Shown here piece after piece: positions 1 through 64,000 of a stretch of 64,000 nt of DNA. Origin of the DNA: Thalassospiraceae bacterium LMO-JJ14 (lineage in GTDB: Bacteria > Pseudomonadota > Alphaproteobacteria > Rhodospirillales > Casp-alpha2); NCBI GenBank assembly GCA_021555105.2, contig CP134604.1, positions 992,001-1,056,000 of the forward strand. The letters are read 5' to 3'. The stretch's first letter is position 1, and each line of letters begins with the position of its first letter. The notes beneath the pieces were generated by a model. That model saw nothing but the letters and a program-made list of their open reading frames with translations, had not been told where the DNA came from and did not search any database. Both the position numbers and the translations under genes were made by a program.

Positions 1-255
1 AGCCATGTGCCGCATGAGGTGATGGGGATCCTGAAAGACAAGGAAATCCTGGTCGGCTCCATCAACGTCGCGACCGAGGAGATCGAGACGCCGGAGAAGG
101 TCTGCGCCACGCTGACGGCGGCGGCCGAGTTCGTCGATCCGGAACGCATCATCGCGTGTACCAACTGCGGCATGGCGCCGCTGCCCAGGCACGTCGCCGA
201 AGGCAAGCTGAAGGCGCTGGGTGCCGGTGCGGAACTTTTCAGGAAGTCGCTCTAG
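1..255 (+). CDS. MetE-like cobalamin-independent methionine synthase family, C-terminal end (partial)
   Basis: Only the last 84 residues are in the window; the frame is open from base 1 and ends in TAG. The tail reads as the final part of the UROD/MetE-like barrel: a stretch resembling VGSINVATEEIETPEKV, then CTNCGMAPLP, where the NCG cysteine matches the zinc-binding cysteine of MetE-type enzymes that activates homocysteine or another thiol. Whether it is true MetE or a short archaeal-type MetE homologue acting on another methyl donor cannot be told from the tail. It converges on terC across a repeat-rich gap. Confidence 0.75.
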   Translation, partial: SHVPHEVMGILKDKEILVGSINVATEEIETPEKVCATLTAAAEFVDPERIIACTNCGMAPLPRHVAEGKLKALGAGAELFRKSL

Positions 256-274
256 GGGTCAGCTTGCTCTCGCC

Positions 275-362
275 ATTCCGGCGACCGCCGGAATCCAGGG
301 CAAAGCGTGCCCCTGCATCCGGCGAGCCGAAATGTATCCCTGGGCCCCGGCCTGCGCCGGGG
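275..362. repeat. GC-rich extragenic palindromic repeat between convergent genes
   Basis: Two perfect inverted repeats lie side by side. The first is ATTCCGGCG, 2 bases, CGCCGGAAT (275-294). The second is CCCCGGC, 4 bases, GCCGGGG (345-362), followed by TGACG. This pattern, with ATTCCGG and GCGCCGG arms next to a TGACG tail, is like the short dispersed repeats seen in many proteobacteria. It could also act as a bidirectional terminator for the MetE-like gene and terC. Confidence 0.6.
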
Positions 363-383
363 TGACGACGTAAGGGGATCGCC

Positions 384-1136
384 TTACGCGGCACCCTCGG
401 CCTTCAGTTTTCGGCGGCGCCGGCGCGACAGCATGTTCAGCCCCTCGACGAATCCTGAAAACGCCATCGCCGCGTAGATGTAGCCCTTGGGGACGTGGAA
501 GCCGAGGCCGTCGGCGATCAGCGTCATGCCGATCATCATCAGAAAGCCCAGCGCCAGCATGACGATGGTCGGGTTGTCTGCGATGAATTTCGACAACGGA
601 TCGGCGGCGACCAGCATCGCCATGACGGCGATGATCACGGCAATGATCATCACCGGCAGGTGGGTCGTCATGCCGACGGCGGTGATGATGCTGTCCACGG
701 AAAAGACCATGTCGAGCAGCAATATCTGCACAATGGCGGCATTGAACGCCATGCCGGCGGCGCCCTTGTTGAAGATATCGGGCTCCGGGTCCGGATCGAC
801 GTTGTGGTGAATCTCCTTGGTCGCCTTCCACACCAGAAACAGGCCGCCCGCGAGCAGGATCAGATCGCGCCATGAAAAGCCGTGCGCGAAAATTTCGAGC
901 ACCGGATCTGTAAGGCCGACGATAATGCTCAGCGTGCCGAGCAGGATCAGGCGCAATACCAGCGCCAGGCTGATGCCGATGCGCCGCGCCTTCGGTTGCT
1001 GATCGACCGGCAGCTTGTTTGTCAGGATCGAAATGAAGACGAGGTTGTCGATGCCGAGGACGATTTCCATGACGATCAGCGTGACGAGCGCGATCCATGC
1101 TTCGGGGGTTGCGGCGAGGGTTAACAGATGCTCCAT
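384..1136 (-). CDS. TerC family integral membrane protein
   Basis: A 250-residue hydrophobic protein with about seven membrane segments. The N-terminal half carries the TerC signature [15 protein letters not shown] and the second repeat carries [17 protein letters not shown]; the paired acidic residues in these segments are the hallmark of the family. TerC proteins are linked to tellurite resistance and to metal (manganese) export or metalation of secreted proteins. Length is normal for the single-domain form. The short charged tail ends in Arg/Lys-rich residues, typical of a cytosolic C-terminus. It is divergent from the HugZ-like gene; no ter operon partners are nearby. Confidence 0.9.
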
Positions 1137-1316
1137 GGCACCTCTCCGGTTTGCTGGTGGTTATGCGTGATCGTAGGGCGTCAGATCAGCACTCCGCACG
1201 GGCGGGGTCAATGGGCGCGGCATGCCGTGAGATACCCGTTCTTCGATCCGATCGTGATTTCTTGACGCCGGGGGGCGCGCTCCGCAAAGTCCACTGGAAC
1301 GTTTCGGAGGCATATC

Positions 1317-2027
1317 ATGACGGCACGCAGAAACGCAGATATCTCGAGGCTTCTGACCCGCAGACGCGGCGTCGGCATGCTGTCGACGGTCATGGCCGAC
1401 GGTGCGCCATACGGATCGCTCGTCACCTATGCCTGCGATCATCAGGGACAGCCGCTGTTTTTGTTCTCGGGGCTTTCGGATCACACCAAGAATCTGGCCG
1501 GCGACAGCCGCGCCGCGCTTTTGGTTGAAAATGCCGCCAGGAACCGTAACCCGCAGACCGGCCCGCGCCTGACATTGATGGGCAAGATCACACGCGACAA
1601 AAAGCCGGAAACCCGCGCACGCTTCCTCGCCCGCCATCCCGATGCGGCGCTTTATGCGGGGTTCGGCGATTTCGGCTTTTACCGCATGTCGGTGGAGCGT
1701 GCGCACTACGTCGGCGGCTTTGCCCGCGCCGTCTGGTTCGAGGCGAAGCACATCCTGACCCCGAAAAAAACGGCCGCCGAGATGGCGTCGATCGAGGCCG
1801 GGGTCATCGCCCATATGAACGCCGATCATCCGGATGCCGTGCAGGCGTATTGCGAGTCGCTGCTTGGACGAAAACCGGGCGAATGGCGGATAACGGGGGC
1901 GGATTCGGATGGTCTCGACCTGATGGCCGACGGCCGCTATGCGCGTCTCGAATATGACAATCCTGTAACAGATTCAACGACCTGCCGCAGTGCACTCGTG
2001 ACGCTGGCCGAACGGGCCAGAAAATAA
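1317..2027 (+). CDS. HugZ-like pyridoxamine-phosphate-oxidase-fold protein with DUF2470 domain
   Basis: This 236-residue protein has an N-terminal split-barrel flavin-binding-like domain (about residues 5-150; note the start RRGVGMLSTVMADGAPYGS) and a C-terminal DUF2470 domain (about 160-233) with the motif IAHMNADHPDAV. The combination is that of HugZ/HutZ-type haem-utilisation proteins and of plant chloroplast relatives. Haem degradation is therefore possible but not shown, since no haem-uptake genes are adjacent. The start ATG follows a CGGAGG site. The C-terminal His and Asp residues of DUF2470 are intact. Confidence 0.85.
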   Translation: MTARRNADISRLLTRRRGVGMLSTVMADGAPYGSLVTYACDHQGQPLFLFSGLSDHTKNLAGDSRAALLVENAARNRNPQTGPRLTLMGKITRDKKPETRARFLARHPDAALYAGFGDFGFYRMSVERAHYVGGFARAVWFEAKHILTPKKTAAEMASIEAGVIAHMNADHPDAVQAYCESLLGRKPGEWRITGADSDGLDLMADGRYARLEYDNPVTDSTTCRSALVTLAERARK

Positions 2028-2051
2028 TCCCAAAAAAAGCCCGGAAACCCG

Positions 2052-2086
2052 CCACTTTGTCTTGATTCCACATAACCACTTTGTCT
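2052..2086 (+). promoter_or_regulatory. Direct repeat CCACTTTGTCT upstream of pckA
   Basis: The 11-base word CCACTTTGTCT occurs at 2052-2062 and again, identical, at 2076-2086, a period of 24 bases (about two helical turns). It ends 69 bases before the pckA start. Same-face direct repeats are typical of response-regulator or activator sites, so this is a candidate control site for gluconeogenesis. The binding protein is unknown. Confidence 0.45.
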
Positions 2087-2155
2087 AAGTTCGCCGCCTT
2101 CGGGTGGACATCAGGCGGCAGGTGCATAGACCGCTGAAATAGGAGCGAGGAAACG

Positions 2156-3763
2156 TTGCAGAACATCGGTCATCGAGTAAGCCGGAACGGGCTTGATCAA
2201 CAAGGCTTGGGCAAGGTTGCCAACGCCTTTTGGAATTTTTCGGCACCGCGTTTGAGCGAAGAAGCGATTCGCCGGGGTGAAGTTCACCTGGGTCAGGGCG
2301 GCTCTTTGCTGGCGCTGACCGGCAGCCACAGCGGACGGTCCCCGAATGACCGTTTCGTGGTCGAGGAAGATGAAACCAAGGACCAGATCTGGTGGGGCGA
2401 CGTCAACCGCCCGATGTCGGAGGAAAATTTCGAGAAGCTTCTGACCAAGATGCAGCGTCATTATGAAGGCCGCGATGCCTTCGTGCAGGACTGCTACGCT
2501 GGCGCCGACCCGAGCTACCGCCTGCCGGTACGGATCGTCACCGAAAACGCCTGGCACAATCTGTTCGCGCGCAACATGTTCATTCAGCCCGCCGACAGCG
2601 AGCTTGAGGATTTCGCGCCACAGTTCACCGTGATCCAGGCGCCGAGCGTGACCGCCGATCCCGCGACGGACGGCACGACATCGGAAACCTTCATCGTCCT
2701 CAACCTGAAGCGCCGCATCGTGATCGTCGGCGGCTCGGGTTATGCCGGCGAGATCAAGAAGTCGATCTTCTCGGTCATGAACTTCCTGATGCCGCCCAAG
2801 GATGTGCTGCCGATGCATTGCTCGGCCAACATGGGCCCGAACGGCGACACGGCCATCTTCTTCGGCCTGTCGGGCACCGGTAAAACGACGCTCAGCGCCG
2901 ACAGCTCGCGCACGCTCATCGGCGACGACGAGCATGGCTGGAGCCCGGAAGGCATCTTCAACTTCGAAGGCGGCTGCTATGCCAAGTCGATTAACCTGAC
3001 GGCCGAAACCGAACCGGAAATCTTCGCCACGGCGTCCCGCTTCGGCACCATCGTCGAAAACGTGATGATGGACCCGCAGACCCGGTCATATGACTTCTTC
3101 GACACCACGCTGACCGAAAACGGCCGCCTGTCCTATGACGTATCGGAAATTCCGAACGCGTCGGCCGACGGCCGCGGCGGCCTGCCGCAGAATATCGTCA
3201 TGCTGACGTGCGATGCGTTCGGCGTTCTGCCGCCGATCAGCCAGCTCACGCCCGAACAGGCGATGTACCACTTCCTCAGCGGTTATACCGCCAAGGTTGC
3301 CGGGACCGAGCGCGGCCTCAAGGAGCCGGCGGCAACGTTCTCGACGTGCTTCGGCGCGCCGTTCATGCCGCGTCATCCGACCGTCTATGCGCAGTTGCTG
3401 CGCGACAAGATGGCGGCTTCGAACGCCAAGTGCTGGCTGGTCAACACCGGCTGGTCGGGCGGCGGTTACGGCGTCGGCGAGCGGATGCAGATCGCCTATA
3501 CCCGCACCATGCTGAACGCGGCGCTGGACGGCCGTCTGGCCCAGGGCTCATTCCGTCAGGACCCGAACTTCGGCGTTCTCGTGCCGGAAGCCTGCCCGGG
3601 GATTCCGGACGACGTGCTGAACCCGAAAAGCACATGGTCGGACGGTGCCGGCTACGATGCACAGGCACTGGACCTGCGTCAGCGTTTCGAGAATAACTTC
3701 ACGCAGTTCGAGCCGCACGTTGATGGAGAGGTCAAGGCTGCCGCGATTCGCGCCGCCGCCTGA
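2156..3763 (+). CDS. pckA: Phosphoenolpyruvate carboxykinase (ATP)
   Basis: Cytosolic enzyme that converts oxaloacetate and ATP to PEP, CO2 and ADP, the first committed step of gluconeogenesis. The 535-residue length is standard. Visible landmarks are the early TGSHSGRSPNDRFVV, the PEPCK-specific region with MHCSANMG, the P-loop GLSGTGKTTLSAD at about residues 237-249, and DDEHGW for the second metal and nucleotide site. The start is TTG, placed by AGGAGCGAGG just upstream. It is a single gene with its own terminator. Paired with malate synthase G elsewhere in the window, it fits growth on C2 or C4 substrates. Confidence 0.97.
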   Translation: MQNIGHRVSRNGLDQQGLGKVANAFWNFSAPRLSEEAIRRGEVHLGQGGSLLALTGSHSGRSPNDRFVVEEDETKDQIWWGDVNRPMSEENFEKLLTKMQRHYEGRDAFVQDCYAGADPSYRLPVRIVTENAWHNLFARNMFIQPADSELEDFAPQFTVIQAPSVTADPATDGTTSETFIVLNLKRRIVIVGGSGYAGEIKKSIFSVMNFLMPPKDVLPMHCSANMGPNGDTAIFFGLSGTGKTTLSADSSRTLIGDDEHGWSPEGIFNFEGGCYAKSINLTAETEPEIFATASRFGTIVENVMMDPQTRSYDFFDTTLTENGRLSYDVSEIPNASADGRGGLPQNIVMLTCDAFGVLPPISQLTPEQAMYHFLSGYTAKVAGTERGLKEPAATFSTCFGAPFMPRHPTVYAQLLRDKMAASNAKCWLVNTGWSGGGYGVGERMQIAYTRTMLNAALDGRLAQGSFRQDPNFGVLVPEACPGIPDDVLNPKSTWSDGAGYDAQALDLRQRFENNFTQFEPHVDGEVKAAAIRAAA

Positions 3764-3784
3764 TCCGGTTTCGACACCGCTTTC

Positions 3785-3817
3785 AAAAGGCCGGTTCCGA
3801 AAGGAGCCGGCCTTTTT
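3785..3817 (+). terminator. Rho-independent terminator after pckA
   Basis: Stem AAAAGGCCGG (3785-3794) pairs with CCGGCCTTTT (3807-3816) around a 12-base loop, running directly into a T-run. It lies 22 bases after the pckA stop codon. Confidence 0.85.
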
Positions 3818-3872
3818 GCTGCGCTCCTTATGCGGGTGCGGTTGCACATGTCTGGTGTGTATGGGATCGTTT

Positions 3873-3900
3873 TTGTAATCGGGCGGTCAGTCCCTATATG
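3873..3900 (+). promoter_or_regulatory. Predicted sigma-70 promoter of the NMT1/THI5-like gene
   Basis: TTGTAA (3873-3878) and TATATG (3895-3900) are separated by 16 bases, which predicts transcription start near 3907. The gene start follows at 3948 with a GGGAGGG ribosome site. Confidence 0.45.
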
Positions 3901-3904
3901 CATT

Positions 3905-3920
3905 TTAGGTCAATACCTAA
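3905..3920. promoter_or_regulatory. Perfect palindrome TTAGGT-N4-ACCTAA over the predicted start site (operator candidate)
   Basis: TTAGGT (3905-3910), CAAT, ACCTAA (3915-3920) is a perfect 6-4-6 inverted repeat. It begins five bases after the predicted -10 box, so a protein bound here would block transcription. No regulator gene is adjacent, so the repressor would act in trans. Confidence 0.5.
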
Positions 3921-3947
3921 GACAAATACCCATGGGAGGGTTCACGC

Positions 3948-4838
3948 GTGACGAAAATCAATATTCAATTCACCCTGTTTTCGGCGTTCTATTCGCCGCT
4001 CATTTCCACCATGTCCGGCGGTTTTCTGGAGGCCGAAGGCCTGGAGCCGAACTGGTCGATTTCCCCGGTCGGCAAATCGGCCATCGAATCCCTGCTCGAC
4101 GGCAGCGCACATGTGGTACAAACGGCACCGAGCCAGTCGTTCAACTGGCTCAAGAAAGGCGAAGAGCCGCCGTTCAAGCATTTCGCGCAAATCAACGAGA
4201 TGGATGGTTTCTTCATCACCGGGCGCGAAGCGGACGACAATTTCACCTGGGATAAGCTTGAAGGCGCCGAGGTCGTGATGTTCAAGGCCGGTCAGCCGAA
4301 CGCCATGTTCCGCTATGCCTGTCACAAAGCGGGCATCGATTACGACAAGATCATCCCGGTGACACCCGGCGGTGCGGGCGATATCGACAAGGCGTTCCGC
4401 GACGGCCAGGGCCAGTATGTGCAGCAACAGGGGCCGTTCCCGCAGCAACTTGAAGCCGACGGCGTCGGCCATGTGGTCGCACAGGTCGGCCCGATGATCG
4501 GCCCGAACGCATTCTCAAGCCTGGCGGCGACGCCGGCATGGCTTGAAACCGATATGGCCAAGGCCTTCATGCGGGCGTACCGGAAAACCCGCCAGTACAT
4601 GAACGACACACCCGCCGCCGAGATCGCCAAGGCGGAAAAGCCGTATTTCCCGGATATCGACGAAGCGGTGCTCGCCGACTGTATCGGCACCTATCAAAAA
4701 CTGGGCTGCTGGGCGCCGCATCCGGAAATCACCCGCGAAGCCTTCGAGGTGGCGATCGATGTCTTTATTCATGCCGGCGCGATTACCGAGCGCTATCCTT
4801 ATGAGGCGGCGATTGCACAACCGCCGTCAACGGATTGA
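3948..4838 (+). CDS. NMT1/THI5-like substrate-binding protein without a signal peptide (orphan)
   Basis: A 296-residue protein with the fold pattern of SsuA/ThiY-type binding proteins of ABC transporters: a short first strand, then FYSPLISTMSGGFLEAEGLEP, a segment like DGSAHVVQTAPSQS for the ligand hinge, and later helices typical of the family. It starts at GTG after GGGAGGG and has no hydrophobic leader or lipobox, so it should stay in the cytosol unless exported by another route. No permease or ATPase gene is near. The ligand is unknown; pyrimidine-like or aromatic compounds are family precedents only. Its own promoter and operator suggest ligand-responsive expression. Confidence 0.75.
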   Translation: MTKINIQFTLFSAFYSPLISTMSGGFLEAEGLEPNWSISPVGKSAIESLLDGSAHVVQTAPSQSFNWLKKGEEPPFKHFAQINEMDGFFITGREADDNFTWDKLEGAEVVMFKAGQPNAMFRYACHKAGIDYDKIIPVTPGGAGDIDKAFRDGQGQYVQQQGPFPQQLEADGVGHVVAQVGPMIGPNAFSSLAATPAWLETDMAKAFMRAYRKTRQYMNDTPAAEIAKAEKPYFPDIDEAVLADCIGTYQKLGCWAPHPEITREAFEVAIDVFIHAGAITERYPYEAAIAQPPSTD

Positions 4839-4966
4839 GGGAGCCTGGCTGCCGCCGGCAACCTGCAATTAAGTGCTGGATAAAATAAGGGGAAGTCCTA
4901 TCTTGGCCAGCAAGGGCAGGGCGGCTATCATCGCTCAGCTTGGGGGTCCTTGAGGGAAGGAAACGG

Positions 4967-7042
4967 ATGCTCTGTCACGTTCTGGCCGAAGAGGGTGCTC
5001 GGACCTGGCTTGCTTTTCGCCGTCCGGTGGCATCGGCCAATGGATCGCGTTTCTGCAGCCATTATGTGGTCTGCTCCGATGATCAGGCGATTCTGATCGA
5101 TCCGGGCGGGACGGCAGACTTCGGCCCGCTTCTGGCGGCCATCTCAGATAACATCTCCCTCGACAAGATTGTCGGCATCGTCATCACGGAATCGGGCGCG
5201 CACACAGCCGGATCCGTCGGCATGTGGGCGGAAGCTCTCGGCTACGACCTGACGATCCATGTCCCCGAGCTGATTGCAGCGGATCTTCTGCATATCGATG
5301 CCGCGTTGAATATAGAGACGATTTCCGAGAACGGTGGCGAGATCCCCATGTCGGACGGGTCGGGTCTGCACCTGATGCCGGCGCCGTATCTGCCGACGGC
5401 CGCATCGATGTCGCTATATGATCCGGTGGCACGGGTCCTTTATTCAAGCGATATCGGTACCGCCGAAGGCAAGTGGATGGATGATGCAACGCCCTTCTGT
5501 GAGCAGTTCTCGCTGATCAGCCATGCCATGAACGCCTACCATCATACATGGCTGCCGTCACCGGCGGCTCGTGATGACTGGCTGGCCAGGATCGACGGTC
5601 TGTCCATCGATATTCTGGCGCCGCGCGCCGGGCCGTGTTTCCGTGCCAAGGACGTCGATCATTTCAAGCGCTGGCTGGCATCGATGGATATTGGTGTGCT
5701 GGTCGATCATCAGGCGCCGGCGTATCTGTCCGAGACAACCTATGCGCCGGAGCAGGGCCGCGAAGATTCGGATATCGTTATGGAGCCGCCGGCGGTTGTC
5801 GACGACGATGTGCCGTTCATGGATGCGATCGAACAAGCCGAACTGGGCATAGCCGACGATGACGACGAAGAAGAATACGTCGACATCGACGATGATGAAG
5901 TGTCGCGGCTTGTCGATGCGCTTGGCGTCGAAGAGGCCGAGGACGAGCATGTTGTCGAGGATATCGACGACTACAACGATGACGAGGAATTCGATATCGT
6001 CTACGTCGACGAGGACGGCAACGAGATCGATCCCAGCGAAATCGAGGACGACGAGATTATCGAGGAAGAGGAAGAGCTTGTCGGTAACGACGAGCAGCGA
6101 CTGGAATTCCCGCCGGGTCAGATGTACCGGCTGATTACGCGAAGCGACTTCGACGGCCTGGTGTGCGCGGTTCTGCTTGAGGAACTGGATCTGATCAACG
6201 ATATCCTGTTTGTGCACCCGAACCAGATGCAGGAAGGCGAGATCGAAGTTTCGGAAACCGACATCTCGACCAACCTGCCGTACACGCCCGGAATTTTTGC
6301 CGCCTTCGACCACCACCTGTCGGAGATCACGCGTCTCGGCAAACACTACGACAACCACATCATCGACCCGCTGGCACCGAGCGCGGCGCGCGTTGTGTAC
6401 AACTATTTCGGCGGTGAAAAGCGCTTCCCGACGATCTCGGCGGACATGATGGACGCCGTCGACAAGGGCGACGCGGCGCAGTTCAGCCAGGAAGAAGTGA
6501 TCAATGCCGAAGGCTGGCCGCTTTTGAACTTCATCATGGATTCCCGCACCGGCCTCGGCCGTTATCGCGGTTTCCGCGTGCCGAACTATGAACTGATGAT
6601 GTCGCTGATCGATTATTGCCGCAGATACGACATCGAGCAGATTCTCGAGCATCCGGACGTCAAGGAACGCGTCGAGCTGTACCGCGAGCACGAAGGTCCG
6701 GCAAAGGAACAGATCAAGCGCTGCACGACCGTGCACGGCAACCTTGCCGTGATCGATTACCGTGAAGAAGAAATGATCCACGTCGTCAACCGCTTCATGG
6801 TCTATGCGCTGTTCCCCGAGTGCAATATCTCGATGCACATCCTGTGGGGCCGGGGCGAGCAGAACACCGTCTTCGCCGTCGGCAAATCGATTTTCAACCG
6901 AACGTCGAACACCAACATCGGCGATCTGATGCTGACTTATGGCGGCGGCGGTCACCGCAACGCCGGGACCTGTCAGGCCGACAACATGTTGGCCGACGTT
7001 GTGCGCGATGCCCTGATCCAGCGCATCAACGCCGACGGGTAA
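4967..7042 (+). CDS. Fusion of a degenerate metallo-beta-lactamase-like domain, acidic linker and DHH-DHHA1 phosphoesterase
   Basis: A 691-residue protein. Residues 1 to about 255 resemble the MBL domain of flavodiiron proteins, but the HxExDH metal cluster is replaced (VITESGAHTAG) and the late His is lost (LAPRAGPCF). Residues about 275-380 are very rich in Asp and Glu and probably disordered. The C-terminal part is a DHH phosphoesterase: SDFDG (Asp394, Asp396), FDHHLSE (Asp448, His449, His450) and the DHHA1 motif GGGGH (659-663), all intact. DHH enzymes cut short RNAs, pApA, cyclic dinucleotides or polyphosphate; the substrate here is unknown. ATG 4967 is chosen over an upstream TTG (4940) because GGGAAGG precedes it by six bases. 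Confidence 0.85.
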   Translation: MLCHVLAEEGARTWLAFRRPVASANGSRFCSHYVVCSDDQAILIDPGGTADFGPLLAAISDNISLDKIVGIVITESGAHTAGSVGMWAEALGYDLTIHVPELIAADLLHIDAALNIETISENGGEIPMSDGSGLHLMPAPYLPTAASMSLYDPVARVLYSSDIGTAEGKWMDDATPFCEQFSLISHAMNAYHHTWLPSPAARDDWLARIDGLSIDILAPRAGPCFRAKDVDHFKRWLASMDIGVLVDHQAPAYLSETTYAPEQGREDSDIVMEPPAVVDDDVPFMDAIEQAELGIADDDDEEEYVDIDDDEVSRLVDALGVEEAEDEHVVEDIDDYNDDEEFDIVYVDEDGNEIDPSEIEDDEIIEEEEELVGNDEQRLEFPPGQMYRLITRSDFDGLVCAVLLEELDLINDILFVHPNQMQEGEIEVSETDISTNLPYTPGIFAAFDHHLSEITRLGKHYDNHIIDPLAPSAARVVYNYFGGEKRFPTISADMMDAVDKGDAAQFSQEEVINAEGWPLLNFIMDSRTGLGRYRGFRVPNYELMMSLIDYCRRYDIEQILEHPDVKERVELYREHEGPAKEQIKRCTTVHGNLAVIDYREEEMIHVVNRFMVYALFPECNISMHILWGRGEQNTVFAVGKSIFNRTSNTNIGDLMLTYGGGGHRNAGTCQADNMLADVVRDALIQRINADG

Positions 7043-7122
7043 TTTTCCGCTGTTCCGGATTCCGCGCTGCCGCCCGATCTTTATGGGTACCCGGCGCGAT
7101 ATCTGCGTGTTACCAATAAGCC

Positions 7123-7914
7123 ATGGATTTTCAGCTTAAGGACAAGACCGTTCTCGTTACCGGCGGCTCGCGCGGTATCGGCCGTGCGGTGGCGCTGACG
7201 CTGGCGGCGCAGGGCGCGCACGTGGCGATCTGCGGGCGCACACGCGAAAGCCTCGATGCCGCGTGCGCCGAGATCGAAGCGCTGGGCGTCAGGGCGTGGG
7301 GCTTTCAGGCCGACGTCAGCATCAACGAAGAGGTCGAGAAGCTGGTCGCCGATGCCGCCGCCGCGATGGGCGGGATCGACATACTCGTCAACAATGCGGT
7401 GACGTCGGTCAGTGCGCCGTTCGACCAGTTGACGGACAAGGAATTCCGCTATCACATCGACGTCAAGCTGATGGCCTATATCCGTATCGCGCGGCTGGCG
7501 CTCGATCACATGATTCCGCGGGGCGGTGGGCGGATCGTCAACATTGGCGGCATGACGGCCCGGATCGTCGCACCGCACCGCATGACCAACGGCGTCACCA
7601 ATGCCGGCGTCGCCAATTTCACGAAGCAGTTCTCAAGCTACGCGGCCAGGCACAACATCACCGTCAACTGCGTGCATCCCGGCTACACGGCGACCGAGCG
7701 GGTTACGCAGATATTTACCAAGGAAGCCGAGGAAGCGGGCATCGACCTGGACAAGGTCATCGCCAAACGCACCGGCGATATACCGCTCGGCAAGCTGATC
7801 CAGCCCGAGGACATTGCCCGTGCCGTGCTGTTTTTCTGCTCACCGTTGGCGGAGATGGTGACCGGTCAGTGCATTGCCGTCGACGGCGGGTCGGGCGAGT
7901 CGGTGAATTACTGA
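7123..7914 (+). CDS. SDR-family protein lacking the YxxxK catalytic pair
   Basis: Rossmann-fold protein of 263 residues with the cofactor motif TGGSRGIGRAV (about residues 13-23), ADVS, and a C-terminal VDGGSG, as in classical short-chain dehydrogenases. The active site is changed: where SerxnTyrxxxLys is expected the sequence reads NIGGMTA and then NGVTNAGVANFTK, so Tyr and Lys are both Asn and the Ser is missing. The NNAG motif is NNAV. It may bind NAD(P) and act as a hydratase, isomerase or non-catalytic partner. It converges on lysK with only four bases between stop codons. Confidence 0.8.
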   Translation: MDFQLKDKTVLVTGGSRGIGRAVALTLAAQGAHVAICGRTRESLDAACAEIEALGVRAWGFQADVSINEEVEKLVADAAAAMGGIDILVNNAVTSVSAPFDQLTDKEFRYHIDVKLMAYIRIARLALDHMIPRGGGRIVNIGGMTARIVAPHRMTNGVTNAGVANFTKQFSSYAARHNITVNCVHPGYTATERVTQIFTKEAEEAGIDLDKVIAKRTGDIPLGKLIQPEDIARAVLFFCSPLAEMVTGQCIAVDGGSGESVNY

Positions 7915-7918
7915 CGGC

Positions 7919-9502
7919 TCAGGCCGCCATGTCCTCGCCGCGCGCGGCGCGCTCGATCAGCTCAAGGGATTCCTGCATCCCGTAGAGTGCGAAGAACGAA
8001 CCCATGCGCGGCCCCTGGCTCTGGCCCAGCAGGATTTCATACAACGCCTTGAACCACGCCTTCAGATCGGCGAACGCTTCGCGCTTGCCGATTTCGTAGA
8101 CCTCGGTCTGGATCGCTTCGGCGTCGGCATCGGCGGGAAGCGCACGCAGGCGTTCGGCGAGGTCGACAAGCGCCTGGCGTTCGTCATCCGTTGCCTTGCG
8201 GTAGGACTTCGCCGGGCGCACGAAATCGCGGTAGTAATTGATCGCGTACTCGACCAGCTTGTCGAGGATCGGCGCCGTTTCAGGGCTGGCGTCGGGGCGG
8301 TAGCGGGAAATGAAATGCCACAGCACAGCCTTGTCTTCGCTGTGACAAACGCTGGCGAGGTTGAGCAGAATGTTGAACGACAGATGTGCCCGTTCACTGG
8401 GCGGGTTGCCCATGTGGATGAACCATGCCGGGTTGTCGATGCGTTTCGCCGGTTCCTGGTCTTCATAAGCTTCCAGCATGCGGGCGTATTCGTCGACCTG
8501 GCGCGGGATCACGTCGAAATAAAGCCGCTTCGCCGTCTTCGGCTTCTGGAACATGAAATACGACAGGCTTTCCGGCGGCGCATAGCGCAGCCATTCCTCG
8601 ACGGTCAGGCCGTTGCCGCGCGATTTTGAAATCTTCTCGCCGTTGTCGTCCAGGAACAGCTCATAGGAAAAACCGGCCGGCGGCTTGCCGTCGAGAATGC
8701 GGCAGATCTTGCCCGACAGGTTGACGCTGTCGATCAGGTCCTTGCCCGACATCTCGTAGTCAACGTCCAACGCCGCCCAGCGCATCGCCCAGTCGGCTTT
8801 CCACTGCAACTTGCAATGACCGCCTGTGACCGGGACTTCGGTCTTCGCGCCGTCGTCTTCCTGATACACGATGGTGCCGGCGGCGGGGTTGGTTTCAACG
8901 ACCGGCACCTGCAGCACGACCCCCGTTTTCGGGCATACCGGCAGGAACGGTGAATAGGTGCGGCGGCGTTCTTCGCCGAGTGTCGGCAGGATGACGTTGA
9001 TGACCGCGTCGTAGCGCTCGAGAATTTTAAGCAGCGCCGCATCGAAGCGCCCGGCCTTGTAGCTTTCCGTCGAGCTGACGAATTCGTAGTCGAAACCGAA
9101 GTCATCCAGGAACGCCTGCAGACGCGCGTTGTTGTGCGCGCCGAAGCTCGGGTGCGTGCCGAACGGATCGGGGATTTCCGTCAGCGGCTTGCCCAGATGC
9201 GGTTCCAGGATTTCCTTGTTGGGCAGGTTGTCCGGTACCTTGCGCAGACCGTCCATGTCGTCGGAAAACGCGAACAGGCGCGTTGGAATGTCGGAGAGCT
9301 GGTGGAAGGCATGGCGCACCCACGACGTGCGCGCAACCTCGCCGAAGGTGCCGATGTGCGGCAGGCCGGACGGACCGTAGCCGGTTTCGAAAAGCACGTA
9401 GCCTTTTTCAGGCGTCTTGCCGTTCAGCCGTTTCAAGATCGCGCGTGCCTCGGCAAACGGCCAGGCATTGGACTTTTCGGCAAACTCGCGCATGTCGCTC
9501 AT
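7919..9502 (-). CDS. lysK: Lysyl-tRNA synthetase, class I
   Basis: Charges tRNA-Lys with lysine in the cytosol. This is the class I (archaeal-type) enzyme, unrelated to the class II LysS of most bacteria: it shows the HIGH-like [13 protein letters not shown] near residue 45 and KISKSRGN (KMSKS) near residue 290, and its 527 residues suit the family. This form is common in alphaproteobacteria. A TTG at 9517 would add five residues, but ATG 9502 has a better placed GAGGAA site. It is transcribed alone or ahead of the dehydrogenase-like gene on the other side of a short gap in the opposite reading order. Confidence 0.95.
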
Positions 9503-9577
9503 GTGTTCATTCCTCAAGGCGCTTCGGGCGTCGGGAAACTAAGGTTTCGGCGGCATTTAATCAAGCGGGCAGGGGGA

Positions 9578-10555
9578 TCACCCGCGCAGCTTCACATCCG
9601 TATTGATGACATTGATCGGGGTGCCGTCGGCAAAAGCAAGAATCTGCCCGAATATATCGGTGAACTGTATTTCGTACTCGTCTTCCGTCACATAGCCGAT
9701 ATGCGGCGTGCAGATGACGTTATCCATGTTGAGCAGCGGATGCGCGGTGTCGGTCACGGGTTCTGCGTCATAAACATCGACGGCGGCGGCGCCGGGTCTG
9801 CCCGCGCGGAGCGCTTCGACCAGCGCATTGGGTTCGATCAGCGCCGAACGGCTGGTGTTGATCAGCACCGCGCCCGGTTTCATCTGTGCCAGATCGTCTT
9901 GCGTGATACAGCCTCGCGTCGACGGATAGAGCCGCACATGCAGGGAGATCACGTCCGAGGTGGCAAAGAATGCCGCACGGCTTTCCGGCACATGCACACC
10001 GGCTTCGCGGGCGCGTTTAAGCGTGTTCTCGCTGCCCCACGCCTGGATGTTCATGCCGAAGGCTTTGCCGATATCGGCGACGGCGGAGCCGATGCGGCCA
10101 TAGCCGTAGATGCCGAGGGTGCGGCCACGGACCGATTTGCCGACCCCCATCATCCAGTTGCCGGCCCTGAGCGACGCCATCTGCTGCGGGATCATGCGCA
10201 TCGCCGACAGGATCAGCCCCCAAGCCAGCTCGACGGTGGCAAAGGACGGCGTGCCTTCGTGCTGGCCGGAACACAGCATGATGCCGAGCCGCGTGCAGTC
10301 GTCGACGTCGATGTGCGGATAAACGCTACGCTGCGAGATCAGCCGGAGCTTTGGCAGGCGTTCCAGCAGCGGCTTGCGGATCTTCGTGCGTTCACGGATC
10401 AGCACCAGAACCTCGGTGTCCTTGAGCCGTTCCGCCAAAACGTCATCGTCCTGCACGTGGTCGTTCCAGATCGTCACGTCATGTTCGGCGACCATGGAAA
10501 AGCACGGCAGATGGCGGATGGTGTCGAACCAGTCGTCGAGGATGGTGATTTTCAT
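9578..10555 (-). CDS. D-isomer-specific 2-hydroxyacid dehydrogenase
   Basis: NAD(P)-dependent reductase or dehydrogenase of 2-oxo/2-hydroxy acids, 325 residues. The cofactor domain has [18 protein letters not shown], and the catalytic triad is visible: Arg in NTSRSALIE, Glu in DVYDAEPV and His in [10 protein letters not shown]. The order and spacing match phosphoglycerate dehydrogenase-like and glyoxylate/hydroxypyruvate reductases without the ACT domain. The substrate cannot be assigned. It starts nine bases after the TrkH gene ends on the same strand, so the two may be co-transcribed. Confidence 0.9.
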
Positions 10556-10564
10556 ATGTTTCTC

Positions 10565-12010
10565 CTATGCGCGCCAGAAATCAGGATCGAAGGCCACCAG
10601 CAGCGCCAGTATTTCCAGCCGTCCGGCCAGCATGGCGACGGTCAGAAGCCACTTCGCGGCAACCGGCAGCGAGGCGAAATTGCCAGCCGGACCGATGATG
10701 TCGCCGATGCCCGGGCCGACGTTGGTGACGGCGGTGATGCTGGCCGAATAGGCGGTCTGAATATCGAGGCCCAGTAATGACAGCAATACCGTAAACCCGG
10801 CGATGGTGGCGACGAACACCGCCATAAACGACAGCACGGAATACGGAACGTCGGGAGGCAGGGGTTTGCCGTTGTAGCGCAGCGGGATCACGCGGTTCGG
10901 GCTGAACAGGCGCTTGATGTGGGCGCGTACCAGCAAAAGCAGGATCTGGTGGCGGTAAATCTTGATCGCGCCCGACGTTGAGCCCGAACACCCGCCGACG
11001 AACATCAAAACCAGGAACATGCCGACGGCGCCCGGCCCCCAGGCGGTGTAGTCATCGGATGCGAACCCGGTGGTCGTCACCACGGAGGTGATATTGAACG
11101 ACGTCAGGGTCAGTGCCTCGAAAAAGTCGATATTGCGTTCCATCGCCAGCCATACCGCCATGCCCAGGCTGCTGAGCACCAGAAACCCGACGAATCCGCG
11201 CACCTGCTGATCGTTGCCGAGGGCGCTAAAATTTCCGCGCACCGTCTTGATGTACAGCATGAACGGGACCGAGCCTGCGATCATGAATGCGGTGGCGATC
11301 CAGTGCAGGCGGGCATCCTTGAAATAGGCAAAGGATTCGTCATGCGTCGAATAACCGCCGGTCGACAGCGTCGTCATGGCATGGGTCGCGGCATCGAACG
11401 GCGTCATGCCGAAAACCTCGTACAGGACCGCGCAAAGCACCGTCAGTCCGGCGTAGATTGTAAACAGCGCGACCACGGTCCTGAGTGCGGTGAAGATTTT
11501 TTCTTCCGAGGTGTCCGAGCTTTCGATCTTGAACAACTGCATGCCGCCGACACGCAGCAACGGCAGGATCAGGATGGCGATGGCGATGATGCCGATGCCG
11601 CCGAACCATTGCAGGATGGCGCGCCACAAAAGGATACCCGGCGGCAACTCGCTTAAATCGGTCAGCACGGTCGATCCCGTGGTCGTGATCGCCGACATCG
11701 ACTCGAAAATGGCATCGGAAAAACCGATCCCGACATGCATGAACGGCAACGCCGAAAGCGCGGCGACGACGATCCAGCCCAGCGACGTGATCAGGAATGC
11801 CTGGCGGATGTCGATCTCCATGCCGCCCCGCGAATGCGTCGCATAGACGACGCTGCCGCCGATGAACACGGTCGTGATGCAGACTTCGAGGAAAATCTTC
11901 CACTCGGGGTTGCCGGCGAGACCGTCGGCCAAGGCCGGCACGCACAGCACACCGGCCAGGGCCAATGAAATCCAGCCGAGAATGTTGAGGACGGGGCGCA
12001 GGTTGAGCAT
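10565..12010 (-). CDS. trkH: TrkH family potassium uptake protein
   Basis: Polytopic inner-membrane protein (481 residues, about ten membrane segments) of the Trk/Ktr/HKT group that moves potassium through four M1-P-M2-like repeats. Filter-like segments are seen at SMSAITTTGSTVL, AMTTLSTGGYSTHD, TSVVTTTGFASDDY and SITAVTNVGPGIG, each with the key glycine. TrkA, the NAD-binding partner that gates TrkH, is not in the window. ATG 12010 is taken instead of a TTG one codon upstream. It precedes the hydroxyacid dehydrogenase gene by nine bases. Confidence 0.93.
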   Translation of the reverse strand: MLNLRPVLNILGWISLALAGVLCVPALADGLAGNPEWKIFLEVCITTVFIGGSVVYATHSRGGMEIDIRQAFLITSLGWIVVAALSALPFMHVGIGFSDAIFESMSAITTTGSTVLTDLSELPPGILLWRAILQWFGGIGIIAIAILILPLLRVGGMQLFKIESSDTSEEKIFTALRTVVALFTIYAGLTVLCAVLYEVFGMTPFDAATHAMTTLSTGGYSTHDESFAYFKDARLHWIATAFMIAGSVPFMLYIKTVRGNFSALGNDQQVRGFVGFLVLSSLGMAVWLAMERNIDFFEALTLTSFNITSVVTTTGFASDDYTAWGPGAVGMFLVLMFVGGCSGSTSGAIKIYRHQILLLLVRAHIKRLFSPNRVIPLRYNGKPLPPDVPYSVLSFMAVFVATIAGFTVLLSLLGLDIQTAYSASITAVTNVGPGIGDIIGPAGNFASLPVAAKWLLTVAMLAGRLEILALLVAFDPDFWRA

Positions 12011-12247
12011 CAAAATGTCCGCCGGCGAAAAGGGTGCATAGTGAACTCCGTGAACGCCCGGAAATCAAGCTGGCAGCAGGCAAATTACAGCGATAAGCCG
12101 CTATGCGCGAAGGGCATTGAATATGACGCATGGCGGGGTCACGTAAAGGGCACGGCTCGGGTTCTTGATCTCTGCGCCGCTCGGGCGCGTAATGGCGGCT
12201 GATTTTTTTACGATCACGGAATGTAACGGCGATACAAGGGGGATACG

Positions 12248-12595
12248 ATGAGCATCGAACGTTTGGACAGCGGTGAAATTCTCAGTCAGGCGACAATTCA
12301 CAACGGCATCGCATATATCTGCGGGCAAACGGCAACCGACAGAAGCGCAGATATCAAGGGGCAGACCGCCGAGGTGCTGGCCAAGATCGATGACCGGCTG
12401 ACGCGTTGCGGCACCGATAAATCAAAGATGCTGATGGTGACCATCTATCTCGCCGACATGTCGCAAAAATCGGAAATGAACGAAGTCTGGACGGCCTGGC
12501 TCGGCACGCTGGCCCGTCCGGCCCGCGCCTGTGTCGGCACGCCGTTGGCGACGTCTGACACGCTGATCGAAATCGTCGTCAACGCCGCCGTCTGA
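12248..12595 (+). CDS. RidA family (YjgF/YER057c/UK114) protein
   Basis: A 115-residue trimeric-fold protein related to RidA, which hydrolyses reactive enamines and imines made by PLP enzymes. The conserved Arg is present in RPARACVGTP and the C-terminal IEIVVNAAV has the usual Glu. The middle segment QTAEVLAKIDDRL and MVTIYLADMS also fit. It is one of the short RidA subfamilies rather than a clear RidA orthologue, so the exact substrate is open. It is followed after nine bases by a DMT exporter gene, with which it probably forms an operon. Confidence 0.9.
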   Translation: MSIERLDSGEILSQATIHNGIAYICGQTATDRSADIKGQTAEVLAKIDDRLTRCGTDKSKMLMVTIYLADMSQKSEMNEVWTAWLGTLARPARACVGTPLATSDTLIEIVVNAAV

Positions 12596-12604
12596 CACCG
12601 GGAC

Positions 12605-13519
12605 TTGGATACGCCGCCCGTCACGCCTAAAGAGGCCGCCTCGGACAAAGTTCAGAGCGCGCTCAAAGGCATCGCGTTCATGCTTGCTTCGACGCTGTTG
12701 GCGGCGGTGATGAATTCTGCGGCGCGGCATGTTTCGCAAACCGTTCATCCCTTCGAGCTGGTTTTCTTTCGAAATCTGTTCGCCTTCGCTTTCGTACTGC
12801 CGATGTTGTGGCGGGTCGGTTTCGGCGCGCTGAGGACCAACCGCCCATGGATGCATGCCGGGCGCGCTGGCCTGAATGTCGTCAACATGATGGTCTGGTT
12901 CACGGCGATCAGCCTGGCGCCGTTGGCCGAAGTCGTCGCACTTGGATTTACCGGGCCGATATTCGCGACGATCCTGGGCGTGCTGATCGTCAAGGAAGTG
13001 GTCGGTGTCCGCCGCTGGTCGGCGATCATCGTCGGCTTTATCGGTACGCTCGTCGTCCTGCAGCCCGGCTTCGATACGGTGCAGACCGGACACGGCCTGG
13101 CTTTGATGGCGGCCTTTATGTGGGCAGGAGTTCTGCTGATCATCAAGTCGCTCAGCCGTACCGAAAGCTCCATCACCATCGTCGCCTACATGTCGATCCT
13201 GATGACGCCGCTGTCATTGATTCCGGCGTTGTTCGTCTGGGTCTGGCCGACATGGACCGAACTGGGCTGGCTCGCATTGATCGGGGTTTGCGGCGGCGCG
13301 GCACAGTACCTGCTGTCGCAATCCTTCCACGAAGCCGACATCAGCGTCGTCATGCCGTTCGATTTCGCCAAGCTGGTGTGGATCGCGCTGATTGCCTATA
13401 TCGCATTTGCCGAGGTGCCGACGCTGACCACGTGGATCGGCGGTGCGATTATCTTCGCCAGCGGGCTTTACATCGCCCGGCGTGAATCGATTAAGAACCG
13501 GGAAAAACGCCGGGAATAG
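12605..13519 (+). CDS. EamA/DMT family exporter
   Basis: Inner-membrane protein of about 304 residues with ten hydrophobic helices arranged as two EamA repeats, typical of RhaT/YdcZ-like drug or metabolite transporters; amino acids and their analogues are common export substrates. The start used here is TTG 12605; no convincing ribosome site was found and a start a few codons later is possible, the next Met lying just before the first helix (AFMLASTLLAAVMNSA). The Arg/Lys-rich tail suggests a cytosolic C-terminus. The pairing with RidA hints at export of a product or by-product of amino-acid metabolism. Confidence 0.85.
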   Translation: MDTPPVTPKEAASDKVQSALKGIAFMLASTLLAAVMNSAARHVSQTVHPFELVFFRNLFAFAFVLPMLWRVGFGALRTNRPWMHAGRAGLNVVNMMVWFTAISLAPLAEVVALGFTGPIFATILGVLIVKEVVGVRRWSAIIVGFIGTLVVLQPGFDTVQTGHGLALMAAFMWAGVLLIIKSLSRTESSITIVAYMSILMTPLSLIPALFVWVWPTWTELGWLALIGVCGGAAQYLLSQSFHEADISVVMPFDFAKLVWIALIAYIAFAEVPTLTTWIGGAIIFASGLYIARRESIKNREKRRE

Positions 13520-13523
13520 GCGT

Positions 13524-14648
13524 TCAGTTCGCGGGCTCGAGGCGAAGGATCTGTCCCGGATCGTGATCAACCAGGATATACAGATATCCGTCCGGACCGT
13601 CGACGACGGCGCGGATGCGTTTGTTGATCCCTTTGAGAATGCGTTCCTCGGCGACGACCTTTTCACCGTCCAGCGTCAGGCGCGCCAGAAGCTGGTATTT
13701 CAGCGCGCCGACAAAGGCATTGCCCCGCCATTTCGGGAACCGGTCGCCGGTGTAGAACGCCATGCCGCTCGGTGCGATGGACGGGTCCCAGTAATGCACC
13801 GGTTGTTCCATGCCGTCCTTGTGCGTGCCTTCGCCGATCTTCAGTCCCGAGTAATGCACGCCGTAGGCAATCACCGGCCAGCCGTAGTTGCGCCCGGGTA
13901 GCGGAATGTTGACCTCGTCGCCGCCGCGCGCACCGTGCTCGTTGATCCACAATTTGCCGGTTTCGGGATGGCGGGCCGCGCCCTGCGGATTGCGGTGACC
14001 GACCGACCAGGTCTCCGGCCGGTAGCCTGGACGACCGACGAAGGGGTTATCGGCGGGGATCGAGCCGTCGCGGTTGATGCGGATCACCTGGCCCCGGTTG
14101 ACGGTAAAATCCTGGGCGCGATCCCGCTCGCCGCGTTCGCCGACGGTGATGAACAGATGCCCCTCGGGCGAGAACACGAGCCTGGAGCCGAAATGCCGCC
14201 CGCCGCTCGTTTTCGGGAACTGCCGGAACAGGACCTCGACATTCCGGACGGCATTGCCGGCACGGTCGAGTCTTGCGCGCGCAACGGCGGTGCCGGCACC
14301 ACCCTCTCCGGGTTCGGCATAGGAAAAATAGATCAGCTTGTTTTCGCTATAGTCCGGATCGATGGCGACATCGAGCATGCCGCCCTGACCCGACGTGAAG
14401 GCCCGGGGCGTGTTTGCCAATGGTTGCCGGACCTTACCGTCCGGCTCGACGATGCGGATGGTGCCGGGGTCGCGCTCGGTGACCAGAATTGCGCCGTCCG
14501 GCAGGAACGCCATCCCCCATGGGTGATCGAGCCCGTCGGCGACGACGGACAGTTTGACGTCGTAATGCTCGGTCTTGAAGGTCTGGGCAGCCGCAGGCTG
14601 GGCAGCCAGCAGTAGAATACCGATCAATGCAGAAAGTGCCTGGCGCAT
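13524..14648 (-). CDS. Secreted PQQ-dependent aldose sugar dehydrogenase (YliI-like)
   Basis: A 374-residue beta-propeller protein with a signal peptide (MRQALSALIGILLLAAQPAAAQ), so it acts in the periplasm. The core shows DHPWGMAFLPDG near the N-terminus, then TERDPGTIRI, GQGGMLDVAIDP, FGSRLVFSPEGHLFITVGERG, WSVGHRNPQG and NEHGARGGDEVN, all hallmarks of the soluble glucose/sorbosone dehydrogenase family that uses PQQ. Electrons would go to a periplasmic acceptor. No PQQ synthesis genes are here. The start is the ATG that begins the signal peptide, with GAGGGGG upstream; an in-frame start 30 bases earlier is less likely. Confidence 0.92.
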   Translation of the reverse strand: MRQALSALIGILLLAAQPAAAQTFKTEHYDVKLSVVADGLDHPWGMAFLPDGAILVTERDPGTIRIVEPDGKVRQPLANTPRAFTSGQGGMLDVAIDPDYSENKLIYFSYAEPGEGGAGTAVARARLDRAGNAVRNVEVLFRQFPKTSGGRHFGSRLVFSPEGHLFITVGERGERDRAQDFTVNRGQVIRINRDGSIPADNPFVGRPGYRPETWSVGHRNPQGAARHPETGKLWINEHGARGGDEVNIPLPGRNYGWPVIAYGVHYSGLKIGEGTHKDGMEQPVHYWDPSIAPSGMAFYTGDRFPKWRGNAFVGALKYQLLARLTLDGEKVVAEERILKGINKRIRAVVDGPDGYLYILVDHDPGQILRLEPAN

Positions 14649-14651
14649 GAA

Positions 14652-14760
14652 TGCCCCCTCTCCTGTCCTCTCCCCCATAAATGGTGGAGAGGGACTCTCG
14701 GATCAAGTCACTGTCTTGATCCTCTCCTCCCATCGGGGGAGCGGTTAGGTGAGGGGGTAA
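14652..14760. repeat. Dispersed intergenic repeat, copy 1
   Basis: This gap contains CCTGTCCTCTCC, CCATAAATGG, GGAGAGGGACTCTCG, ATCAA, and at its end GGTTAGGTGAGGGGGT. The same words in the same order occur at 36955-37066. The CT-rich and AG-rich arms can pair with each other, so the transcript could fold into a long hairpin. It sits between the sugar dehydrogenase and csaA. Confidence 0.75.
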
Positions 14761-15108
14761 TCAGTACATCCGCCCGCCGTTCGGCACCTCGAGGTCGGGT
14801 TTCAGTAAAACCACCTCGTTTTCGTCGTCGGGTATGCCGAGCACCAGGACTTCCGACATGAACTTGCCGATCTGGCGCGGCGGGAAATTAACGACGCCCA
14901 GGACCTGGCGGCCCGGCAGCGTTTCCGGATCGTAGTGCTTGGTGATCTGCGCAGACGATTTGCGCTCGCCGATCTCGGGCCCGAAGTCGACCCACAACTT
15001 GATCGCCGGTTTGCGCGCTTCCGGATACGGCTCGGCACGGACAATGGTGCCGACACGAATATCGACTTTCATGAAATCGTCGAATGAAAGGTCCCCGGTA
15101 CTATCCAT
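14761..15108 (-). CDS. csaA: CsaA-type tRNA-binding domain protein
   Basis: A 115-residue stand-alone OB-fold protein of the EMAPII/CsaA tRNA-binding group. The pattern [29 protein letters not shown] and [23 protein letters not shown] matches CsaA (described as a secretion-linked chaperone in Bacillus) and the tRNA-binding tails of Met- and Phe-tRNA synthetases. Its cellular role in proteobacteria is uncertain. Size fits the family, which dimerises. The start has GGGGGAATGAGCC upstream. It is separated from the phasin gene by the phasin terminator. Confidence 0.93.
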
Positions 15109-15197
15109 GGCTCATTCCCCCTGAATTCGAATTGGGGGAAAATGCCCGAGCGGCGCCAAAAAATCCAGACCGGAGAAAGCCATTCAAACAAAAGAAA

Positions 15198-15224
15198 GGG
15201 CCGCCCGGTCTCCCGGTACGGCCC
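15198..15224 (-). terminator. Terminator of the phasin gene
   Basis: On the minus strand GGGCCG pairs with CGGCCC with an inner CCGG-GAGA-CCGG, followed by TTTCTTTTGTTT. It begins 26 bases after the phasin stop codon. Confidence 0.75.
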
Positions 15225-15249
15225 AATCCATCACTTCAGGAAAGTGTGA

Positions 15250-15780
15250 TTACTTCTTTTTGGAAGCTTTCAGGACGGTCGTCTTGACTTCTTCCAGAGC
15301 TTCGACAACGCGGGTGTTCAGCGCGTCGCTGGCTTCGGTGTTCGACTTGGTCATCAGGTCGGCGAGTTCGCGGGTGTTGTCGACGGACTTGACGAAAGCA
15401 CCTTTGAGCATGTCGGTCTGAACCGCGGCAACAGCCTGCGGGTTTTCGATTTTCGAGAAGGATTCGATCATTTTCGAAACTTCTTCGAGAGCCTGCTGCA
15501 GCATTTCCGACTGGCGCTTGGCGAAAGCCTGCGCACCTTCGGCGGCAACCTGATTGGCGGCGGTCAGCGCGTCGAAGTTCTTCTTCTGCAGTTCGATAAC
15601 GGCATCGAAGTCGAATTTCGGCATGTCGTAACCTTTGGTCACTTTGGCGAATTCGTCAGCCATTTTCTTCGGGTCGAAACCGTCCATCATTTTCTTCGGG
15701 TCGAAATCGGCCATGATCTTGGTGTATTCAGCGAAGAAAGGGTTGGCTTTCTCGGCCATTTTGAAAAAATCTGCGTACAT
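15250..15780 (-). CDS. phaP: Phasin family protein (PHB granule-associated)
   Basis: A 176-residue, helix-rich, cysteine-free protein that coats polyhydroxyalkanoate granules. It begins with the DFFKMAEKANPFFAEYTKIMADFD stretch, includes the repeated FDPKK(M) words (residues about 26-40), and then the phasin core with NFDALTAANQVAAEGAQAFAKRQ. The C-terminus is rich in Lys. It has a strong promoter and operator-like palindrome and its own terminator, so it is a single-gene unit. The TetR-family gene just upstream on the same strand may be a regulator. PHA synthase and depolymerase are not in this window. Confidence 0.92.
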   Translation of the reverse strand: MYADFFKMAEKANPFFAEYTKIMADFDPKKMMDGFDPKKMADEFAKVTKGYDMPKFDFDAVIELQKKNFDALTAANQVAAEGAQAFAKRQSEMLQQALEEVSKMIESFSKIENPQAVAAVQTDMLKGAFVKSVDNTRELADLMTKSNTEASDALNTRVVEALEEVKTTVLKASKKK

Positions 15781-15857
15781 TGGTCTATCTCCATCTCCAG
15801 GGTGGGTGCATCGGCACCCGTTGAAACTCTCAGTTGCGCGCTGACATGAGATTCATA

Positions 15858-15868
15858 TTGCGCTGCAA
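15858..15868. promoter_or_regulatory. Small TTGC-N3-GCAA palindrome in the phasin leader
   Basis: TTGC, three bases, GCAA lies downstream of the predicted phasin -10 box. Together with the perfect palindrome further up it forms a pair of TGC/GCA-type sites, of the kind reported for the PHB repressor PhaR in alphaproteobacteria; this is an analogy from memory, not a match score. Confidence 0.35.
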
Positions 15869-15877
15869 CATGACAAC

Positions 15878-15906
15878 AATATGGAGATATCCGGCTCGGA
15901 AGTCAA
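15878..15906 (-). promoter_or_regulatory. phaP: Predicted sigma-70 promoter of phaP
   Basis: On the minus strand TTGACT (15906-15901) is followed after exactly 17 bases by CATATT (15883-15878), a good -35/-10 pair. The transcript would begin near 15871, giving a leader of about 90 bases before the phasin start. Confidence 0.6.
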
Positions 15907-15911
15907 TAGGT

Positions 15912-15930
15912 TTTTGTGCAGTGCACAAAA
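15912..15930. promoter_or_regulatory. Perfect 19-base palindrome upstream of the phasin -35 box (operator)
   Basis: TTTTGTGCA, one base, TGCACAAAA is a perfect 9-1-9 inverted repeat, six bases upstream of the -35 box. Such length and symmetry are rarely accidental. Candidate binders are PhaR or the neighbouring TetR protein. Confidence 0.7.
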
Positions 15931-15971
15931 TATTTCTCGCGACTGCAATATGCTAAAAATTGGTGGATACG

Positions 15972-16601
15972 TTAGGCTTTGGAGGTCTGGTTTCTTAAAG
16001 GGGGTCGTCTCGATGCAAATTTTTCTGCACGTGCGAGGCCTTTGTCGAGGGCGGCCATGGTTCTGGAAAGGCCGGCATCGTCGTCATTTATCCATACGCG
16101 CGCGGCATTCAACTGGATCACTGCGAGCGCCTTGGATTTGAGCGCACCGGCGCAGCCTTCGGCGGAAACGCCCGCCGCCTGCAGGCTGAGCGCCATCGAT
16201 TTCAGGAACCTGGCGCCGAGGCATGCGGTGCTCAGCGGGTCGCGCGCGCTGTCGCGCGTCATGGATTTCAATGCCGCCTGATGACCGTCCAGCGCATCGA
16301 AGCGGCGCATCAGAATATCGAACAGTTTGTCCTTGGTCGTGCCATCGAGGGGATCGTCTTCCAGACCGCCGAACACCTGGGCATCGATGCGTTCGATCAA
16401 GGCGCGCTGAATGTGCAGCCGCGACGGCAAGCACAACAAAGCCTCACCGACAGGCACCCCGGCATGAGCGGCAATCGTTGGCAACGACAGCGTGCGCCAT
16501 GGGTTTTCCGCAGCCAGTTCCAGCGCTGCATCGACCAGTTTGTCGCTGACGCTTCGCTTGTCCGTTTTGCGGCGGGTGGATTTCTTTTTTGCCGGTGTCA
16601 T
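15972..16601 (-). CDS. TetR/AcrR family transcriptional regulator
   Basis: A 209-residue protein with a basic lysine/arginine tail at its N-terminus and a TetR helix-turn-helix at about residues 20-65 (SDKLVDAALELAAENPWRTLSLPTIAAHAGVPVGEAL is a weak but recognisable version). The C-terminal ligand domain has LFDILMRRFDALDGHQAALKSM, seen in a COQ9-like or TetR_C subfamily of alphaproteobacteria. Function is not known. It lies in the same direction just upstream of the phasin promoter. ATG 16601 is preferred because GGAGG lies six bases upstream; ATG 16607 is too close to it. Confidence 0.8.
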   Translation of the reverse strand: MTPAKKKSTRRKTDKRSVSDKLVDAALELAAENPWRTLSLPTIAAHAGVPVGEALLCLPSRLHIQRALIERIDAQVFGGLEDDPLDGTTKDKLFDILMRRFDALDGHQAALKSMTRDSARDPLSTACLGARFLKSMALSLQAAGVSAEGCAGALKSKALAVIQLNAARVWINDDDAGLSRTMAALDKGLARAEKFASRRPPLRNQTSKA

Positions 16602-16678
16602 GCGCATCCTCCTTCACCGAAGGCAGGAAGAGGTCCCGCTTTCGGGTTCTGCATTATACAGAAGTGGGGGTGCGGCGG

Positions 16679-17494
16679 CTAACCTGCAAGTTCGCGCGAA
16701 CGGCGCGTCGCCGCGGCAATGGCTTTCGTCATCAGCGGCTGCAGGGCGTCGTCGGCCATCAGCACCTTGAGCGCTTCCGCCGTGGTGCCGCCGGGGCTGG
16801 TGACGTTGCGGCGCAGCGTCTGGGCATCCTCGCTCGCCTGATATAAAAGCTCACCCGCACCGGCCACGGTGGCGCGCGCCAGTTGCATGGCAAGTTCATC
16901 GGGCAGGCCGTTGTCGATGCCGGCCTGCGCCATGACCTCGACCAGCAAAAAGACATAGGCAGGACCGCCGCCCGACAACGCAGTGACGCAGTCGATCTGC
17001 CCTTCGTCGTCGACCCAGGCCACGTCGCCGACCGATTGCAGAAGTTCGCCGGCCCATTGGCGCTGGGATTGCGAGACCAGATGATTGGGATAGCCGACGG
17101 TGATGCCGCGCCCGACGGCCGCCGGCGTGTTCGGCATGGCGCGGACAATCGCCGCCCCCGCGCCCAGACGGCTTTCGAAATAGGCGATGGTCTTGCCCGC
17201 CGCGATCGACAGATAAAGGCAATCCGGCCCGGCAAAACGGACATAGTCGGCAAGGGCGTCATCCATCATCTGCGGTTTCACGGCAAGGACGATGGTTTGC
17301 GGTGCGCAATCGGCGGGAATCCCCGCAGCGTCGGCGACACAGTTTACGCCCAGGTTTTCGCCGACAAGCTTGCGGGTTTCCTCGAAAGGCTCGACGACAA
17401 GGACGTCTTCGGCGCGAAGGCTGCTTTTCAGCCACCCGGCCAGCATGGCGCTGCCCATCTTGCCGCCACCGACCAGCAACAGTTTAACGCTCAT
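16679..17494 (-). CDS. proC: Pyrroline-5-carboxylate reductase
   Basis: Last enzyme of proline biosynthesis, reducing pyrroline-5-carboxylate with NAD(P)H in the cytosol. The 271-residue length is standard. The N-terminal cofactor motif reads LLLVGGGKMGSAMLAGWL; the signature VRAMPNTPAAVGRGITVGYPN and the late ALSGGGPAYVFLLVEVMAQAGI and RNVTSPGGTTAEAL region are all present. It starts three bases after the YbjN gene ends, which implies co-transcription. It is the only proline gene here. Confidence 0.96.
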   Translation of the reverse strand: MSVKLLLVGGGKMGSAMLAGWLKSSLRAEDVLVVEPFEETRKLVGENLGVNCVADAAGIPADCAPQTIVLAVKPQMMDDALADYVRFAGPDCLYLSIAAGKTIAYFESRLGAGAAIVRAMPNTPAAVGRGITVGYPNHLVSQSQRQWAGELLQSVGDVAWVDDEGQIDCVTALSGGGPAYVFLLVEVMAQAGIDNGLPDELAMQLARATVAGAGELLYQASEDAQTLRRNVTSPGGTTAEALKVLMADDALQPLMTKAIAAATRRSRELAG

Positions 17495-17497
17495 GGA

Positions 17498-18001
17498 TTA
17501 TGCTTCGCCCGCAGTCTCGATCATGGCTGCGGCAATCGCCTCGCTCGCGGTTTTGCCGCCCCAGATGACATATTGGAACGCCGGATAGAATTTCTCGCAT
17601 TCGATCAGCGCCGTTTCGACCAGATCTTCCATCTGCTCGAGCGTCGGTTCGATCTGGCCGCGCATCGGCATCGCGTGCCGGTACATCGGCAGGCCCTCGT
17701 CGGCCCACATGCCGAAGTGACCCATCCACAGCCGCTCGTTGACCTCGGCCAGCAGTTCGAAAACCGGCTGGCGGCGGTCGGCGGGGACGCGCATGTCGAA
17801 GGCACAGGTAAAGTGCATCGCCCCCATGTCGTCGTTCCAGGCGAAATACATGCTGAAATCGCACCAGGCCCCAGGCACCTGTACGGCCATTTCCTGATCG
17901 TTGCGGCGATCGAAGGTCCAGTCGTTGTATTCGACAATTTTTTCGACGATATCGAGGGGATTTGCGAGGGAGGTATCTCGGGATATTTCTGTGGTACGCA
18001 T
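17498..18001 (-). CDS. YbjN domain-containing protein
   Basis: A 167-residue acidic protein of the YbjN (DUF1790) family, distant relatives of the type III secretion chaperone fold. Visible family residues are the early NDWTFDRRND, the middle YFAWNDDMGAMHFTCAFDM and WMGHFGMWADEGLPMYRHAM. In E. coli YbjN is linked to stress and motility, but no mechanism is known. It is immediately followed by proC, with which it likely shares a transcript starting near the CTAGCG palindrome. Upstream lies a 306-base gap. Confidence 0.88.
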   Translation of the reverse strand: MRTTEISRDTSLANPLDIVEKIVEYNDWTFDRRNDQEMAVQVPGAWCDFSMYFAWNDDMGAMHFTCAFDMRVPADRRQPVFELLAEVNERLWMGHFGMWADEGLPMYRHAMPMRGQIEPTLEQMEDLVETALIECEKFYPAFQYVIWGGKTASEAIAAAMIETAGEA

Positions 18002-18307
18002 AGAGCGCTCCTCTCAATGCCCGGCCGGCGTTGGTATCGGACCGAATAGAGCGTAACTACTATACCTAGCGGTGATCGCTAGATATTGCTAACGCCATCC
18101 GATCACCTACAAGATTTACCCTGCACCAAGTCGGAATCGCGCGCAAGCGGAATTGAGAGAATTAACGCAAACTGTTGTGGATAATGCGGACACTTACACA
18201 CATTGTTGTGTTCAATCCGGCGGGAAACACAGGACAGGCGGGGCTTTCCGGCACCGTGCCGGTTTCCTTAAATGCGCCCGGGCGAACAGATATGGTAGGT
18301 TCGGAAT
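18002..18307. other. Intergenic region with a palindrome and a DnaA-box-like word
   Basis: No gene is seen in this 306-base gap between the YbjN and UbiK-type genes. It holds the CTAGCG palindrome, a perfect DnaA-box word TGTGGATAA at 18176-18184, and the hairpin CCGGCAC-C-GTGCCGG (18248-18262) followed by TTT on the plus strand. A single DnaA box does not make an origin. Confidence 0.5.
18066..18082. promoter_or_regulatory. Perfect palindrome CTAGCG-N5-CGCTAG upstream of ybjN-proC
   Basis: CTAGCG (18066-18071), five bases, CGCTAG (18077-18082). On the minus strand TATAGT follows just downstream, a plausible -10 box, so the palindrome would overlap the promoter of ybjN-proC. The binding protein is unknown. 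Confidence 0.45.
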
Positions 18308-18646
18308 TTACGGCTTGGCTTTTGTGGCGGGTTTCCTTGGTGCTTTCGCACGCGTTGCGGCACCAGGTTTCGCGGATGCTTTCGCGGCCGGCTTGGCGGC
18401 CTTTTTGAGGTCCGCTTCGAGCTTGGCGATGCGGGCTTCCAGCTTTTCGTTTTCCGTTCTGGCCTTTGCAGCCATCGCCTTGACGGCGTCGAATTCCTCG
18501 CGCGTGACCAGATCGGCATCGCCCATGAAACGCTCCAGGCGCTGGCGGATCATCGCGTCGATTTCATCCTTCATCCCGGTCAGGGTCGAGACCGCGCCGT
18601 TGGCGACACGGGCCAGATCGTCGAAAAGCTTGTTCTGCGTCTGCAT
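18308..18646 (-). CDS. ubiK: UbiK/BMFP family accessory protein
   Basis: A 112-residue helical protein: an N-terminal amphipathic segment (KLFDDLARVANGAVSTLTGMKDEIDAMIRQRLERFM), then a coiled coil with VTREEFDAVKAMAAKARTENEKLEARIAKLE, and an Ala/Lys/Pro-rich tail of about 30 residues. This is the BMFP architecture; UbiK helps aerobic ubiquinone assembly in E. coli by acting with UbiJ. The long basic tail is an alphaproteobacterial feature. The start has AAGGAG nine bases upstream. It is divergent from hldD. Confidence 0.88.
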   Translation of the reverse strand: MQTQNKLFDDLARVANGAVSTLTGMKDEIDAMIRQRLERFMGDADLVTREEFDAVKAMAAKARTENEKLEARIAKLEADLKKAAKPAAKASAKPGAATRAKAPRKPATKAKP

Positions 18647-18766
18647 CGAAGGCTCCTTTGTCTGAACAGAATATGGTCCTTTGTGACGCGCTTCGCAAGC
18701 CGGTGGCGCTTGCCCGGTCCGTGTTCCGGGGCCTATAAGGGAGCACGGAAAACATGAGGCTGAAGC

Positions 18767-19753
18767 ATGTATGTGATTACCGGCGGCGCCGGCTTTATCG
18801 GATCGAATGTCGCTGCGGCGCTTGAGGCGCGCGGCACGGCCCCGTTGGTTATCGTCGACCGGCTGCGCGACGCCGACAAGTGGCGCAATATCGCCAAGCG
18901 CACACTCCATGACATCGTGCACCCGGACAATGTGCACGGATTCCTCAAAGATAACGTGCGCGACGTCAAAGGGCTTGTGCACATGGGGGCAATCTCGGCG
19001 ACGACCGAGACGGATGCCGATCTGATCGTCGAAAACAATTTCCGTCTCAGTCGCGATCTGTGGAACTGGTGCGCCGATAACGACATTCCCTACATCTATG
19101 CATCGTCGGCGGCGACCTATGGCGACGGTGCCGAGGGTTTCGACGACGACATGTCCGCGGACGGTCTCAACAAGCTCCGGCCCTTGAATCCGTACGGCTG
19201 GTCGAAGCTGCTGTTCGACAAGTGGGTGGCGCAGGAACTGGCGGCCGGCCACGCGCGGCCTCGGCAATGGGCGGGGCTCCGCTTTTTCAACGTTTACGGT
19301 CCGAACGAATACCACAAGGGGCGGATGGCCAGCGTGGTCTCGCAGATCCAGCCGCTGGCTGCCAAGGGCGAAGCGTGCCGCCTGTTTAAGTCGCACCATC
19401 CGGATTACGAAGACGGCGGCCAACTGCGCGATTTCGTCTCCGTCGACGACTGCGCCGATGTCATCCTCTGGCTGCTGGATAACCCGTCGGTGTCCGGCCT
19501 GTTCAATCTCGGCACCGGCAAGGCCCGCAGTTTCGCCGATCTGGCGCGCGCGGTCTATACGGCGATGGGCCAGGACTTCAAGGTCGAGTACGTGCCGACC
19601 CCTGAAGACATCCGCGACAAGTACCAGTACTTCACCGAAGCCGACATGACCCGGCTCCGCGATGCGGGCTACGCCGGGCAGTTCACCTCGCTCGAGGACG
19701 GTGTCGGCCGTTACGTCCGAGATTTCCTCGGCGCCGCCGATCCGTATCGCTGA
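18767..19753 (+). CDS. hldD: ADP-L-glycero-D-manno-heptose 6-epimerase
   Basis: Extended SDR that epimerises ADP-D,D-heptose to ADP-L,D-heptose, the donor for the LPS inner core. 328 residues. It shows VITGGAGFIGSNVAAAL at the start, HMGAISATTETD, ASSAATYGDG, the catalytic YGWSK and the HldD-specific GLRFFNVYGPNEYHKGRMASV. The neighbouring lgt and a GmhB-type phosphatase further right (about 32 kb) also serve the envelope. It is followed by lgt after 18 bases. Confidence 0.95.
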   Translation: MYVITGGAGFIGSNVAAALEARGTAPLVIVDRLRDADKWRNIAKRTLHDIVHPDNVHGFLKDNVRDVKGLVHMGAISATTETDADLIVENNFRLSRDLWNWCADNDIPYIYASSAATYGDGAEGFDDDMSADGLNKLRPLNPYGWSKLLFDKWVAQELAAGHARPRQWAGLRFFNVYGPNEYHKGRMASVVSQIQPLAAKGEACRLFKSHHPDYEDGGQLRDFVSVDDCADVILWLLDNPSVSGLFNLGTGKARSFADLARAVYTAMGQDFKVEYVPTPEDIRDKYQYFTEADMTRLRDAGYAGQFTSLEDGVGRYVRDFLGAADPYR

Positions 19754-19771
19754 CCCGGCGGCCAGCGGATC

Positions 19772-20572
19772 ATGTTCTTCGCCATTCCGTTCCCCAATAT
19801 AGACCCGGTCATCTTTCAGCTCGGCGTGTTCGCAATCCGCTGGTATTCGCTCGCCTATATCGCCGGGCTGGTGCTCGGCTGGTTTTATATGAAGAGGCTG
19901 TGCCGCCTCTCGCCCGAGGTTTGCAAAACCGAAGCGGTCGACGACTTTCTGGTCTGGGCGACGATGGGTGTCATCCTCGGCGGCCGCCTCGGCATGGTGC
20001 TGTTCTATCAGTTCGACTATTACATGGCGAACCCCGCCAAGATCATTGCCGTCTGGGAAGGCGGGATGTCGTTCCACGGCGGGTTCCTCGGCGTGGTGGC
20101 TGCGGGTATCCTGTTCACGCGCAAGCACAAAATCAATCCGCTCCGCTTCGGCGATCTTTTGGGCTGCGTGGCGCCGATCGGTCTGTTCTTTGGGCGCATT
20201 GCGAATTTCATCAACGGCGAGCTGTGGGGCCGCCCGGCCGACGTCGCGTGGGCCGTCGTGTTCCCGACCGGCGGGCCGGTCCCGCGCCACCCGAGCCAGT
20301 TATATGAAGCCGCGTTCGAGGGGCTTTTGCTGTTTGCCGTGATGTTCGCGCTGTCGCGCAGCGAATCCGTGCGCCGGCGCCCCGGGCTGCTGATGGGGAC
20401 TTTCATCGCCGGGTACGGCATTGCGCGCAGTGTCGGCGAGCTGTTCCGCGAACCCGATGCCTACATCGGTTTCCTTAGCTTCGGCACCACCTGGGGGCAG
20501 TGGCTTTCGGTGCCAATGATCGGCGTCGGCGTTTACTTCATCATCCGGGCACGACGCCGGGAACCGGTGTGA
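19772..20572 (+). CDS. lgt: Prolipoprotein diacylglyceryl transferase
   Basis: Integral inner-membrane enzyme (266 residues, seven helices) that adds diacylglycerol from phosphatidylglycerol to the lipobox cysteine of prelipoproteins. The family signature GRIANFINGELWGRPAD is intact with its Arg and Asn. MSFHGGFLGVV and RHPSQLYEA are also present. It would serve the two lipoproteins encoded near 25-27 kb. It begins 18 bases after hldD and overlaps the MidA gene boundary by only one base (TGA then G ATG), so these three genes are probably one operon. Confidence 0.95.
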   Translation: MFFAIPFPNIDPVIFQLGVFAIRWYSLAYIAGLVLGWFYMKRLCRLSPEVCKTEAVDDFLVWATMGVILGGRLGMVLFYQFDYYMANPAKIIAVWEGGMSFHGGFLGVVAAGILFTRKHKINPLRFGDLLGCVAPIGLFFGRIANFINGELWGRPADVAWAVVFPTGGPVPRHPSQLYEAAFEGLLLFAVMFALSRSESVRRRPGLLMGTFIAGYGIARSVGELFREPDAYIGFLSFGTTWGQWLSVPMIGVGVYFIIRARRREPV

Positions 20573-20573
20573 G

Positions 20574-21665
20574 ATGCCGCCGCTTGCGGCAAAACTGAAA
20601 GCGCGCATTGCGGCAGACGGACCGATGCCGGTCGATGAGTGGATGCAGGCCTGTCTCTGCGATCCCGATCACGGTTATTACATGACACGCGATCCGCTGG
20701 GCCGCGCCGGCGATTTCACCACCGCACCGGAAATATCGCAGATGTTCGGCGAGTTGCTGGGCCTTTGGGCGGCGGTTGTGTGGCAGCAGATGGGCAGCCC
20801 CAGCGGTGTTCGTCTGATCGAGCTTGGTCCCGGGCGCGGCACGCTGATGACGGATGCGCTCAGGGCGACGGCGCAGGTGCCGGGTTTTCCGGATGCGCTT
20901 CGGGTTCATATGATTGAGGCCAGCCCCGTGCTGCGCAAGGCGCAACAGGCGGCTTTGGCGGCGGTCGGCATTTCGGCCACGTGGCATGAAACCGTCGGGG
21001 ATGTGCCGGACGGCCCGGCCATCATTCTAGCCAACGAATTTCTCGATGCCCTGCCTGTGCGTCAGTTGATCCGGCTGGGCGGCGCGTGGCGCGAACGCCT
21101 TGTCGACGTCGACGGCGAGGGGTTCGTCTTTGTCGGCGGCGCGGAAACCGGCGCGGACCTTGTTCCGGCGCATTTACGCGATGCAGGAGAGGGCAGCATA
21201 TTCGAGTATTCCCCCGCCGTCCGGGACGTCACGGGAACACTGGCGGCACGCTTGGCCGCTATGGGCGGTGCGGCGCTGCTGATCGATTACGGTCACGACG
21301 CACCGGGGCTGGGCGAGACCCTGCAGGCGCTGAAAGACCACAATTTCGCCGACCCGCTGTCCGCCCCCGGTGAACAGGACCTGACCGCGCATGTGGATTT
21401 TGCCATGCTCGGCGATGCGGCGGCGACTGCCGGTGCCCGCGTCTGGGGGCCGTTGGGGCAGGGGGAATTATTGGAGCGCCTCGGCATTGCCGCACGCGCG
21501 GCGACGCTTCTGGCGGGCGCGGACCAGGCACAGGCGCAAAATATCGGTACGGCCCGCCGGCGTCTTGTCGACGCCGATGCCATGGGCCGGCTTTTCAGGG
21601 CGGTTGCCCTGACGCACCCCGAGGCCCCGGCGCCGCCGGGGTTCGAGGTCGTCAGTTGGGCCTAG
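20574..21665 (+). CDS. SAM-dependent methyltransferase of the MidA/NDUFAF7 family
   Basis: A 363-residue class I methyltransferase (DUF185). The SAM motif is RLIELGPGRGTLMTDALRA, with the conserved early EWMQACLCDPDHGYYMTRDPLGRAGDFTTAPEIS and the later ILANEFLDALPVRQ. In mitochondria the homologue NDUFAF7 methylates an arginine of NDUFS2 in complex I; a similar role on NuoCD/NuoD is likely in alphaproteobacteria. It follows lgt within a base and ends the hldD-lgt-midA group. The usual neighbour pgeF (YfiH) lies about 1 kb further on, after two minus-strand genes have intervened. Confidence 0.92.
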   Translation: MPPLAAKLKARIAADGPMPVDEWMQACLCDPDHGYYMTRDPLGRAGDFTTAPEISQMFGELLGLWAAVVWQQMGSPSGVRLIELGPGRGTLMTDALRATAQVPGFPDALRVHMIEASPVLRKAQQAALAAVGISATWHETVGDVPDGPAIILANEFLDALPVRQLIRLGGAWRERLVDVDGEGFVFVGGAETGADLVPAHLRDAGEGSIFEYSPAVRDVTGTLAARLAAMGGAALLIDYGHDAPGLGETLQALKDHNFADPLSAPGEQDLTAHVDFAMLGDAAATAGARVWGPLGQGELLERLGIAARAATLLAGADQAQAQNIGTARRRLVDADAMGRLFRAVALTHPEAPAPPGFEVVSWA

Positions 21666-21696
21666 GCGTCAAACGGCGCCTATTTGCTTCACAGCC

Positions 21697-21891
21697 TCAG
21701 TCCGTCTTGCAGGACTTGATGCCGAACGGCACATAAGCCGGGCACCAGCGGATGATGCCGGTCAGTAGCGGCACGACACCGACCCATCCCCAGACGGCGT
21801 ATTCGTGCCCCGAGAAAAGGGCAAAGGCGATCAAGGCAAGGCCGACGACGATGCGAAGGATGCGGTCGATGCCGCCAACATTACTGGTCAT
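21697..21891 (-). CDS. DUF2892 (YgaP-type) small membrane protein
   Basis: A 64-residue protein with two membrane helices: GGIDRILRIVVGLALIAFALFSG and WGWVGVVPLLTGIIRWCPAYVPFGIKSCKTD. The GWV..PLLTG..R.CPAY..FG motif with its Cys residues defines the DUF2892 family, the membrane part of YgaP rhodanese proteins; such proteins are often tied to sulfide or persulfide handling. The two Cys in the tail could form persulfide. Its promoter region carries a SqrR/BigR-type box and a perfect FNR box. AGGAGAG lies upstream of the ATG. Confidence 0.88.
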   Translation of the reverse strand: MTSNVGGIDRILRIVVGLALIAFALFSGHEYAVWGWVGVVPLLTGIIRWCPAYVPFGIKSCKTD

Positions 21892-21904
21892 GTGACTCTC
21901 CTAT

Positions 21905-21924
21905 ATATTCATATTGTTGAATAT
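21905..21924. promoter_or_regulatory. ATTC-N8-GAAT box (SqrR/BigR-type operator) at the DUF2892 promoter
   Basis: ATATTCA, six bases, TGAATAT is a perfect 7-6-7 palindrome whose core is ATTC-N8-GAAT. This is the form I recall for ArsR-family sulfide sensors SqrR and BigR. It covers the predicted transcription start of the DUF2892 gene, so bound repressor would shut it off. Confidence 0.7.
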
Positions 21925-21965
21925 GTATAAGCGCACCGCGCCGTTTCCGCTTTGATACAGATCAA
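21924..21965 (-). promoter_or_regulatory. FNR-activated class II promoter of the DUF2892 gene
   Basis: TTGAT-ACAG-ATCAA (21952-21965) is a perfect FNR/Anr box. On the minus strand a -10 element TATACA covers 21929-21924, predicting start near 21917. The FNR box is then centred at -41.5, the exact class II position. Control by oxygen limitation is inferred. Confidence 0.65.
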
Positions 21966-21988
21966 TTCACGCAATCAAACGACGGCGC

Positions 21989-22504
21989 TTATTGTGCAAA
22001 TTCGTAACGGTCGGCCAACTCGTCCAGCGCTTCCTGGGCACAGGCCTCATCGATGTCGCCCCCAGGTGCACCGCTGACGCCGACAGCCCCGATACGCACA
22101 CCGGCGGCGTTGATCGGCAATCCACCCTGCATCATCTTGATGTCCGGCAGCCGGCTGAGGTTCCGCGCCAGTTCCGGACGACTGGCGACCAGCTCGCCGG
22201 TCGGTGTCCCGGCCATGATCGCACCGCGCGCCTTGCCGCCGGCAATGACGATGGTCTGCACGGCGGCGAACTGGCTGCGCAGCACGGCAATGTCGTCACC
22301 GCCCCGGTCGACGACAACGGCCGAAACGGAATAGCCTTTTTCGGTGCAGGCAGCGACGGTCTTGTCGGCGATATCGCGGGCCAGCTCGGTGCCGATGGAT
22401 TTCACGTTCAGAACATCGGCGGCGCGGGCCTCAGTAGCCCCCAGCGCAATCAAAGCGGCGCCGAAGGCCAGGCCCGTCATGGTGATTTTGGAAGTCTTGA
22501 ACAT
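21989..22504 (-). CDS. GlcG/HbpS family (DUF336) protein with signal peptide
   Basis: A 171-residue protein beginning with a signal peptide (MFKTSKITMTGLAFGAALIALGATEARAAD), then the DUF336 fold: DIADKTVAACTEKGYSVSAVVVDRGGDDIAVLRSQ, later KMMQGGLPINAAGVRIGAVGVSGAPGGDIDEACAQEAL. GlcG is a small protein of glycolate loci and HbpS senses haem and redox in Streptomyces; the function is uncertain but haem binding is plausible. ATG 22504 has GGGAGAG upstream; a longer start is less likely. It has its own ATTC-N8-GAAT box. A cytosolic relative is encoded near 62 kb. Confidence 0.85.
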   Translation of the reverse strand: MFKTSKITMTGLAFGAALIALGATEARAADVLNVKSIGTELARDIADKTVAACTEKGYSVSAVVVDRGGDDIAVLRSQFAAVQTIVIAGGKARGAIMAGTPTGELVASRPELARNLSRLPDIKMMQGGLPINAAGVRIGAVGVSGAPGGDIDEACAQEALDELADRYEFAQ

Positions 22505-22548
22505 GGTTTCTCTCCCTTTTGGCATTTTTTACATTGCTTACCCCTTAA

Positions 22549-22572
22549 ACATATTCTTCGGGTGGAATATGT
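22549..22572. promoter_or_regulatory. Second ATTC-N8-GAAT box, upstream of the GlcG-like gene
   Basis: ACATATTC (22549-22556), eight bases, GAATATGT (22565-22572) is a perfect 8-8-8 inverted repeat. Its core is the same ATTC-N8-GAAT as at 21907-21922. It sits 45 bases from the GlcG-like start and also 78 bases upstream of the PgeF start on the other strand. Confidence 0.7.
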
Positions 22573-22649
22573 AAATAGTCTTGGGGTTCATCGGTTGCTT
22601 CTACCTGGCGCTAATATCGGATGAAGGCCTTTCAAGGCTGCCGGGTTTC

Positions 22650-23432
22650 ATGAATAATCAGCGGATGATCACGGCAGCGAATCTACTCAGTGCACCGGGC
22701 GTCCGGCATATGTTTTTCACCCGCAAGGGCGGCGTCAGCGAAGGCATATACGGCTCGCTGAATTGCGGCCCCGGGTCCGACGATGACCGCGCGGCGGTGC
22801 TCGATAACCGGGCCCGTGCGATGGCGGCGCTGGATCAGGAGCCGGGCCGGCTGGTGACGGTCCATCAACACCATTCGCCGATTGCCGTTCGGGTGTATGA
22901 CACATGGGATCTCGCCCAGGCGCCGAAAGCCGATGCGATGGTCACGACCGAACCGGGCGTGGTGCTGGGCATTCTGACGGCGGACTGCGCGCCGGTGCTT
23001 TTCGCCGACGCAGAAGCCGGTGTCATTGGTGCGGCGCATGCCGGATGGAAGGGCGCCCTTGGCGGCGTCCTGGATGCGACCCTGGAATTGATGATCGATG
23101 CGGGGGCGCAGGCGGATAGGGTCTGTGCCGCCGTCGGCCCCTGTATTCAGCAGCCGTCCTATGAAGTCGGTGCCGATTTCCGCTCGTCTTTCATGGAGGC
23201 GGGCCAGGCCAACGAACGTTTTTTCTCTTCAGGTGCGCAGCCGGGCAAATACCAGTTCGATCTTGCTGGATATGTCCGCCACCGCCTCGCCGAATGCGGT
23301 ATCGGTGCCATTGAAGATCTGGCGATCGACACCTACGCCGATGCGGATCGTTTTTTCAGCTACCGCCGCGCCACGCACCGGGGGGAACCGGATTACGGGC
23401 GCGAGCTGTCGGCAATCGTTTTGGAAGGATAA
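22650..23432 (+). CDS. pgeF: Peptidoglycan editing factor / laccase-domain protein
   Basis: A 260-residue protein of the YfiH/PgeF family (multicopper polyphenol oxidase by old name). It removes wrong amino acids from UDP-MurNAc precursors in E. coli. The zinc or copper ligands are visible as TVHQHHSP, TADCAPVLF and AHAGWKGALGG; FTRKGGVSEG is near the start. An open frame extends upstream to 22581, but residues before MNNQRMITAANLLSAPGVRHMF do not fit, so ATG 22650 is used. It is followed after seven bases by the M24 gene. Confidence 0.92.
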   Translation: MNNQRMITAANLLSAPGVRHMFFTRKGGVSEGIYGSLNCGPGSDDDRAAVLDNRARAMAALDQEPGRLVTVHQHHSPIAVRVYDTWDLAQAPKADAMVTTEPGVVLGILTADCAPVLFADAEAGVIGAAHAGWKGALGGVLDATLELMIDAGAQADRVCAAVGPCIQQPSYEVGADFRSSFMEAGQANERFFSSGAQPGKYQFDLAGYVRHRLAECGIGAIEDLAIDTYADADRFFSYRRATHRGEPDYGRELSAIVLEG

Positions 23433-23439
23433 GTCGAAC

Positions 23440-24594
23440 ATGGCGCTTCACTTCAGCGAGCAGGAACTGGCAGCCCGCCGGCGGCGAACATGCGAAGCGA
23501 TGGCTGCGGCGGGGCTCGACGGGATGCTGCTGTTCCGCCAGGAAAGCATGTACTACCTGAGCGGCTATGACACGTTCGGGTATGTGTTTTTCCAGTGCCT
23601 GTATCTGGGCGCCGATGGCACGCTGACGCTGTTGACCCGCGCTCCCGACCTGCGTCAAGCGCAGAACACGTCGATCATCAAGGACATCCGCATTTGGGTC
23701 GATGCGCCGGACGCCGAGCCGGCCCGCGAACTGCTGGCCATTCTCGACGAGCACGGATGCCGGGGAAAGCGCCTCGGCGTCGAGTATGAGAGCTATGGTC
23801 TGACGGCTCGGAACGGCAAACGCCTCGATGCGGCGCTGGACGGCTTTTGCACATTGGTCGATGAATCGGAACTGATCAGCCGCTTGCGGGTCGTCAAAAG
23901 CGACGCCGAGATCGCCTATGTGCGGCGTGCCGCCGAGCTGGCGGACGATGCGCTCGACGCGGCGATTGAGGTTGCGGCCCCCGGCGTTTCCGAATCCGAT
24001 GTGCTGGCGGCGATGCAGGGCGCGGTCTTCAAGGGTGGCGGCGATTATCCGGGTAATCCGTACATCATCGGCTCGGCCGAAGATGCCCTGTTATGCCGGA
24101 CGAAATCCGGGCGTCGGACCTTGACGGCAAATGACCAGCTCAATCTCGAATGGGCCGGCACGTACCTGCACTATCACGCGGCGATGTTCCGGACCATGGT
24201 CTTCGGCGAAATGCCCGACAAGCAAAAGCGCATGTACGATGTCGCCCATGAAGCCTTGCTGGCGGTCGAGGGCGCGCTCCGCCCCGGCAACATCGTCGGC
24301 GATGCGTTTCAGGCCCATGCCGACGTCATCGACCGCGCCGGCATGCGCGCGCACCGCCTGAATGCCTGCGGCTACAGCCTCGGCACGACATTTCAGCCGA
24401 ACTGGATGGACTGGCCGATGCTGTATGCCGACAATCCCGTCGAGATCGCGCCGGGCATGGTCTATTTCTGTCATATGATCATCTTCGACAGCGATGAGAA
24501 ACTGGCGATGTGCCTTGGCGAAACGGTCCTGACCACGTCCGGCGCCGCCGAGCGTCTGTCGCGATCGCCTCTCGATCTGATCCACAAGGGGTGA
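23440..24594 (+). CDS. M24 (creatinase/prolidase-like) family protein with non-standard metal site
   Basis: A 384-residue protein: a creatinase-N domain (about residues 10-145, QESMYYLSGYDTFGYVFFQ) followed by a pita-bread domain. Where metallopeptidases carry D...D, the sequence is LNLEWAGTYLHYHAAMFRT (about 233-251), so the two Asp ligands are replaced. The same change is seen in creatinase and ectoine hydrolase-like members, which hydrolyse C-N bonds without the dinuclear centre. ACGYSLGTTF and LAMCLGETVLTT also fit that group. The substrate is unknown. It starts seven bases after pgeF and probably shares its transcript. Confidence 0.85.
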   Translation: MALHFSEQELAARRRRTCEAMAAAGLDGMLLFRQESMYYLSGYDTFGYVFFQCLYLGADGTLTLLTRAPDLRQAQNTSIIKDIRIWVDAPDAEPARELLAILDEHGCRGKRLGVEYESYGLTARNGKRLDAALDGFCTLVDESELISRLRVVKSDAEIAYVRRAAELADDALDAAIEVAAPGVSESDVLAAMQGAVFKGGGDYPGNPYIIGSAEDALLCRTKSGRRTLTANDQLNLEWAGTYLHYHAAMFRTMVFGEMPDKQKRMYDVAHEALLAVEGALRPGNIVGDAFQAHADVIDRAGMRAHRLNACGYSLGTTFQPNWMDWPMLYADNPVEIAPGMVYFCHMIIFDSDEKLAMCLGETVLTTSGAAERLSRSPLDLIHKG

Positions 24595-24601
24595 ACACCG
24601 C

Positions 24602-24682
24602 ATGCCGCACATGCTGATCTTCCTTTGTGTGCTGATGCTGGGCATGCTGGCGACATGCGTTATCGGCATCGGTCCGGCATGA
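24602..24682 (+). CDS. Possible 26-residue hydrophobic peptide
   Basis: A short open frame with AAGGGGTG placed eight bases before ATG encodes MPHMLIFLCVLMLGMLATCV and six more residues, one membrane helix. It starts eight bases after the M24 gene and ends ten bases before the lipoprotein gene. It may be a small membrane protein, or chance, because the reading frame is short. Confidence rests only on the ribosome site and hydrophobic content. Confidence 0.3.
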   Translation: MPHMLIFLCVLMLGMLATCVIGIGPA

Positions 24683-24692
24683 AGCAAATCCG

Positions 24693-25685
24693 ATGAAACG
24701 GGGTCTCGCCGTCATCTGTCTGCTGTCGTTTATTCTGAATGCCTGTGGGCCCTTGCCGCGCCCGTTCGGCCGAGACGAAGGCGACGGCGGCAATGCCCTG
24801 GCGCAGGGGATATCTTTCGAAGGCGTCGAGGTGCAACCGCTCAGCGGCACGACGCTGCCGATGGGCAAGCTGATTGCCGAGCAGGTCGTTCGCGGGCTTG
24901 AGAAGGATTTCGAGATACCGGCGGCGGCGAGTGGTTTCGACGGCAGCCAGTATCTCCTGCAGGGTCATGTCGTCGACAACGAGGGCAAGCCTGGTGCGGC
25001 AACCCTGATCGCCATCAACTGGGAACTGTTTTTTCGCGACGGCACGCTGGTCGATAGCTTTACCGAGAATATCGATGCGACCCGCCTGCAATGGGATTAC
25101 GGCGCGCCGCCGCTGCTGAAAAGTATCGGCGAGCAGGTCAGTGCGCGGGTTGCCGAGAGAGTTCTCGGCGAACGCTTCGGCAGTGCCGGACAGGATCGGC
25201 TTCTGGGGCGCAGCGGCTTGCTCATCGGCAACGTGCACGGTGCGCCCGGTGACGGGAATGCATCGCTCCGGCGTGCCATGTCCGTGGCCCTCGGTGGCGG
25301 CGGAATCAAGCTGACCAACGATCCGGACAAGGCGTTGTTTACGCTGACCGGCAGCGTCGAAATGGGGACCCCTGAAAACAATGCGCAATCGATCCGCATC
25401 CTCTGGCTGGTTAAGGATATAGAAGGGGAGGTTGTCGGCCGTGCCGAACAGCAGAACGTGGTTGCCGCCGGCAGTCTGGACGGAACCTGGGGACGCACGG
25501 CGGCATTCGTGGCGGCCGCGGCGACCGAGGGGATCATCACCGTCGTCGAGCGCAACGATCCGACCCGGCTGCGCGGACCCGATCTGGGCGCGCCACGGCC
25601 GCCGCGCGTCCTGCCGTCTTCCAATTCGCCGAACGCACCGCCGCTGAAACAGGTGCCGGGACGCGCGCCGCCTCCGCCAAGCTGA
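24693..25685 (+). CDS. Predicted lipoprotein, short member of a tandem pair
   Basis: A 330-residue protein with signal MKRGLAVICLLSFILNAC; the LNAC lipobox predicts acylation of Cys18 by Lgt and an outer-membrane or periplasmic place. The mature part has two domains: FEGVEVQPLSGTTLP onward, and a repeat-like segment starting at SGLLIGNVHGAPGDGNASLRRAMSVAL and ending with EQQNVVAAGSLDGTWGRTAAFVAAAATEGI. The latter is shared with the next gene. The tail is Pro-rich (VPGRAPPPPS). No known function is recognised. Confidence 0.85.
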   Translation: MKRGLAVICLLSFILNACGPLPRPFGRDEGDGGNALAQGISFEGVEVQPLSGTTLPMGKLIAEQVVRGLEKDFEIPAAASGFDGSQYLLQGHVVDNEGKPGAATLIAINWELFFRDGTLVDSFTENIDATRLQWDYGAPPLLKSIGEQVSARVAERVLGERFGSAGQDRLLGRSGLLIGNVHGAPGDGNASLRRAMSVALGGGGIKLTNDPDKALFTLTGSVEMGTPENNAQSIRILWLVKDIEGEVVGRAEQQNVVAAGSLDGTWGRTAAFVAAAATEGIITVVERNDPTRLRGPDLGAPRPPRVLPSSNSPNAPPLKQVPGRAPPPPS

Positions 25686-25794
25686 GGCTTTTGCGGCGCA
25701 GAACCCTGTTTTTACTGAAAACACGCGCCGGGACTGATAGATTCCTTACGTGGCGACATGGATCTCGAGACATGAGAATTCGTGGCGGCCGGGC

Positions 25795-27345
25795 ATGCGT
25801 GGCCGGACGTTGTCGCTTGCTGTCTATGCCTTGCTGAGCATGGCTTTGCTGCTGTCCGGATGCGGTGGCGGCGAAACCCATGCGCCGCCGCCGAGTGCCA
25901 GCATGAGCAGCGAATCGGCGCCCGCCGGCGCGGACCTGGCCGGTGTGATCTTCGTCGTGCCGCTCGAAGGTGCGCCGACGCGGACAGGACTGATCCTCGC
26001 CGATGCCATCGCCGCCGAAATCCGCGACAGAAACCATCCTGCGATCCTTTCGCACGAGCCGAATCAGGCCGGCGCCTCGGTGGTCGGCAAAGTGATCACC
26101 GCCGATACCCGCGGCAATGTCATCTGGCTCGGTGTCGACTGGGCGATCCGGGCGCCCTATGGCACGCATGTCGCGACCTATCGTCAGCATGTGGTCATCG
26201 ATGCCCTGATGTGGCGTAACGCGGCGCCGGAAGCCATCAATCTTATTATTACCGATGCCGCACCGAAACTCGCCGACATGGTCAATGACGAGGTCGGCCC
26301 GCCCGTGCTCTCGGCCATGCACCGCCCCGAGGATCATTCGATGGCCGATGCGGAGATTTCACAACAGGCGGCGGCGCGGCCGCAAACCACAATGGAAATG
26401 CGCCAACAGGAAATACAGCACCAGAAAATACAGCACGAGGAAATGCGCCCGGACCTTTCCCCGTCGCCGGCAACCGCTCCGTCAGCGGCGCCGCAAACGG
26501 TGCAGCCGCTGGCGCGCATTGCCGATGCCACCAACGGGCAGGTTGTCCACCAGTCCTTACCGGCGGGGGCTCCGCGTGCACCAAGCGTAATCTCTGCCGA
26601 GCGGCCCACGGAAACAGCGAGCGCGCCGCCCACCGGCCTGCCGTCGCTGCTGACGCCCGTGCCGGCCCCGCAAGAGAATGCGGCAGCGGCCGCTTCGTCA
26701 GGGCCGCCGCAACCTTTGACGCCGGGGACCAGTATCGTGCAGCCGCCTCCGGGCGGTATTACCGGGTCTTCAAGCGATGAGGAATCGAAAAGTTTCCTCG
26801 ATATGTTGAATCCCGGTCTGGATACCAAGACCCGTCTGCCGGACGATGCCCGACCGGCAGGGGCCGGCGGGGCTGCCTTCGCCAAGGTGCGCTGGGGGCA
26901 GCCGTCATTCCTGATCAAACCGGTCAGCGGTGCGCCCGGCAACGGCAACGAGGCGCTGACGGCCGCGCTTAAATCCGCGCTCAGGGATCGCGATCTGACG
27001 ATTTCCGACGATCCGCGTCAGGCCGGCTTCGTGATCCAGGGAGCGGTCGATACCGGTGAGCCGGTCAACGGGCGCCAATATGTCCGCATCACCTGGCGTG
27101 TGAATACGGTCACCGGCGAGGAGGTCGGCAAGGCGGTACAGGAGAACACGGTCGTTGCCGGCAGTCTGGACGGGGAATGGGGTAATGTCGCCGAAGCCGT
27201 CTCCCATGCGGCCGTCAGGGGCATCAAGGACCTGTTTAGCGATGCCGACGAACACCTGACAAGCCGTGAACCACTGCCGAATTTCCCCGATGTCACGCTG
27301 CCGACGATCCCCGGGCGGGCGCCACCGCCCCCGGCATCTTATTGA
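25795..27345 (+). CDS. Predicted lipoprotein, long paralogue with a Pro/Ala-rich spacer
   Basis: A 516-residue protein with signal MRGRTLSLAVYALLSMALLLSGC; LLSGC is the lipobox. Residues about 40-165 hold a domain (GVIFVVPLEGAPTRTGLILADAIAAEI) like the first one of its neighbour; about 165-370 is a low-complexity spacer rich in Pro, Ala, Gln and Glu; the C-terminus repeats the shared domain (AGFVIQGAVDTGEP, then QENTVVAGSLDGEWGNVAEAV). It also ends in PGRAPPPP. The frame is open from GTG 25750, but ATG 25795 starts the signal peptide. It precedes prs. Confidence 0.82.
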   Translation: MRGRTLSLAVYALLSMALLLSGCGGGETHAPPPSASMSSESAPAGADLAGVIFVVPLEGAPTRTGLILADAIAAEIRDRNHPAILSHEPNQAGASVVGKVITADTRGNVIWLGVDWAIRAPYGTHVATYRQHVVIDALMWRNAAPEAINLIITDAAPKLADMVNDEVGPPVLSAMHRPEDHSMADAEISQQAAARPQTTMEMRQQEIQHQKIQHEEMRPDLSPSPATAPSAAPQTVQPLARIADATNGQVVHQSLPAGAPRAPSVISAERPTETASAPPTGLPSLLTPVPAPQENAAAAASSGPPQPLTPGTSIVQPPPGGITGSSSDEESKSFLDMLNPGLDTKTRLPDDARPAGAGGAAFAKVRWGQPSFLIKPVSGAPGNGNEALTAALKSALRDRDLTISDDPRQAGFVIQGAVDTGEPVNGRQYVRITWRVNTVTGEEVGKAVQENTVVAGSLDGEWGNVAEAVSHAAVRGIKDLFSDADEHLTSREPLPNFPDVTLPTIPGRAPPPPASY

Positions 27346-27457
27346 TCCCATTATTGATACAAGCGACGTATCGTCACAAAGCAGTCATCAAAGCGTTTAC
27401 AGGCCATGATCGGGTTGGTATGTTCCGCCCGCTTTTTCCGGGGCACAGGTACGACGC

Positions 27458-28396
27458 ATGAAAATCATTGCTTGCAACAGCAATCGGCCACTCGCCGAAG
27501 CCATCTCCGCCTACGTGAACCTGCCACTGACCAAGGCCAGTGTGCGGCGCTTCTCGGATATGGAGGTATTTGTCGAGATCGAGGAAAACATGCGCGGCGA
27601 GGATGTCTTCGTCGTACAGTCGACGTCGTACCCGGCCAACGACAACCTGATGGAACTTCTCGTCACGCTGGACGCGTTGCGTCGCGCGTCGGCACGCCGC
27701 GTCACGGCGGTCATTCCGTACTTCGGATACGCTCGCCAGGATCGCAAGTCCGGGCCGCGCACGCCGATTTCCGCCAAGCTGGTCGCCAACCTGATCACCG
27801 AAGCCGGCGCCGACCGGGTTCTGACCATGGACCTGCACGCCGGACAGATTCAGGGCTTCTTCGATATTCCGACCGACAATCTTTTCGCCGAGCCGGTTCT
27901 GGGCGAACATATTCAGAGCGACATGAACGGTGAAACGGAAAAGCTGGTCATCGTCTCGCCGGACGTCGGCGGTGTGGTCCGAGCGCGCAGTCTGGCGAAG
28001 CGCCTGAATGCGGATCTGGCGATTATCGACAAGCGCCGCGAACGCGCCGGCGTCTCGGAAGTCATGAACATCATCGGTGAGGCCGAAGGCCGTCACTGTA
28101 TCCTCGTCGATGACATCGTCGACAGCGCCGGCACATTGTGTAATGCCGCCGTGGCGCTGATGGAGCAGGGCGCTGCATCGGTTTCCGCCATTGTCACACA
28201 TGGTGTGTTGTCGGGCGGTGCCGTGGCGCGGGTATCGTCATCGCCGCTGCAGAAGCTGATCATTACCGACAGCATACAGGCAACCGAAGCGGTTCGCGTT
28301 GCCCAGAACATTCAACAATTGACGGTCGCGCCCCTGATCGGCGAGGCCATGGAACGGATCAGCTCGGAAAGCTCGGTATCGTCGCTTTTTGACTGA
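27458..28396 (+). CDS. prs: Ribose-phosphate pyrophosphokinase
   Basis: Makes PRPP from ribose 5-phosphate and ATP, feeding nucleotide, His and Trp synthesis. The 312-residue protein has the flexible loop [16 protein letters not shown] with its catalytic Arg and Lys, the PRPP-binding [11 protein letters not shown] and [14 protein letters not shown], and the start [16 protein letters not shown]. It starts the conserved run prs-rplY-pth-ychF. The gap between the lipoproteins and prs shows no strong hairpin. Confidence 0.97.
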
Positions 28397-28408
28397 TCTG
28401 CAGGAATT

Positions 28409-28429
28409 CCGGCCCGATGGTAGGGCCGG
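28409..28429 (+). promoter_or_regulatory. Hairpin in the prs-rplY gap
   Basis: CCGGCCC, seven bases, GGGCCGG is a perfect 7-7-7 stem-loop without a T-run, so not a classical terminator. A second weaker stem, GACGG with CCGTC, follows before the rplY ribosome site. It could act as an mRNA stability or autoregulation element. Confidence 0.4.
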
Positions 28430-28485
28430 TAACGTGGACGGACACCCCTGGAGGCCGTCTGCAAATTTGAGCAAGGAGATTTATT

Positions 28486-29160
28486 ATGGCTCAAGCCCAT
28501 CCTTTGAATGCGGAGCTTCGCGATCGTGCCGGCAAGGGGGCCGCTCGTGCTGTGCGCCGCGAGGGACGTGTCCCTGGTGTTATTTACGGTAACAAGCAAG
28601 AACCCGTGCTGATTTCCCTCGACCCTGTCGATCTGATGAAGGAATACAGCAAGTCCGGTTTCTTCTCGCACGTTTATGAAATCGCCGTCGGTGGCGAAAC
28701 CTACAAGGTGCTGGCGCGCGATCTGCAAACGCACCCGATCAAGGATATGCCGATCCACGTCGATTTCATGCGCTTCAGCGCTAAAACGCGTCTGGCCGTT
28801 AACGTCTACGTTGAATTCACCAATGAAGAATCCTGCCCGGGCCTTCGTGAAGGCGGCGTTCTCAACGTGGTTCGCCACGAAGTCGAACTGCGCTGCTCGC
28901 CGGACAGTATTCCGGAAAGCCTGATCGCCGATCTGAGCGGTCTGGAAATCGGCGATTCGCTGCACATCAGCTCGATTGCGCTGCCGGATGGGGTTGAGCT
29001 GACCATCGATCGTGACTTTACGGTCGCGACGATTGCCGCGCCGACGGTCTTTACCGAAGTCGAAGAGGGTGAAGGCGAAGAAGGCGAAGGCGAAGCAGGC
29101 GAAGCTGCAGCCGAAGACGGCGAAGAAGACGGCGACGACGAAGAGAAATCCGAGGAATAA
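28486..29160 (+). CDS. rplY: 50S ribosomal protein L25/general stress protein Ctc
   Basis: A 224-residue two-domain L25: the N-terminal 5S rRNA-binding domain ([27 protein letters not shown]) and the C-terminal TL5-like domain ([21 protein letters not shown]). The final 40 residues are almost only Glu, Gly, Ala and Asp, an acidic tail. This longer type is usual in alphaproteobacteria. It lies between prs and pth with AAGGAG eight bases before ATG. Confidence 0.95.
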
Positions 29161-29192
29161 TCCCGGGATCACATCCTGGGAGGAGGATTCTC

Positions 29193-29819
29193 ATGTTTCT
29201 CGTGGTCGGTCTCGGCAATCCGGGTCAAACCTATGCCGCAAACCGTCACAACATCGGTTTCATGGCGGTGGACGAAATCGTCCGCCGCCATGATTTTTCG
29301 CCCTGGCGCAGCAAGTTCCAGGGCGAAATTGCCGACGGCACCGTGAATGGCCGCAAGGTCCTGGCCCTGAAGCCGTTGACTTATATGAACGACAGCGGCC
29401 GGTCGGTTCTGGCGGCGGCCACTTTCTTCAAGATTCCCCCGGAAGACATCATCGTCTTTCACGATGAAATCGATCTGGCGCCGGGCAAGCTCCGGGTCAA
29501 GCGCGGCGGCGGTCATGCCGGACACAATGGCCTGCGTTCGATCCATGCCGGTATCGGCGCCAACTACGCGCGTGTGCGCATGGGTGTCGGTCATCCGGGC
29601 GAAAAGGACGAGGTGAAGAACTACGTGCTCAGGGACTTCGCCAAGGCCGATGCGGCATGGCTGGAACCGATGCTGGACGGCTGCGCCGAATTTCTTGCCG
29701 ACGTTATTGAAGGCGACGATCCGTCCTATATGAGCAAGATCGCACATCGCATCAGCCCGAACCGGCCGAATGCCCCCAAACCCGGTTCAGCGGAACCGGA
29801 TAACACCGAAGAGGCTTAA
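29193..29819 (+). CDS. pth: Peptidyl-tRNA hydrolase
   Basis: Cuts peptidyl-tRNA released by stalled ribosomes. The 208-residue protein begins with [23 protein letters not shown], giving the catalytic His; [42 protein letters not shown] follow. It has a GGAGGAGG site and follows rplY by 32 bases; ychF comes three bases after its stop codon. This order is conserved in many bacteria, so the four genes are an operon. Confidence 0.97.
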
Positions 29820-29822
29820 AAG

Positions 29823-30923
29823 ATGGGTTTTAACTGCGGTATCGTCGGCCTGCCCAATGTCGGCAAATCGACGCTTTTCAATGCATTGACGCAAACCGCG
29901 CAGGCGGAAGCGGCGAATTTCCCGTTCTGTACCATCGAGCCGAACACGGGCCGTGTTTCGGTCCCCGACTCGCGTCTGGAAGAGATCACGAAAATCTCGC
30001 ATCCGGAAAAGACCGTGCCGACGAGCCTGGAGTTCGTCGATATCGCCGGCCTTGTGCGCGGCGCGTCGAAAGGCGAAGGCCTCGGCAACCAGTTTCTCGC
30101 CAACATCCGCGAGGTCGATGCGATCTGCCATGTGCTGCGCTGTTTCGAGGACGACAACATCACCCACGTCGAAGGCAAGATCGATCCCATCGCCGATGCC
30201 GAGACCGTGGAAACCGAACTGATGCTGGCGGATATGGAGAGCCTGGAAAAACGTGAAATTCCGCTGACCAAGCGCATCCGCGGCGGCGACAAGGAAGCGG
30301 CGAAGGAACTGAAGCTCTGCGAACGTGCGCTCGAACTGCTGCGCGCGGGCAAACCGGCGCGCATGCTCGAGGTTGCCGACGACGAGAAAAAAGCCTTCAA
30401 GATGCTGCAGCTTCTGACCGGCAAGCCGGTGCTTTATATCTGCAATGTCGAGGAAGAATCAGCCGCCGAGGGCAACACTCAGTCGGCCCGCGTGTTCGAG
30501 AAAGCGGCGGCCGAAGGTGCCGAAGCGGTGGTGATCTCGGCGAAGATCGAGGAAGAAATCGCGCAACTCGGCTCGCCCGAGGAAAAGGCCGAGTTCCTGG
30601 AAACCCTGGGGCTTGAGGAAACCGGCCTGGCGCGGGTCATTCAGGCCGGCTACAGGCTTTTGGACCTGATCACGTTCTTCACGCAGGGACCGAAGGAAGT
30701 CCGTGCCTGGACCGTGCGCAACGGTGCGAAAGCGCCGGAAGCGGCGGGCGCGATCCATACCGATTTTCAGCGCGGCTTCATCCGTGCCGAAACCATCGCC
30801 TATGACGATTTCATAACCCTGGGCGGGGAACAGGCCTGCAAGGACGCCGGCAAGGTGCGCCAGGAAGGCAAGGAATACGTTACAAAGGACGGCGATCTGA
30901 TGCTGTTCAAATTTAACGTCTGA
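29823..30923 (+). CDS. ychF: Redox-regulated ATPase YchF (OLA1 type)
   Basis: Obg-related P-loop protein that prefers ATP. It shows GIVGLPNVGKSTLFNAL (G1), DIAGLVRGASKGEGLGNQFLANIREVD (G3), and the C-terminal TGS domain from about residue 280 (LITFFTQGPKEVRAWTVRNGAKAPEAAGAIHTDFQRGFI). 366 residues match the E. coli protein. It binds the ribosome and is linked to oxidative stress response. It starts three bases after pth. Confidence 0.97.
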   Translation: MGFNCGIVGLPNVGKSTLFNALTQTAQAEAANFPFCTIEPNTGRVSVPDSRLEEITKISHPEKTVPTSLEFVDIAGLVRGASKGEGLGNQFLANIREVDAICHVLRCFEDDNITHVEGKIDPIADAETVETELMLADMESLEKREIPLTKRIRGGDKEAAKELKLCERALELLRAGKPARMLEVADDEKKAFKMLQLLTGKPVLYICNVEEESAAEGNTQSARVFEKAAAEGAEAVVISAKIEEEIAQLGSPEEKAEFLETLGLEETGLARVIQAGYRLLDLITFFTQGPKEVRAWTVRNGAKAPEAAGAIHTDFQRGFIRAETIAYDDFITLGGEQACKDAGKVRQEGKEYVTKDGDLMLFKFNV

Positions 30924-30955
30924 TTTTCGAAGACCAACCCAAGGGGAAAGTGTCG

Positions 30956-31279
30956 ATGCCGTGGCTGTATATGATCGGAGCGATTGCCCTTGAAGTCAGC
31001 GGCACGATTTCGCTGAAGCTCTCTGAGGGTTTCACGAAACCACTGTTCGTCGTCATCACGACCGTCGGCTATCTGATGAGTTTCGCTTGTCTCGGTATCG
31101 CGCTCAAAAGCCTGCCGGTGTCGACGGCTTATGCGATCTGGGCGGGGGCCGGCACCGCGTTCGTCGCCATCATCGGTATGGCGTTCCTGTCGGAACCGGC
31201 GAACCTGATTAAATACGCAAGTCTCGTGCTGATCGTGCTCGGCGTCGTCGGATTGCACGTCGCCGAACGCTTCGTCTAG
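30956..31279 (+). CDS. Small multidrug resistance (EmrE/SugE-type) transporter
   Basis: A 107-residue protein with four membrane helices. The essential membrane Glu is present in MIGAIALEVSGTISLKLSEGFT, and LPVSTAYAIWAGAGTAFVAIIGM matches EmrE more than SugE. It would form antiparallel dimers and export cationic drugs, guanidinium-like or other compounds by proton antiport. ATG 30956 is used since AAGGGG lies nine bases upstream; GTG 30950 would be too close. Its stop codon overlaps the stop of the opposite-strand YbaN gene. Confidence 0.92.
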   Translation: MPWLYMIGAIALEVSGTISLKLSEGFTKPLFVVITTVGYLMSFACLGIALKSLPVSTAYAIWAGAGTAFVAIIGMAFLSEPANLIKYASLVLIVLGVVGLHVAERFV

Positions 31280-31746
31280 GTTTCCGTTTCCGGCGGGCGG
31301 CTGCGCCGCGTCACGATATACAGGGCTGCCGGCAGCATCACGGCACCGGCCGCCGTCGGTAGTTTCCAGTCCTGGGCAACCCATATCGCAACGTAAACGA
31401 AGCTCAGTGTCATGACGATGACAGCAAGCACCTTGCCGCGGATCGGGATGACCTGATGCAGATGCCAGTTCCTGACCGGCGGCCCGAAAGCCGAATGCGT
31501 CCACAGCCAGGTCTGAAATCTGGCGGAGCTTCTGGAAAACGCCCAAAGCGCGGCGATCAGAAAAACCGTTGTCGGCATGACGGGGACGAAAATCCCGACA
31601 ATCCCGACACCGATCATCAGCCAGCCGAAACCGATCAAGGCCCAACGCAACCACGCCGATTCCGAGATGGCCGGGGTCGGTTTTGCCGGGATTTCTCTTT
31701 CACCGGTTTTTATCGGGGCTTTGATCACCTGCATGGGATAGAGCAT
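31276..31746 (-). CDS. YbaN/DUF454 family inner-membrane protein
   Basis: A 156-residue protein of the DUF454 family with three or four helices: WALIGFGWLMIGVGIVGIFVPVMPTTVFLIAALWAFSRSS, followed by the cytosolic HSAFGPPVRNWHLHQVIPIRGK and two more helices. The GWLMxGVGxxGxxxPxxPTTxFLLxAxxxFxRSS pattern is the family signature. Function is unknown. The start is uncertain: ATG 31746 was chosen; ATG 31734 is also possible and a longer start is open to 31794. It converges on the SMR pump with overlapping stops. Confidence 0.85.
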   Translation of the reverse strand: MLYPMQVIKAPIKTGEREIPAKPTPAISESAWLRWALIGFGWLMIGVGIVGIFVPVMPTTVFLIAALWAFSRSSARFQTWLWTHSAFGPPVRNWHLHQVIPIRGKVLAVIVMTLSFVYVAIWVAQDWKLPTAAGAVMLPAALYIVTRRSRPPETET

Positions 31747-31796
31747 ACTCGGGCTTCGGAGCAAACGCGAGAAAGACAAGGTTCGACAGTCCACAT

Positions 31797-32474
31797 ATGA
31801 TCCCTGCGAAATTTCCTTTTGGTGCCACCATCGGCGCCGACGGTGTCTGGCGACAGGTTCTGACCCGTCTGCCGTCGTCTGCCGTGCGTCCGGCGTTGTT
31901 TCTGGACCGCGACGGGGTTGTTGTCGAGGAAGTTCATTATCTGCACAAGCCCGCCGACATGAAGGTGATGCCCGGCGCGGCGGATGTGATCCGCGCCGCC
32001 AACGCCCTTGATATTCCCGTCGTCATCGTCACCAACCAGGCCGGGATCGGGCGCGGCAAATACGACTGGCAGGCCTTCATGGATGTGCAGGAGGCGATGC
32101 TCGATGAACTGGCCGGGGACGGGGCTTTCGTCAATGCCGTGTTTGCCTGTCCGCATCATGCCGATGGCGTTGCGCCTTATAACGTCGCCGATCACCCGGC
32201 CAGGAAACCCAACCCGGGCATGTTGCTGGCGGCCCGGGAGATGCTGCCCATCACGTTCGAGGACTCGTGGATTGTCGGCGACCGCGCCGGCGACATCGAA
32301 GCGGCGAAGCGCGCCGGTTGCGCCGGTGGCGTTCACGTGCTGGCCGGCCATGGCAGCGCCGAGGGCGAACGTGATGCAGCACTGACGCAGCGCACTGTCA
32401 GCTTCGATGTGAAGGGCGCGAAGAGCATTGAAGATGCCGGCGGACTGATACCCCTGCTACGGAAAGGCACATGA
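31797..32474 (+). CDS. gmhB: HAD-IIIA phosphatase, likely D,D-heptose-1,7-bisphosphate phosphatase
   Basis: A 225-residue protein with the HAD nucleophile motif LFLDRDGVVVEEVHYLH, motif II VTNQAGIGRGKY, and motifs III/IV RKPNPGMLLAA and WIVGDRAGDIEAAKRAG. The Cys/His loop CPHHADGVAPYNVADHPARKP matches the GmhB/HisB-N zinc-loop type. GmhB removes the 7-phosphate... specifically in heptose biosynthesis, which fits the hldD gene upstream in the window. A histidinol-phosphate phosphatase role cannot be ruled out. It overlaps the next gene by four bases (ATGA). Confidence 0.8.
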   Translation: MIPAKFPFGATIGADGVWRQVLTRLPSSAVRPALFLDRDGVVVEEVHYLHKPADMKVMPGAADVIRAANALDIPVVIVTNQAGIGRGKYDWQAFMDVQEAMLDELAGDGAFVNAVFACPHHADGVAPYNVADHPARKPNPGMLLAAREMLPITFEDSWIVGDRAGDIEAAKRAGCAGGVHVLAGHGSAEGERDAALTQRTVSFDVKGAKSIEDAGGLIPLLRKGT

Positions 32475-33925
32475 ACATGACGAAATCCGCCGACATCGTG
32501 ATTGAAAACGCCGAGATTATCGATGGCACCGGCGCTGCACGGTTCAAGGGCGGTGTTGCGGTCACCGGCGCGTTGATCACGGCGCTCGGCGACGTCTCGG
32601 ATATCAAGGCGGATCACCGGATCGACGCCGGCGGTCATGTTGTTGCGCCCGGATTTATCGACTGCCACACCCATGACGACCGGGTCCTGCTCGACGATCC
32701 GGCCATGGCCTGCAAGGTGACGCAGGGCGTGACGACGGTCGTCACGGGAAATTGCGGGGTCAGTCTGACGCCGTTCCTGCCCGGCGACGACTGGGAGATG
32801 CCGGTGCCGATGGCGCTGCTGGGCGAAAAGCATCAATACCGGTTCCCGGCCTTTGCCGATTACGCCAAGGCCTTTGCCAAGGCACCTCCGGCGGTTAACG
32901 CGGCGATGCTGTGCGGACACAACACGCTCCGCGCCGAGGCCATGCAGGGCGACGTGAAGCGTCCGGCGACGGATATCGAGATCGAACGCATGCAGGCGCG
33001 TGTCCGCGAAACCATGCAGGCCGGCGCCATCGGCGTCAGTTCAGGGTTGATGTATCCGGCGGGCTTTGCGGCGCCGACGTCCGAAGTTGCGGCACTGGCT
33101 GCGGCGGCGGGGAAATTCGGCGGTCTTTACGCGACGCATTTGCGCGACGAAGCCGAGAAACTGGTGCCCTCGATCGAGGAAGCCGCCGAGATCGGCCGCG
33201 CCGGCGGCGTTGCCGTGGTGTTATCGCACCACAAGGTGACGGGGCGGAACAACTGGGGCGGGACCAAGCTGTCGTTGAAACGTATCGAGCAACTGGCGGA
33301 AGGGCAGACCATTCACTTCGATGTCTATCCCTATGTCGCCAGCGCGACGGCGCTGATGGTCGAGCGCATCTCGGTTGCCGAGAAAGTGCTGATTGTCGCC
33401 TCCGACAAGCACCCGCGCACGGCGGGCTGGTATCTCAAGGACATTGCGCTGGAATGGGGCATGAGCGAAGCCGAGGCGGCCGAGGAACTGCTGCCGGCAC
33501 AGGCGATCTATTTCGCCATGCACGAAGATGACGTGCGCCGGGTTCTGGCGCACCCCCGCGCGATGGTCGGCTCCGATGGCATTCCCGGCACCGATGCTCC
33601 GCATCCGCGTCTGTGGGGAACGTTCCCGCGTGTGCTCGGCTACTATGCCCGCGACGAAGGACTCTTCTCGCTGGAAACCGCTGTTCACAAGATGACCGGC
33701 CATACGGCAAGTGTCTTCGGTTTCAGCGACCGCGGCGAACTGCGCGTCGGCGCTGTCGCCGACATCACGGTGTTCGATCCGGAAACGGTGCTCGACCGTG
33801 CGACATTCGAGAAACCGACGACGCCGTCGGACGGCATCGAACATGTTATCGTCGGCGGCGAGGTTATCCTGGAATCCGGCCGCCAGACCGCTGCGCGCCC
33901 GGGCCGACTGTTAAGCCGGGGCTGA
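32471..33925 (+). CDS. N-acyl-D-amino-acid deacylase (D-aminoacylase)
   Basis: A 484-residue amidohydrolase with the mononuclear zinc arrangement of D-aminoacylases: DCHTHDDRVLLDDPAMACKVTQGVTTVV, the ligand Cys in GNCGVSLTP, LSHHKVTGRNNWGG and GSDGIPGTDAPHPRLWGTFPRVLG. It hydrolyses N-acyl-D-amino acids, freeing the D-amino acid. ATG overlaps the gmhB stop, so translation is coupled. The later M20 peptidase gene suggests use of amino-acid derivatives. Some members act on peptides instead. Confidence 0.93.
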   Translation: MNMTKSADIVIENAEIIDGTGAARFKGGVAVTGALITALGDVSDIKADHRIDAGGHVVAPGFIDCHTHDDRVLLDDPAMACKVTQGVTTVVTGNCGVSLTPFLPGDDWEMPVPMALLGEKHQYRFPAFADYAKAFAKAPPAVNAAMLCGHNTLRAEAMQGDVKRPATDIEIERMQARVRETMQAGAIGVSSGLMYPAGFAAPTSEVAALAAAAGKFGGLYATHLRDEAEKLVPSIEEAAEIGRAGGVAVVLSHHKVTGRNNWGGTKLSLKRIEQLAEGQTIHFDVYPYVASATALMVERISVAEKVLIVASDKHPRTAGWYLKDIALEWGMSEAEAAEELLPAQAIYFAMHEDDVRRVLAHPRAMVGSDGIPGTDAPHPRLWGTFPRVLGYYARDEGLFSLETAVHKMTGHTASVFGFSDRGELRVGAVADITVFDPETVLDRATFEKPTTPSDGIEHVIVGGEVILESGRQTAARPGRLLSRG

Positions 33926-34009
33926 ATATGCAAAGATCGTTTAAGGATTTTTTGATACTGACAGATTCCTATAAATAACGGAAAAAAACCAAGCAGGTTC
34001 AATGCTCTG

Positions 34010-35245
34010 ATGGCCAATTCGGATCATGACAGCACTTCCAAAGATGAAGTAGTGCGAGCGCTTCGCGACGAGATCGAGACGCTGCGCGTCAGGCTCGATC
34101 AGGTTGAAGCCGATGCCGTTTTCGCCGAAGCGATGGAAAACAGTTCCGAAGCGATTGTCATCTATGATGACGATGGAAAGCTCGTTGCCTGCAATCAGAA
34201 TTTCCGCGACCTGTATGGCTATTCTGCGGAAGAAGCCAAAAAGGGTGTCCATTTCGCCAAGTTGGGCCGTATCGACATTGAGCGCGGGAATGTCGTCATC
34301 GGCGATGAGTTCGGCGGTGGCGATGAATACTTGGAGCGCAAGGCCGAGTACCGGAGGAAACTCTCAGGATCATTCGTTGTCCGCCTCAAGGACGGCCGCT
34401 GGATCAAGACCGTTGACCGGCGTATGCAAAGGGGCGGGTTTGTCAGTGTTCAGGTCGACATCACCGACATAAAGAAAAACGAACAGAATTTGCGCACAGC
34501 CATGGAAGCGGCGGAAAAGGCAACGCAGGTCAAGTCGGAATTCCTCGCCAATATCAGTCACGACCTGCGCACGCCGTTGAATGCCATTATCGGATTTTCC
34601 GAGATGATCCGCTCAGAATTGCTGGGGCCTATGGGGCACGCAGGGTACATGGGATACGTCGACGACATCAACGAGAGCGGGCAGCTCCTGCTGTCGATCG
34701 TGAACGATATTCTGGATACGGCACAATTGGAAAGCGGCAGGCTGAGCCTGTCACGTAACAGGTTCGATGCGATAAAGATGAGCAAAGATATCGTCCGGCG
34801 GATCGAGCCGATTACGGCCAGCAAGAAGCTGAGCGTCAGCATCGAAAAAGCCGAGGACTTCCCTGAAATCATTTGTACCGATCAGCGCGCGACGGTGCAG
34901 ATTCTCAATAACCTGATATCGAATGCCGCGAGGCACAGCGATGAAGGTGCGGCTATTGCTATTGAATGGTGCCTGGCGGAAAGCGGGGATATCACCCTTA
35001 GTGTGACCGATGCCGGCGAAGGTATGACACCGCTTCTTCTTGAAAAGATCGGCGATCCGTTTCTGCAGGACGGCACTTATGCCACGCATCCCGGCGAAAA
35101 GGGCGCCGGGCTCGGCCTGTATATCTGCAAGAAACTGATCACCGCCATGGGCGGCGACATGGATATCGAAAGCATTCTCGGCAAGGGCACCAGGGTGACC
35201 ATGCATTGGCCCGCCGATTGTATCGGCCCCGGTTACTGTACTTAG
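34010..35245 (+). CDS. Soluble PAS-domain sensor histidine kinase
   Basis: A 411-residue cytosolic kinase without membrane helices. It has an N-terminal coiled segment, a PAS domain (about 35-160, AMENSSEAIVIYDDDGKLVACN), the phospho-acceptor box FLANISHDLRTPLNAIIGFSEMI (His at about residue 184), and an ATPase domain with QILNNLISNAARHS, VTDAGEGM and GAGLGLYICKKL. No response regulator is adjacent, so the partner is elsewhere. Its stop is nine bases before the M20 peptidase stop on the other strand. Confidence 0.93.
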   Translation: MANSDHDSTSKDEVVRALRDEIETLRVRLDQVEADAVFAEAMENSSEAIVIYDDDGKLVACNQNFRDLYGYSAEEAKKGVHFAKLGRIDIERGNVVIGDEFGGGDEYLERKAEYRRKLSGSFVVRLKDGRWIKTVDRRMQRGGFVSVQVDITDIKKNEQNLRTAMEAAEKATQVKSEFLANISHDLRTPLNAIIGFSEMIRSELLGPMGHAGYMGYVDDINESGQLLLSIVNDILDTAQLESGRLSLSRNRFDAIKMSKDIVRRIEPITASKKLSVSIEKAEDFPEIICTDQRATVQILNNLISNAARHSDEGAAIAIEWCLAESGDITLSVTDAGEGMTPLLLEKIGDPFLQDGTYATHPGEKGAGLGLYICKKLITAMGGDMDIESILGKGTRVTMHWPADCIGPGYCT

Positions 35246-35254
35246 AGCCAGACC

Positions 35255-36400
35255 CTATTCCAACGTCTCCATCAGCCGGATCATCAGGCGGCAGCGTTCA
35301 ACCAGGCTTGAATAATAAATAAACTCGTCGTTAGCGTGGGCGCCGTGACCATCCGCGCCGAGACCGTCCAGTGTCGGGATGCCCAGTGCGCCGGTGAAGT
35401 TGCCGTCCGAGCCGCCACCGGTCTTCAGGTCCTGCAGATCGAAGCCGATTTCGGCGGCGCATGCCTTGGCGTGCTCGAACAGCTTCTCGATCCCTTCGAA
35501 TTTTTCATAGGGGGGGCGGTCGACGCCGCCTTCGACGGATATCTTGCATTCGGAGTCTTCCGAAGTCAGCCCTTCGACAAACGCCATGACCTGGTTGGCG
35601 GCGTCCATGTCGGGGATACGGATGTCGACGCTGATGAAGCAATCTTCGGGGACGACATTGGTCAGGGTGCCGCCGTTGATGAGACCGACGGAACACGTCT
35701 GGCCCTTGTCGTAATCGGTCAGCGCCTCGAGCTTGAGGATGATGTGCGCCATTTCGCGGATCGCCGAGCGGCCGTCCATGTGCCGGGCACCGGCGTGGGC
35801 GGGCACGCCTTTGACGCGGATTTCGTACTGCAGTCTGCCGTTGCGCGCGGTGACGATCTTGCCGCCTTCACGGGCCGGTTCGGTGACCAGCACGAATTTG
35901 TTCTTTTTACCCTCTTCGGCGATCATCGCCTTGGAGGTCGGTGAGCCGATTTCCTCTTCGGGGATGAACATGAAGGTGACCGGCAGCGGCGTCTGCTTGC
36001 CGTCTCGGATCAGATGACGCATGGCGTGCAGCGCGATATAGGCACCGGCCTTCATGTCATAGATACCGGGGCCGTAGACCTTGTCACCCTCGCGGCGGAT
36101 CGGATTCTTGGTTTCCTTCATGCCGATCGGGTGCACCGTGTCCAGATGCGACAGCACGAGGATGCCCGGTCCGTCGCCGCCCCAGGGCGTGCGGCACTTG
36201 AGGATGTCGCCGAACCCGTCACGCCCCAGCGTGCGGTCGATGCCGAGCCCCATGGTTGCGGCTTCCCGCTCGACCTGATCGACCATACCGTTGACCGCCT
36301 GGCCGTCGTGGCTCGGGCTTTCGATCTCGACCCAGCTCAGAACGCCAGCCAGAATTTCCTCGGCATCGAGCGCAGGCAGGTTCGATTTTACTTTGTCCAT
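35255..36400 (-). CDS. M20 family metallopeptidase (carboxypeptidase G2-like)
   Basis: A 381-residue zinc peptidase with ILVLSHLDTVHP, GIYDMKAGAYIALHAM, FIPEEEIGSPTSKAMI, GVPAHAGARHMDGRSAI and LDGLGADGHGAHANDEFI, giving the HxD, D, EE and H ligands of the M20/CPG2 family. It lacks a signal peptide and should act in the cytosol on a small peptide or N-acyl amino acid. ATG 36400 follows GGGGGA; an open frame runs further but lacks a site. It is divergent from the GNAT gene. Confidence 0.92.
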   Translation of the reverse strand: MDKVKSNLPALDAEEILAGVLSWVEIESPSHDGQAVNGMVDQVEREAATMGLGIDRTLGRDGFGDILKCRTPWGGDGPGILVLSHLDTVHPIGMKETKNPIRREGDKVYGPGIYDMKAGAYIALHAMRHLIRDGKQTPLPVTFMFIPEEEIGSPTSKAMIAEEGKKNKFVLVTEPAREGGKIVTARNGRLQYEIRVKGVPAHAGARHMDGRSAIREMAHIILKLEALTDYDKGQTCSVGLINGGTLTNVVPEDCFISVDIRIPDMDAANQVMAFVEGLTSEDSECKISVEGGVDRPPYEKFEGIEKLFEHAKACAAEIGFDLQDLKTGGGSDGNFTGALGIPTLDGLGADGHGAHANDEFIYYSSLVERCRLMIRLMETLE

Positions 36401-36488
36401 CTTTTCCCCCAGGAATTTGCTTGGTAAGAACGGTCTGTCCGGAACGGATATGTCAGAATAAATCACGAAACAGGAACGGGAAACCATC

Positions 36489-36953
36489 ATGTCGGTCATA
36501 GATCAATTGAATTTGCGTCAGGCAACTGCGAACGACGTTGCCGCCATCGTTCAATTACTGGTCGATGACCCGCTTGGGGCGAAGCGCGAAAATCCCGGCG
36601 ATCCGGCCTATGACGCGGCTTTTGCCGAGATCGACAAGGATCCGAACAACGAACTGTGGGTGATCGAAGGTGACGACGGTCGCATTCTCGGCGTCCTGCA
36701 GCTCACCTTCATTCCCGGCATCACGCACACGGCGGGTACGCGTGCCATGATCGAAGGCGTGCGTGTCGCCGACGAACTGACGGGCCAGGGCGTCGGCACC
36801 TGGTTCTTCCAGCAGATGATCGACCGCGCGCGCGAAAAGGGCGCGCGGCTTGTACAGCTGACCTCCGACAAGTCCCGCACGGACGCGATCCGCTTTTACG
36901 GCAACCTCGGCTTCACCGCATCCCATGAAGGCTTCAAGCTGAAGTTCGATTAG
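36489..36953 (+). CDS. GNAT family N-acetyltransferase
   Basis: A 154-residue protein with the GNAT fold. The motif A region is VRVADELTGQGVGTWFFQQMIDRAREKGA, with the acetyl-CoA loop QGVGT, and motif B RFYGNLGF. The N-terminus starts NLRQATANDVAAIVQLLVDD. The substrate is unknown; amino acids or peptides are typical for this group. It starts 88 bases from the M20 gene and could share its control region. Confidence 0.92.
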   Translation: MSVIDQLNLRQATANDVAAIVQLLVDDPLGAKRENPGDPAYDAAFAEIDKDPNNELWVIEGDDGRILGVLQLTFIPGITHTAGTRAMIEGVRVADELTGQGVGTWFFQQMIDRAREKGARLVQLTSDKSRTDAIRFYGNLGFTASHEGFKLKFD

Positions 36954-36954
36954 C

Positions 36955-37066
36955 CTCCTCACCTGTCCTCTCCTCCATAAATGGAGGAGAGGGACTCTCG
37001 TATCAATGCACGTTGCTCTCGTATCCCTCTCCCCCTTTCAGGGGGAGAGGTTAGGTGAGGGGGTGT
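36955..37066. repeat. Dispersed intergenic repeat, copy 2
   Basis: This carries the same word order as 14652-14760: CCTGTCCTCTCC, CCATAAATGG, GGAGAGGGACTCTCG, ATCAA, GGTTAGGTGAGGGGGT. A central CTCTCCCCC...GGGGGAGAG hairpin is stronger here. It fills the gap between the convergent GNAT and aldehyde dehydrogenase genes. Confidence 0.78.
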
Positions 37067-38452
37067 TCAGCCCGGCATCTTCAGGTGATACGACTTGGGC
37101 CGGGTCAAACTCTGATAGCCCAGCGATGACAATGCCGCACCGCGTCCGGTTTCCTTGCAACCGGTCCAGCACAGGCCCGGATCGAGGTAATCGGCGCGGT
37201 TCATGAAGATGGTGCCGGTCTCGATCCGCTTGCCGATGGCGGCGGCGCGCGCCGGATCGGCGGTCCACAGCGACGCGGTCAGGCCGAAGTCACTGTCATT
37301 CATCAGGGCCACGGCCTCGTCGTCGGTTTCGACCTTCATGATGCCGACCACGGGGCCGAAGCTTTCATCGCGCATCACGCGCATGTCGTGGCTGACGTTG
37401 GTCAGGATCTGCGGCATCAGGTACGCCCCGCCGTCGTCCTCCGGAAAAAGCGCCGGATCGATCAGCGCCGTGGCCCCGGCTGCGATTGCTTCGGATGTCT
37501 GGGCGCGAACTTCAGCAGCGAAGCGGACGTTGGCCATGGGCCCCAGCGTCGTTGCCGGATCCAGCGGATTGCCGAGCTTGTAGCCCGATACAATGGCGAG
37601 CGCCTTTTCGACAAAGGCGTCGTACAACGAGGCGGTAACATAAATCCGCTCGATCCCGCAGCAGCACTGCCCGGAATTGAACATGGCACCGTCGATCAGG
37701 GTGTCGACCGCGGCATCCAGATCGGCATCGTCCATCACGTACCCCGGGTCCTTGCCGCCCAGTTCCAGCCCGACACCGGTGAACGTCCCCGACGCCGCTT
37801 TTTCGATGGCCCGCCCGCCGCCGACCGAGCCGGTGAAGTTAACGAAGCCGAAGGACTTGGCCGCGATCAGTTCCGACGTGGTGGCATGATCGAGGAACAG
37901 ATTCTGGAACACGTCGGCCGGCACGCCGGCTTCGGTGAAAGCACGCACCATGCGTTCGCCGACCAGAAGCGTCTGCGTCGAATGTTTGAGGATCACCGTA
38001 TTGCCGGCGATCAGCGCCGGGGCGACGGTGTTGATCGCCGTCATGTAAGGATAGTTCCAGGGCGCGATCACCAGAACGACGCCGACGGGCTCGCGTTCGA
38101 TGCGGCGTTGAAAAGCAGGGCTGTCCTCGATGACGATCGGCTTCAGGGCCTCGGCGGCAATACCCGCCATATAGGACGCGCGTTCGTCGGTGCCGCCGAA
38201 TTCGCCGCCGTAGCGCACCGGCCGGCCCATCATGCCTGCTAACTCCGGAACGACCTCGTCGGTCATTTCGCCGAGCCGCGTCACCCCGGCGCGGACCAGT
38301 TCGATACGGGCCTGCAGCGGCATGTCCGCCCAATCTCGCTGCGCTGCTTTGGCGCGCGCGGTGGCGGCAAAGGCGTCCTCGCGGGTCACGACGGGACGTT
38401 CGGCGAAGACCGAACCGTCAATCGGGGAAATGCATTTCAAGGTGGTGCTCAT
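37067..38452 (-). CDS. Aldehyde dehydrogenase family protein
   Basis: A 461-residue NAD(P)-dependent dehydrogenase with LVIAPWNYPYMTAINTVAPALIAGNTVILKHS, GVGLELGGKDPGYVMDDAD (catalytic Glu), and FNSGQCCCGIERIYV (catalytic Cys). The CCC stretch contains the nucleophile. ESFGPVVGIMKV and a Lys/Asn tail complete the fold. The aldehyde is unknown; a short-chain or semialdehyde fits the family. It lies after the TRAP terminator, so it may use its own promoter or depend on readthrough. Confidence 0.93.
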   Translation of the reverse strand: MSTTLKCISPIDGSVFAERPVVTREDAFAATARAKAAQRDWADMPLQARIELVRAGVTRLGEMTDEVVPELAGMMGRPVRYGGEFGGTDERASYMAGIAAEALKPIVIEDSPAFQRRIEREPVGVVLVIAPWNYPYMTAINTVAPALIAGNTVILKHSTQTLLVGERMVRAFTEAGVPADVFQNLFLDHATTSELIAAKSFGFVNFTGSVGGGRAIEKAASGTFTGVGLELGGKDPGYVMDDADLDAAVDTLIDGAMFNSGQCCCGIERIYVTASLYDAFVEKALAIVSGYKLGNPLDPATTLGPMANVRFAAEVRAQTSEAIAAGATALIDPALFPEDDGGAYLMPQILTNVSHDMRVMRDESFGPVVGIMKVETDDEAVALMNDSDFGLTASLWTADPARAAAIGKRIETGTIFMNRADYLDPGLCWTGCKETGRGAALSSLGYQSLTRPKSYHLKMPG

Positions 38453-38512
38453 CGATGTGCCTCTGAAAGGGTATGCGGACTGCTTTCTTAGGATGCCCGG
38501 GCGTCAACGTAA

Positions 38513-38541
38513 ATACCCCCGGCAAATGATGCCGGGGGTAT
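38513..38541 (-). terminator. Hairpin terminator after dctP
   Basis: Perfect 12-5-12 stem: ATACCCCCGGCA (38513-38524), AATGA, TGCCGGGGGTAT (38530-38541). On the minus strand TTTACG follows, so the T-run is weak. It begins 22 bases after the dctP stop codon. Confidence 0.65.
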
Positions 38542-38563
38542 CTGACGCGAATGGAAAGATGGC

Positions 38564-39607
38564 TCAGCCGTAACGATACGGGCGGCCGGCTTTCAGCATG
38601 TCTGCGTTATATTTCTTGAAGATGTCGACGACCTTCTTCTTGGTCGCGGACTCCGAAGCGATCTCGTCCCAGAACTTGACCGCCGCGGCCTCGACCGTTT
38701 CCCATTCCTTGTCGGGGATGGTGGTCAGCTTCATCTTGGTACCGTTGACGCGCAGCGATGCCTCGCCGCCCCAGTACCACCACTGGCGGTAATAGTGCGA
38801 GCTGTCGAAGGTCAGCTTCAGCAGTTCCTTCAGGTTGTCCGGCACCTTGTTCCAGCTGTCCATGTTGGCGAAGAACGATCCCGCCCACGCACCGGAGATG
38901 TTGTTGGTGAGGAAGTAGTTCGTCACATCGGCCCAGCCGACCGTGTAATCCTCGGTAATGCCGGACCAGGCGATGCCGTCCAACTCGCCGGTCTGTACCG
39001 CGACTTCGATATCTTCCCACGGCAGCGTCACCGGGACGACGCCGAACTGGGTCAGGAAGCGGCCCGCCGTCGGGAAGGTGAAGACACGCTTGCCCTTGAG
39101 GTCGGCGAGCGAGTTGATCGGATCCTTGGTGGCGAAATGGCACGGATCCCACGACCCGGCCGAGATATGCTTGACGCCGACTTTGGAATACTCCGCGTCC
39201 CAGATTTCATTCAGCCCGTACTGGTTGAACAGCACCGGCACGTCCAGCGAGTAGCGGCTGGCGAACGGGAAGTAACCGCCGAACACCGTGACTTCGGTCG
39301 GAGAGGCCATGGAATCGTCATCGGACTGCACGGCATCGATGGTGCCGGCCTGCATGGCCCGGAACAGCTCACCCGTCGGGACCAGCTGATCGGCGAAGAA
39401 AAGTTCGATTTCCATCTGCCCGGCGGCGACCTTGTTGAAACTGTCGATGGCCGGCTTGATCACGTGCTCGGCAAGTGCCGGACCGGCGTATGTCTGCATG
39501 CGCCATTTGATCGGCGCCTGAGAATGAACGGCTGGCGCCGCGATCGTTGCGGCACCGGCGACACCGGCGGCGGCGCCGGCTTTCAGGAAGTTACGTCTCG
39601 TTGTCAT
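38564..39607 (-). CDS. dctP: TRAP transporter substrate-binding protein
   Basis: A 347-residue periplasmic binding protein. The Tat signal MTTRRNFLKAGAAAGVAGAATIAAPAVHS has the twin-arginine RRNFLK motif, so it is folded before export. The mature part shows the TRAP-specific QAGTIDAVQSDDDSMASPT and later WSGITEDYTVGWADVTNYFLT. It should bind an organic acid and deliver it to DctQ-DctM. DctM lies 84 bases upstream in transcription order. Confidence 0.93.
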   Translation of the reverse strand: MTTRRNFLKAGAAAGVAGAATIAAPAVHSQAPIKWRMQTYAGPALAEHVIKPAIDSFNKVAAGQMEIELFFADQLVPTGELFRAMQAGTIDAVQSDDDSMASPTEVTVFGGYFPFASRYSLDVPVLFNQYGLNEIWDAEYSKVGVKHISAGSWDPCHFATKDPINSLADLKGKRVFTFPTAGRFLTQFGVVPVTLPWEDIEVAVQTGELDGIAWSGITEDYTVGWADVTNYFLTNNISGAWAGSFFANMDSWNKVPDNLKELLKLTFDSSHYYRQWWYWGGEASLRVNGTKMKLTTIPDKEWETVEAAAVKFWDEIASESATKKKVVDIFKKYNADMLKAGRPYRYG

Positions 39608-39650
39608 TGTGCTCTCCTCTGGTTTTTATCGTCTGTTGTTTTCCGGCCGT

Positions 39651-39665
39651 CGGGTATTGTACCCG
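39651..39665. promoter_or_regulatory. Palindrome CGGGTA-N3-TACCCG between dctM and dctP
   Basis: Perfect 6-3-6 inverted repeat in the 84-base gap before the dctP start. It may be an operator or an mRNA stem that raises dctP yield over the permease genes. Confidence 0.4.
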
Positions 39666-39691
39666 CTGATCGCTCCTTTCCGGAGTCCTGG

Positions 39692-41014
39692 TTATTTTCC
39701 GTAGATATAATTCGGCAGCCACAGCGCGATTTCCGGGAATGCCAGAATCAGCGACAGGGCCAGCACCATGACGATAACGAACGGCAGGATCGAACCGTAG
39801 ATATCGCGGATGCTGATTTCCGGCGGTGCCATGGCGCGCATCAAAAACAGATTATAGCCGAACGGCGGCGTCATGTAGGCAATCTGGGTGGTGATCGTAT
39901 AGAGCACGCCGTACCACACCAGATCGAAACCCAGCGCCGCGACTAAAGGCACATACAGCGGTGCGACGATGACCAGCATCGCGGTATCGTCGAGGAACGT
40001 CCCCATAATCAGGAACGACAGCTGCATCAGAATCAGGATCATGATCGGGCTCAGGTGCAGTTGATCGGTAAACAGGTTGTCGATGGCCTTGACCGCGCCC
40101 AGCCCGTCGAACACCGCGCCGAAACCCAGCGCGGCCAGAATGATCCACATGAACATGCACGAAATCGCCAGCGTCTGGCGTACCGACACCTCGAACACGT
40201 CCTTGTTCATGCGGCGTTTGAGGACGGCGGCCATGAACGCCGTCAGCGCGCCGATGGCCGAACTTTCGACAAGGCTGGTCCAGCCGTTGACGAACGGGAT
40301 CATCATCGCCCCGAAAATCGCCAGCGGCAAAAGGCCCGAGCGCAGCAGGCGCAGTTTCTCGCCCAGCGGCACGTTGCGTTCTTCCTTTGGTAACGCCGGT
40401 CCCAGTTCCGGCTGCAGTTTGCAGCGGATATAGATGTAGATCACGAACAGCGCTGCCATCATCAGGCCGGGCACGACGCCTGCGAGCCACAGCTGACCGA
40501 CCGGTTGGCGCGCGATCATCGCATACAGCACGAGCACGACAGAGGGCGGCACAAGGATTCCCAGCGACGAGCCGGCCTGAATGACGCCGGTCACCATGCG
40601 CTTGTCATAACCGCGCCTGAGCAGTTCCGGCAGAGCAATGGTGGCGCCGATCGCCATGCCGGCGACCGACAGGCCGTTCATCGCCGAGATCAGCACCATC
40701 AGGCCGATGGTGCCGATGGCGAGTCCGCCGTTCACCGGCCCCATCCAGACATGGAACATCTTGTACAGGTCGTCGGCGATCTTGGATTCCGAGAGGATAT
40801 AGCCCATGAAGATGAACATCGGCAGCGTCAAAAGGGGATACCACTTCATCAGCTTCATCGCCGAGGAGAACGGGATCGTCGAGCCGCCCGTGCCCCACAA
40901 TGCCAGCGCCGCAATCACGGCGACACCGCCGATGGCGGCGAACACGCGCTGGCCGGTCATCAGCATCAGCATCATCGACGAGAACATGAGAAGGGCGATC
41001 AGTTCGTACGACAC
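39692..41014 (-). CDS. dctM: TRAP transporter large permease subunit
   Basis: A 440-residue membrane protein with about twelve helices. PMFIFMGYILSES, NGLSVAGMAIGATIALPEL and the late FLDDTAMLVIVAPLYVPL and MTPPFGYNLFLMRAM match the ion-transporter DctM family. It drives uptake with sodium. It starts only four bases after dctQ and is the core of the transporter. Confidence 0.95.
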   Translation of the reverse strand: MSYELIALLMFSSMMLMLMTGQRVFAAIGGVAVIAALALWGTGGSTIPFSSAMKLMKWYPLLTLPMFIFMGYILSESKIADDLYKMFHVWMGPVNGGLAIGTIGLMVLISAMNGLSVAGMAIGATIALPELLRRGYDKRMVTGVIQAGSSLGILVPPSVVLVLYAMIARQPVGQLWLAGVVPGLMMAALFVIYIYIRCKLQPELGPALPKEERNVPLGEKLRLLRSGLLPLAIFGAMMIPFVNGWTSLVESSAIGALTAFMAAVLKRRMNKDVFEVSVRQTLAISCMFMWIILAALGFGAVFDGLGAVKAIDNLFTDQLHLSPIMILILMQLSFLIMGTFLDDTAMLVIVAPLYVPLVAALGFDLVWYGVLYTITTQIAYMTPPFGYNLFLMRAMAPPEISIRDIYGSILPFVIVMVLALSLILAFPEIALWLPNYIYGK

Positions 41015-41017
41015 GGT

Positions 41018-41524
41018 CTAGATTTCCTCGCCGCGGATTTTGGCGATGTCCTTGAACAGCTCGGCAAAGGACTGCAACAGCATCAGCAGGAACCCGACGC
41101 ACATGATGGTCTTGATCGGCCACAGCATGGGCCGCCATGCCGTCGGGTTGCGCTCTCCGTACTTGAAGGCATAAGCCGTGCTGTCGATGGCGCCGTACAG
41201 CATGACGCCGAGATAAAACACCAACAGCAGGATGGTGATGGAATCGAAGCACGCCTTCTTCTTCGGCGACCAGTTGGCGTACAGTAGATCCATTCTGACG
41301 TTGGCGTTCATCTGAATGGAATACGGGCCGCCCAGAATGTAATAGGCGACCATGGCGAACTGTGCGACCTCGAGGGTCCACAGCGAGGGCAGAAAGAAGG
41401 TCTTGGAAATCGACGACCACAACAGGATCGCCGCCATGACGAAAATGCCGTACATGGCAATGCGGCCGATGCGGTAGTTCACCGCCTCGACGTATTTGAC
41501 GTAAAGCCTGATCCCCTTCGGCAT
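41018..41524 (-). CDS. dctQ: TRAP transporter small permease subunit
   Basis: A 168-residue protein with four helices. It contains RIAMYGIFVMAAILLWSSISKTF, FAMVAYYILGGPYSIQMNANVRMDL and ILLLVFYLGVMLYGAIDS, the usual DctQ pattern. It pairs with DctM, whose gene begins four bases after it. The upstream 127-base gap holds two palindromes and separates it from the GGT gene. Confidence 0.93.
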   Translation of the reverse strand: MPKGIRLYVKYVEAVNYRIGRIAMYGIFVMAAILLWSSISKTFFLPSLWTLEVAQFAMVAYYILGGPYSIQMNANVRMDLLYANWSPKKKACFDSITILLLVFYLGVMLYGAIDSTAYAFKYGERNPTAWRPMLWPIKTIMCVGFLLMLLQSFAELFKDIAKIRGEEI

Positions 41525-41547
41525 TCGCCCCCCTGCGCATTCTTAGC

Positions 41548-41590
41548 CGTGCATTGCTGCACGTGCGTAAAAGCAGGTTAGCGGACCTGC
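41548..41590. promoter_or_regulatory. Two palindromes between ggt and dctQ
   Basis: CGTGCA-TTGC-TGCACG (41548-41563) and GCAGGT-N6-ACCTGC (41573-41590). On the minus strand the second stem is followed by TTTT, so it may terminate or attenuate the ggt transcript; the first could be an operator for dctQMP. Confidence 0.5.
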
Positions 41591-41651
41591 GGTTGCGGTC
41601 AAGCGGGGAACGGTTGCCGCCCTCTACCTGGGGAGAGGGGGGACGTTATGC

Positions 41652-43259
41652 CTAAACCGCCAGCGCCATACCGTCGCGGCCGGGGTCGGCGCCGCCGTCG
41701 ATGCCGTTCTCCGTGATGCGGATGGCGTGCACGCCGGCAAAGTGGAAGCCGAGCGGATAGCGGCGGAAGGTATAGCCGTCCGCTTCCAGTTCCGCCTGCA
41801 CGAAACGCGGGATGCGGTTGACGATCTCGATAAGGTCGCTGGTTGCCGAGAATCGCGGCGCGGAAACGGCTTGTTGCGCGTCCATGCCGAAATCGATGGC
41901 GTTGATGATCCCCTGCACAACGCCCATGGCGATGTAGGTGCCGCCCGGTGCGCCGATCAAAAGCACCGGCTTGCCGTCCTTGAACACGATCGACGGCGCC
42001 ATTGAAGTAAAGCGTGCCTTGCCGGGCGCCAGCGACCCGGTCATGCCGGGGCGCGGATCGAAAACCCCCATGCAGCCGTTATAGACGAAGCCCAGTCCTT
42101 CGGTGGTGACACCCGACGGCATACCCAGGGAATGCGTCATGGTGACGCAGTTGCCCTGACCATCGATGGTGCAGAGGTGCGTCGTTTCCTTCTGGTCCTC
42201 GCCCTGTTGCAGGCGCGGTACATGGGTTTTCTCGCCCGACTTGATCTTGTCGGCCATTTGCTTCGCGTAATCCTTGGACAAAAGCCGGTCCAGCGGAATG
42301 TCGACGAAGCGCGGATCGCCGACGTGATTGTCCTTGTCGACGGTGGCGATCTTCATCGCTTCGGCGACGGTCCGGATATACTCGGGCGTATTGTGACCCA
42401 TGGCCGCGAGATCGAAATTCTCGAGGATATTCAGCATCTCGAGCACCATGATTCCGCCGCCCGGCGGCGGGCTCGACGCGATCTGGTATCCACGGTAATC
42501 GGTCCACAGCACATCGGCGTCTTCCGGTCCGGCGTTTTTCAGGTCCTCGGCCCGGATCAGTCCGCCGTTGGCTTCCATGTCGGCAACGATCTTCGAGGCG
42601 ATCTCGCCTTCGTAAAAATCGTCGGCGCCGGCCTCGGCGATGCGGGTATAGGTCGCCGCCATATCGGGGTTCTTGATGATGCCGCCCATCGGTTTCATGG
42701 AGCCGTCATCATTCAGATAGATTTTCGCCGTCGCCGGGGAACCGCGCAGGTATTCGATGTGCTCGACCCGGCCGCCGGGTTCGACCTGTTCCCAGAAGCG
42801 GCGCACGTGCGGGCGGATCATCCAGCCACCCGCGGCATAGTCGATGGCCGGCTGGATCACTTCGGCCAGGCTTTTACTGCCCCATTTTTTCAAGGCGGTG
42901 TCGTAGGCGCGCAGGCTTTCGGGCGTGGCGATGGATTGATAGCCGACTTCGTTGACGCGGCCTTTCAGAATAAACCCGAAACCGTCCTCGCATTCGTGCA
43001 GCAGCTTGTCGGCCCACATATCGGGTGTCACGCCCAACGGCGCATGGGCATGAAAGTCCAGGCACTGGTGGGTGCCGCTTGCGGGCAGATAGACGTGCAT
43101 CGATCCGAAACCGGCGATCCCCGACATGAACGGGTCGACGGCGGTTTGCACCAGGGCCGTGGCAATCGCCGCGTCGACGGCATTGCCGCCCGATTTCAGG
43201 ACCATTGCGCCTGCTTCGACCGCCTCGGGTTGAGGCGCGCACACCATACCATTGGCCAT
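41652..43259 (-). CDS. Gamma-glutamyltransferase family protein
   Basis: A 535-residue N-terminal nucleophile hydrolase. The predicted self-cleavage site is before Thr in ETTHLCTIDGQGNCVTMTHSLG. The large subunit starts with GMVCAPQPEAVEAGAMVLKSGGNAVDAAIATAL, and PPPGGGIMVLEML and MAPSIVFKDGKPVLLIGAPGG are further signatures. No signal peptide is seen, so it would act in the cytosol on glutathione-like or gamma-glutamyl compounds; acylase activity is also possible. It follows the aldolase by 36 bases and so is likely co-transcribed with it. Confidence 0.92.
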   Translation of the reverse strand: MANGMVCAPQPEAVEAGAMVLKSGGNAVDAAIATALVQTAVDPFMSGIAGFGSMHVYLPASGTHQCLDFHAHAPLGVTPDMWADKLLHECEDGFGFILKGRVNEVGYQSIATPESLRAYDTALKKWGSKSLAEVIQPAIDYAAGGWMIRPHVRRFWEQVEPGGRVEHIEYLRGSPATAKIYLNDDGSMKPMGGIIKNPDMAATYTRIAEAGADDFYEGEIASKIVADMEANGGLIRAEDLKNAGPEDADVLWTDYRGYQIASSPPPGGGIMVLEMLNILENFDLAAMGHNTPEYIRTVAEAMKIATVDKDNHVGDPRFVDIPLDRLLSKDYAKQMADKIKSGEKTHVPRLQQGEDQKETTHLCTIDGQGNCVTMTHSLGMPSGVTTEGLGFVYNGCMGVFDPRPGMTGSLAPGKARFTSMAPSIVFKDGKPVLLIGAPGGTYIAMGVVQGIINAIDFGMDAQQAVSAPRFSATSDLIEIVNRIPRFVQAELEADGYTFRRYPLGFHFAGVHAIRITENGIDGGADPGRDGMALAV

Positions 43260-43295
43260 CTCAGGCTCTCCTCGGAAGTTGATTAAGGGTTCAGT

Positions 43296-44075
43296 TTATT
43301 CAGCGTAGCCGGGATCGATCCGGTCGAGCATCCGCCGCAGCGCATCCCATTGCAATACGGCGTTCTTGCCGCTCGAATAATTCTGTTCGAATTGCAGTGC
43401 GGTTTTCTCGCAGACATCTTCGGGAACGATGCGTAATTCGCCGCCGCCGGCCTGCGCCATCAGTTGCAGCTGACAGGCATCGTTCAGGCGTTTGTGCAGG
43501 ATAAAGGCATTGGCAACGGAATTGCCGACCGTCAACAAGCCGTGGTTCCAGAGCATCATAGAATTCAGATCGCCGAGATCGGCGGCAAGGCGGTCGCGCT
43601 CCTCAAGGTCGTCGGCGATGCCTTCGTAATCGTGATAGGCAAGCCGGTTATAGAAGCACAGCGATTTCTGGTTGAGCATCAGAAGGCCGTCTTTCTGTGC
43701 CGATACCGCCATGCCTTCCATGGTGTGCGTGTGCATGACGCAAACCGCGTCTTCGCGGTTCATGTGGATCGCGGAATGGATCGTGAAGCCGGCCTTGATG
43801 TAGCCGAAGGGGCTTTCCATGATCTTGTTGCCGTCGCAGTCGATCTTGATCAGCGACGAGGCGGTGATCTCCTCGAACTTGAGGCCCATCGGATTGATCA
43901 GGAAATGATGGTCCGTGCCGGGAATGCGCGCCGAGTTGTGGGTGAAAAGAATATCGTCCCACCCGTAGTGGGCGACAAGCCGGTAACAGGCTGCCAGATC
44001 GACCCGCATCTGCCATTCTTCCTCCGAAACGCGATCCCGGACCGACGGCAGTTCAAGCGCATGCACATTGCTCAT
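43296..44075 (-). CDS. Class II aldolase/adducin family protein
   Basis: A 259-residue zinc aldolase-like protein. The pattern MRVDLAACYRLVAHYGWDDILFTHNSARIP, HFLINPMGLKFEEITASSLIKID, VMHTHTMEGMAVSA (two His ligands) and LWNHGLLTVG (third His) fit the AraD/FucA-adducin fold. Glu for catalysis is less clear, as in other members near catabolic operons. ATG 44075 has GGAGGA upstream; open frame upstream is not coding. It heads the minus-strand group with the GGT gene and is divergent from the CocE gene. Confidence 0.9.
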   Translation of the reverse strand: MSNVHALELPSVRDRVSEEEWQMRVDLAACYRLVAHYGWDDILFTHNSARIPGTDHHFLINPMGLKFEEITASSLIKIDCDGNKIMESPFGYIKAGFTIHSAIHMNREDAVCVMHTHTMEGMAVSAQKDGLLMLNQKSLCFYNRLAYHDYEGIADDLEERDRLAADLGDLNSMMLWNHGLLTVGNSVANAFILHKRLNDACQLQLMAQAGGGELRIVPEDVCEKTALQFEQNYSSGKNAVLQWDALRRMLDRIDPGYAE

Positions 44076-44176
44076 TTGTATTCCTCCAGCTACGACTATC
44101 CCATAAGGTTCTATCATCAGGGGCCTTTCCGCAAGACCCGCGCATTGGTATTTCAAAGCCATCGAGGAGAACAAAA

Positions 44177-46018
44177 GTGTCGGACAGCAATTCGCAAGCA
44201 GCCTGGAAAGTCGCGCCCAGAGATTATGTACGTGGGCTCGAGAAATCATATAAAGGCGAACGGCTGAGCTCGAGCTATGTGGCGATGCGCGACGGAATCC
44301 GGCTGGCCGTCGATGTCCATCTGCCCGGCACCGAAGATGAAGACAAAGCCTATCCGACCATCTGTATCTTCACGCCGTATTATCGCCGCTTCGCGCTCAG
44401 CGACGGACATCGCGAAGGTATCGACCCCTGTCCGACCATCGCCTTTTATCGCGATAACTTCGTCAAGCGGGGCTACGCGCTGGTCTGTGTCGATGTGCGC
44501 GGTTCCGGCGCCAGCTTCGGCTGCCGTGACGGTTTCCGCTCGCCGGCGGAACGCCTTGACCATCATGACACGGTCGACTGGGTGGCGGCTCAGCCCTGGT
44601 GCGACGGCAATATCGGCGCGACGGGCATTTCCTATCCGGGTGCGGCGTCGGATTTCCTGGCGTCGACCTGCCACCCCGCGGTGAAGGCCGTGGCGCCGCT
44701 GTTTGCGGTCTGGGATACGTGGTCGAACCATTTGTACCCCGGCGGTGTGCTGCTGACCTGCGTGACACGGAATTACGGCCAGCTTGCCGACGCGCTTGAT
44801 TTCGATGACCGCGATATGATTCCCGATTACGCGTATTTCAAGGACAGCGATCTGGCAGGACCGGCGCCGGTCGACGAAGATGCCGACGGCAGCCTTCTGA
44901 AAGCGGCACTCAAGGACCACGTGGCGAATTTCAACATGCAGGATTTCGCGCAGCAGTTCCGCTTTCGCGACGATGCCCTGACCGATAATCCCGATTACCA
45001 GAGCCGGGTGATCTGCCCCTACAACTACGCCAGCCGGGACGCCGACAAGAACGTTGCGTACTATACGATCTCGGGCTGGATGGACGGCGGCGGCTATTCC
45101 ACCGGCACCATTCAGCGCTATCTGTGGCTCAAGGAAAAACATCACCGGCTTATGCTGGGGCCCTGGGATCACGGTGCGCGCGGTCATGTCAGCCCGTGGC
45201 GCGGCGACAAACCGGCCGCTCAACAGCCGTTCGTGGCCGCCGAGGTGCTGCGGTTCTTCGACACGCACCTGAAGGGCCTCGATACGGGCCTGAATGATGA
45301 AGATCCCGTGCATTATTTCACCATGGGCGCGGAAGAATGGCAGTCCGCCCCGAGCTGGCCGCCGGCCGAGCCGGACACGGTGCTGTATTTCGATGCCGAC
45401 GGCACCCTCAACGACGATGCCGCGCCGGCCGAAGAAGGGGCCGACGACTATCAGGCCGATTACGATTGCCGGACCGGGTTCCACTCCCGTTATGACCGGC
45501 TTTATATCGCCAATGTCGAAACGTATTACGATGACTGGCACGGCCGTGACGAAAAGATGCTGAACTATACGGCGGCGCCGTTCGAGGTGGATACGGAAAT
45601 GACCGGACATCCGGTCGTCGATCTGCACTTCACCTGTTCGGAACGTGACGGGACCTTTTTTGTCTATATCTCGGATATCACGCCGGAGGGGAAATCCGTC
45701 TATGTGACCGAAGGTGTGTTCCGCGCCTTGCACCGGAAAATCGGCCCACTGCCAGAGGATATCCCGCCGACCGGGCCGACACATACGTTCAATCGCGCCG
45801 ATGCCGAGCATCTGACGCCGGGTGAGGCGGCAAGCGCCGCGTTCGAGCTTTTGCCGACGTCGTATCTGTTCCGTGCCGGACACAGGCTCCGGGTCTCGAT
45901 TGCGTCGTCGGACAGCGACCATTTCACGCGCATCCCCGATGGTCGCCCGCCGAAGTTCGTGTTCTTGCGGGGCGCGGATCACCCGTCAGCCATCCGTCTG
46001 CCGATTGTTCGGGCTTAA
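44177..46018 (+). CDS. CocE/NonD family hydrolase
   Basis: A 613-residue serine hydrolase of the X-Pro dipeptidyl-peptidase group (S15). The nucleophile Ser is in GATGISYPGAASDFLAS, with Asp/His further on (LMLGPWDHGARGHVSP) and a C-terminal beta-sandwich from about residue 400 (TGHPVVDLHFTCSERDGTFFVYISDI). No signal peptide. Substrates may be esters or acylated peptides. GTG 44177 follows GAGGAG. It is divergent from the aldolase with a 101-base shared upstream region. Confidence 0.92.
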   Translation: MSDSNSQAAWKVAPRDYVRGLEKSYKGERLSSSYVAMRDGIRLAVDVHLPGTEDEDKAYPTICIFTPYYRRFALSDGHREGIDPCPTIAFYRDNFVKRGYALVCVDVRGSGASFGCRDGFRSPAERLDHHDTVDWVAAQPWCDGNIGATGISYPGAASDFLASTCHPAVKAVAPLFAVWDTWSNHLYPGGVLLTCVTRNYGQLADALDFDDRDMIPDYAYFKDSDLAGPAPVDEDADGSLLKAALKDHVANFNMQDFAQQFRFRDDALTDNPDYQSRVICPYNYASRDADKNVAYYTISGWMDGGGYSTGTIQRYLWLKEKHHRLMLGPWDHGARGHVSPWRGDKPAAQQPFVAAEVLRFFDTHLKGLDTGLNDEDPVHYFTMGAEEWQSAPSWPPAEPDTVLYFDADGTLNDDAAPAEEGADDYQADYDCRTGFHSRYDRLYIANVETYYDDWHGRDEKMLNYTAAPFEVDTEMTGHPVVDLHFTCSERDGTFFVYISDITPEGKSVYVTEGVFRALHRKIGPLPEDIPPTGPTHTFNRADAEHLTPGEAASAAFELLPTSYLFRAGHRLRVSIASSDSDHFTRIPDGRPPKFVFLRGADHPSAIRLPIVRA

Positions 46019-46072
46019 GTCATTGAATTCCGGAAAACCCTTCCGATATGCAGTTAATGAGAAGGGGCGAGT

Positions 46073-47059
46073 ATGGCCAACGAGTTAATACCCGATATCG
46101 ATCCGGCATTGCAGCCGACGCCCGAGGATATGACCTTCGATCTGAAGGAAGCACTCAGGGCGATATACTTGATCCGAACCCGCGTGCCGGAAGACGGTTT
46201 CACGGCCCAGTCGCTCGGCTCGGAACGTGCCGGGCACGCGGTTCTGATCGACGAGCGCGGGCTGTTGGTGACCATCGGGTATCTCGTCGTCGAAGCGGAA
46301 AGCGTGTGGCTTGTCGATGCCGACGGCGCCGCGGTCGAGGGGCATGTTCTGGGCTCGGATACGGAAACCGGCTTCGGCCTGGTGCAGATGCTGGGGCGGC
46401 CTTCGGTCAAGCCGTTGCAGGTCGGCACCGCCGATGATCTTGAGGTCGGGGACCGTGCCATCGTCGCCGGCTACGGCGGCTGCAGTCAGGCCGTCGACGT
46501 CGAGGTGGTCGGGCGGCGCGAGTTCGCAGGGTACTGGGAATATCTTCTGGACCGCGCCATTTTCACATCGCCGCCACATCCGTTCTGGGGTGGATCGGCG
46601 CTGATCGGCGAAGATGGCACGTTGAAGGGCATCGGTTCTCTGTTTGTGCAGGAAGGCGCACATGAAGAAGATGACGACACACCTCGCGAAGGCAACATGA
46701 TCGTGCCGATCGATCTTCTGGCCGGGATCAAGGATGACTTGCTCAATCACGGGCAGCGCATGACGCCGCCCCGGCCCTGGCTCGGTATGTTCTCGGCCGA
46801 GCAGGCGGGGAAGGTCGTGATCGCCGGCTTGTGGGACGGCGGGCCTGCCGACAGCGCCGGACTGGAAGCGGGCGACTTGGTTCTGGAAATCGGCGGCAAG
46901 CCGGTGACGAGCATGGCGTTCATGTACAAGACCATCTGGGCGCTCGGCGATGCCGGGGTGCGCGTGCCGATGACGGTTTACCGCGACAAGCGGATCATCG
47001 AAATCGAAATCGAAAGTGCCTGCCGCACCGATTTCTACAAGAAGCCCGGCCTGCACTGA
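46073..47059 (+). CDS. HtrA-like serine protease homologue with PDZ domain, catalytic triad lost
   Basis: A 328-residue protein with a trypsin-like fold (about residues 25-210) and a PDZ domain (about 230-320; PRPWLGMFSAEQAGKVVIAGLWDGGPADSAGLEAGDLVLEIGG). The triad is absent: the His region reads LLVTIGYLV, the Asp region DTETGFGLVQM and the Ser region HPFWGGSALIGEDG where GNSGG is expected. No signal peptide. It is probably a binding or scaffold protein, not a protease. It lies three bases before alkB. Confidence 0.83.
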   Translation: MANELIPDIDPALQPTPEDMTFDLKEALRAIYLIRTRVPEDGFTAQSLGSERAGHAVLIDERGLLVTIGYLVVEAESVWLVDADGAAVEGHVLGSDTETGFGLVQMLGRPSVKPLQVGTADDLEVGDRAIVAGYGGCSQAVDVEVVGRREFAGYWEYLLDRAIFTSPPHPFWGGSALIGEDGTLKGIGSLFVQEGAHEEDDDTPREGNMIVPIDLLAGIKDDLLNHGQRMTPPRPWLGMFSAEQAGKVVIAGLWDGGPADSAGLEAGDLVLEIGGKPVTSMAFMYKTIWALGDAGVRVPMTVYRDKRIIEIEIESACRTDFYKKPGLH

Positions 47060-47061
47060 TC

Positions 47062-47655
47062 ATGTGCGCGGCGACCGGTTCCGGCCTTGATGTAAAAGGT
47101 GCGGACATCGAGCTGATCAAGAACGCCTGCGCCGATCCGGCCGGGCTTTTCCGGCAAATCCACAGCGAAGCCGAATGGTGTCAGGAGAGCATCAGCCTGT
47201 TCGGGCGCACGCATGCCATGCCGCGGCTGACATGCTGGATGGGGGACATGCCATACCGTTATTCCGGGCTGACGCACCCGCCAAGCGCGTTCACACCGGC
47301 CGTGCTGGACGTACGCAAAATAGCGGAACAACTCAGCGGTGCGTCATTCAACGGGGTTTTGCTAAATCTTTATCGCGACGGGCACGATTCCATGGGCTGG
47401 CATGCGGACGATGAGGCTTCGCTTGGCCGGGATCCGGTGATTGCATCGCTGAGCCTCGGGGCCGTCCGGCGGATGCGTTTCAAGCCGAAACCGCATTTCA
47501 GGGCAGAACCCTTCGGTATCGACCTCGCGGCGGGAAGTCTTCTCGTCATGCGCGGTCCGACACAGGCAAATTGGCTGCATGCGGTTCCAAAGACATCGCG
47601 GCCTGTCGAGGCCAGGATTAACCTGACGTTTCGCCTGATCGTGGAAGCGTCTTAA
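47062..47655 (+). CDS. alkB: Alpha-ketoglutarate-dependent dioxygenase AlkB family
   Basis: A 197-residue Fe(II)/2-oxoglutarate oxygenase. It has the iron ligands in MGWHADDE (HxD), the distal His in NWLHAVPKT and the 2-oxoglutarate Arg signature RINLTFR. Substrate base-binding loop residues MPRLTCWMGD are typical. It repairs 1-methyladenine and 3-methylcytosine by oxidative demethylation. Its start ATG 47062 is two bases after the HtrA-like gene stop, so the two are co-transcribed. It converges on the IclR gene by four overlapping bases. Confidence 0.94.
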   Translation: MCAATGSGLDVKGADIELIKNACADPAGLFRQIHSEAEWCQESISLFGRTHAMPRLTCWMGDMPYRYSGLTHPPSAFTPAVLDVRKIAEQLSGASFNGVLLNLYRDGHDSMGWHADDEASLGRDPVIASLSLGAVRRMRFKPKPHFRAEPFGIDLAAGSLLVMRGPTQANWLHAVPKTSRPVEARINLTFRLIVEAS

Positions 47656-48425
47656 GCGGTATCGGACTCGGACATAAAATCCTCGGCAATAAGGGCCGCA
47701 TATTCCTTGAGTACCGGCACGTGCTTGATCGCCGCCTCGACGTTCATGCGCGCTGCGGGGGCATGTATGGCAAGCCCAGAAATAACGTGATCGGCGTCCG
47801 AATGAACAGGCACGGCGACGGAGATTATACCGTCGTGATATTCCTCGTTGTTGACCGAATAACCGCGCGCGCGGGTTTTCGCGCAATCTGCTTCCAGTGC
47901 CTCGGGATCGGTGAGGGTTCTGGCCGTATAAGCCTTGAGGTTAAGGCGCTCGAGAATGCGTTTGCGCGTGCGGCCTGGCAGATAGGCGAGGAAAAGCTTG
48001 CCCAGACCGGTGCAGTGCACCGGCACGCGGCTGCCGGGATGAAGTTCGGCACGAAGCGGAAAGTTGCTTTCGACGCGGTCGAGATAGAGAACGCAGTCTC
48101 CGTCCAGGATGCCCACGTTGCAGGTTTCCGAGACCTTGTCGACGAGACGCGCAAGGACGGCATTTCTGGGGGCGTAGCGGATGCACCAGCCGAAAACGTC
48201 CTTGGATATATCGAAAAGTTTGGGGCCGATGGCATAACGGTCGCGTACCGGTTCACGGTACAAAAAGCCGTGTTCTTCTAGCTGACGGGCGGTGCGGTGC
48301 ACGGTTTGCTTTGGACGCCCCAGCGCTTCGGCAAGCTCGGGCAGCGACAGCGGACGCCGCGCTGCAAGGATTACCTCGATCACGGCAAATGCCTTGATCA
48401 CCACCGGTTCAGCATTATCGGTCAT
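47652..48425 (-). CDS. IclR family transcriptional regulator
   Basis: A 257-residue regulator with an N-terminal winged helix (about 8-65: KAFAVIEVILAARRPLSLPELAEALGRPKQTVHRTARQLEEHGFLYREP) and the IclR effector domain (HCTGLGKLFLAYLPG, NNEEYHDGIISVAVPVHSD). Such proteins sense organic acids. It is the last gene on the transporter strand, 72 bases after livF, and may control the ABC transporter and the divergent ltnD-like genes. ATG 48425 has GGGGGG upstream. Confidence 0.93.
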   Translation of the reverse strand: MTDNAEPVVIKAFAVIEVILAARRPLSLPELAEALGRPKQTVHRTARQLEEHGFLYREPVRDRYAIGPKLFDISKDVFGWCIRYAPRNAVLARLVDKVSETCNVGILDGDCVLYLDRVESNFPLRAELHPGSRVPVHCTGLGKLFLAYLPGRTRKRILERLNLKAYTARTLTDPEALEADCAKTRARGYSVNNEEYHDGIISVAVPVHSDADHVISGLAIHAPAARMNVEAAIKHVPVLKEYAALIAEDFMSESDTA

Positions 48426-48497
48426 GTACCCCCCCAACAAACCCCCGAAACTTCCTATCACTTTGCAGGCAGGTAGGGAAGGGGGCGCGCCGCTTAA

Positions 48498-49199
48498 TCA
48501 GACACCGAGAAGTTGTACCGCTATTTCGGGATTTTTGTCGAGTTCCGAGAAGCTGCCCCTGTAGGCGATGCGCCCGGTTTCCATGATGATCACATTCTCG
48601 GCGACTGTCCGGGCGAGATGACGGTTCTGCTCGGAAATCAGGATCGCGATGCCGTCCTTCAGAAGCGCCCGTAAAACCTCACCAAGCCGCTTGACGACAA
48701 CAGGGGCCAGTCCTTCCGACGGCTCATCCAGTAACAACAGCGCAGGGTTCCCCATCAGGGCGCGGCCGATGGCCAGCATCTGGCGTTCGCCGCCCGACAG
48801 GGTGCCGGCAGCAGCGTCCTTGCGGCGGGCGATTTCGGGAAACAGTTCGAAGACGCGCGCGGCCGACCACGGATGGTTGCCATGCATGTCCGGTTTTGCG
48901 CCGCTAAGCAGGTTTTCCGTCACGCTGAGCGATTCGAAGATGCGGCGTTCTTCGGGAACATAACCGATCCCGGCATGGGCGATCCGCTCTGGCGGCCATG
49001 TACCGATTTCGCTGTCCCGGAAGACGATTTCGCCGGACCAGGGGCGGATCAGTCCGATCAGCGATTTGAGGGTCGTCGATTTTCCGGCGCCGTTGCGGCC
49101 AAGGATGGCGAGACCTTGCGATGCCCCGAGGCTGAAACAAACATCGTCGATGGCAAGCGCCTTGCCGTAACCGCTCCGCAGGTTTCTGACCTCAAGCAT
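48498..49199 (-). CDS. livF: Branched-chain-type ABC transporter ATP-binding protein LivF
   Basis: A 233-residue ABC ATPase with the Walker A GRNGAGKSTTLKSLIGL, LSGGERQMLAIGRALMG signature and Walker B LLLLDEPSEGLAP. The N-terminus MLEVRNLRSGYGKALAIDDVCFSL matches LivF. It acts with LivG on the inner face of the membrane. ATG 49199 overlaps the livG end; 49205 is also possible. Its stop is followed by the iclR-type gene. Confidence 0.95.
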   Translation of the reverse strand: MLEVRNLRSGYGKALAIDDVCFSLGASQGLAILGRNGAGKSTTLKSLIGLIRPWSGEIVFRDSEIGTWPPERIAHAGIGYVPEERRIFESLSVTENLLSGAKPDMHGNHPWSAARVFELFPEIARRKDAAAGTLSGGERQMLAIGRALMGNPALLLLDEPSEGLAPVVVKRLGEVLRALLKDGIAILISEQNRHLARTVAENVIIMETGRIAYRGSFSELDKNPEIAVQLLGV

Positions 49200-49914
49200 G
49201 GGCATCGTCCACATCGCCCAGATAGACCCGGCGCACACGTGCGTCGGCACGGACCGCATCGGGGCTTGCGTCGGCAATCAGTTGCCCCTGATCCATGGCC
49301 AGGACACGGTCGGCAAATCCGAAAACGGCATCCATGTCGTGTTCGGTGAACAGCACCGTGGTGCCGCGCGCGCTGACCAGGTCCTGGATCATCTGCATGA
49401 TTTTCCGCCGCTCGTCCGCAGCCATGCCGGCCGTCGGCTCGTCGAGCAAAAGCAGGGACGGCTCGGCTGCCAGCGCCATCACCAGTTCGACGCGCTTCAC
49501 ATCGCCGTATGCCAGCGCCGTCACGGCATACCCCGCCAGGGCCGCGATGCCGGCTTCCGTCAGCAGGTCACGGGCCCCGGCGGGGTCCAGATTGGCGGCC
49601 AGAAGGGCGGTCTCGACGTTTTCGATGACGTTCATGGAACGGAATGTCGCGGCGATCTGAAAGGTGCGGCCGATCCCGCCATGGGCGCGTTTGTGTGTCG
49701 GCCACGCGGTGACGTCACGGCCCTGGAAGATGACGTGTCCGCTGTCAGCGGTCAGGGAGCCGCTCAGCAGATTGAAGCAGGTTGTCTTTCCGGCACCGTT
49801 AGGGCCGATCAGGGCGGCGATCTCACCTTTCTGCAAATCGAAAGAAACCCGGTTGACGGCCTGCAGGCCACCGAAGCTTTTGCTGAGCGACTGTATTTCA
49901 AGGATTGCGTTCAT
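49192..49914 (-). CDS. livG: Branched-chain-type ABC transporter ATP-binding protein LivG
   Basis: A 240-residue ABC ATPase. It begins ILEIQSLSKSFGGLQAVNRVSFDL, has Walker A IGPNGAGKTTCFNLLSG, the LivG-specific IGRTFQIAATFRSMNVIENVETALL, and Walker B LLLLDEPTAGMA. The usual ABC signature LSxG is weak here (LAYGDVKRVELVMALA), as in other LivG forms. It starts with an ATGA overlap on the LivHM stop and overlaps livF. Confidence 0.95.
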   Translation of the reverse strand: MNAILEIQSLSKSFGGLQAVNRVSFDLQKGEIAALIGPNGAGKTTCFNLLSGSLTADSGHVIFQGRDVTAWPTHKRAHGGIGRTFQIAATFRSMNVIENVETALLAANLDPAGARDLLTEAGIAALAGYAVTALAYGDVKRVELVMALAAEPSLLLLDEPTAGMAADERRKIMQMIQDLVSARGTTVLFTEHDMDAVFGFADRVLAMDQGQLIADASPDAVRADARVRRVYLGDVDDAHA

Positions 49915-51761
49915 GCCGCACGCACGTCGCCTGCGGGCGGATCGCGGCGGTGTATTTTTGTCAGCACCGTTGCGATGCCGCCGGCAATCCCGTTCGGCGC
50001 GAAAAGCGCGATAATGATGATGGACGCGCCCAGCATCGCCCGCCAATACTCAAGCCGGCTCAGGACATCTTCAAGCAGGGAAAACACCCCGGCCCCCAGG
50101 ATCGGGCCGGCGGGGGCATGCAGTCCGCCCAGTAACACCACCACCAGCGCATCGACTGAACGCGGGATCGCCAGGGTGTCGGGAAAGACGCTGCCCTTGG
50201 AAAAGGCAAAGATGCCCCCGGCCACTCCGGCTGCCGTTCCGGCAATGACGATTGCTGCCCAGCTCTGCTTCTTGATGTCGATGCCAAGTGCGCCGGCACG
50301 GGCCGGAGCATCACGTCCGGCGCGCAGCAGTCTGCCGAAACGCGTGCGCGTCAGATACATCAGCACGGCGATTCCGGTGCCGCAGAGGCTCAGGGTCAGG
50401 TAATAGTATGCTGTCGTGCCGTTGGCCCAGGCGGCCGGCCAGATGCCGAGAATACCGTCGTCGCCGCCGGTCACGTCCTGCCACTGAATCCCCATCGACC
50501 AGAGGATTTGCGCCGCGGCCAGCGTCAACATCGCCAGATAGACGCCGCTGAGACGGACCGCGAACCAGCCGATGACGGCGGCGCCAGTGGCGGCGGCGAC
50601 AGGTGCCGCAATAAGTGCCAGTTCCATCCCGGCGCCGAATTCGCGCACCGCCAGCGCAGCGCCATACGCACCGAGCCCGAAGAAGGCGGCATGCCCGAAC
50701 GAGATCAGTCCGCCCGTGCCCATCATGAACTGCAGCCCGGCGGCGAACAGGGCGAGGACCATGATGTCACCGGCCAGCACGACGATGAAGCTGTCGGCGA
50801 TGAACGGCAGCGACAACAGGGCCATCATCAGCAGCACGGCGGCGGCTTTGCCGGGCCTGGCGAAAGTCTGCGGCGGTTGGATTTCAACCGCATGCGGCTG
50901 CGACGTCACCGGTTTACCGAGAAGCCCGTACGGGCGGATCACCAGGACCACGGCCATCGCGGCAAACGCGGCCACCAGCGTGATTTCCGGCAGGATCAGG
51001 ATGCCGAAGGCGTTCAACTCGGCAATCAGCAACGCCGCCAGAAAAGCGCCTGCGACACTGCCCATGCCGCCGATGACGACGACCACGAAAGCTTCGGCGA
51101 TGATGTTGAGGTCCATCAAGAGGCTCGCCGGCTGACGCGGCATTTCCAGCGCACCGCCGAGCCCGGCCAGCGCCGCGCCGATGAAGAACGTCGCCTGAAA
51201 CAGCCGCGCCGGCTTGACGCCCAGCGCCTGCAGCATCTCGCGGTCTTCGGTGGCGGCGCGTACAAGTATGCCGAAACGGGTGTGCGTGAACATCCACCAG
51301 ATGGCGCCCAGAACGGCAAGGCCGACGGCGATCAGGAACAGATCGTATTCGGGGACGGTCTGGCCGAAGATGTCGACGACGCCTTCAAGTCCCGGCGCGC
51401 GCGGCCCCAGCAGATCGGTCGGCCCCCAGATCCACAGCGCGGCATCCTGAATAATCAGCACCAGCCCAAAGGTGGCGACGAGCTGGAACAACTCAGGCGC
51501 GGCATAAAGACGGCTCAGCACGGTGCGTTCCATCAACCAGCCGACGGCACCGACGGCCAGCGCCGCCAGGGGAACCGCCAGCCAGAACCCGAACTGCTGG
51601 GAAATGCTGTAGGCAATGAAGGCACCCAGCATGAACAGCGAGCCATGCGCGAAGTTGACGATACGCGTGACGCCGAAAATGATCGACAGACCGGCTGCGA
51701 CAAGAAACAGCGACGATGCGCTGGCGAGACCGGTCAGGAACTGTGCGAAATAAAAACCCAT
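49911..51761 (-). CDS. Fused branched-chain-type ABC permease LivH-LivM
   Basis: A 616-residue membrane protein that joins two permeases usually encoded separately. Residues 1-290 match LivH (AAGLSIIFGVTRIVNFAHGSLFMLGAFIAY, RAATEDREMLQALGV, FVVVVIGGMGSVAGAFLAALL). After a short linker (about 295-310), residues 310-600 match LivM (GTGGLISFGHAAFFGLGAYGAAL, GAGVFSLLEDVLSRL). About sixteen helices are expected. It should deliver the ligand from the periplasmic protein to LivF/LivG. It overlaps livG by ATGA. Confidence 0.93.
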   Translation of the reverse strand: MGFYFAQFLTGLASASSLFLVAAGLSIIFGVTRIVNFAHGSLFMLGAFIAYSISQQFGFWLAVPLAALAVGAVGWLMERTVLSRLYAAPELFQLVATFGLVLIIQDAALWIWGPTDLLGPRAPGLEGVVDIFGQTVPEYDLFLIAVGLAVLGAIWWMFTHTRFGILVRAATEDREMLQALGVKPARLFQATFFIGAALAGLGGALEMPRQPASLLMDLNIIAEAFVVVVIGGMGSVAGAFLAALLIAELNAFGILILPEITLVAAFAAMAVVLVIRPYGLLGKPVTSQPHAVEIQPPQTFARPGKAAAVLLMMALLSLPFIADSFIVVLAGDIMVLALFAAGLQFMMGTGGLISFGHAAFFGLGAYGAALAVREFGAGMELALIAAPVAAATGAAVIGWFAVRLSGVYLAMLTLAAAQILWSMGIQWQDVTGGDDGILGIWPAAWANGTTAYYYLTLSLCGTGIAVLMYLTRTRFGRLLRAGRDAPARAGALGIDIKKQSWAAIVIAGTAAGVAGGIFAFSKGSVFPDTLAIPRSVDALVVVLLGGLHAPAGPILGAGVFSLLEDVLSRLEYWRAMLGASIIIIALFAPNGIAGGIATVLTKIHRRDPPAGDVRAA

Positions 51762-51804
51762 GGTCGGGCCATCCTATGGGACGGAATGGGCTGAATGCCA
51801 GCAT

Positions 51805-51841
51805 GTCTCTCCTCTCCCCCTTGTGCGGGGGAGAGGGAAAC
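51805..51841. repeat. CT/AG-rich hairpin, short relative of the dispersed repeat
   Basis: TCTCCCCC, TTGTGC..., GGGGGAGA forms a stem in the gap between the binding-protein and permease genes. Its arms share CTCTCCCCC and GGGGGAGAGG with the central part of the repeat at 36955. It may attenuate or stabilise the transcript between the binding protein and permease. Confidence 0.5.
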
Positions 51842-51852
51842 AGTCATCCGGC

Positions 51853-53046
51853 TCAATTTGTCGGACGCATTGCCTTGGCTTCTTCGGGGCTCGGCAAGAC
51901 TTCCGCGCCATCGACATAGCGCCAGCCGGTCATCTGACCGCCGCCACCGACGACATCGGTGCGCCCGACCCACGATCCCATGGTCGCCTGATGATCGGCG
52001 GCACGGTAGATAACCTCGCCGCCGGGGGTCGCAACCTTAAGGTCGGCCATCGCGGCGACAAGGGCGGGCGTATCGGTGCTGCCGGCTTTTTTCAGCACGG
52101 CGGCGATGGATTGGATGGTGTTGTAACCGACCAGTGAGCCCATCTTCAGGGTTTCTTTCCAGCGCGCTTCATAAGCCTTGCGAAACGCGTTGTGCGCGGG
52201 CGTGTCGATCGCATACCAGGGATAGCCGGTGACGATCCAGCCTTTCGGCGCTTCGCCTTTCAAGGGTTCGAGATATTCCGGCTCGCCGGTCAGAAGGCTG
52301 ACCACGGTGCGGTCCTTGAACAGGCCGCGCACGGTGCCTTCGCGGACCAGCGCACCCAGATCGGGACCGAAGGTAACGTTGTAGATCGCATCGGGCTTGG
52401 CGACTTCGAGGGCACGGACGGTAACGCCGGCATCGATCTTGAACAACGCGGGCCACTGCTCGTCGACAAATTGTACGGACGGCTTGAGCTTGCTCAGCAC
52501 CTGTTTGAAGGCAGAGACGGCGTCTTTGCCATAGGCATAGTTCGGCGCCACGGTTGCCCATTTGACGGCATCGATCTTGGCGGCCTCGATGGCGAGCATC
52601 GCTGCCTGCATATAAGTCGAGGGCCGGAGCCGGAACGTATATTCGTTGCCCTTGGACCACACCAACGCATCGCTCAGCGGCTCGGAGGCGAGGAACATTA
52701 CCTTGTTTTGCTTGGCAAAATCGGCCACCGCGAGTCCGATATGCGAGAAGAACGTCCCCGTCAGCATCACCACCTTGTCGCGTTTCAGCAGTTCCCCGGC
52801 GATCTTGACGGCATTGCCGGGCTTGCCGGCGTCGTCACGGCTGATGATCTCCAGCGGCCGGCCATTGATGCCGCCGGCGGCGTTGATTTCCTCAACGGCC
52901 ATCTGCCAGCCCTTCTTGTAAGGTTCGGTGAAGGCCGGCAGGCGGGTGTAGCTGTTGATCTCGCCAATACGGATCGGTTCCGCGCCGGCTTGTGCCGTGG
53001 ATACAAAAAATACCGCCGCAAGGGCGAACAAACGTGTGAAATTCAT
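51853..53046 (-). CDS. ABC transporter substrate-binding protein (LivK-like)
   Basis: A 397-residue periplasmic protein with signal MNFTRLFALAAVFFVSTAQAGAE. The mature part is a Peripla_BP_6-type fold: PIRIGEINSYTRLPAFTEPYKKGWQMAVEEINAAGGINGRPLEII, VVMLTGTFFSHIGLAVADFAKQ, and WATVAPNYAYGKDAV. It binds the substrate, likely an amino acid, amide or organic acid, for LivHM/LivG/LivF. It leads the minus-strand operon; a CT/AG-rich stem follows it. Confidence 0.94.
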   Translation of the reverse strand: MNFTRLFALAAVFFVSTAQAGAEPIRIGEINSYTRLPAFTEPYKKGWQMAVEEINAAGGINGRPLEIISRDDAGKPGNAVKIAGELLKRDKVVMLTGTFFSHIGLAVADFAKQNKVMFLASEPLSDALVWSKGNEYTFRLRPSTYMQAAMLAIEAAKIDAVKWATVAPNYAYGKDAVSAFKQVLSKLKPSVQFVDEQWPALFKIDAGVTVRALEVAKPDAIYNVTFGPDLGALVREGTVRGLFKDRTVVSLLTGEPEYLEPLKGEAPKGWIVTGYPWYAIDTPAHNAFRKAYEARWKETLKMGSLVGYNTIQSIAAVLKKAGSTDTPALVAAMADLKVATPGGEVIYRAADHQATMGSWVGRTDVVGGGGQMTGWRYVDGAEVLPSPEEAKAMRPTN

Positions 53047-53152
53047 CGGGTTTCTCTCTTCTGTCGCTTAAGACGCGGCGGTCGCAATCTCACGGCTTCC
53101 GCCTCTGCAAAATATGTAACGATTAATCTACGCGAGTGAAAGGCAGTTTGTG

Positions 53153-53184
53153 CAAATTTAGCGATAAACAGTTGTGAATTTGCC
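53153..53184. promoter_or_regulatory. GCAAATT-N18-AATTTGC inverted repeat in the divergent promoter region
   Basis: Perfect 7-base arms (53153-53159 and 53178-53184) with an 18-base spacer lie midway between the transporter operon and the ltnD-like gene. IclR, which often binds such divergent regions, is a natural candidate. Confidence 0.4.
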
Positions 53185-53242
53185 GTCTTGCGCTTGCCGC
53201 CCCGATCCACACAATAGCGGTTCCTTTGGGAAGGGGACATTT

Positions 53243-54154
53243 ATGACTGATTTCAGAGCGAGCGTCGTCGGTCTCGGCGCAATGGGCATGGGGATCGCAA
53301 CCTCGGGATTGAAGGCCGGACTGGACGTTACCGGCTGCGACGTTTCGCAAACTGCACTCGAAGCTTTTGCTGCCTGCGGCGGGAAGACCGCGAAATCACC
53401 ACTCGATGCCGCCGCGGATGCCGATTGTCTGGCGATTGTCGTCGTCAATCAGGCGCAGACGGAGGCCGTTCTGTTCGGCGAAAACGGGGCCGCCACGGCC
53501 TTGCCGAAAGGCGCTGTCGTGCTTGGTTGCGCCACCGTGCCGCCGGCGTTTGCCCGGGATCTGTCGGCGCGGCTGGATGCTTTGGGGCTATTGTATCTTG
53601 ACGCGCCGATTTCCGGCGGTGCCGTCAAGGCGGCTGCGGGGCAGCTGTCGGTCATGGGGTCGGGGACGCCGCAAGCGTTCGCCCGCGCCCGGCCGTTTCT
53701 GGATGCGGTTGCCGAAAAGGTGTTCGAACTGGGTGACGAGGCCGGCCCCGGCTCGACCATGAAGATGGTCAACCAGTTGCTGGCCGGCGTGCACATCGCG
53801 ACGGCCATGGAAGCGCTGGCGCTCGGTATCCGTTCGGGTCTGGATGCGCGGACGGTGTTCGAGGTCATTACCGCGTCGGCGGGGAATTCGTGGATGTTCG
53901 AAAACCGGGTGCCGCATGTGCTGGACAACGATTACGCCCCGAAAAGCGCCGTCGATATCTTCGTCAAGGATCTGGGGATCGTACTCGAAACGGGCAAGCG
54001 CGAGGGCTTCCCGCTGCCGGTATCCGCCGCCGCGCACCAACAGTTTCTGGCGGCCAAGGCGATGGGGCTGGGGCGCGAGGACGACGCCGCCGTGATCAAG
54101 GTGTTTGCCCAGCTTGCCGGGATCGAGTTGCCCGACGGCAAGAAACAGGAATAG
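53243..54154 (+). CDS. NAD(P)-dependent beta-hydroxyacid dehydrogenase (LtnD/GarR type)
   Basis: A 303-residue 3-hydroxyisobutyrate dehydrogenase-family protein. Signatures are VVGLGAMGMGIATSGLKAG, DAPISGGAVKAAAGQLSVMGSG and MKMVNQLLAGVHIATAMEAL with the catalytic Lys. The family includes L-threonate dehydrogenase (LtnD) and tartronate semialdehyde reductase (GarR/GlxR). The next gene, an Hyi/OtnI-type isomerase, supports a sugar-acid or glyoxylate pathway. ATG 53243 follows AAGGGG; the open frame upstream is not coding. Confidence 0.9.
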   Translation: MTDFRASVVGLGAMGMGIATSGLKAGLDVTGCDVSQTALEAFAACGGKTAKSPLDAAADADCLAIVVVNQAQTEAVLFGENGAATALPKGAVVLGCATVPPAFARDLSARLDALGLLYLDAPISGGAVKAAAGQLSVMGSGTPQAFARARPFLDAVAEKVFELGDEAGPGSTMKMVNQLLAGVHIATAMEALALGIRSGLDARTVFEVITASAGNSWMFENRVPHVLDNDYAPKSAVDIFVKDLGIVLETGKREGFPLPVSAAAHQQFLAAKAMGLGREDDAAVIKVFAQLAGIELPDGKKQE

Positions 54155-54158
54155 ACCG

Positions 54159-54929
54159 ATGCCGCATTTCGCCGCGAATTTGAGCCTGATGTTCACCGAG
54201 GCGCCGTTTCTGGACCGCTTCAAGGCGGCGCGGGACGCCGGCTTCGATGCCGTGGAGTTTCTGTTCCCCTATGCACATTCGGCGCCCGACGTCGCGGCAA
54301 GACTCAGGGATAACGGCCTCACGCAGGCGTTGTTCAATGCACCGCCGGGGGATTGGGATGCCGGCGAGCGGGGCATTTCGGCCTTGCCGGACCGGGTGTC
54401 GGAATTCCGCGAAAGCATCGACAAGGCCTTGGAATATGCCCGCGCTCTTGATTGCCGGACGCTGCATGTGATGGCCGGCCTGGTCCCCGATGCGGCGGAC
54501 CCGGACGAGATGCTGGCGTGTTATGTCGACAACATCCGCTTCGCCGCCGACCGCTGCCAGGCGCAAGGGGTCGTGGTGTCGCTGGAGCCGCTCAATAGTC
54601 GCGACGTCCCCGGTTATCTGATGCCGACGAGCGCCGCCGTCGCCGAAGCCATGCAAAGAATCCAGCGCCCGAATGTCGGCCTGCAGTTCGACTTTTATCA
54701 TGTGCAGATCATGGAAGGCGATCTGGCACGCCGCTTCGAGGCGATGCTGGACGATATCGTGCACGTGCAGATTTCCGGTGTGCCGGAACGCCACGAGCCG
54801 AATACCGGAGAGATCAATTATCCATACCTGTTCAATCTGATGGACCGGCTCGGGTATACCGGCTACGTGGGCTGCGAATACAACCCGCGGGCCGGCACGC
54901 TCGACGGTCTGGGCTGGCTGTTCGATTAG
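54159..54929 (+). CDS. Hydroxypyruvate isomerase/2-oxo-tetronate isomerase family protein
   Basis: A 256-residue TIM barrel of the Hyi/OtnI family. The N-terminus PHFAANLSLMFTEAPFLDRFKAARDAGFDAVEFLFPY, the metal site VVVSLEPLNSRDVPGY, GLQFDFYHVQIMEGD and FCEYNPRAGT-like GCEYNPRAGTLDGL are diagnostic. It interconverts hydroxypyruvate and tartronate semialdehyde or acts on 2-oxo-tetronate. OtnK and OtnC are absent, so the full threonate route is not shown. It starts four bases after the dehydrogenase gene. Confidence 0.9.
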   Translation: MPHFAANLSLMFTEAPFLDRFKAARDAGFDAVEFLFPYAHSAPDVAARLRDNGLTQALFNAPPGDWDAGERGISALPDRVSEFRESIDKALEYARALDCRTLHVMAGLVPDAADPDEMLACYVDNIRFAADRCQAQGVVVSLEPLNSRDVPGYLMPTSAAVAEAMQRIQRPNVGLQFDFYHVQIMEGDLARRFEAMLDDIVHVQISGVPERHEPNTGEINYPYLFNLMDRLGYTGYVGCEYNPRAGTLDGLGWLFD

Positions 54930-54985
54930 ACCGGGGCCAAAAGAAAGTACGACGTGCGGTCTTCAGACATCACAATCCCACCCTT

Positions 54986-55873
54986 CTAGCCGGCGGAACG
55001 CGCCATGGGTGTGCCCGTAACTAGTCGAGGCCGGGTCGCGATCTGTCCTGCCCAGACAGAAAACAGAACAATCACAGCACCTGTCATCTGTAGTGCCGAT
55101 AGCGTTTGGTGGAGAAATATCCAGCCGAGGATGACAGCCGTGACCGGGCTCATCATGGCGAGCATCGATACGGCGCCGGGCTCAAGTCTGGCGATCCCGC
55201 GAAACCATATCCAGTACGTGAGCGCTGCGCCGATCAGCGTCAGCCATGCGAGTCCGGCGATATTTGTTGTGCTCAATGCTGGAAGCGGCGGCTCAAGTAT
55301 CAGAGCCACGGGGACCAGGATCAACCCGCCTGCCGTCAATTGCCAGGCAGTGAAACTGAGGGCCGGCACCGGGGGCTGCCACTTGCGACTAAGCACCGTG
55401 CCTGCCGCCATTGAAGCCGCACCGCCAAATCCAGCGGCAATGCCGATCATATCGAGCGATGCATCTGGCCCGAGCAGCAACAGGGCGACGCCGGCGATCC
55501 CCGTCGCCGCGGCGGCGACGGCACCGGCCCTGACGGGGGTGCCGAGCCATCCACGCGCGAGCCCGATGACCATCAGGGTCTGTAGTGAACCGAGCGTCGC
55601 AGCCACGCCACCCGGCAGCCTGTAGGCGGCGACAAAGAGAAGCGTCCAGAAAACGGCGAAGTTCAGCCCACCGAGCACGAAGCTGCGGGCAATCCACGCC
55701 CTTGGCGGCAAGCACCGGGTCACGGCAAGCAGAAGCAGCCCGGCCGGCAGCGCCCGCAGGACGGCAAGCGAGACGGGATAGCCATCGGGGAGTACTTCTG
55801 TCGTCACGAGATACGTGCTGCCCCAGACGGCAGGGGCCAGTGCAGTGAGAAGGATGTCGGTCGAGCGTGTCAT
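54986..55873 (-). CDS. EamA/DMT family transporter
   Basis: A 295-residue inner-membrane protein with ten helices in two EamA repeats (ALAPAVWGSTYLVTTEVLP at the start, TYWIWFRGIARLEPGAVSMLAMMSPVTAVILGWIFL in the second). It looks like the PecM or RhtA-like exporters. Substrate unknown. ATG 55873 has CAGGAAA upstream; the upstream open frame overlaps the DsbA-like gene in another phase. It ends the LysR-WrbA-DsbA-like group and is 28 bases after the DsbA-like gene. Confidence 0.9.
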   Translation of the reverse strand: MTRSTDILLTALAPAVWGSTYLVTTEVLPDGYPVSLAVLRALPAGLLLLAVTRCLPPRAWIARSFVLGGLNFAVFWTLLFVAAYRLPGGVAATLGSLQTLMVIGLARGWLGTPVRAGAVAAAATGIAGVALLLLGPDASLDMIGIAAGFGGAASMAAGTVLSRKWQPPVPALSFTAWQLTAGGLILVPVALILEPPLPALSTTNIAGLAWLTLIGAALTYWIWFRGIARLEPGAVSMLAMMSPVTAVILGWIFLHQTLSALQMTGAVIVLFSVWAGQIATRPRLVTGTPMARSAG

Positions 55874-55901
55874 ATCGGTTTCCTGTAAGTCAGATTCCAA
55901 T

Positions 55902-56549
55902 TCAGATCTGCGCGAGCAGACGGGCAGCGGTGGAGATTTGCGCGCGCAGGTCTTCTGTCGGGCCGTTGACGAGCCTGGCACCCGTGTTGCGGATGATCAG
56001 CGCCGGGATGCTGCGAACTTGCAGTCTGCGGGCCAGCTGTCGGTCGGCTTCGACGGCTTGTGCCGTCATTGGATCGTCCATGACTTTCATGAAGGCCATG
56101 CTGTTCAGTCCGATGTCGCATGCCATGTCGTTCAGTACGGCACGATCGGCAATGTTTTGCGCGTCGGTGAGGTGTGCCGACTGGATACGGTCGAACATGT
56201 CCCAATGGGCTGACTGGCCGCCGAGACGCTCTGCTGTCTTGCAGGCGATCGCGGCTGTCCAGCCGTGTGGATAATCGAACGCGGCGTTTCTCATCTTTTC
56301 GATATCGATCAGTTCGGGTCGATCGCTGACCTCGCGACAGACCGACCAGTGGCCGAGGATCGTCTCGCGGGCCTCGGCCGGCGTCCCCCAGCGGGCCGCC
56401 ATCTCCGCCGGACTGGCCTGCAGGACGAACGTCCGGTGGCGGATATCCAGGTTGAGTTCCTGTGCCAATGTCCGCATCCGAGACGAGATGTTGAAGCACC
56501 AGCAACACACCACATCATGGAAAAAATCGATGGTCAGCGGGGAAGGCAT
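55902..56549 (-). CDS. DsbA-like (FrnE/2-hydroxychromene isomerase group) oxidoreductase
   Basis: A 215-residue thioredoxin-fold protein with the redox motif Cys15-Cys-Trp-Cys18 (DFFHDVVCCWCFN) and the cis-Pro segment RSIPALIIRN. No signal peptide is present, so it is a cytosolic FrnE-like protein, not the periplasmic DsbA. The extra Cys inside CxxC is unusual. It starts one base into the WrbA stop (TGATG), so translation is coupled. Confidence 0.88.
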   Translation of the reverse strand: MPSPLTIDFFHDVVCCWCFNISSRMRTLAQELNLDIRHRTFVLQASPAEMAARWGTPAEARETILGHWSVCREVSDRPELIDIEKMRNAAFDYPHGWTAAIACKTAERLGGQSAHWDMFDRIQSAHLTDAQNIADRAVLNDMACDIGLNSMAFMKVMDDPMTAQAVEADRQLARRLQVRSIPALIIRNTGARLVNGPTEDLRAQISTAARLLAQI

Positions 56550-57172
56550 CACGCAACCTCCCACACCGGTTCGGCACCGGCCAGACGTGCGGCGATCTCT
56601 GCCACGTAGGCACCCTGGAAGCGGGCACCGGCAAGATCGGTCTCGGTCGGGTTGAGCGAACCGTCGGCCCCGGCAATGGTGCCGGCGCCATAGGGTGCAC
56701 CGCCGATGATGCCGTCTCTCGACGTCTGCCCGGCAAAGGTATAGGGCAATCCGGCGATCAGCATGCCGAAATGCTGCAGCGGAATCTGCGTCGACAGAAG
56801 TGTCGCCTCGTGACCGCCGTGTTGCGATCCCGTCGATGCGAACACCGCTGCGACCTTTCCGACCAGCGCGTTTTGCGCCCACAGGGCGCCGGCCTGGTCG
56901 AGAAACTGTTTCATCTGTCCGGCCATCATGCCGAACCGTGTCGGGGTGCCGAAGATAATGCCATCGTACGCCGACAACTCGGCGGGCGCGGCGACGGGGG
57001 TGTCGTCATCGACGTAACCGGCGTCTTTGCGGACGGCACGGGGCACGGTTTCGGGGACGCGGCGGAGATCGACGGTCGTGCCGGGGACGCTACGCGCGCC
57101 TTCGGCTTCAGCCTCGGCGAGTGCGCGCACATGGCCGTAACTGGAATAGTAGAGAACGAGAATGCGTGTCAT
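56549..57172 (-). CDS. wrbA: NAD(P)H:quinone oxidoreductase, WrbA type
   Basis: A 207-residue flavodoxin-like protein that binds FMN and reduces quinones by two electrons. The phosphate loop [43 protein letters not shown] and [17 protein letters not shown] match WrbA. It protects from oxidative and redox-cycling stress. It follows the LysR gene by 104 bases on the same strand. Confidence 0.93.
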
Positions 57173-57276
57173 GGGAACCTCTCTGGCTCGGGTTTCGGTG
57201 CCAGGAGGATCGGCGATTATGGCCGGCGGATTAACCGGTTTGCTCGCAATTCAGTGTTTACGCCATGTGAAGAGTG

Positions 57277-58164
57277 TCAGGTCTTCAAGGCTGCCTGCAA
57301 ATGGTTCAGAAATGCCATGACGCGGCCGTCAGCGCCGAGGCGCGAAGTCGTGACGGCGAATATCTCCGGAGCCGGCAGTTCATATTCGGGGAGGACCCGG
57401 ACAAGTGAGCCGTTGCTTTCCGGTTCCCTGGAGATGAAGTCCGGTAGCGTGCCGATCCCGTATCCGGCAATCAGCAGATCGCGCAACACAAGGCTGTTCC
57501 CGACTTTTACAGGCGGATCCAATGCGACGTCATGGGAGCCTTCGGGACCGGTCAGTTGCCAGGCCCTCAAATGGTCGGCGAGAAGAAATCCGATGGTCCT
57601 GTGCTTGGCGATATCTTCGGGTGTCCGGGGTGTGCCGGCATGCTCGAGGTAGGCCGGAGAGGCAAAAATACGCTGCCGCATGGTGCCGATGCGCCGCGCA
57701 ACGAGAGCGGAATCAGGCATTGCAGGGCGAATGCGGATAGACACGTCAAAGCCGCCTTCGATCATGTCTACAACCCGATCGTCGAGAGACAGGGTGAGCC
57801 GGAGGTCGGGGTAGCGCTCCAGGAACTCGGGAAGGGCGGGTGCGATCACCACCTGACCGAAGGAGTTCGGTGCGTTGACTTTAAGCTCTCCCTGTACGTT
57901 TCCCGTTCCGGTGCGGATATGGTCCTCGACCTTTCCGACCGCATCCAGAATACGCTGCGCTTCGTCGTAATAGAGTCGGCCCTGGCCGGTCACCGACATG
58001 GACCGCGTCGATCGGGTCAGAAGCGTACAGCCAAGGCTTTCCTCCAACAGCTTGACTTCGCGACTGAGCAAGGCCGGAGACACCCCCAGATCTTCCGCCG
58101 CGCGCGCAAAGCTGCCGCGTTCGACAATCCGGCAATAAGCGTTCATGACCGAGAGCTTGTCCAT
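57277..58164 (-). CDS. LysR family transcriptional regulator (YafC/DmlR-like)
   Basis: A 295-residue regulator: winged helix (MDKLSVMNAYCRIVERGSFARAAEDLGVSPALLSREVKLLEESLGCTLLTRSTRS) and an effector domain from about residue 90 (GELKVNAPNSFGQVVIAPALPEFLERYPDLRL). It likely controls the wrbA-dsbA-like-eamA genes that follow in the same direction, or a remote target. ATG 58164 is used; a TTG five codons upstream has no ribosome site. Confidence 0.92.
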   Translation of the reverse strand: MDKLSVMNAYCRIVERGSFARAAEDLGVSPALLSREVKLLEESLGCTLLTRSTRSMSVTGQGRLYYDEAQRILDAVGKVEDHIRTGTGNVQGELKVNAPNSFGQVVIAPALPEFLERYPDLRLTLSLDDRVVDMIEGGFDVSIRIRPAMPDSALVARRIGTMRQRIFASPAYLEHAGTPRTPEDIAKHRTIGFLLADHLRAWQLTGPEGSHDVALDPPVKVGNSLVLRDLLIAGYGIGTLPDFISREPESNGSLVRVLPEYELPAPEIFAVTTSRLGADGRVMAFLNHLQAALKT

Positions 58165-58584
58165 TTCGTCTATTTCCAAACAGATCTGCGGCCAGTTGAG
58201 ATTACGCTTCGAACTTCCAAAATATCACGCCAGAACAAAATCGCCAACCGAATGACCTGGACTTCGCGGAGCGCGTTTCGATGGTGTTTGCGCCTTGTTA
58301 GCGCCTCGAAATATCCGGGAGGGGGCCCATAGTTGAGCGTATGTCGGTCCCAACATTTGCTGCACAAACCTGCTAGTCGCAATCGTTTATGGCGATATGA
58401 ACTCGGTTTCTGTCTTGCAGGGACAAATAGTCGTGCACACCGGGAAAATCGAAAGACACTGGCATTTACGCGGTCAATCTGTATAACCCCTCCGTAATTG
58501 TTGCATTGCGGCATTGTCTTTTTTGGAGGCTGGATAATTCCAGCTCGTGGGCGATGCCATTGATAGTGATTTGATGAGGAACGT
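58165..58584. other. Divergent intergenic region between the LysR gene and glcB
   Basis: About 420 bases with no gene. Open frames here overlap the glcB start in the wrong phase and look like chance. A tandem GCATTG, two bases, GCATTG lies at 58503-58516, and T-rich sequence follows. No hairpin of note was found. It must hold the promoters of both neighbours. Confidence 0.5.
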
Positions 58585-60750
58585 ATGACGGATCGTGTTG
58601 AAAACAGTGGTTTGCAGATCGACAAAACGCTTTTTGATTTTGTGAATGACGAAGTATTGCCGGGTATCGGTATTACCGGGGATGATTTCTGGGCAGCGCT
58701 GGCGGGGATCGTTAATGACCTGACGCCGGCGAACAAGGCGCTTTTGCAAAAGCGTGACGAACTGCAGGAAAAAATCGACGCCTGGCACCGGGAGCACCAA
58801 GGCAAGCCGTCCGATCCGGGCGCCTATAAATCGTTTCTCACCGACATCGGATATCTGGTGTCGGAAGGAGAAGATTTCTCCATCAACACGACCAATGTCG
58901 ATCCGGAAATCTCGACCATCGCCGGGCCGCAGCTCGTCGTGCCGCTGACCAATGCACGCTATTCGCTGAATGCGGCCAATGCGCGCTGGGGCAGCCTGTA
59001 TGATGCGCTCTACGGCACCGATGCCATCCCGTCCGATGACGGTTGCGAAATCACCGCGCAGTTCAATCCGAAGCGCGGCGCCAAGGTCATTGCCTGGGCG
59101 CGTGATTTTCTCGACAAAAACGCACCGCTGGCTTCAGGCACACATGCGGACAGCGCTGGATACCGGATCGAGAACGGCTCGCTTGTCGTCACCATGAAAG
59201 ACGGTTCCGAGACCGGCCTGGACGTGCCGGAAGATCTTGCCGGCTACACCGGAGAGCCGGGCTCGCCGAACGTGGTGCTGTTCGTCAACAACGGCCTGCA
59301 TTTCGAAATCGTCATCGACCGCGATCATTTCATCGGCAAGGACGATGCCGCCGGCATTGCCGACCTGATCATGGAATCCGCGATCACGACGATCATGGAT
59401 TGCGAGGATTCCGTCGCTGCCGTTGACGGCGAGGAAAAGACACTGGTCTACCGCAACTGGCTCGGTTTGATGAAGGGCGATCTGACGGCCAGCTTCGAGA
59501 AGGGCGGCAAGACCGTCGAACGGGCCTTGAACCCGGACCGCGTCTACACCACACCGGGCGGCGGCGATGTCCGGCTTTCGGCGCGCTCGCTGCTTCTGGT
59601 CCGCAACGTCGGTCATCTGATGACGACGCCGGCGGTGCTCGATGCCGACGGTAACGAGGTCTTCGAGGGTCTGCTCGACTGCATGGTCACCGCCGCCATC
59701 GCCAAGCACGATATCGATGCACACGGCAAGTTCCGCAACTCGCACACCGGCTCGATGTACATCGTCAAACCGAAGATGCACGGCCCGGAAGAAGCCGCGT
59801 TCGCGGCGCAGACCTGCACCCGTGTCGAGGATGCGCTGGGCATTCAGCGAGGCGCCCTGAAGCTCGGGATCATGGACGAGGAACGCCGCACCACGGTCAA
59901 CCTCAAGGAATGTATCCGTGCCGTCAGGGACCGGGTCGTGTTTATCAATACCGGCTTCCTCGATCGTACCGGTGACGAAATCCACACCTCGATGGAAGCC
60001 GGGCCGATGATCCGCAAGGGCGATATGAAACAGGCTGCATGGATTGCGGCTTATGAGGACTGGAACGTCGATTCCGGTCTGCTGTGCGGTTTCAAGGGCA
60101 AGGCGCAGATCGGCAAGGGCATGTGGGCCATGCCGGATCTGATGCACGACATGCTGGAAGCCAAGATCGCGCATCCCAAGGCGGGTGCCAATACAGCCTG
60201 GGTGCCGTCGCCGACGGCGGCGACGCTGCATGCGACACACTACCACCAGGTCGTGGTGTCGGAAGTCCAGGAGCAGCTCAAATCCCGCGAAAGGGCCAGC
60301 CTCGACGATATTCTCTCGTATCCGGTGGCCGAACTGCCGAACTGGTCGGCGGAAGATGTCCAGGCTGAACTCGATAACAACGCACAGGGCATCCTGGGGT
60401 ATGTGGTGCGCTGGATCGACCAGGGTGTCGGCTGTTCCAAGGTGCCGGACATCAACAATATCGGCCTGATGGAAGACCGTGCGACGCTTCGGATTTCCTC
60501 GCAGCACATCGCCAACTGGCTGCATCATGGCATCTGCACCGAGAGCCAGGTGATGGACACCATGAAACGCATGGCCAAGGTCGTCGACGAACAGAACGCG
60601 GGTGATGCGGCCTATACGCCGATGGCACCTGGTTTTGACGGCATCGCCTTCAAGGCGGCCTGCGATCTGGTGTTCAAGGGCCGCGAACAGCCGAGCGGTT
60701 ATACCGAACCGATCCTGCATGCGCGCCGCCTGGAGTTGAAGGCAGGCTGA
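58585..60750 (+). CDS. glcB: Malate synthase G
   Basis: Cytosolic enzyme that joins acetyl-CoA and glyoxylate to malate, completing the glyoxylate route. 721 residues, as in E. coli GlcB. Landmarks are FLVDEVLP-like [12 protein letters not shown] at the start, [67 protein letters not shown] and the late [31 protein letters not shown] precedes ATG. It has its own terminator. Confidence 0.97.
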
Positions 60751-60772
60751 ACCGCCGGCCATCGCAATACGG

Positions 60773-60804
60773 AACAAGCAGGGCTTTCGCCCGGCTTGTT
60801 TTTT
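60773..60804 (+). terminator. glcB: Rho-independent terminator after glcB
   Basis: AACAAGC-A-GGG, CTTTCG, CCC-G-GCTTGTT pairs perfectly apart from one bulged base pair and runs into TTTTTT. It starts 22 bases after the glcB stop. Confidence 0.88.
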
Positions 60805-61011
60805 GCGGCCATGTACCCATGCCTGTCCACGGCCGTCCGTACCCGTCAGTCGGCGTTAGCGGACCGGCGGATAATGTCGGGGGCACCGCCGGGCAAGCCT
60901 GAAAACAATGCCAGCAGTTCAGGAAGCATACTCATCTCTATCTCCGTGTTTACGTCGGGCAGCAGCTTGAAATATGAATAGCGCCATTCCAAATATAATT
61001 GAAATCGATTG

Positions 61012-61027
61012 ATCGTATTTATACGAT
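61012..61027. promoter_or_regulatory. oxyR: Perfect palindrome ATCGTAT-N2-ATACGAT upstream of oxyR
   Basis: A 7-2-7 inverted repeat 33 bases before the oxyR start, followed by GATAGGTATAG, whose ATAG words resemble OxyR half-sites. It is the likely autoregulatory site. Confidence 0.5.
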
Positions 61028-61060
61028 AGGTATAGCCGATATCATGGGAAGGGTTGTCAC

Positions 61061-61972
61061 ATGAACCTGCGGGATCTGGCGTATGTCGTTGCGGTGGCCG
61101 AGGAAGGCCACTTCGGTCATGCATCGGAGCGTTGCCACGTTTCACAACCGGCGCTCAGCGGACAGATCAAGAAGCTCGAGGATTTTCTGGGCGTTCAATT
61201 GTTCGAACGCACCAATCGCCGTGTCGCGGTCACGCCGATCGGCGCCGAGGTGGTTGTGAAGGCCAAACAGGTTCTGCTGATCGCCGACGAGATCAAGGAT
61301 GCGGCGGCGGCGTATGCCGATCCGCTGGCCGGGACGCTTCGTTTCGGGACCATTCCGACCATCGGGCCGTATCTGCTGCCGTCGATCCTGCGGCCGCTCA
61401 AGGCGGCACTGCCGAAGATGCAATTAAGCCTGAGCGAGGACTTCACCCACGAGCTTGAGCGCAAGTTGTGCCGCGGTGAAATCGATATTGCCATCACGGC
61501 GACGGAAATCAGGGAAACGGGGCTCGCGGAAATCCCGCTTTATGAAGAACCGTTCCGTGTCGCCCTGCCCGAAGGGCATCCGCTCGATACCGGCAAGGAT
61601 ATCGATGTAACGACCCTGGATACGGCCGAGCTTTTGTTGCTGAAGGACGGCCACTGTCTCAGCGATCAGGTGGCGCAGTTGTGCGGGCTAGCCCGCAACA
61701 ATGCGGTTCTGGGCCTGGATACACAGGCATCAAGTATGGAAACCATCGTCGGGCTGGTCGCCGCAGGGGCGGGTATCACGTTCCTGCCGGCATCCATGAT
61801 CGGTGATTCGGGCACGCCCCGGCCCGGCATCGCGATACGCAAGGCCACCAATGAAGCGGCGCGCCGCCGTGTGCGTTTGATTTTCAGGGAAACATTTCCG
61901 AAGCGCGCCTTGCTGGACGCCATGTCGGCAGTCATTGCCGAACATCTGCCTGCGGGCGTGACGGGTATTTGA
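61061..61972 (+). CDS. oxyR: Hydrogen-peroxide-sensing LysR regulator OxyR
   Basis: A 303-residue LysR protein. Helix-turn-helix at 1-60 (LRDLAYVVAVAEEGHFGHASERCHVSQPALSGQIKKLEDFLGVQLFERTNR). The peroxide-reactive cysteines are at residues 199 and 208 (DGHCLSDQVAQLC), exactly as in E. coli OxyR, and the surrounding LLLLKDGHC is conserved. It should activate catalase and peroxidase genes on oxidation. No catalase gene is adjacent. It sits between glcB and the GlcG-like gene. Confidence 0.94.
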   Translation: MNLRDLAYVVAVAEEGHFGHASERCHVSQPALSGQIKKLEDFLGVQLFERTNRRVAVTPIGAEVVVKAKQVLLIADEIKDAAAAYADPLAGTLRFGTIPTIGPYLLPSILRPLKAALPKMQLSLSEDFTHELERKLCRGEIDIAITATEIRETGLAEIPLYEEPFRVALPEGHPLDTGKDIDVTTLDTAELLLLKDGHCLSDQVAQLCGLARNNAVLGLDTQASSMETIVGLVAAGAGITFLPASMIGDSGTPRPGIAIRKATNEAARRRVRLIFRETFPKRALLDAMSAVIAEHLPAGVTGI

Positions 61973-61977
61973 GGCCC

Positions 61978-62406
61978 TTACTTTTTCAGAGTGGACGAAA
62001 CGGCAAGACCCACGCCTTCGATGCCGGCGATCGCGGCCAGCTCGTCATTGCCTGAATTGTCGCCGCTGATGCCGACGGCGCCGACGATCATGCCGTTCGC
62101 ATCCTTGATCAGCACACCGCCCGGGACCGGCACCATGCGCCCGCCCGATGCTGCCGCGACGGCACCCAGGAACGTCGGATTTTTTTCCTTGAGGTCGCGT
62201 CCGTCGAGCCCGAAACCGAGCGCGCCGTACGCTTTCCCCATGGCGATTTCCGGGCGCAGGATGCCGCTGTTGTCTTCGCGCTTGAAGGCGACCATGTGGC
62301 CGCCGGCATCCATCACGCAGACGGTCAGCGGATCGAAATTTTTATCTGCGGCATAGGCCAGCGCGCCGTCGACGATCCGGCTCGCCTGATCGAGAGTCAG
62401 TGTCAT
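61978..62406 (-). CDS. GlcG/HbpS family (DUF336) protein, cytosolic
   Basis: A 142-residue protein: LDQASRIVDGALAYAADKNFDPLTVCVMDAGGHMVAFKREDNSG, then MVPVPGGVLIKDANGMIVGAVGISGDNSGNDELAAIAGIE. This is the full DUF336 fold without a signal peptide, unlike the relative near 22 kb. Placed beside an aminotransferase that may handle glyoxylate and near glcB, a GlcG-like link to glycolate or glyoxylate is plausible. It begins nine bases after the aminotransferase gene ends on the same strand. Confidence 0.92.
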   Translation of the reverse strand: MTLTLDQASRIVDGALAYAADKNFDPLTVCVMDAGGHMVAFKREDNSGILRPEIAMGKAYGALGFGLDGRDLKEKNPTFLGAVAAASGGRMVPVPGGVLIKDANGMIVGAVGISGDNSGNDELAAIAGIEGVGLAVSSTLKK

Positions 62407-62415
62407 CGTCTTCTC

Positions 62416-63621
62416 CTATTCCCTTAAAGCGTCACCGAGATAGGCGGTGGCGGCGGCGATGCCGCCTTTCGAGCCGTCATCGGTCAGCCCCAGCACATCG
62501 AGTGCGATTTCCAGCACGCCGAGCGTTCCCAGCATCATCGGCGCGTTGACGTGGCCCATGTGCGCGACGCGGAAGGCCTTGCCGGACAACTCGCCGATGC
62601 CAAGACCTAGCGTCACGCCCATATTGTCGAAACAGTAGGCACGGATCGGCTCGGGGCGCAGGTCCTCGCGCAATTTCAGCGTGGTCACCGAGGCCGAGCG
62701 TTCGGACGGTTCAGTAATATTGAAGTCGAACGCGCCGCTCTCGCGCCAGACGCCGACGGCGGCATGCGCCGCACCGGCCAGCAGGGCGTGGCGGCGGAAA
62801 ATGTTCTCAAGACCTTCTTCAAGGATCATATCCATTGCCTTGCGCAAGGCGAACAGCAGGTGCACGGGCGGCGTGCCGCAGTATTTGCGGTAATGCTCTT
62901 CCATGTCGCGGGTTTCCCAGTCCCAATAGGACGTACGCAAACCGGCTTTCTTGTGCGCGGCCTTGGCTTTCGGGCCGGCGGCGACAAAGCCCAGACCCGG
63001 CGGGGTCATCAGGCCCTTCTGCGAGCCGCCGACGGCGACGTCGACGCCCCAGCCGTCCATGTCGAAAGGCATGCACGCCAGCGAGGCGATGGTATCGACC
63101 ATCAAAAGCGCATCGTGACCCGCAGCATCCATGGCGGCGCGGATCGCCGGAATATCGTTGACGCAGCCGCTGGCGGTGTCGATCTGCACAACGAGAACGG
63201 CCTTGATCCGGCCTTCCGTATCGGCGCGGAGCGCGGCTTCGACTTTTGCGGGATCGACGGCGCGCCGCCAGTCACCGGCAAGGCTTTCGATATTGACGCC
63301 CATGGAGCGTGCCATCTCGCCCCAGCCGACGGCAAAGCGGCCGCTTTCAAGCACCAGCACGGTGTCGCCGGCGTTGAGCACGTTCGAGACCGCGCCCTGC
63401 CATGCACCATGTCCGTTGGCGACATAGATATAGGTGTCGCCCTGGGTTTTGAAGATGGCCTTCAGATCCTTCAGGCAGCTCGTGGTGATGGCGAGAAGCT
63501 CGCCGCCGCCTTCGCCGCCGTAGATGTCGATGGCCGGCCGGTGCATGGCACTGAGAACTTCATCGGGGACCGTTGTCGGTCCGGGAATGCTGAGAAACTG
63601 TCGTCCGTTACGAAGCGTCAT
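62416..63621 (-). CDS. Class V aminotransferase, serine/alanine-glyoxylate type
   Basis: A 401-residue PLP enzyme. It starts [27 protein letters not shown], has [40 protein letters not shown], where Lys in SQKGLM binds PLP, and [19 protein letters not shown] with the family Arg-like motif. These fit serine-glyoxylate and alanine-glyoxylate aminotransferases. With glcB nearby it would feed or drain glyoxylate. ATG 63621 begins the conserved part; an open frame runs further upstream. Confidence 0.93.
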
Positions 63622-63806
63622 GGCGGGGCTCTGCTGAGAGGGGTTGGAAGTATTCGCCGATGATCCTTCCCGACCGGCGCGCACTTGTCCAGAACCTAAA
63701 TCCCCTTTCGGATACTGCACGGTGGGGAATGGCGGACGGTACCAAGCAGAGATTGCGTCGCCGGTTTCGGGCGTTAAAGTATGACCCTGGTTTGGGAGGG
63801 GTATCC

Positions 63807-64000
63807 ATGGAATTCGACTTTATCATCGTCGGCGGCGGTTCCGCCGGATGCGTGCTGGCCAACCGTTTGAGCGCGGACCCGCGTCACAGTGCCTGTTTGC
63901 TGGAAGCCGGCGGCGAGGACAGGAACCCGCTGATCCATATCCCGGCGGGCTATGTCAAAACCATGGTCGACCCGGCCATCAACTGGCTGTTTGAAACCAG
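63807..64000 (+). CDS. GMC family FAD oxidoreductase (choline dehydrogenase-like), N-terminal part
   Basis: The first 64 residues are seen before the window ends. [22 protein letters not shown] is the FAD-binding dinucleotide fold of GMC enzymes, followed by CLLEAGGED and [21 protein letters not shown], typical of choline and alcohol dehydrogenase homologues. GGGAGGGG precedes ATG 63807. It is divergent from the aminotransferase. Its substrate cannot be set from this piece. Confidence 0.9.

Follow-up and report, generated by a model that had tools for sequence, protein, structure and literature searches.

A DUF2892 promoter with an FNR-type box and a putative sulfane-sulfur operator, conserved within one alphaproteobacterial genus

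The promoter of a small DUF2892 gene in Thalassospiraceae bacterium LMO-JJ14 carries an FNR-type box and, over its -10 element and predicted transcription start, a palindrome resembling the operators of sulfane-sulfur-responsive ArsR repressors. Because both sites are kept at near-fixed spacing in six of six orthologues in the genus, a reading of dual control is supported, in which FNR-type activation at low oxygen and persulfide-relieved repression likely converge on one sigma-70-type promoter. By its sequence elements, the promoter also appears to belong to a sulfane-sulfur regulon that includes HbpS, YeeE/YedE transporters, sox genes, persulfide dioxygenase, DsrE and rhodanese.

Architecture and conservation of the DUF2892 promoter

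The window analysed here is a stretch of 64,000 nucleotides from contig CP134604.1, and its features are collected in Table 1. The initial annotation had described an exact FNR box, a TATACA element and a palindrome over the predicted start; all three were found at these positions, and the FNR box is the sole exact match in the window. The product, described there as a tiny, cysteine-bearing membrane protein, is matched by PF11127 at 85.7 bits over residues 1-63, which is the whole protein. Orthologues within the genus are 66-88% identical.

Table 1. Features of the DUF2892 promoter region (window positions)
Feature	Position	Strand	Remarks
DUF2892 / YgaP-like transmembrane protein gene	21697..21891	-	64 aa; two Cys near C-terminus
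Proposed SqrR/SoxR-type operator, ATATTCA-TATTGT-TGAATAT (ATATTC-N8-GAATAT)	21905-21924	-	centre 21914.5; overlaps -10 and start region
Predicted transcription start	21917	-	from -10 and box spacing alone
-10 element TATACA	21929-21924	-	
FNR-type box TTGATCTGTATCAA (TTGAT-ACAG-ATCAA)	21952-21965	-	centre 21958.5
HbpS-like haem-protein gene, signal peptide	21989..22504	-	directly upstream of DUF2892 gene; PF03928, 83 bits (scanned from a 22525 start; 22504 preferred for its ribosome-binding site)
Second perfect operator	22551-22570	-	between HbpS gene and divergent pgeF-type gene; no FNR box

Counted from the predicted start, the centre of the FNR box would lie at -41.5, the class II position named in the initial annotation, and a short leader with AGGAGA would precede the ATG at 21891. 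The -10 element keeps a constant spacing to the box across the six orthologues (TATACA, TATATA, TAAACA, TATACA, TACATT and TATCAT); as it overlaps the operator, the conservation of each is not independent of the other.

Counting the present genome, the family search recovered the DUF2892 gene in six members of the genus and gave no DUF2892 match in two further genus genomes, which are less complete or contaminated. In all six orthologues the FNR box agrees at 9-10 of 10 positions and lies between -65 and -72 relative to the start codon; the operator follows 42-44 bp from it, sometimes in degenerate form, with matrix scores of 17.0 to 38.5 (three of the six operator sites helped to build the matrix; the other three, in G530, G604 and G606, did not). 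The sequence between box and operator diverges among these relatives while the spacing holds.

The core motif ATTC-N8-GAAT is near background and too common to serve as evidence by itself, with three matches in the window against 1.4 expected, and 35 genome-wide against about 20 expected from base composition and 11 for a reversed control pattern. A genome scan with this core, as proposed in the initial annotation, is thus unspecific, but the 12-base form ATATTC-N8-GAATAT is rare and stands before sulfur genes: there are three perfect copies in the 3,893,486-base genome against 0.03 expected from base composition. Two of the three lie inside the window, 646 bp apart, and two of the three are accompanied, at 40-44 bp, by an FNR-type box, with a -10 element in the same register. 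When the window was scanned with a matrix built from relatives' sites only, the site at 21905-21924 came out top (35.0) and that at 22549-22572 second (21.2), with the next non-overlapping match at 7.8. The frequency of the eight-base core might favour a chance AT-rich palindrome next to a chance box, but the probability of such a coincidence is very nearly negligible; it is strongly disfavoured by the conservation of both sites in every orthologue, and by the expected scarcity of perfect 12-base sites. The second perfect operator, upstream of the HbpS gene, was absent from the initial annotation and has a counterpart at the same place in two relatives (G385 and G386).

A role for the FNR box region in RNA structure was considered and rejected, since its hairpin is strong in just two of the six genomes. 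A long, terminator-like hairpin of high GC content follows the HbpS gene in G385 (L066/L291; z -4.2) and G386 (L067/L292; z -3.0) and has the box at its apex; at window positions 21938-21988 there is only a weak version with GCGCCGT/ACGGCGC arms (z -0.3). The FNR box may also be part of the upstream gene's terminator.

In the family's other genera the DUF2892 genes do not have the operator, and among DUF2892 loci of other genera and classes it is found in almost none. Comparison within the family, where these genes lack the operator but some keep a TTGAC-N4-(A/G)TCAA box near -70, suggests that Crp/Fnr control of the DUF2892 promoter is older and that this genus acquired the operator later. 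A GTGA-type palindrome, for example GTGATTTTTATCAC, is carried at much the same distance from the start (about -72 to -76) by nine DUF2892 loci outside the genus, most of them beta- or gammaproteobacterial (L094, L095, L105, L110, L111, L116, L124, L127 and L129); there is a hint here of Crp/Fnr-type control being widespread across the DUF2892 family.

Further operators and a predicted sulfur regulon

The third perfect operator, at genome position 2,679,608 (locus L018), stands before an operon whose two genes encode YeeE/YedE-type proteins (PF04143), which are sulfur transporters. In the promoter of this operon an FNR-like box, TTGATCCAGATCAT, is separated from the operator centre by 40 bp, and a TATATT element is spaced from that box just as TATACA is from its own in the DUF2892 promoter. 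This arrangement is shared by the relative G385 (L172), with a weaker box (8/10).

A composite pattern of FNR box followed by operator matches twice in this genome, at the DUF2892 and YeeE promoters. Across a sample of the class, six of 384 other genomes had one match each against three control matches, and a class-wide composite signal was rejected as background level outside this genome. When the box was relaxed slightly, 16 of 199 genomes from the order gave matches, the present genome among them, against one control match. Within the genus these fall at DUF2892, the small YeeE operon and ccoN; several of those outside it have no recognised sulfur gene nearby. Four genomes of another genus of the family (g280; L202-L205) carry TGAT-N4-ATCA with GTGGAATATTCG-N6-CGAAT after it; the surroundings are alike in all four, with a small gene of unknown function nearby and no recognised sulfur gene adjoining.

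Operator sites alone were found more widely. In G385 and/or G386 they precede the genes for HbpS, DUF2892, large YeeE proteins, a periplasmic rhodanese, a DsrE-like protein and a PCu(A)C copper chaperone, and ccoN, with further sites before soxC (SoxC identity confirmed), soxW and soxX. The operator-like site upstream of soxC, ACATATTCGTTAATTTCATTATAT, is letter-identical in both relatives (L225:10898-10921 and L227:10820-10843). In the present genome, regions fetched for orthology and not for the motif have sites before soxX, soxW, ccoN and the gene for a Blh-type persulfide dioxygenase; a weak site (score 14.9) lies upstream of the rhodanese gene, and further sites are found before two DsrE genes and between YgaP and YeeE. 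The predicted regulon would comprise at least these genes, among the matches listed; some of the sites are degenerate, and several counterparts in relatives trained the matrix, making them supporting and not independent evidence. The initial annotation had considered a single gene, and the predicted regulon would be much larger.

A perfect palindrome, GTATTCTATATATAGAATAC, at L006:1497-1520 (genome about 759,682-759,705) lies upstream of a gene for a 167-aa product that resembles a cysteine-dioxygenase-type cupin by eye and has no Pfam or NCBIfam match; this gene is a possible further member. At ccoN, the spacing between operator and FNR box varies (47, 28 and 36 bp). A nitroreductase-like gene lies divergently to ccoN here and in G385, and the operator may serve that gene instead.

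Among the promoters listed, the box stands in register at those of DUF2892 and the small YeeE operon only. Most regulon members have the operator without it, as would be expected if the two sites were independent, with sulfur repression dominant, the box a minor modulation and no true AND gate. We consider this somewhat unlikely, however, as the box is retained almost letter for letter at near-constant spacing in all of the orthologues, at -41.5 relative to the conserved -10 position.

Candidate regulators and proposed mechanism

Both kinds of regulator that the initial annotation called for, FNR-type and SqrR/BigR-type, are encoded in the genome. Among six ArsR-type matches, one at 2,881,190 (L224:13191-13541) is a protein of 116 aa with two cysteines. 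It aligns with SqrR at 98.8 bits and 53% identity, both sensing cysteines included (SqrR C41 and C107 positions), and has 87%-identical orthologues in G385 and G386. Its neighbours form a thiosulfate-oxidation cluster of soxW-like thioredoxin, CcdA/SoxV, SoxB, SoxA, SoxY and SoxX. Against the BigR equivalog NF040642 it scores 102.1 bits, below the cut-off of 155, and so is not filed as BigR; by sequence it belongs to the SqrR/BigR/SoxR branch, and from its gene context it may be a SoxR-type protein. The operators typical of this branch (ATTC-N8-GAAT) are present at the sulfur-gene promoters, where the sox-linked ArsR is predicted to bind.

A second ArsR paralogue (L042), with one cysteine, is related to NolR, SqrR and HlyU and has counterparts across the genus, at about 55% to the query. 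Were a protein of this type, or another repressor, to bind the palindrome, the promoter would not report sulfane sulfur. This is quite improbable given that there are sites inside the very sox cluster that encodes the two-cysteine ArsR, and that the targets are sulfur genes throughout.

The Crp/Fnr protein L048 has four cysteines that align with those of A. fischeri FNR and an E-x-x-S-R recognition helix (TTETVSR). It is closest to FnrL/FixK, and its 164.3 bits against the FnrL equivalog NF045989, the library's best match, fall below the cut-off of 300, making it FNR-type and not an FnrL equivalog. A different Crp/Fnr protein (FixK-, NnrR/DNR- or FtrB-like) could instead recognise the box, with nitric oxide or another signal as the second input: L049, closest to FtrB, shares the E-x-x-S-R recognition helix, and a DUF2892 gene belongs to the NnrR regulon in Bradyrhizobium (PMC6710368). 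We judge this unlikely in view of the four FNR cysteines of L048 and of the same box type at ccoN, a classical FNR/FixK target, in this genome.

Under the preferred reading of oxygen and sulfur control, an FNR-type protein would bind TTGATCTGTATCAA at low oxygen and recruit RNA polymerase from the class II position. A SqrR/SoxR-type ArsR, probably the 116-aa protein of the sox cluster, would bind ATATTC-N8-GAATAT over the -10 element and start and block polymerase, until sulfane sulfur linked its two cysteines and released it from DNA. Only with low oxygen and reactive sulfur in combination would the YgaP-like membrane protein then be fully expressed. For protein binding, sensing and AND logic alike, we infer this from the elements, their geometry, conservation and gene content. 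The two-input switch of the initial annotation appears largely right, both sites being conserved in every orthologue; its likely regulator, encoded in the sox cluster, may be SoxR-type and scores below the BigR cut-off, and the predicted regulon extends beyond the one gene. As a more tentative proposal, to which we give a little less than an even chance, one sulfane-sulfur repressor and FNR would form a genus-specific AND gate that jointly controls sulfur import and the YgaP-like protein, and possibly the cbb3 oxidase, the operator being apparently a later addition to a DUF2892 promoter already under Crp/Fnr control.

Relation to known systems and significance

The motif ATTC-N8-GAAT is the deduced SqrR site, and the footprint of the E. 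coli relative YgaV covers the start region of ygaVP, which contains an ATTC-N8-GAAT-like site (PMC9774250). The present system resembles those of the sulfane-sulfur ArsR repressors SqrR (Rhodobacter capsulatus), BigR (Xylella), SoxR/sHdrR (Hyphomicrobium) and YgaV (E. coli) in the two conserved cysteines of the candidate, in ATTC-N8-GAAT over the promoter, and in sulfur-gene targets that include a Blh-type dioxygenase and a YgaP-type protein. It differs from them in that the candidate is encoded in the sox cluster and scores too low for a BigR equivalog, and in that two target promoters also have an in-register FNR box. As in E. coli ygaVP, where YgaV is the repressor and YgaP a rhodanese with a DUF2892 membrane domain, a membrane domain of this type would be under a SqrR-like repressor. 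In contrast to ygaVP, the membrane domain here stands alone without rhodanese, its gene is not linked to that of the repressor, and its promoter has an FNR-type box.

A TTGAT-N4-ATCAA box centred at -41.5 from the predicted start and an encoded four-cysteine FNR are shared with FNR/FnrL class II promoters, whereas the sulfur-type operator overlapping the -10 and start is not. In Hyphomicrobium denitrificans, loss of SoxR/sHdrR alters cbb3 oxidase, nitrate respiration/denitrification and haem genes, an effect that the authors regard as probably indirect (PMC12423496). Sulfur and oxygen control are thereby shown to be intertwined in Hyphomicrobium; in the present case both inputs appear in one promoter.

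In the literature searched for links of SqrR, BigR or DUF2892 with FNR/FnrL, to which subscription journals mostly did not belong, no promoter with an FNR box and a SqrR-type operator was found. The parts are already known, and it is the conserved promoter joining them that this search did not return. For this sulfur-oxidising lineage, the site matrix also predicts the membership of a sulfane-sulfur regulon. With both inputs in one conserved promoter, a direct link between sulfur and respiration becomes testable, and if the AND gate is true, sulfur oxidation would be tied directly to low-oxygen respiration.
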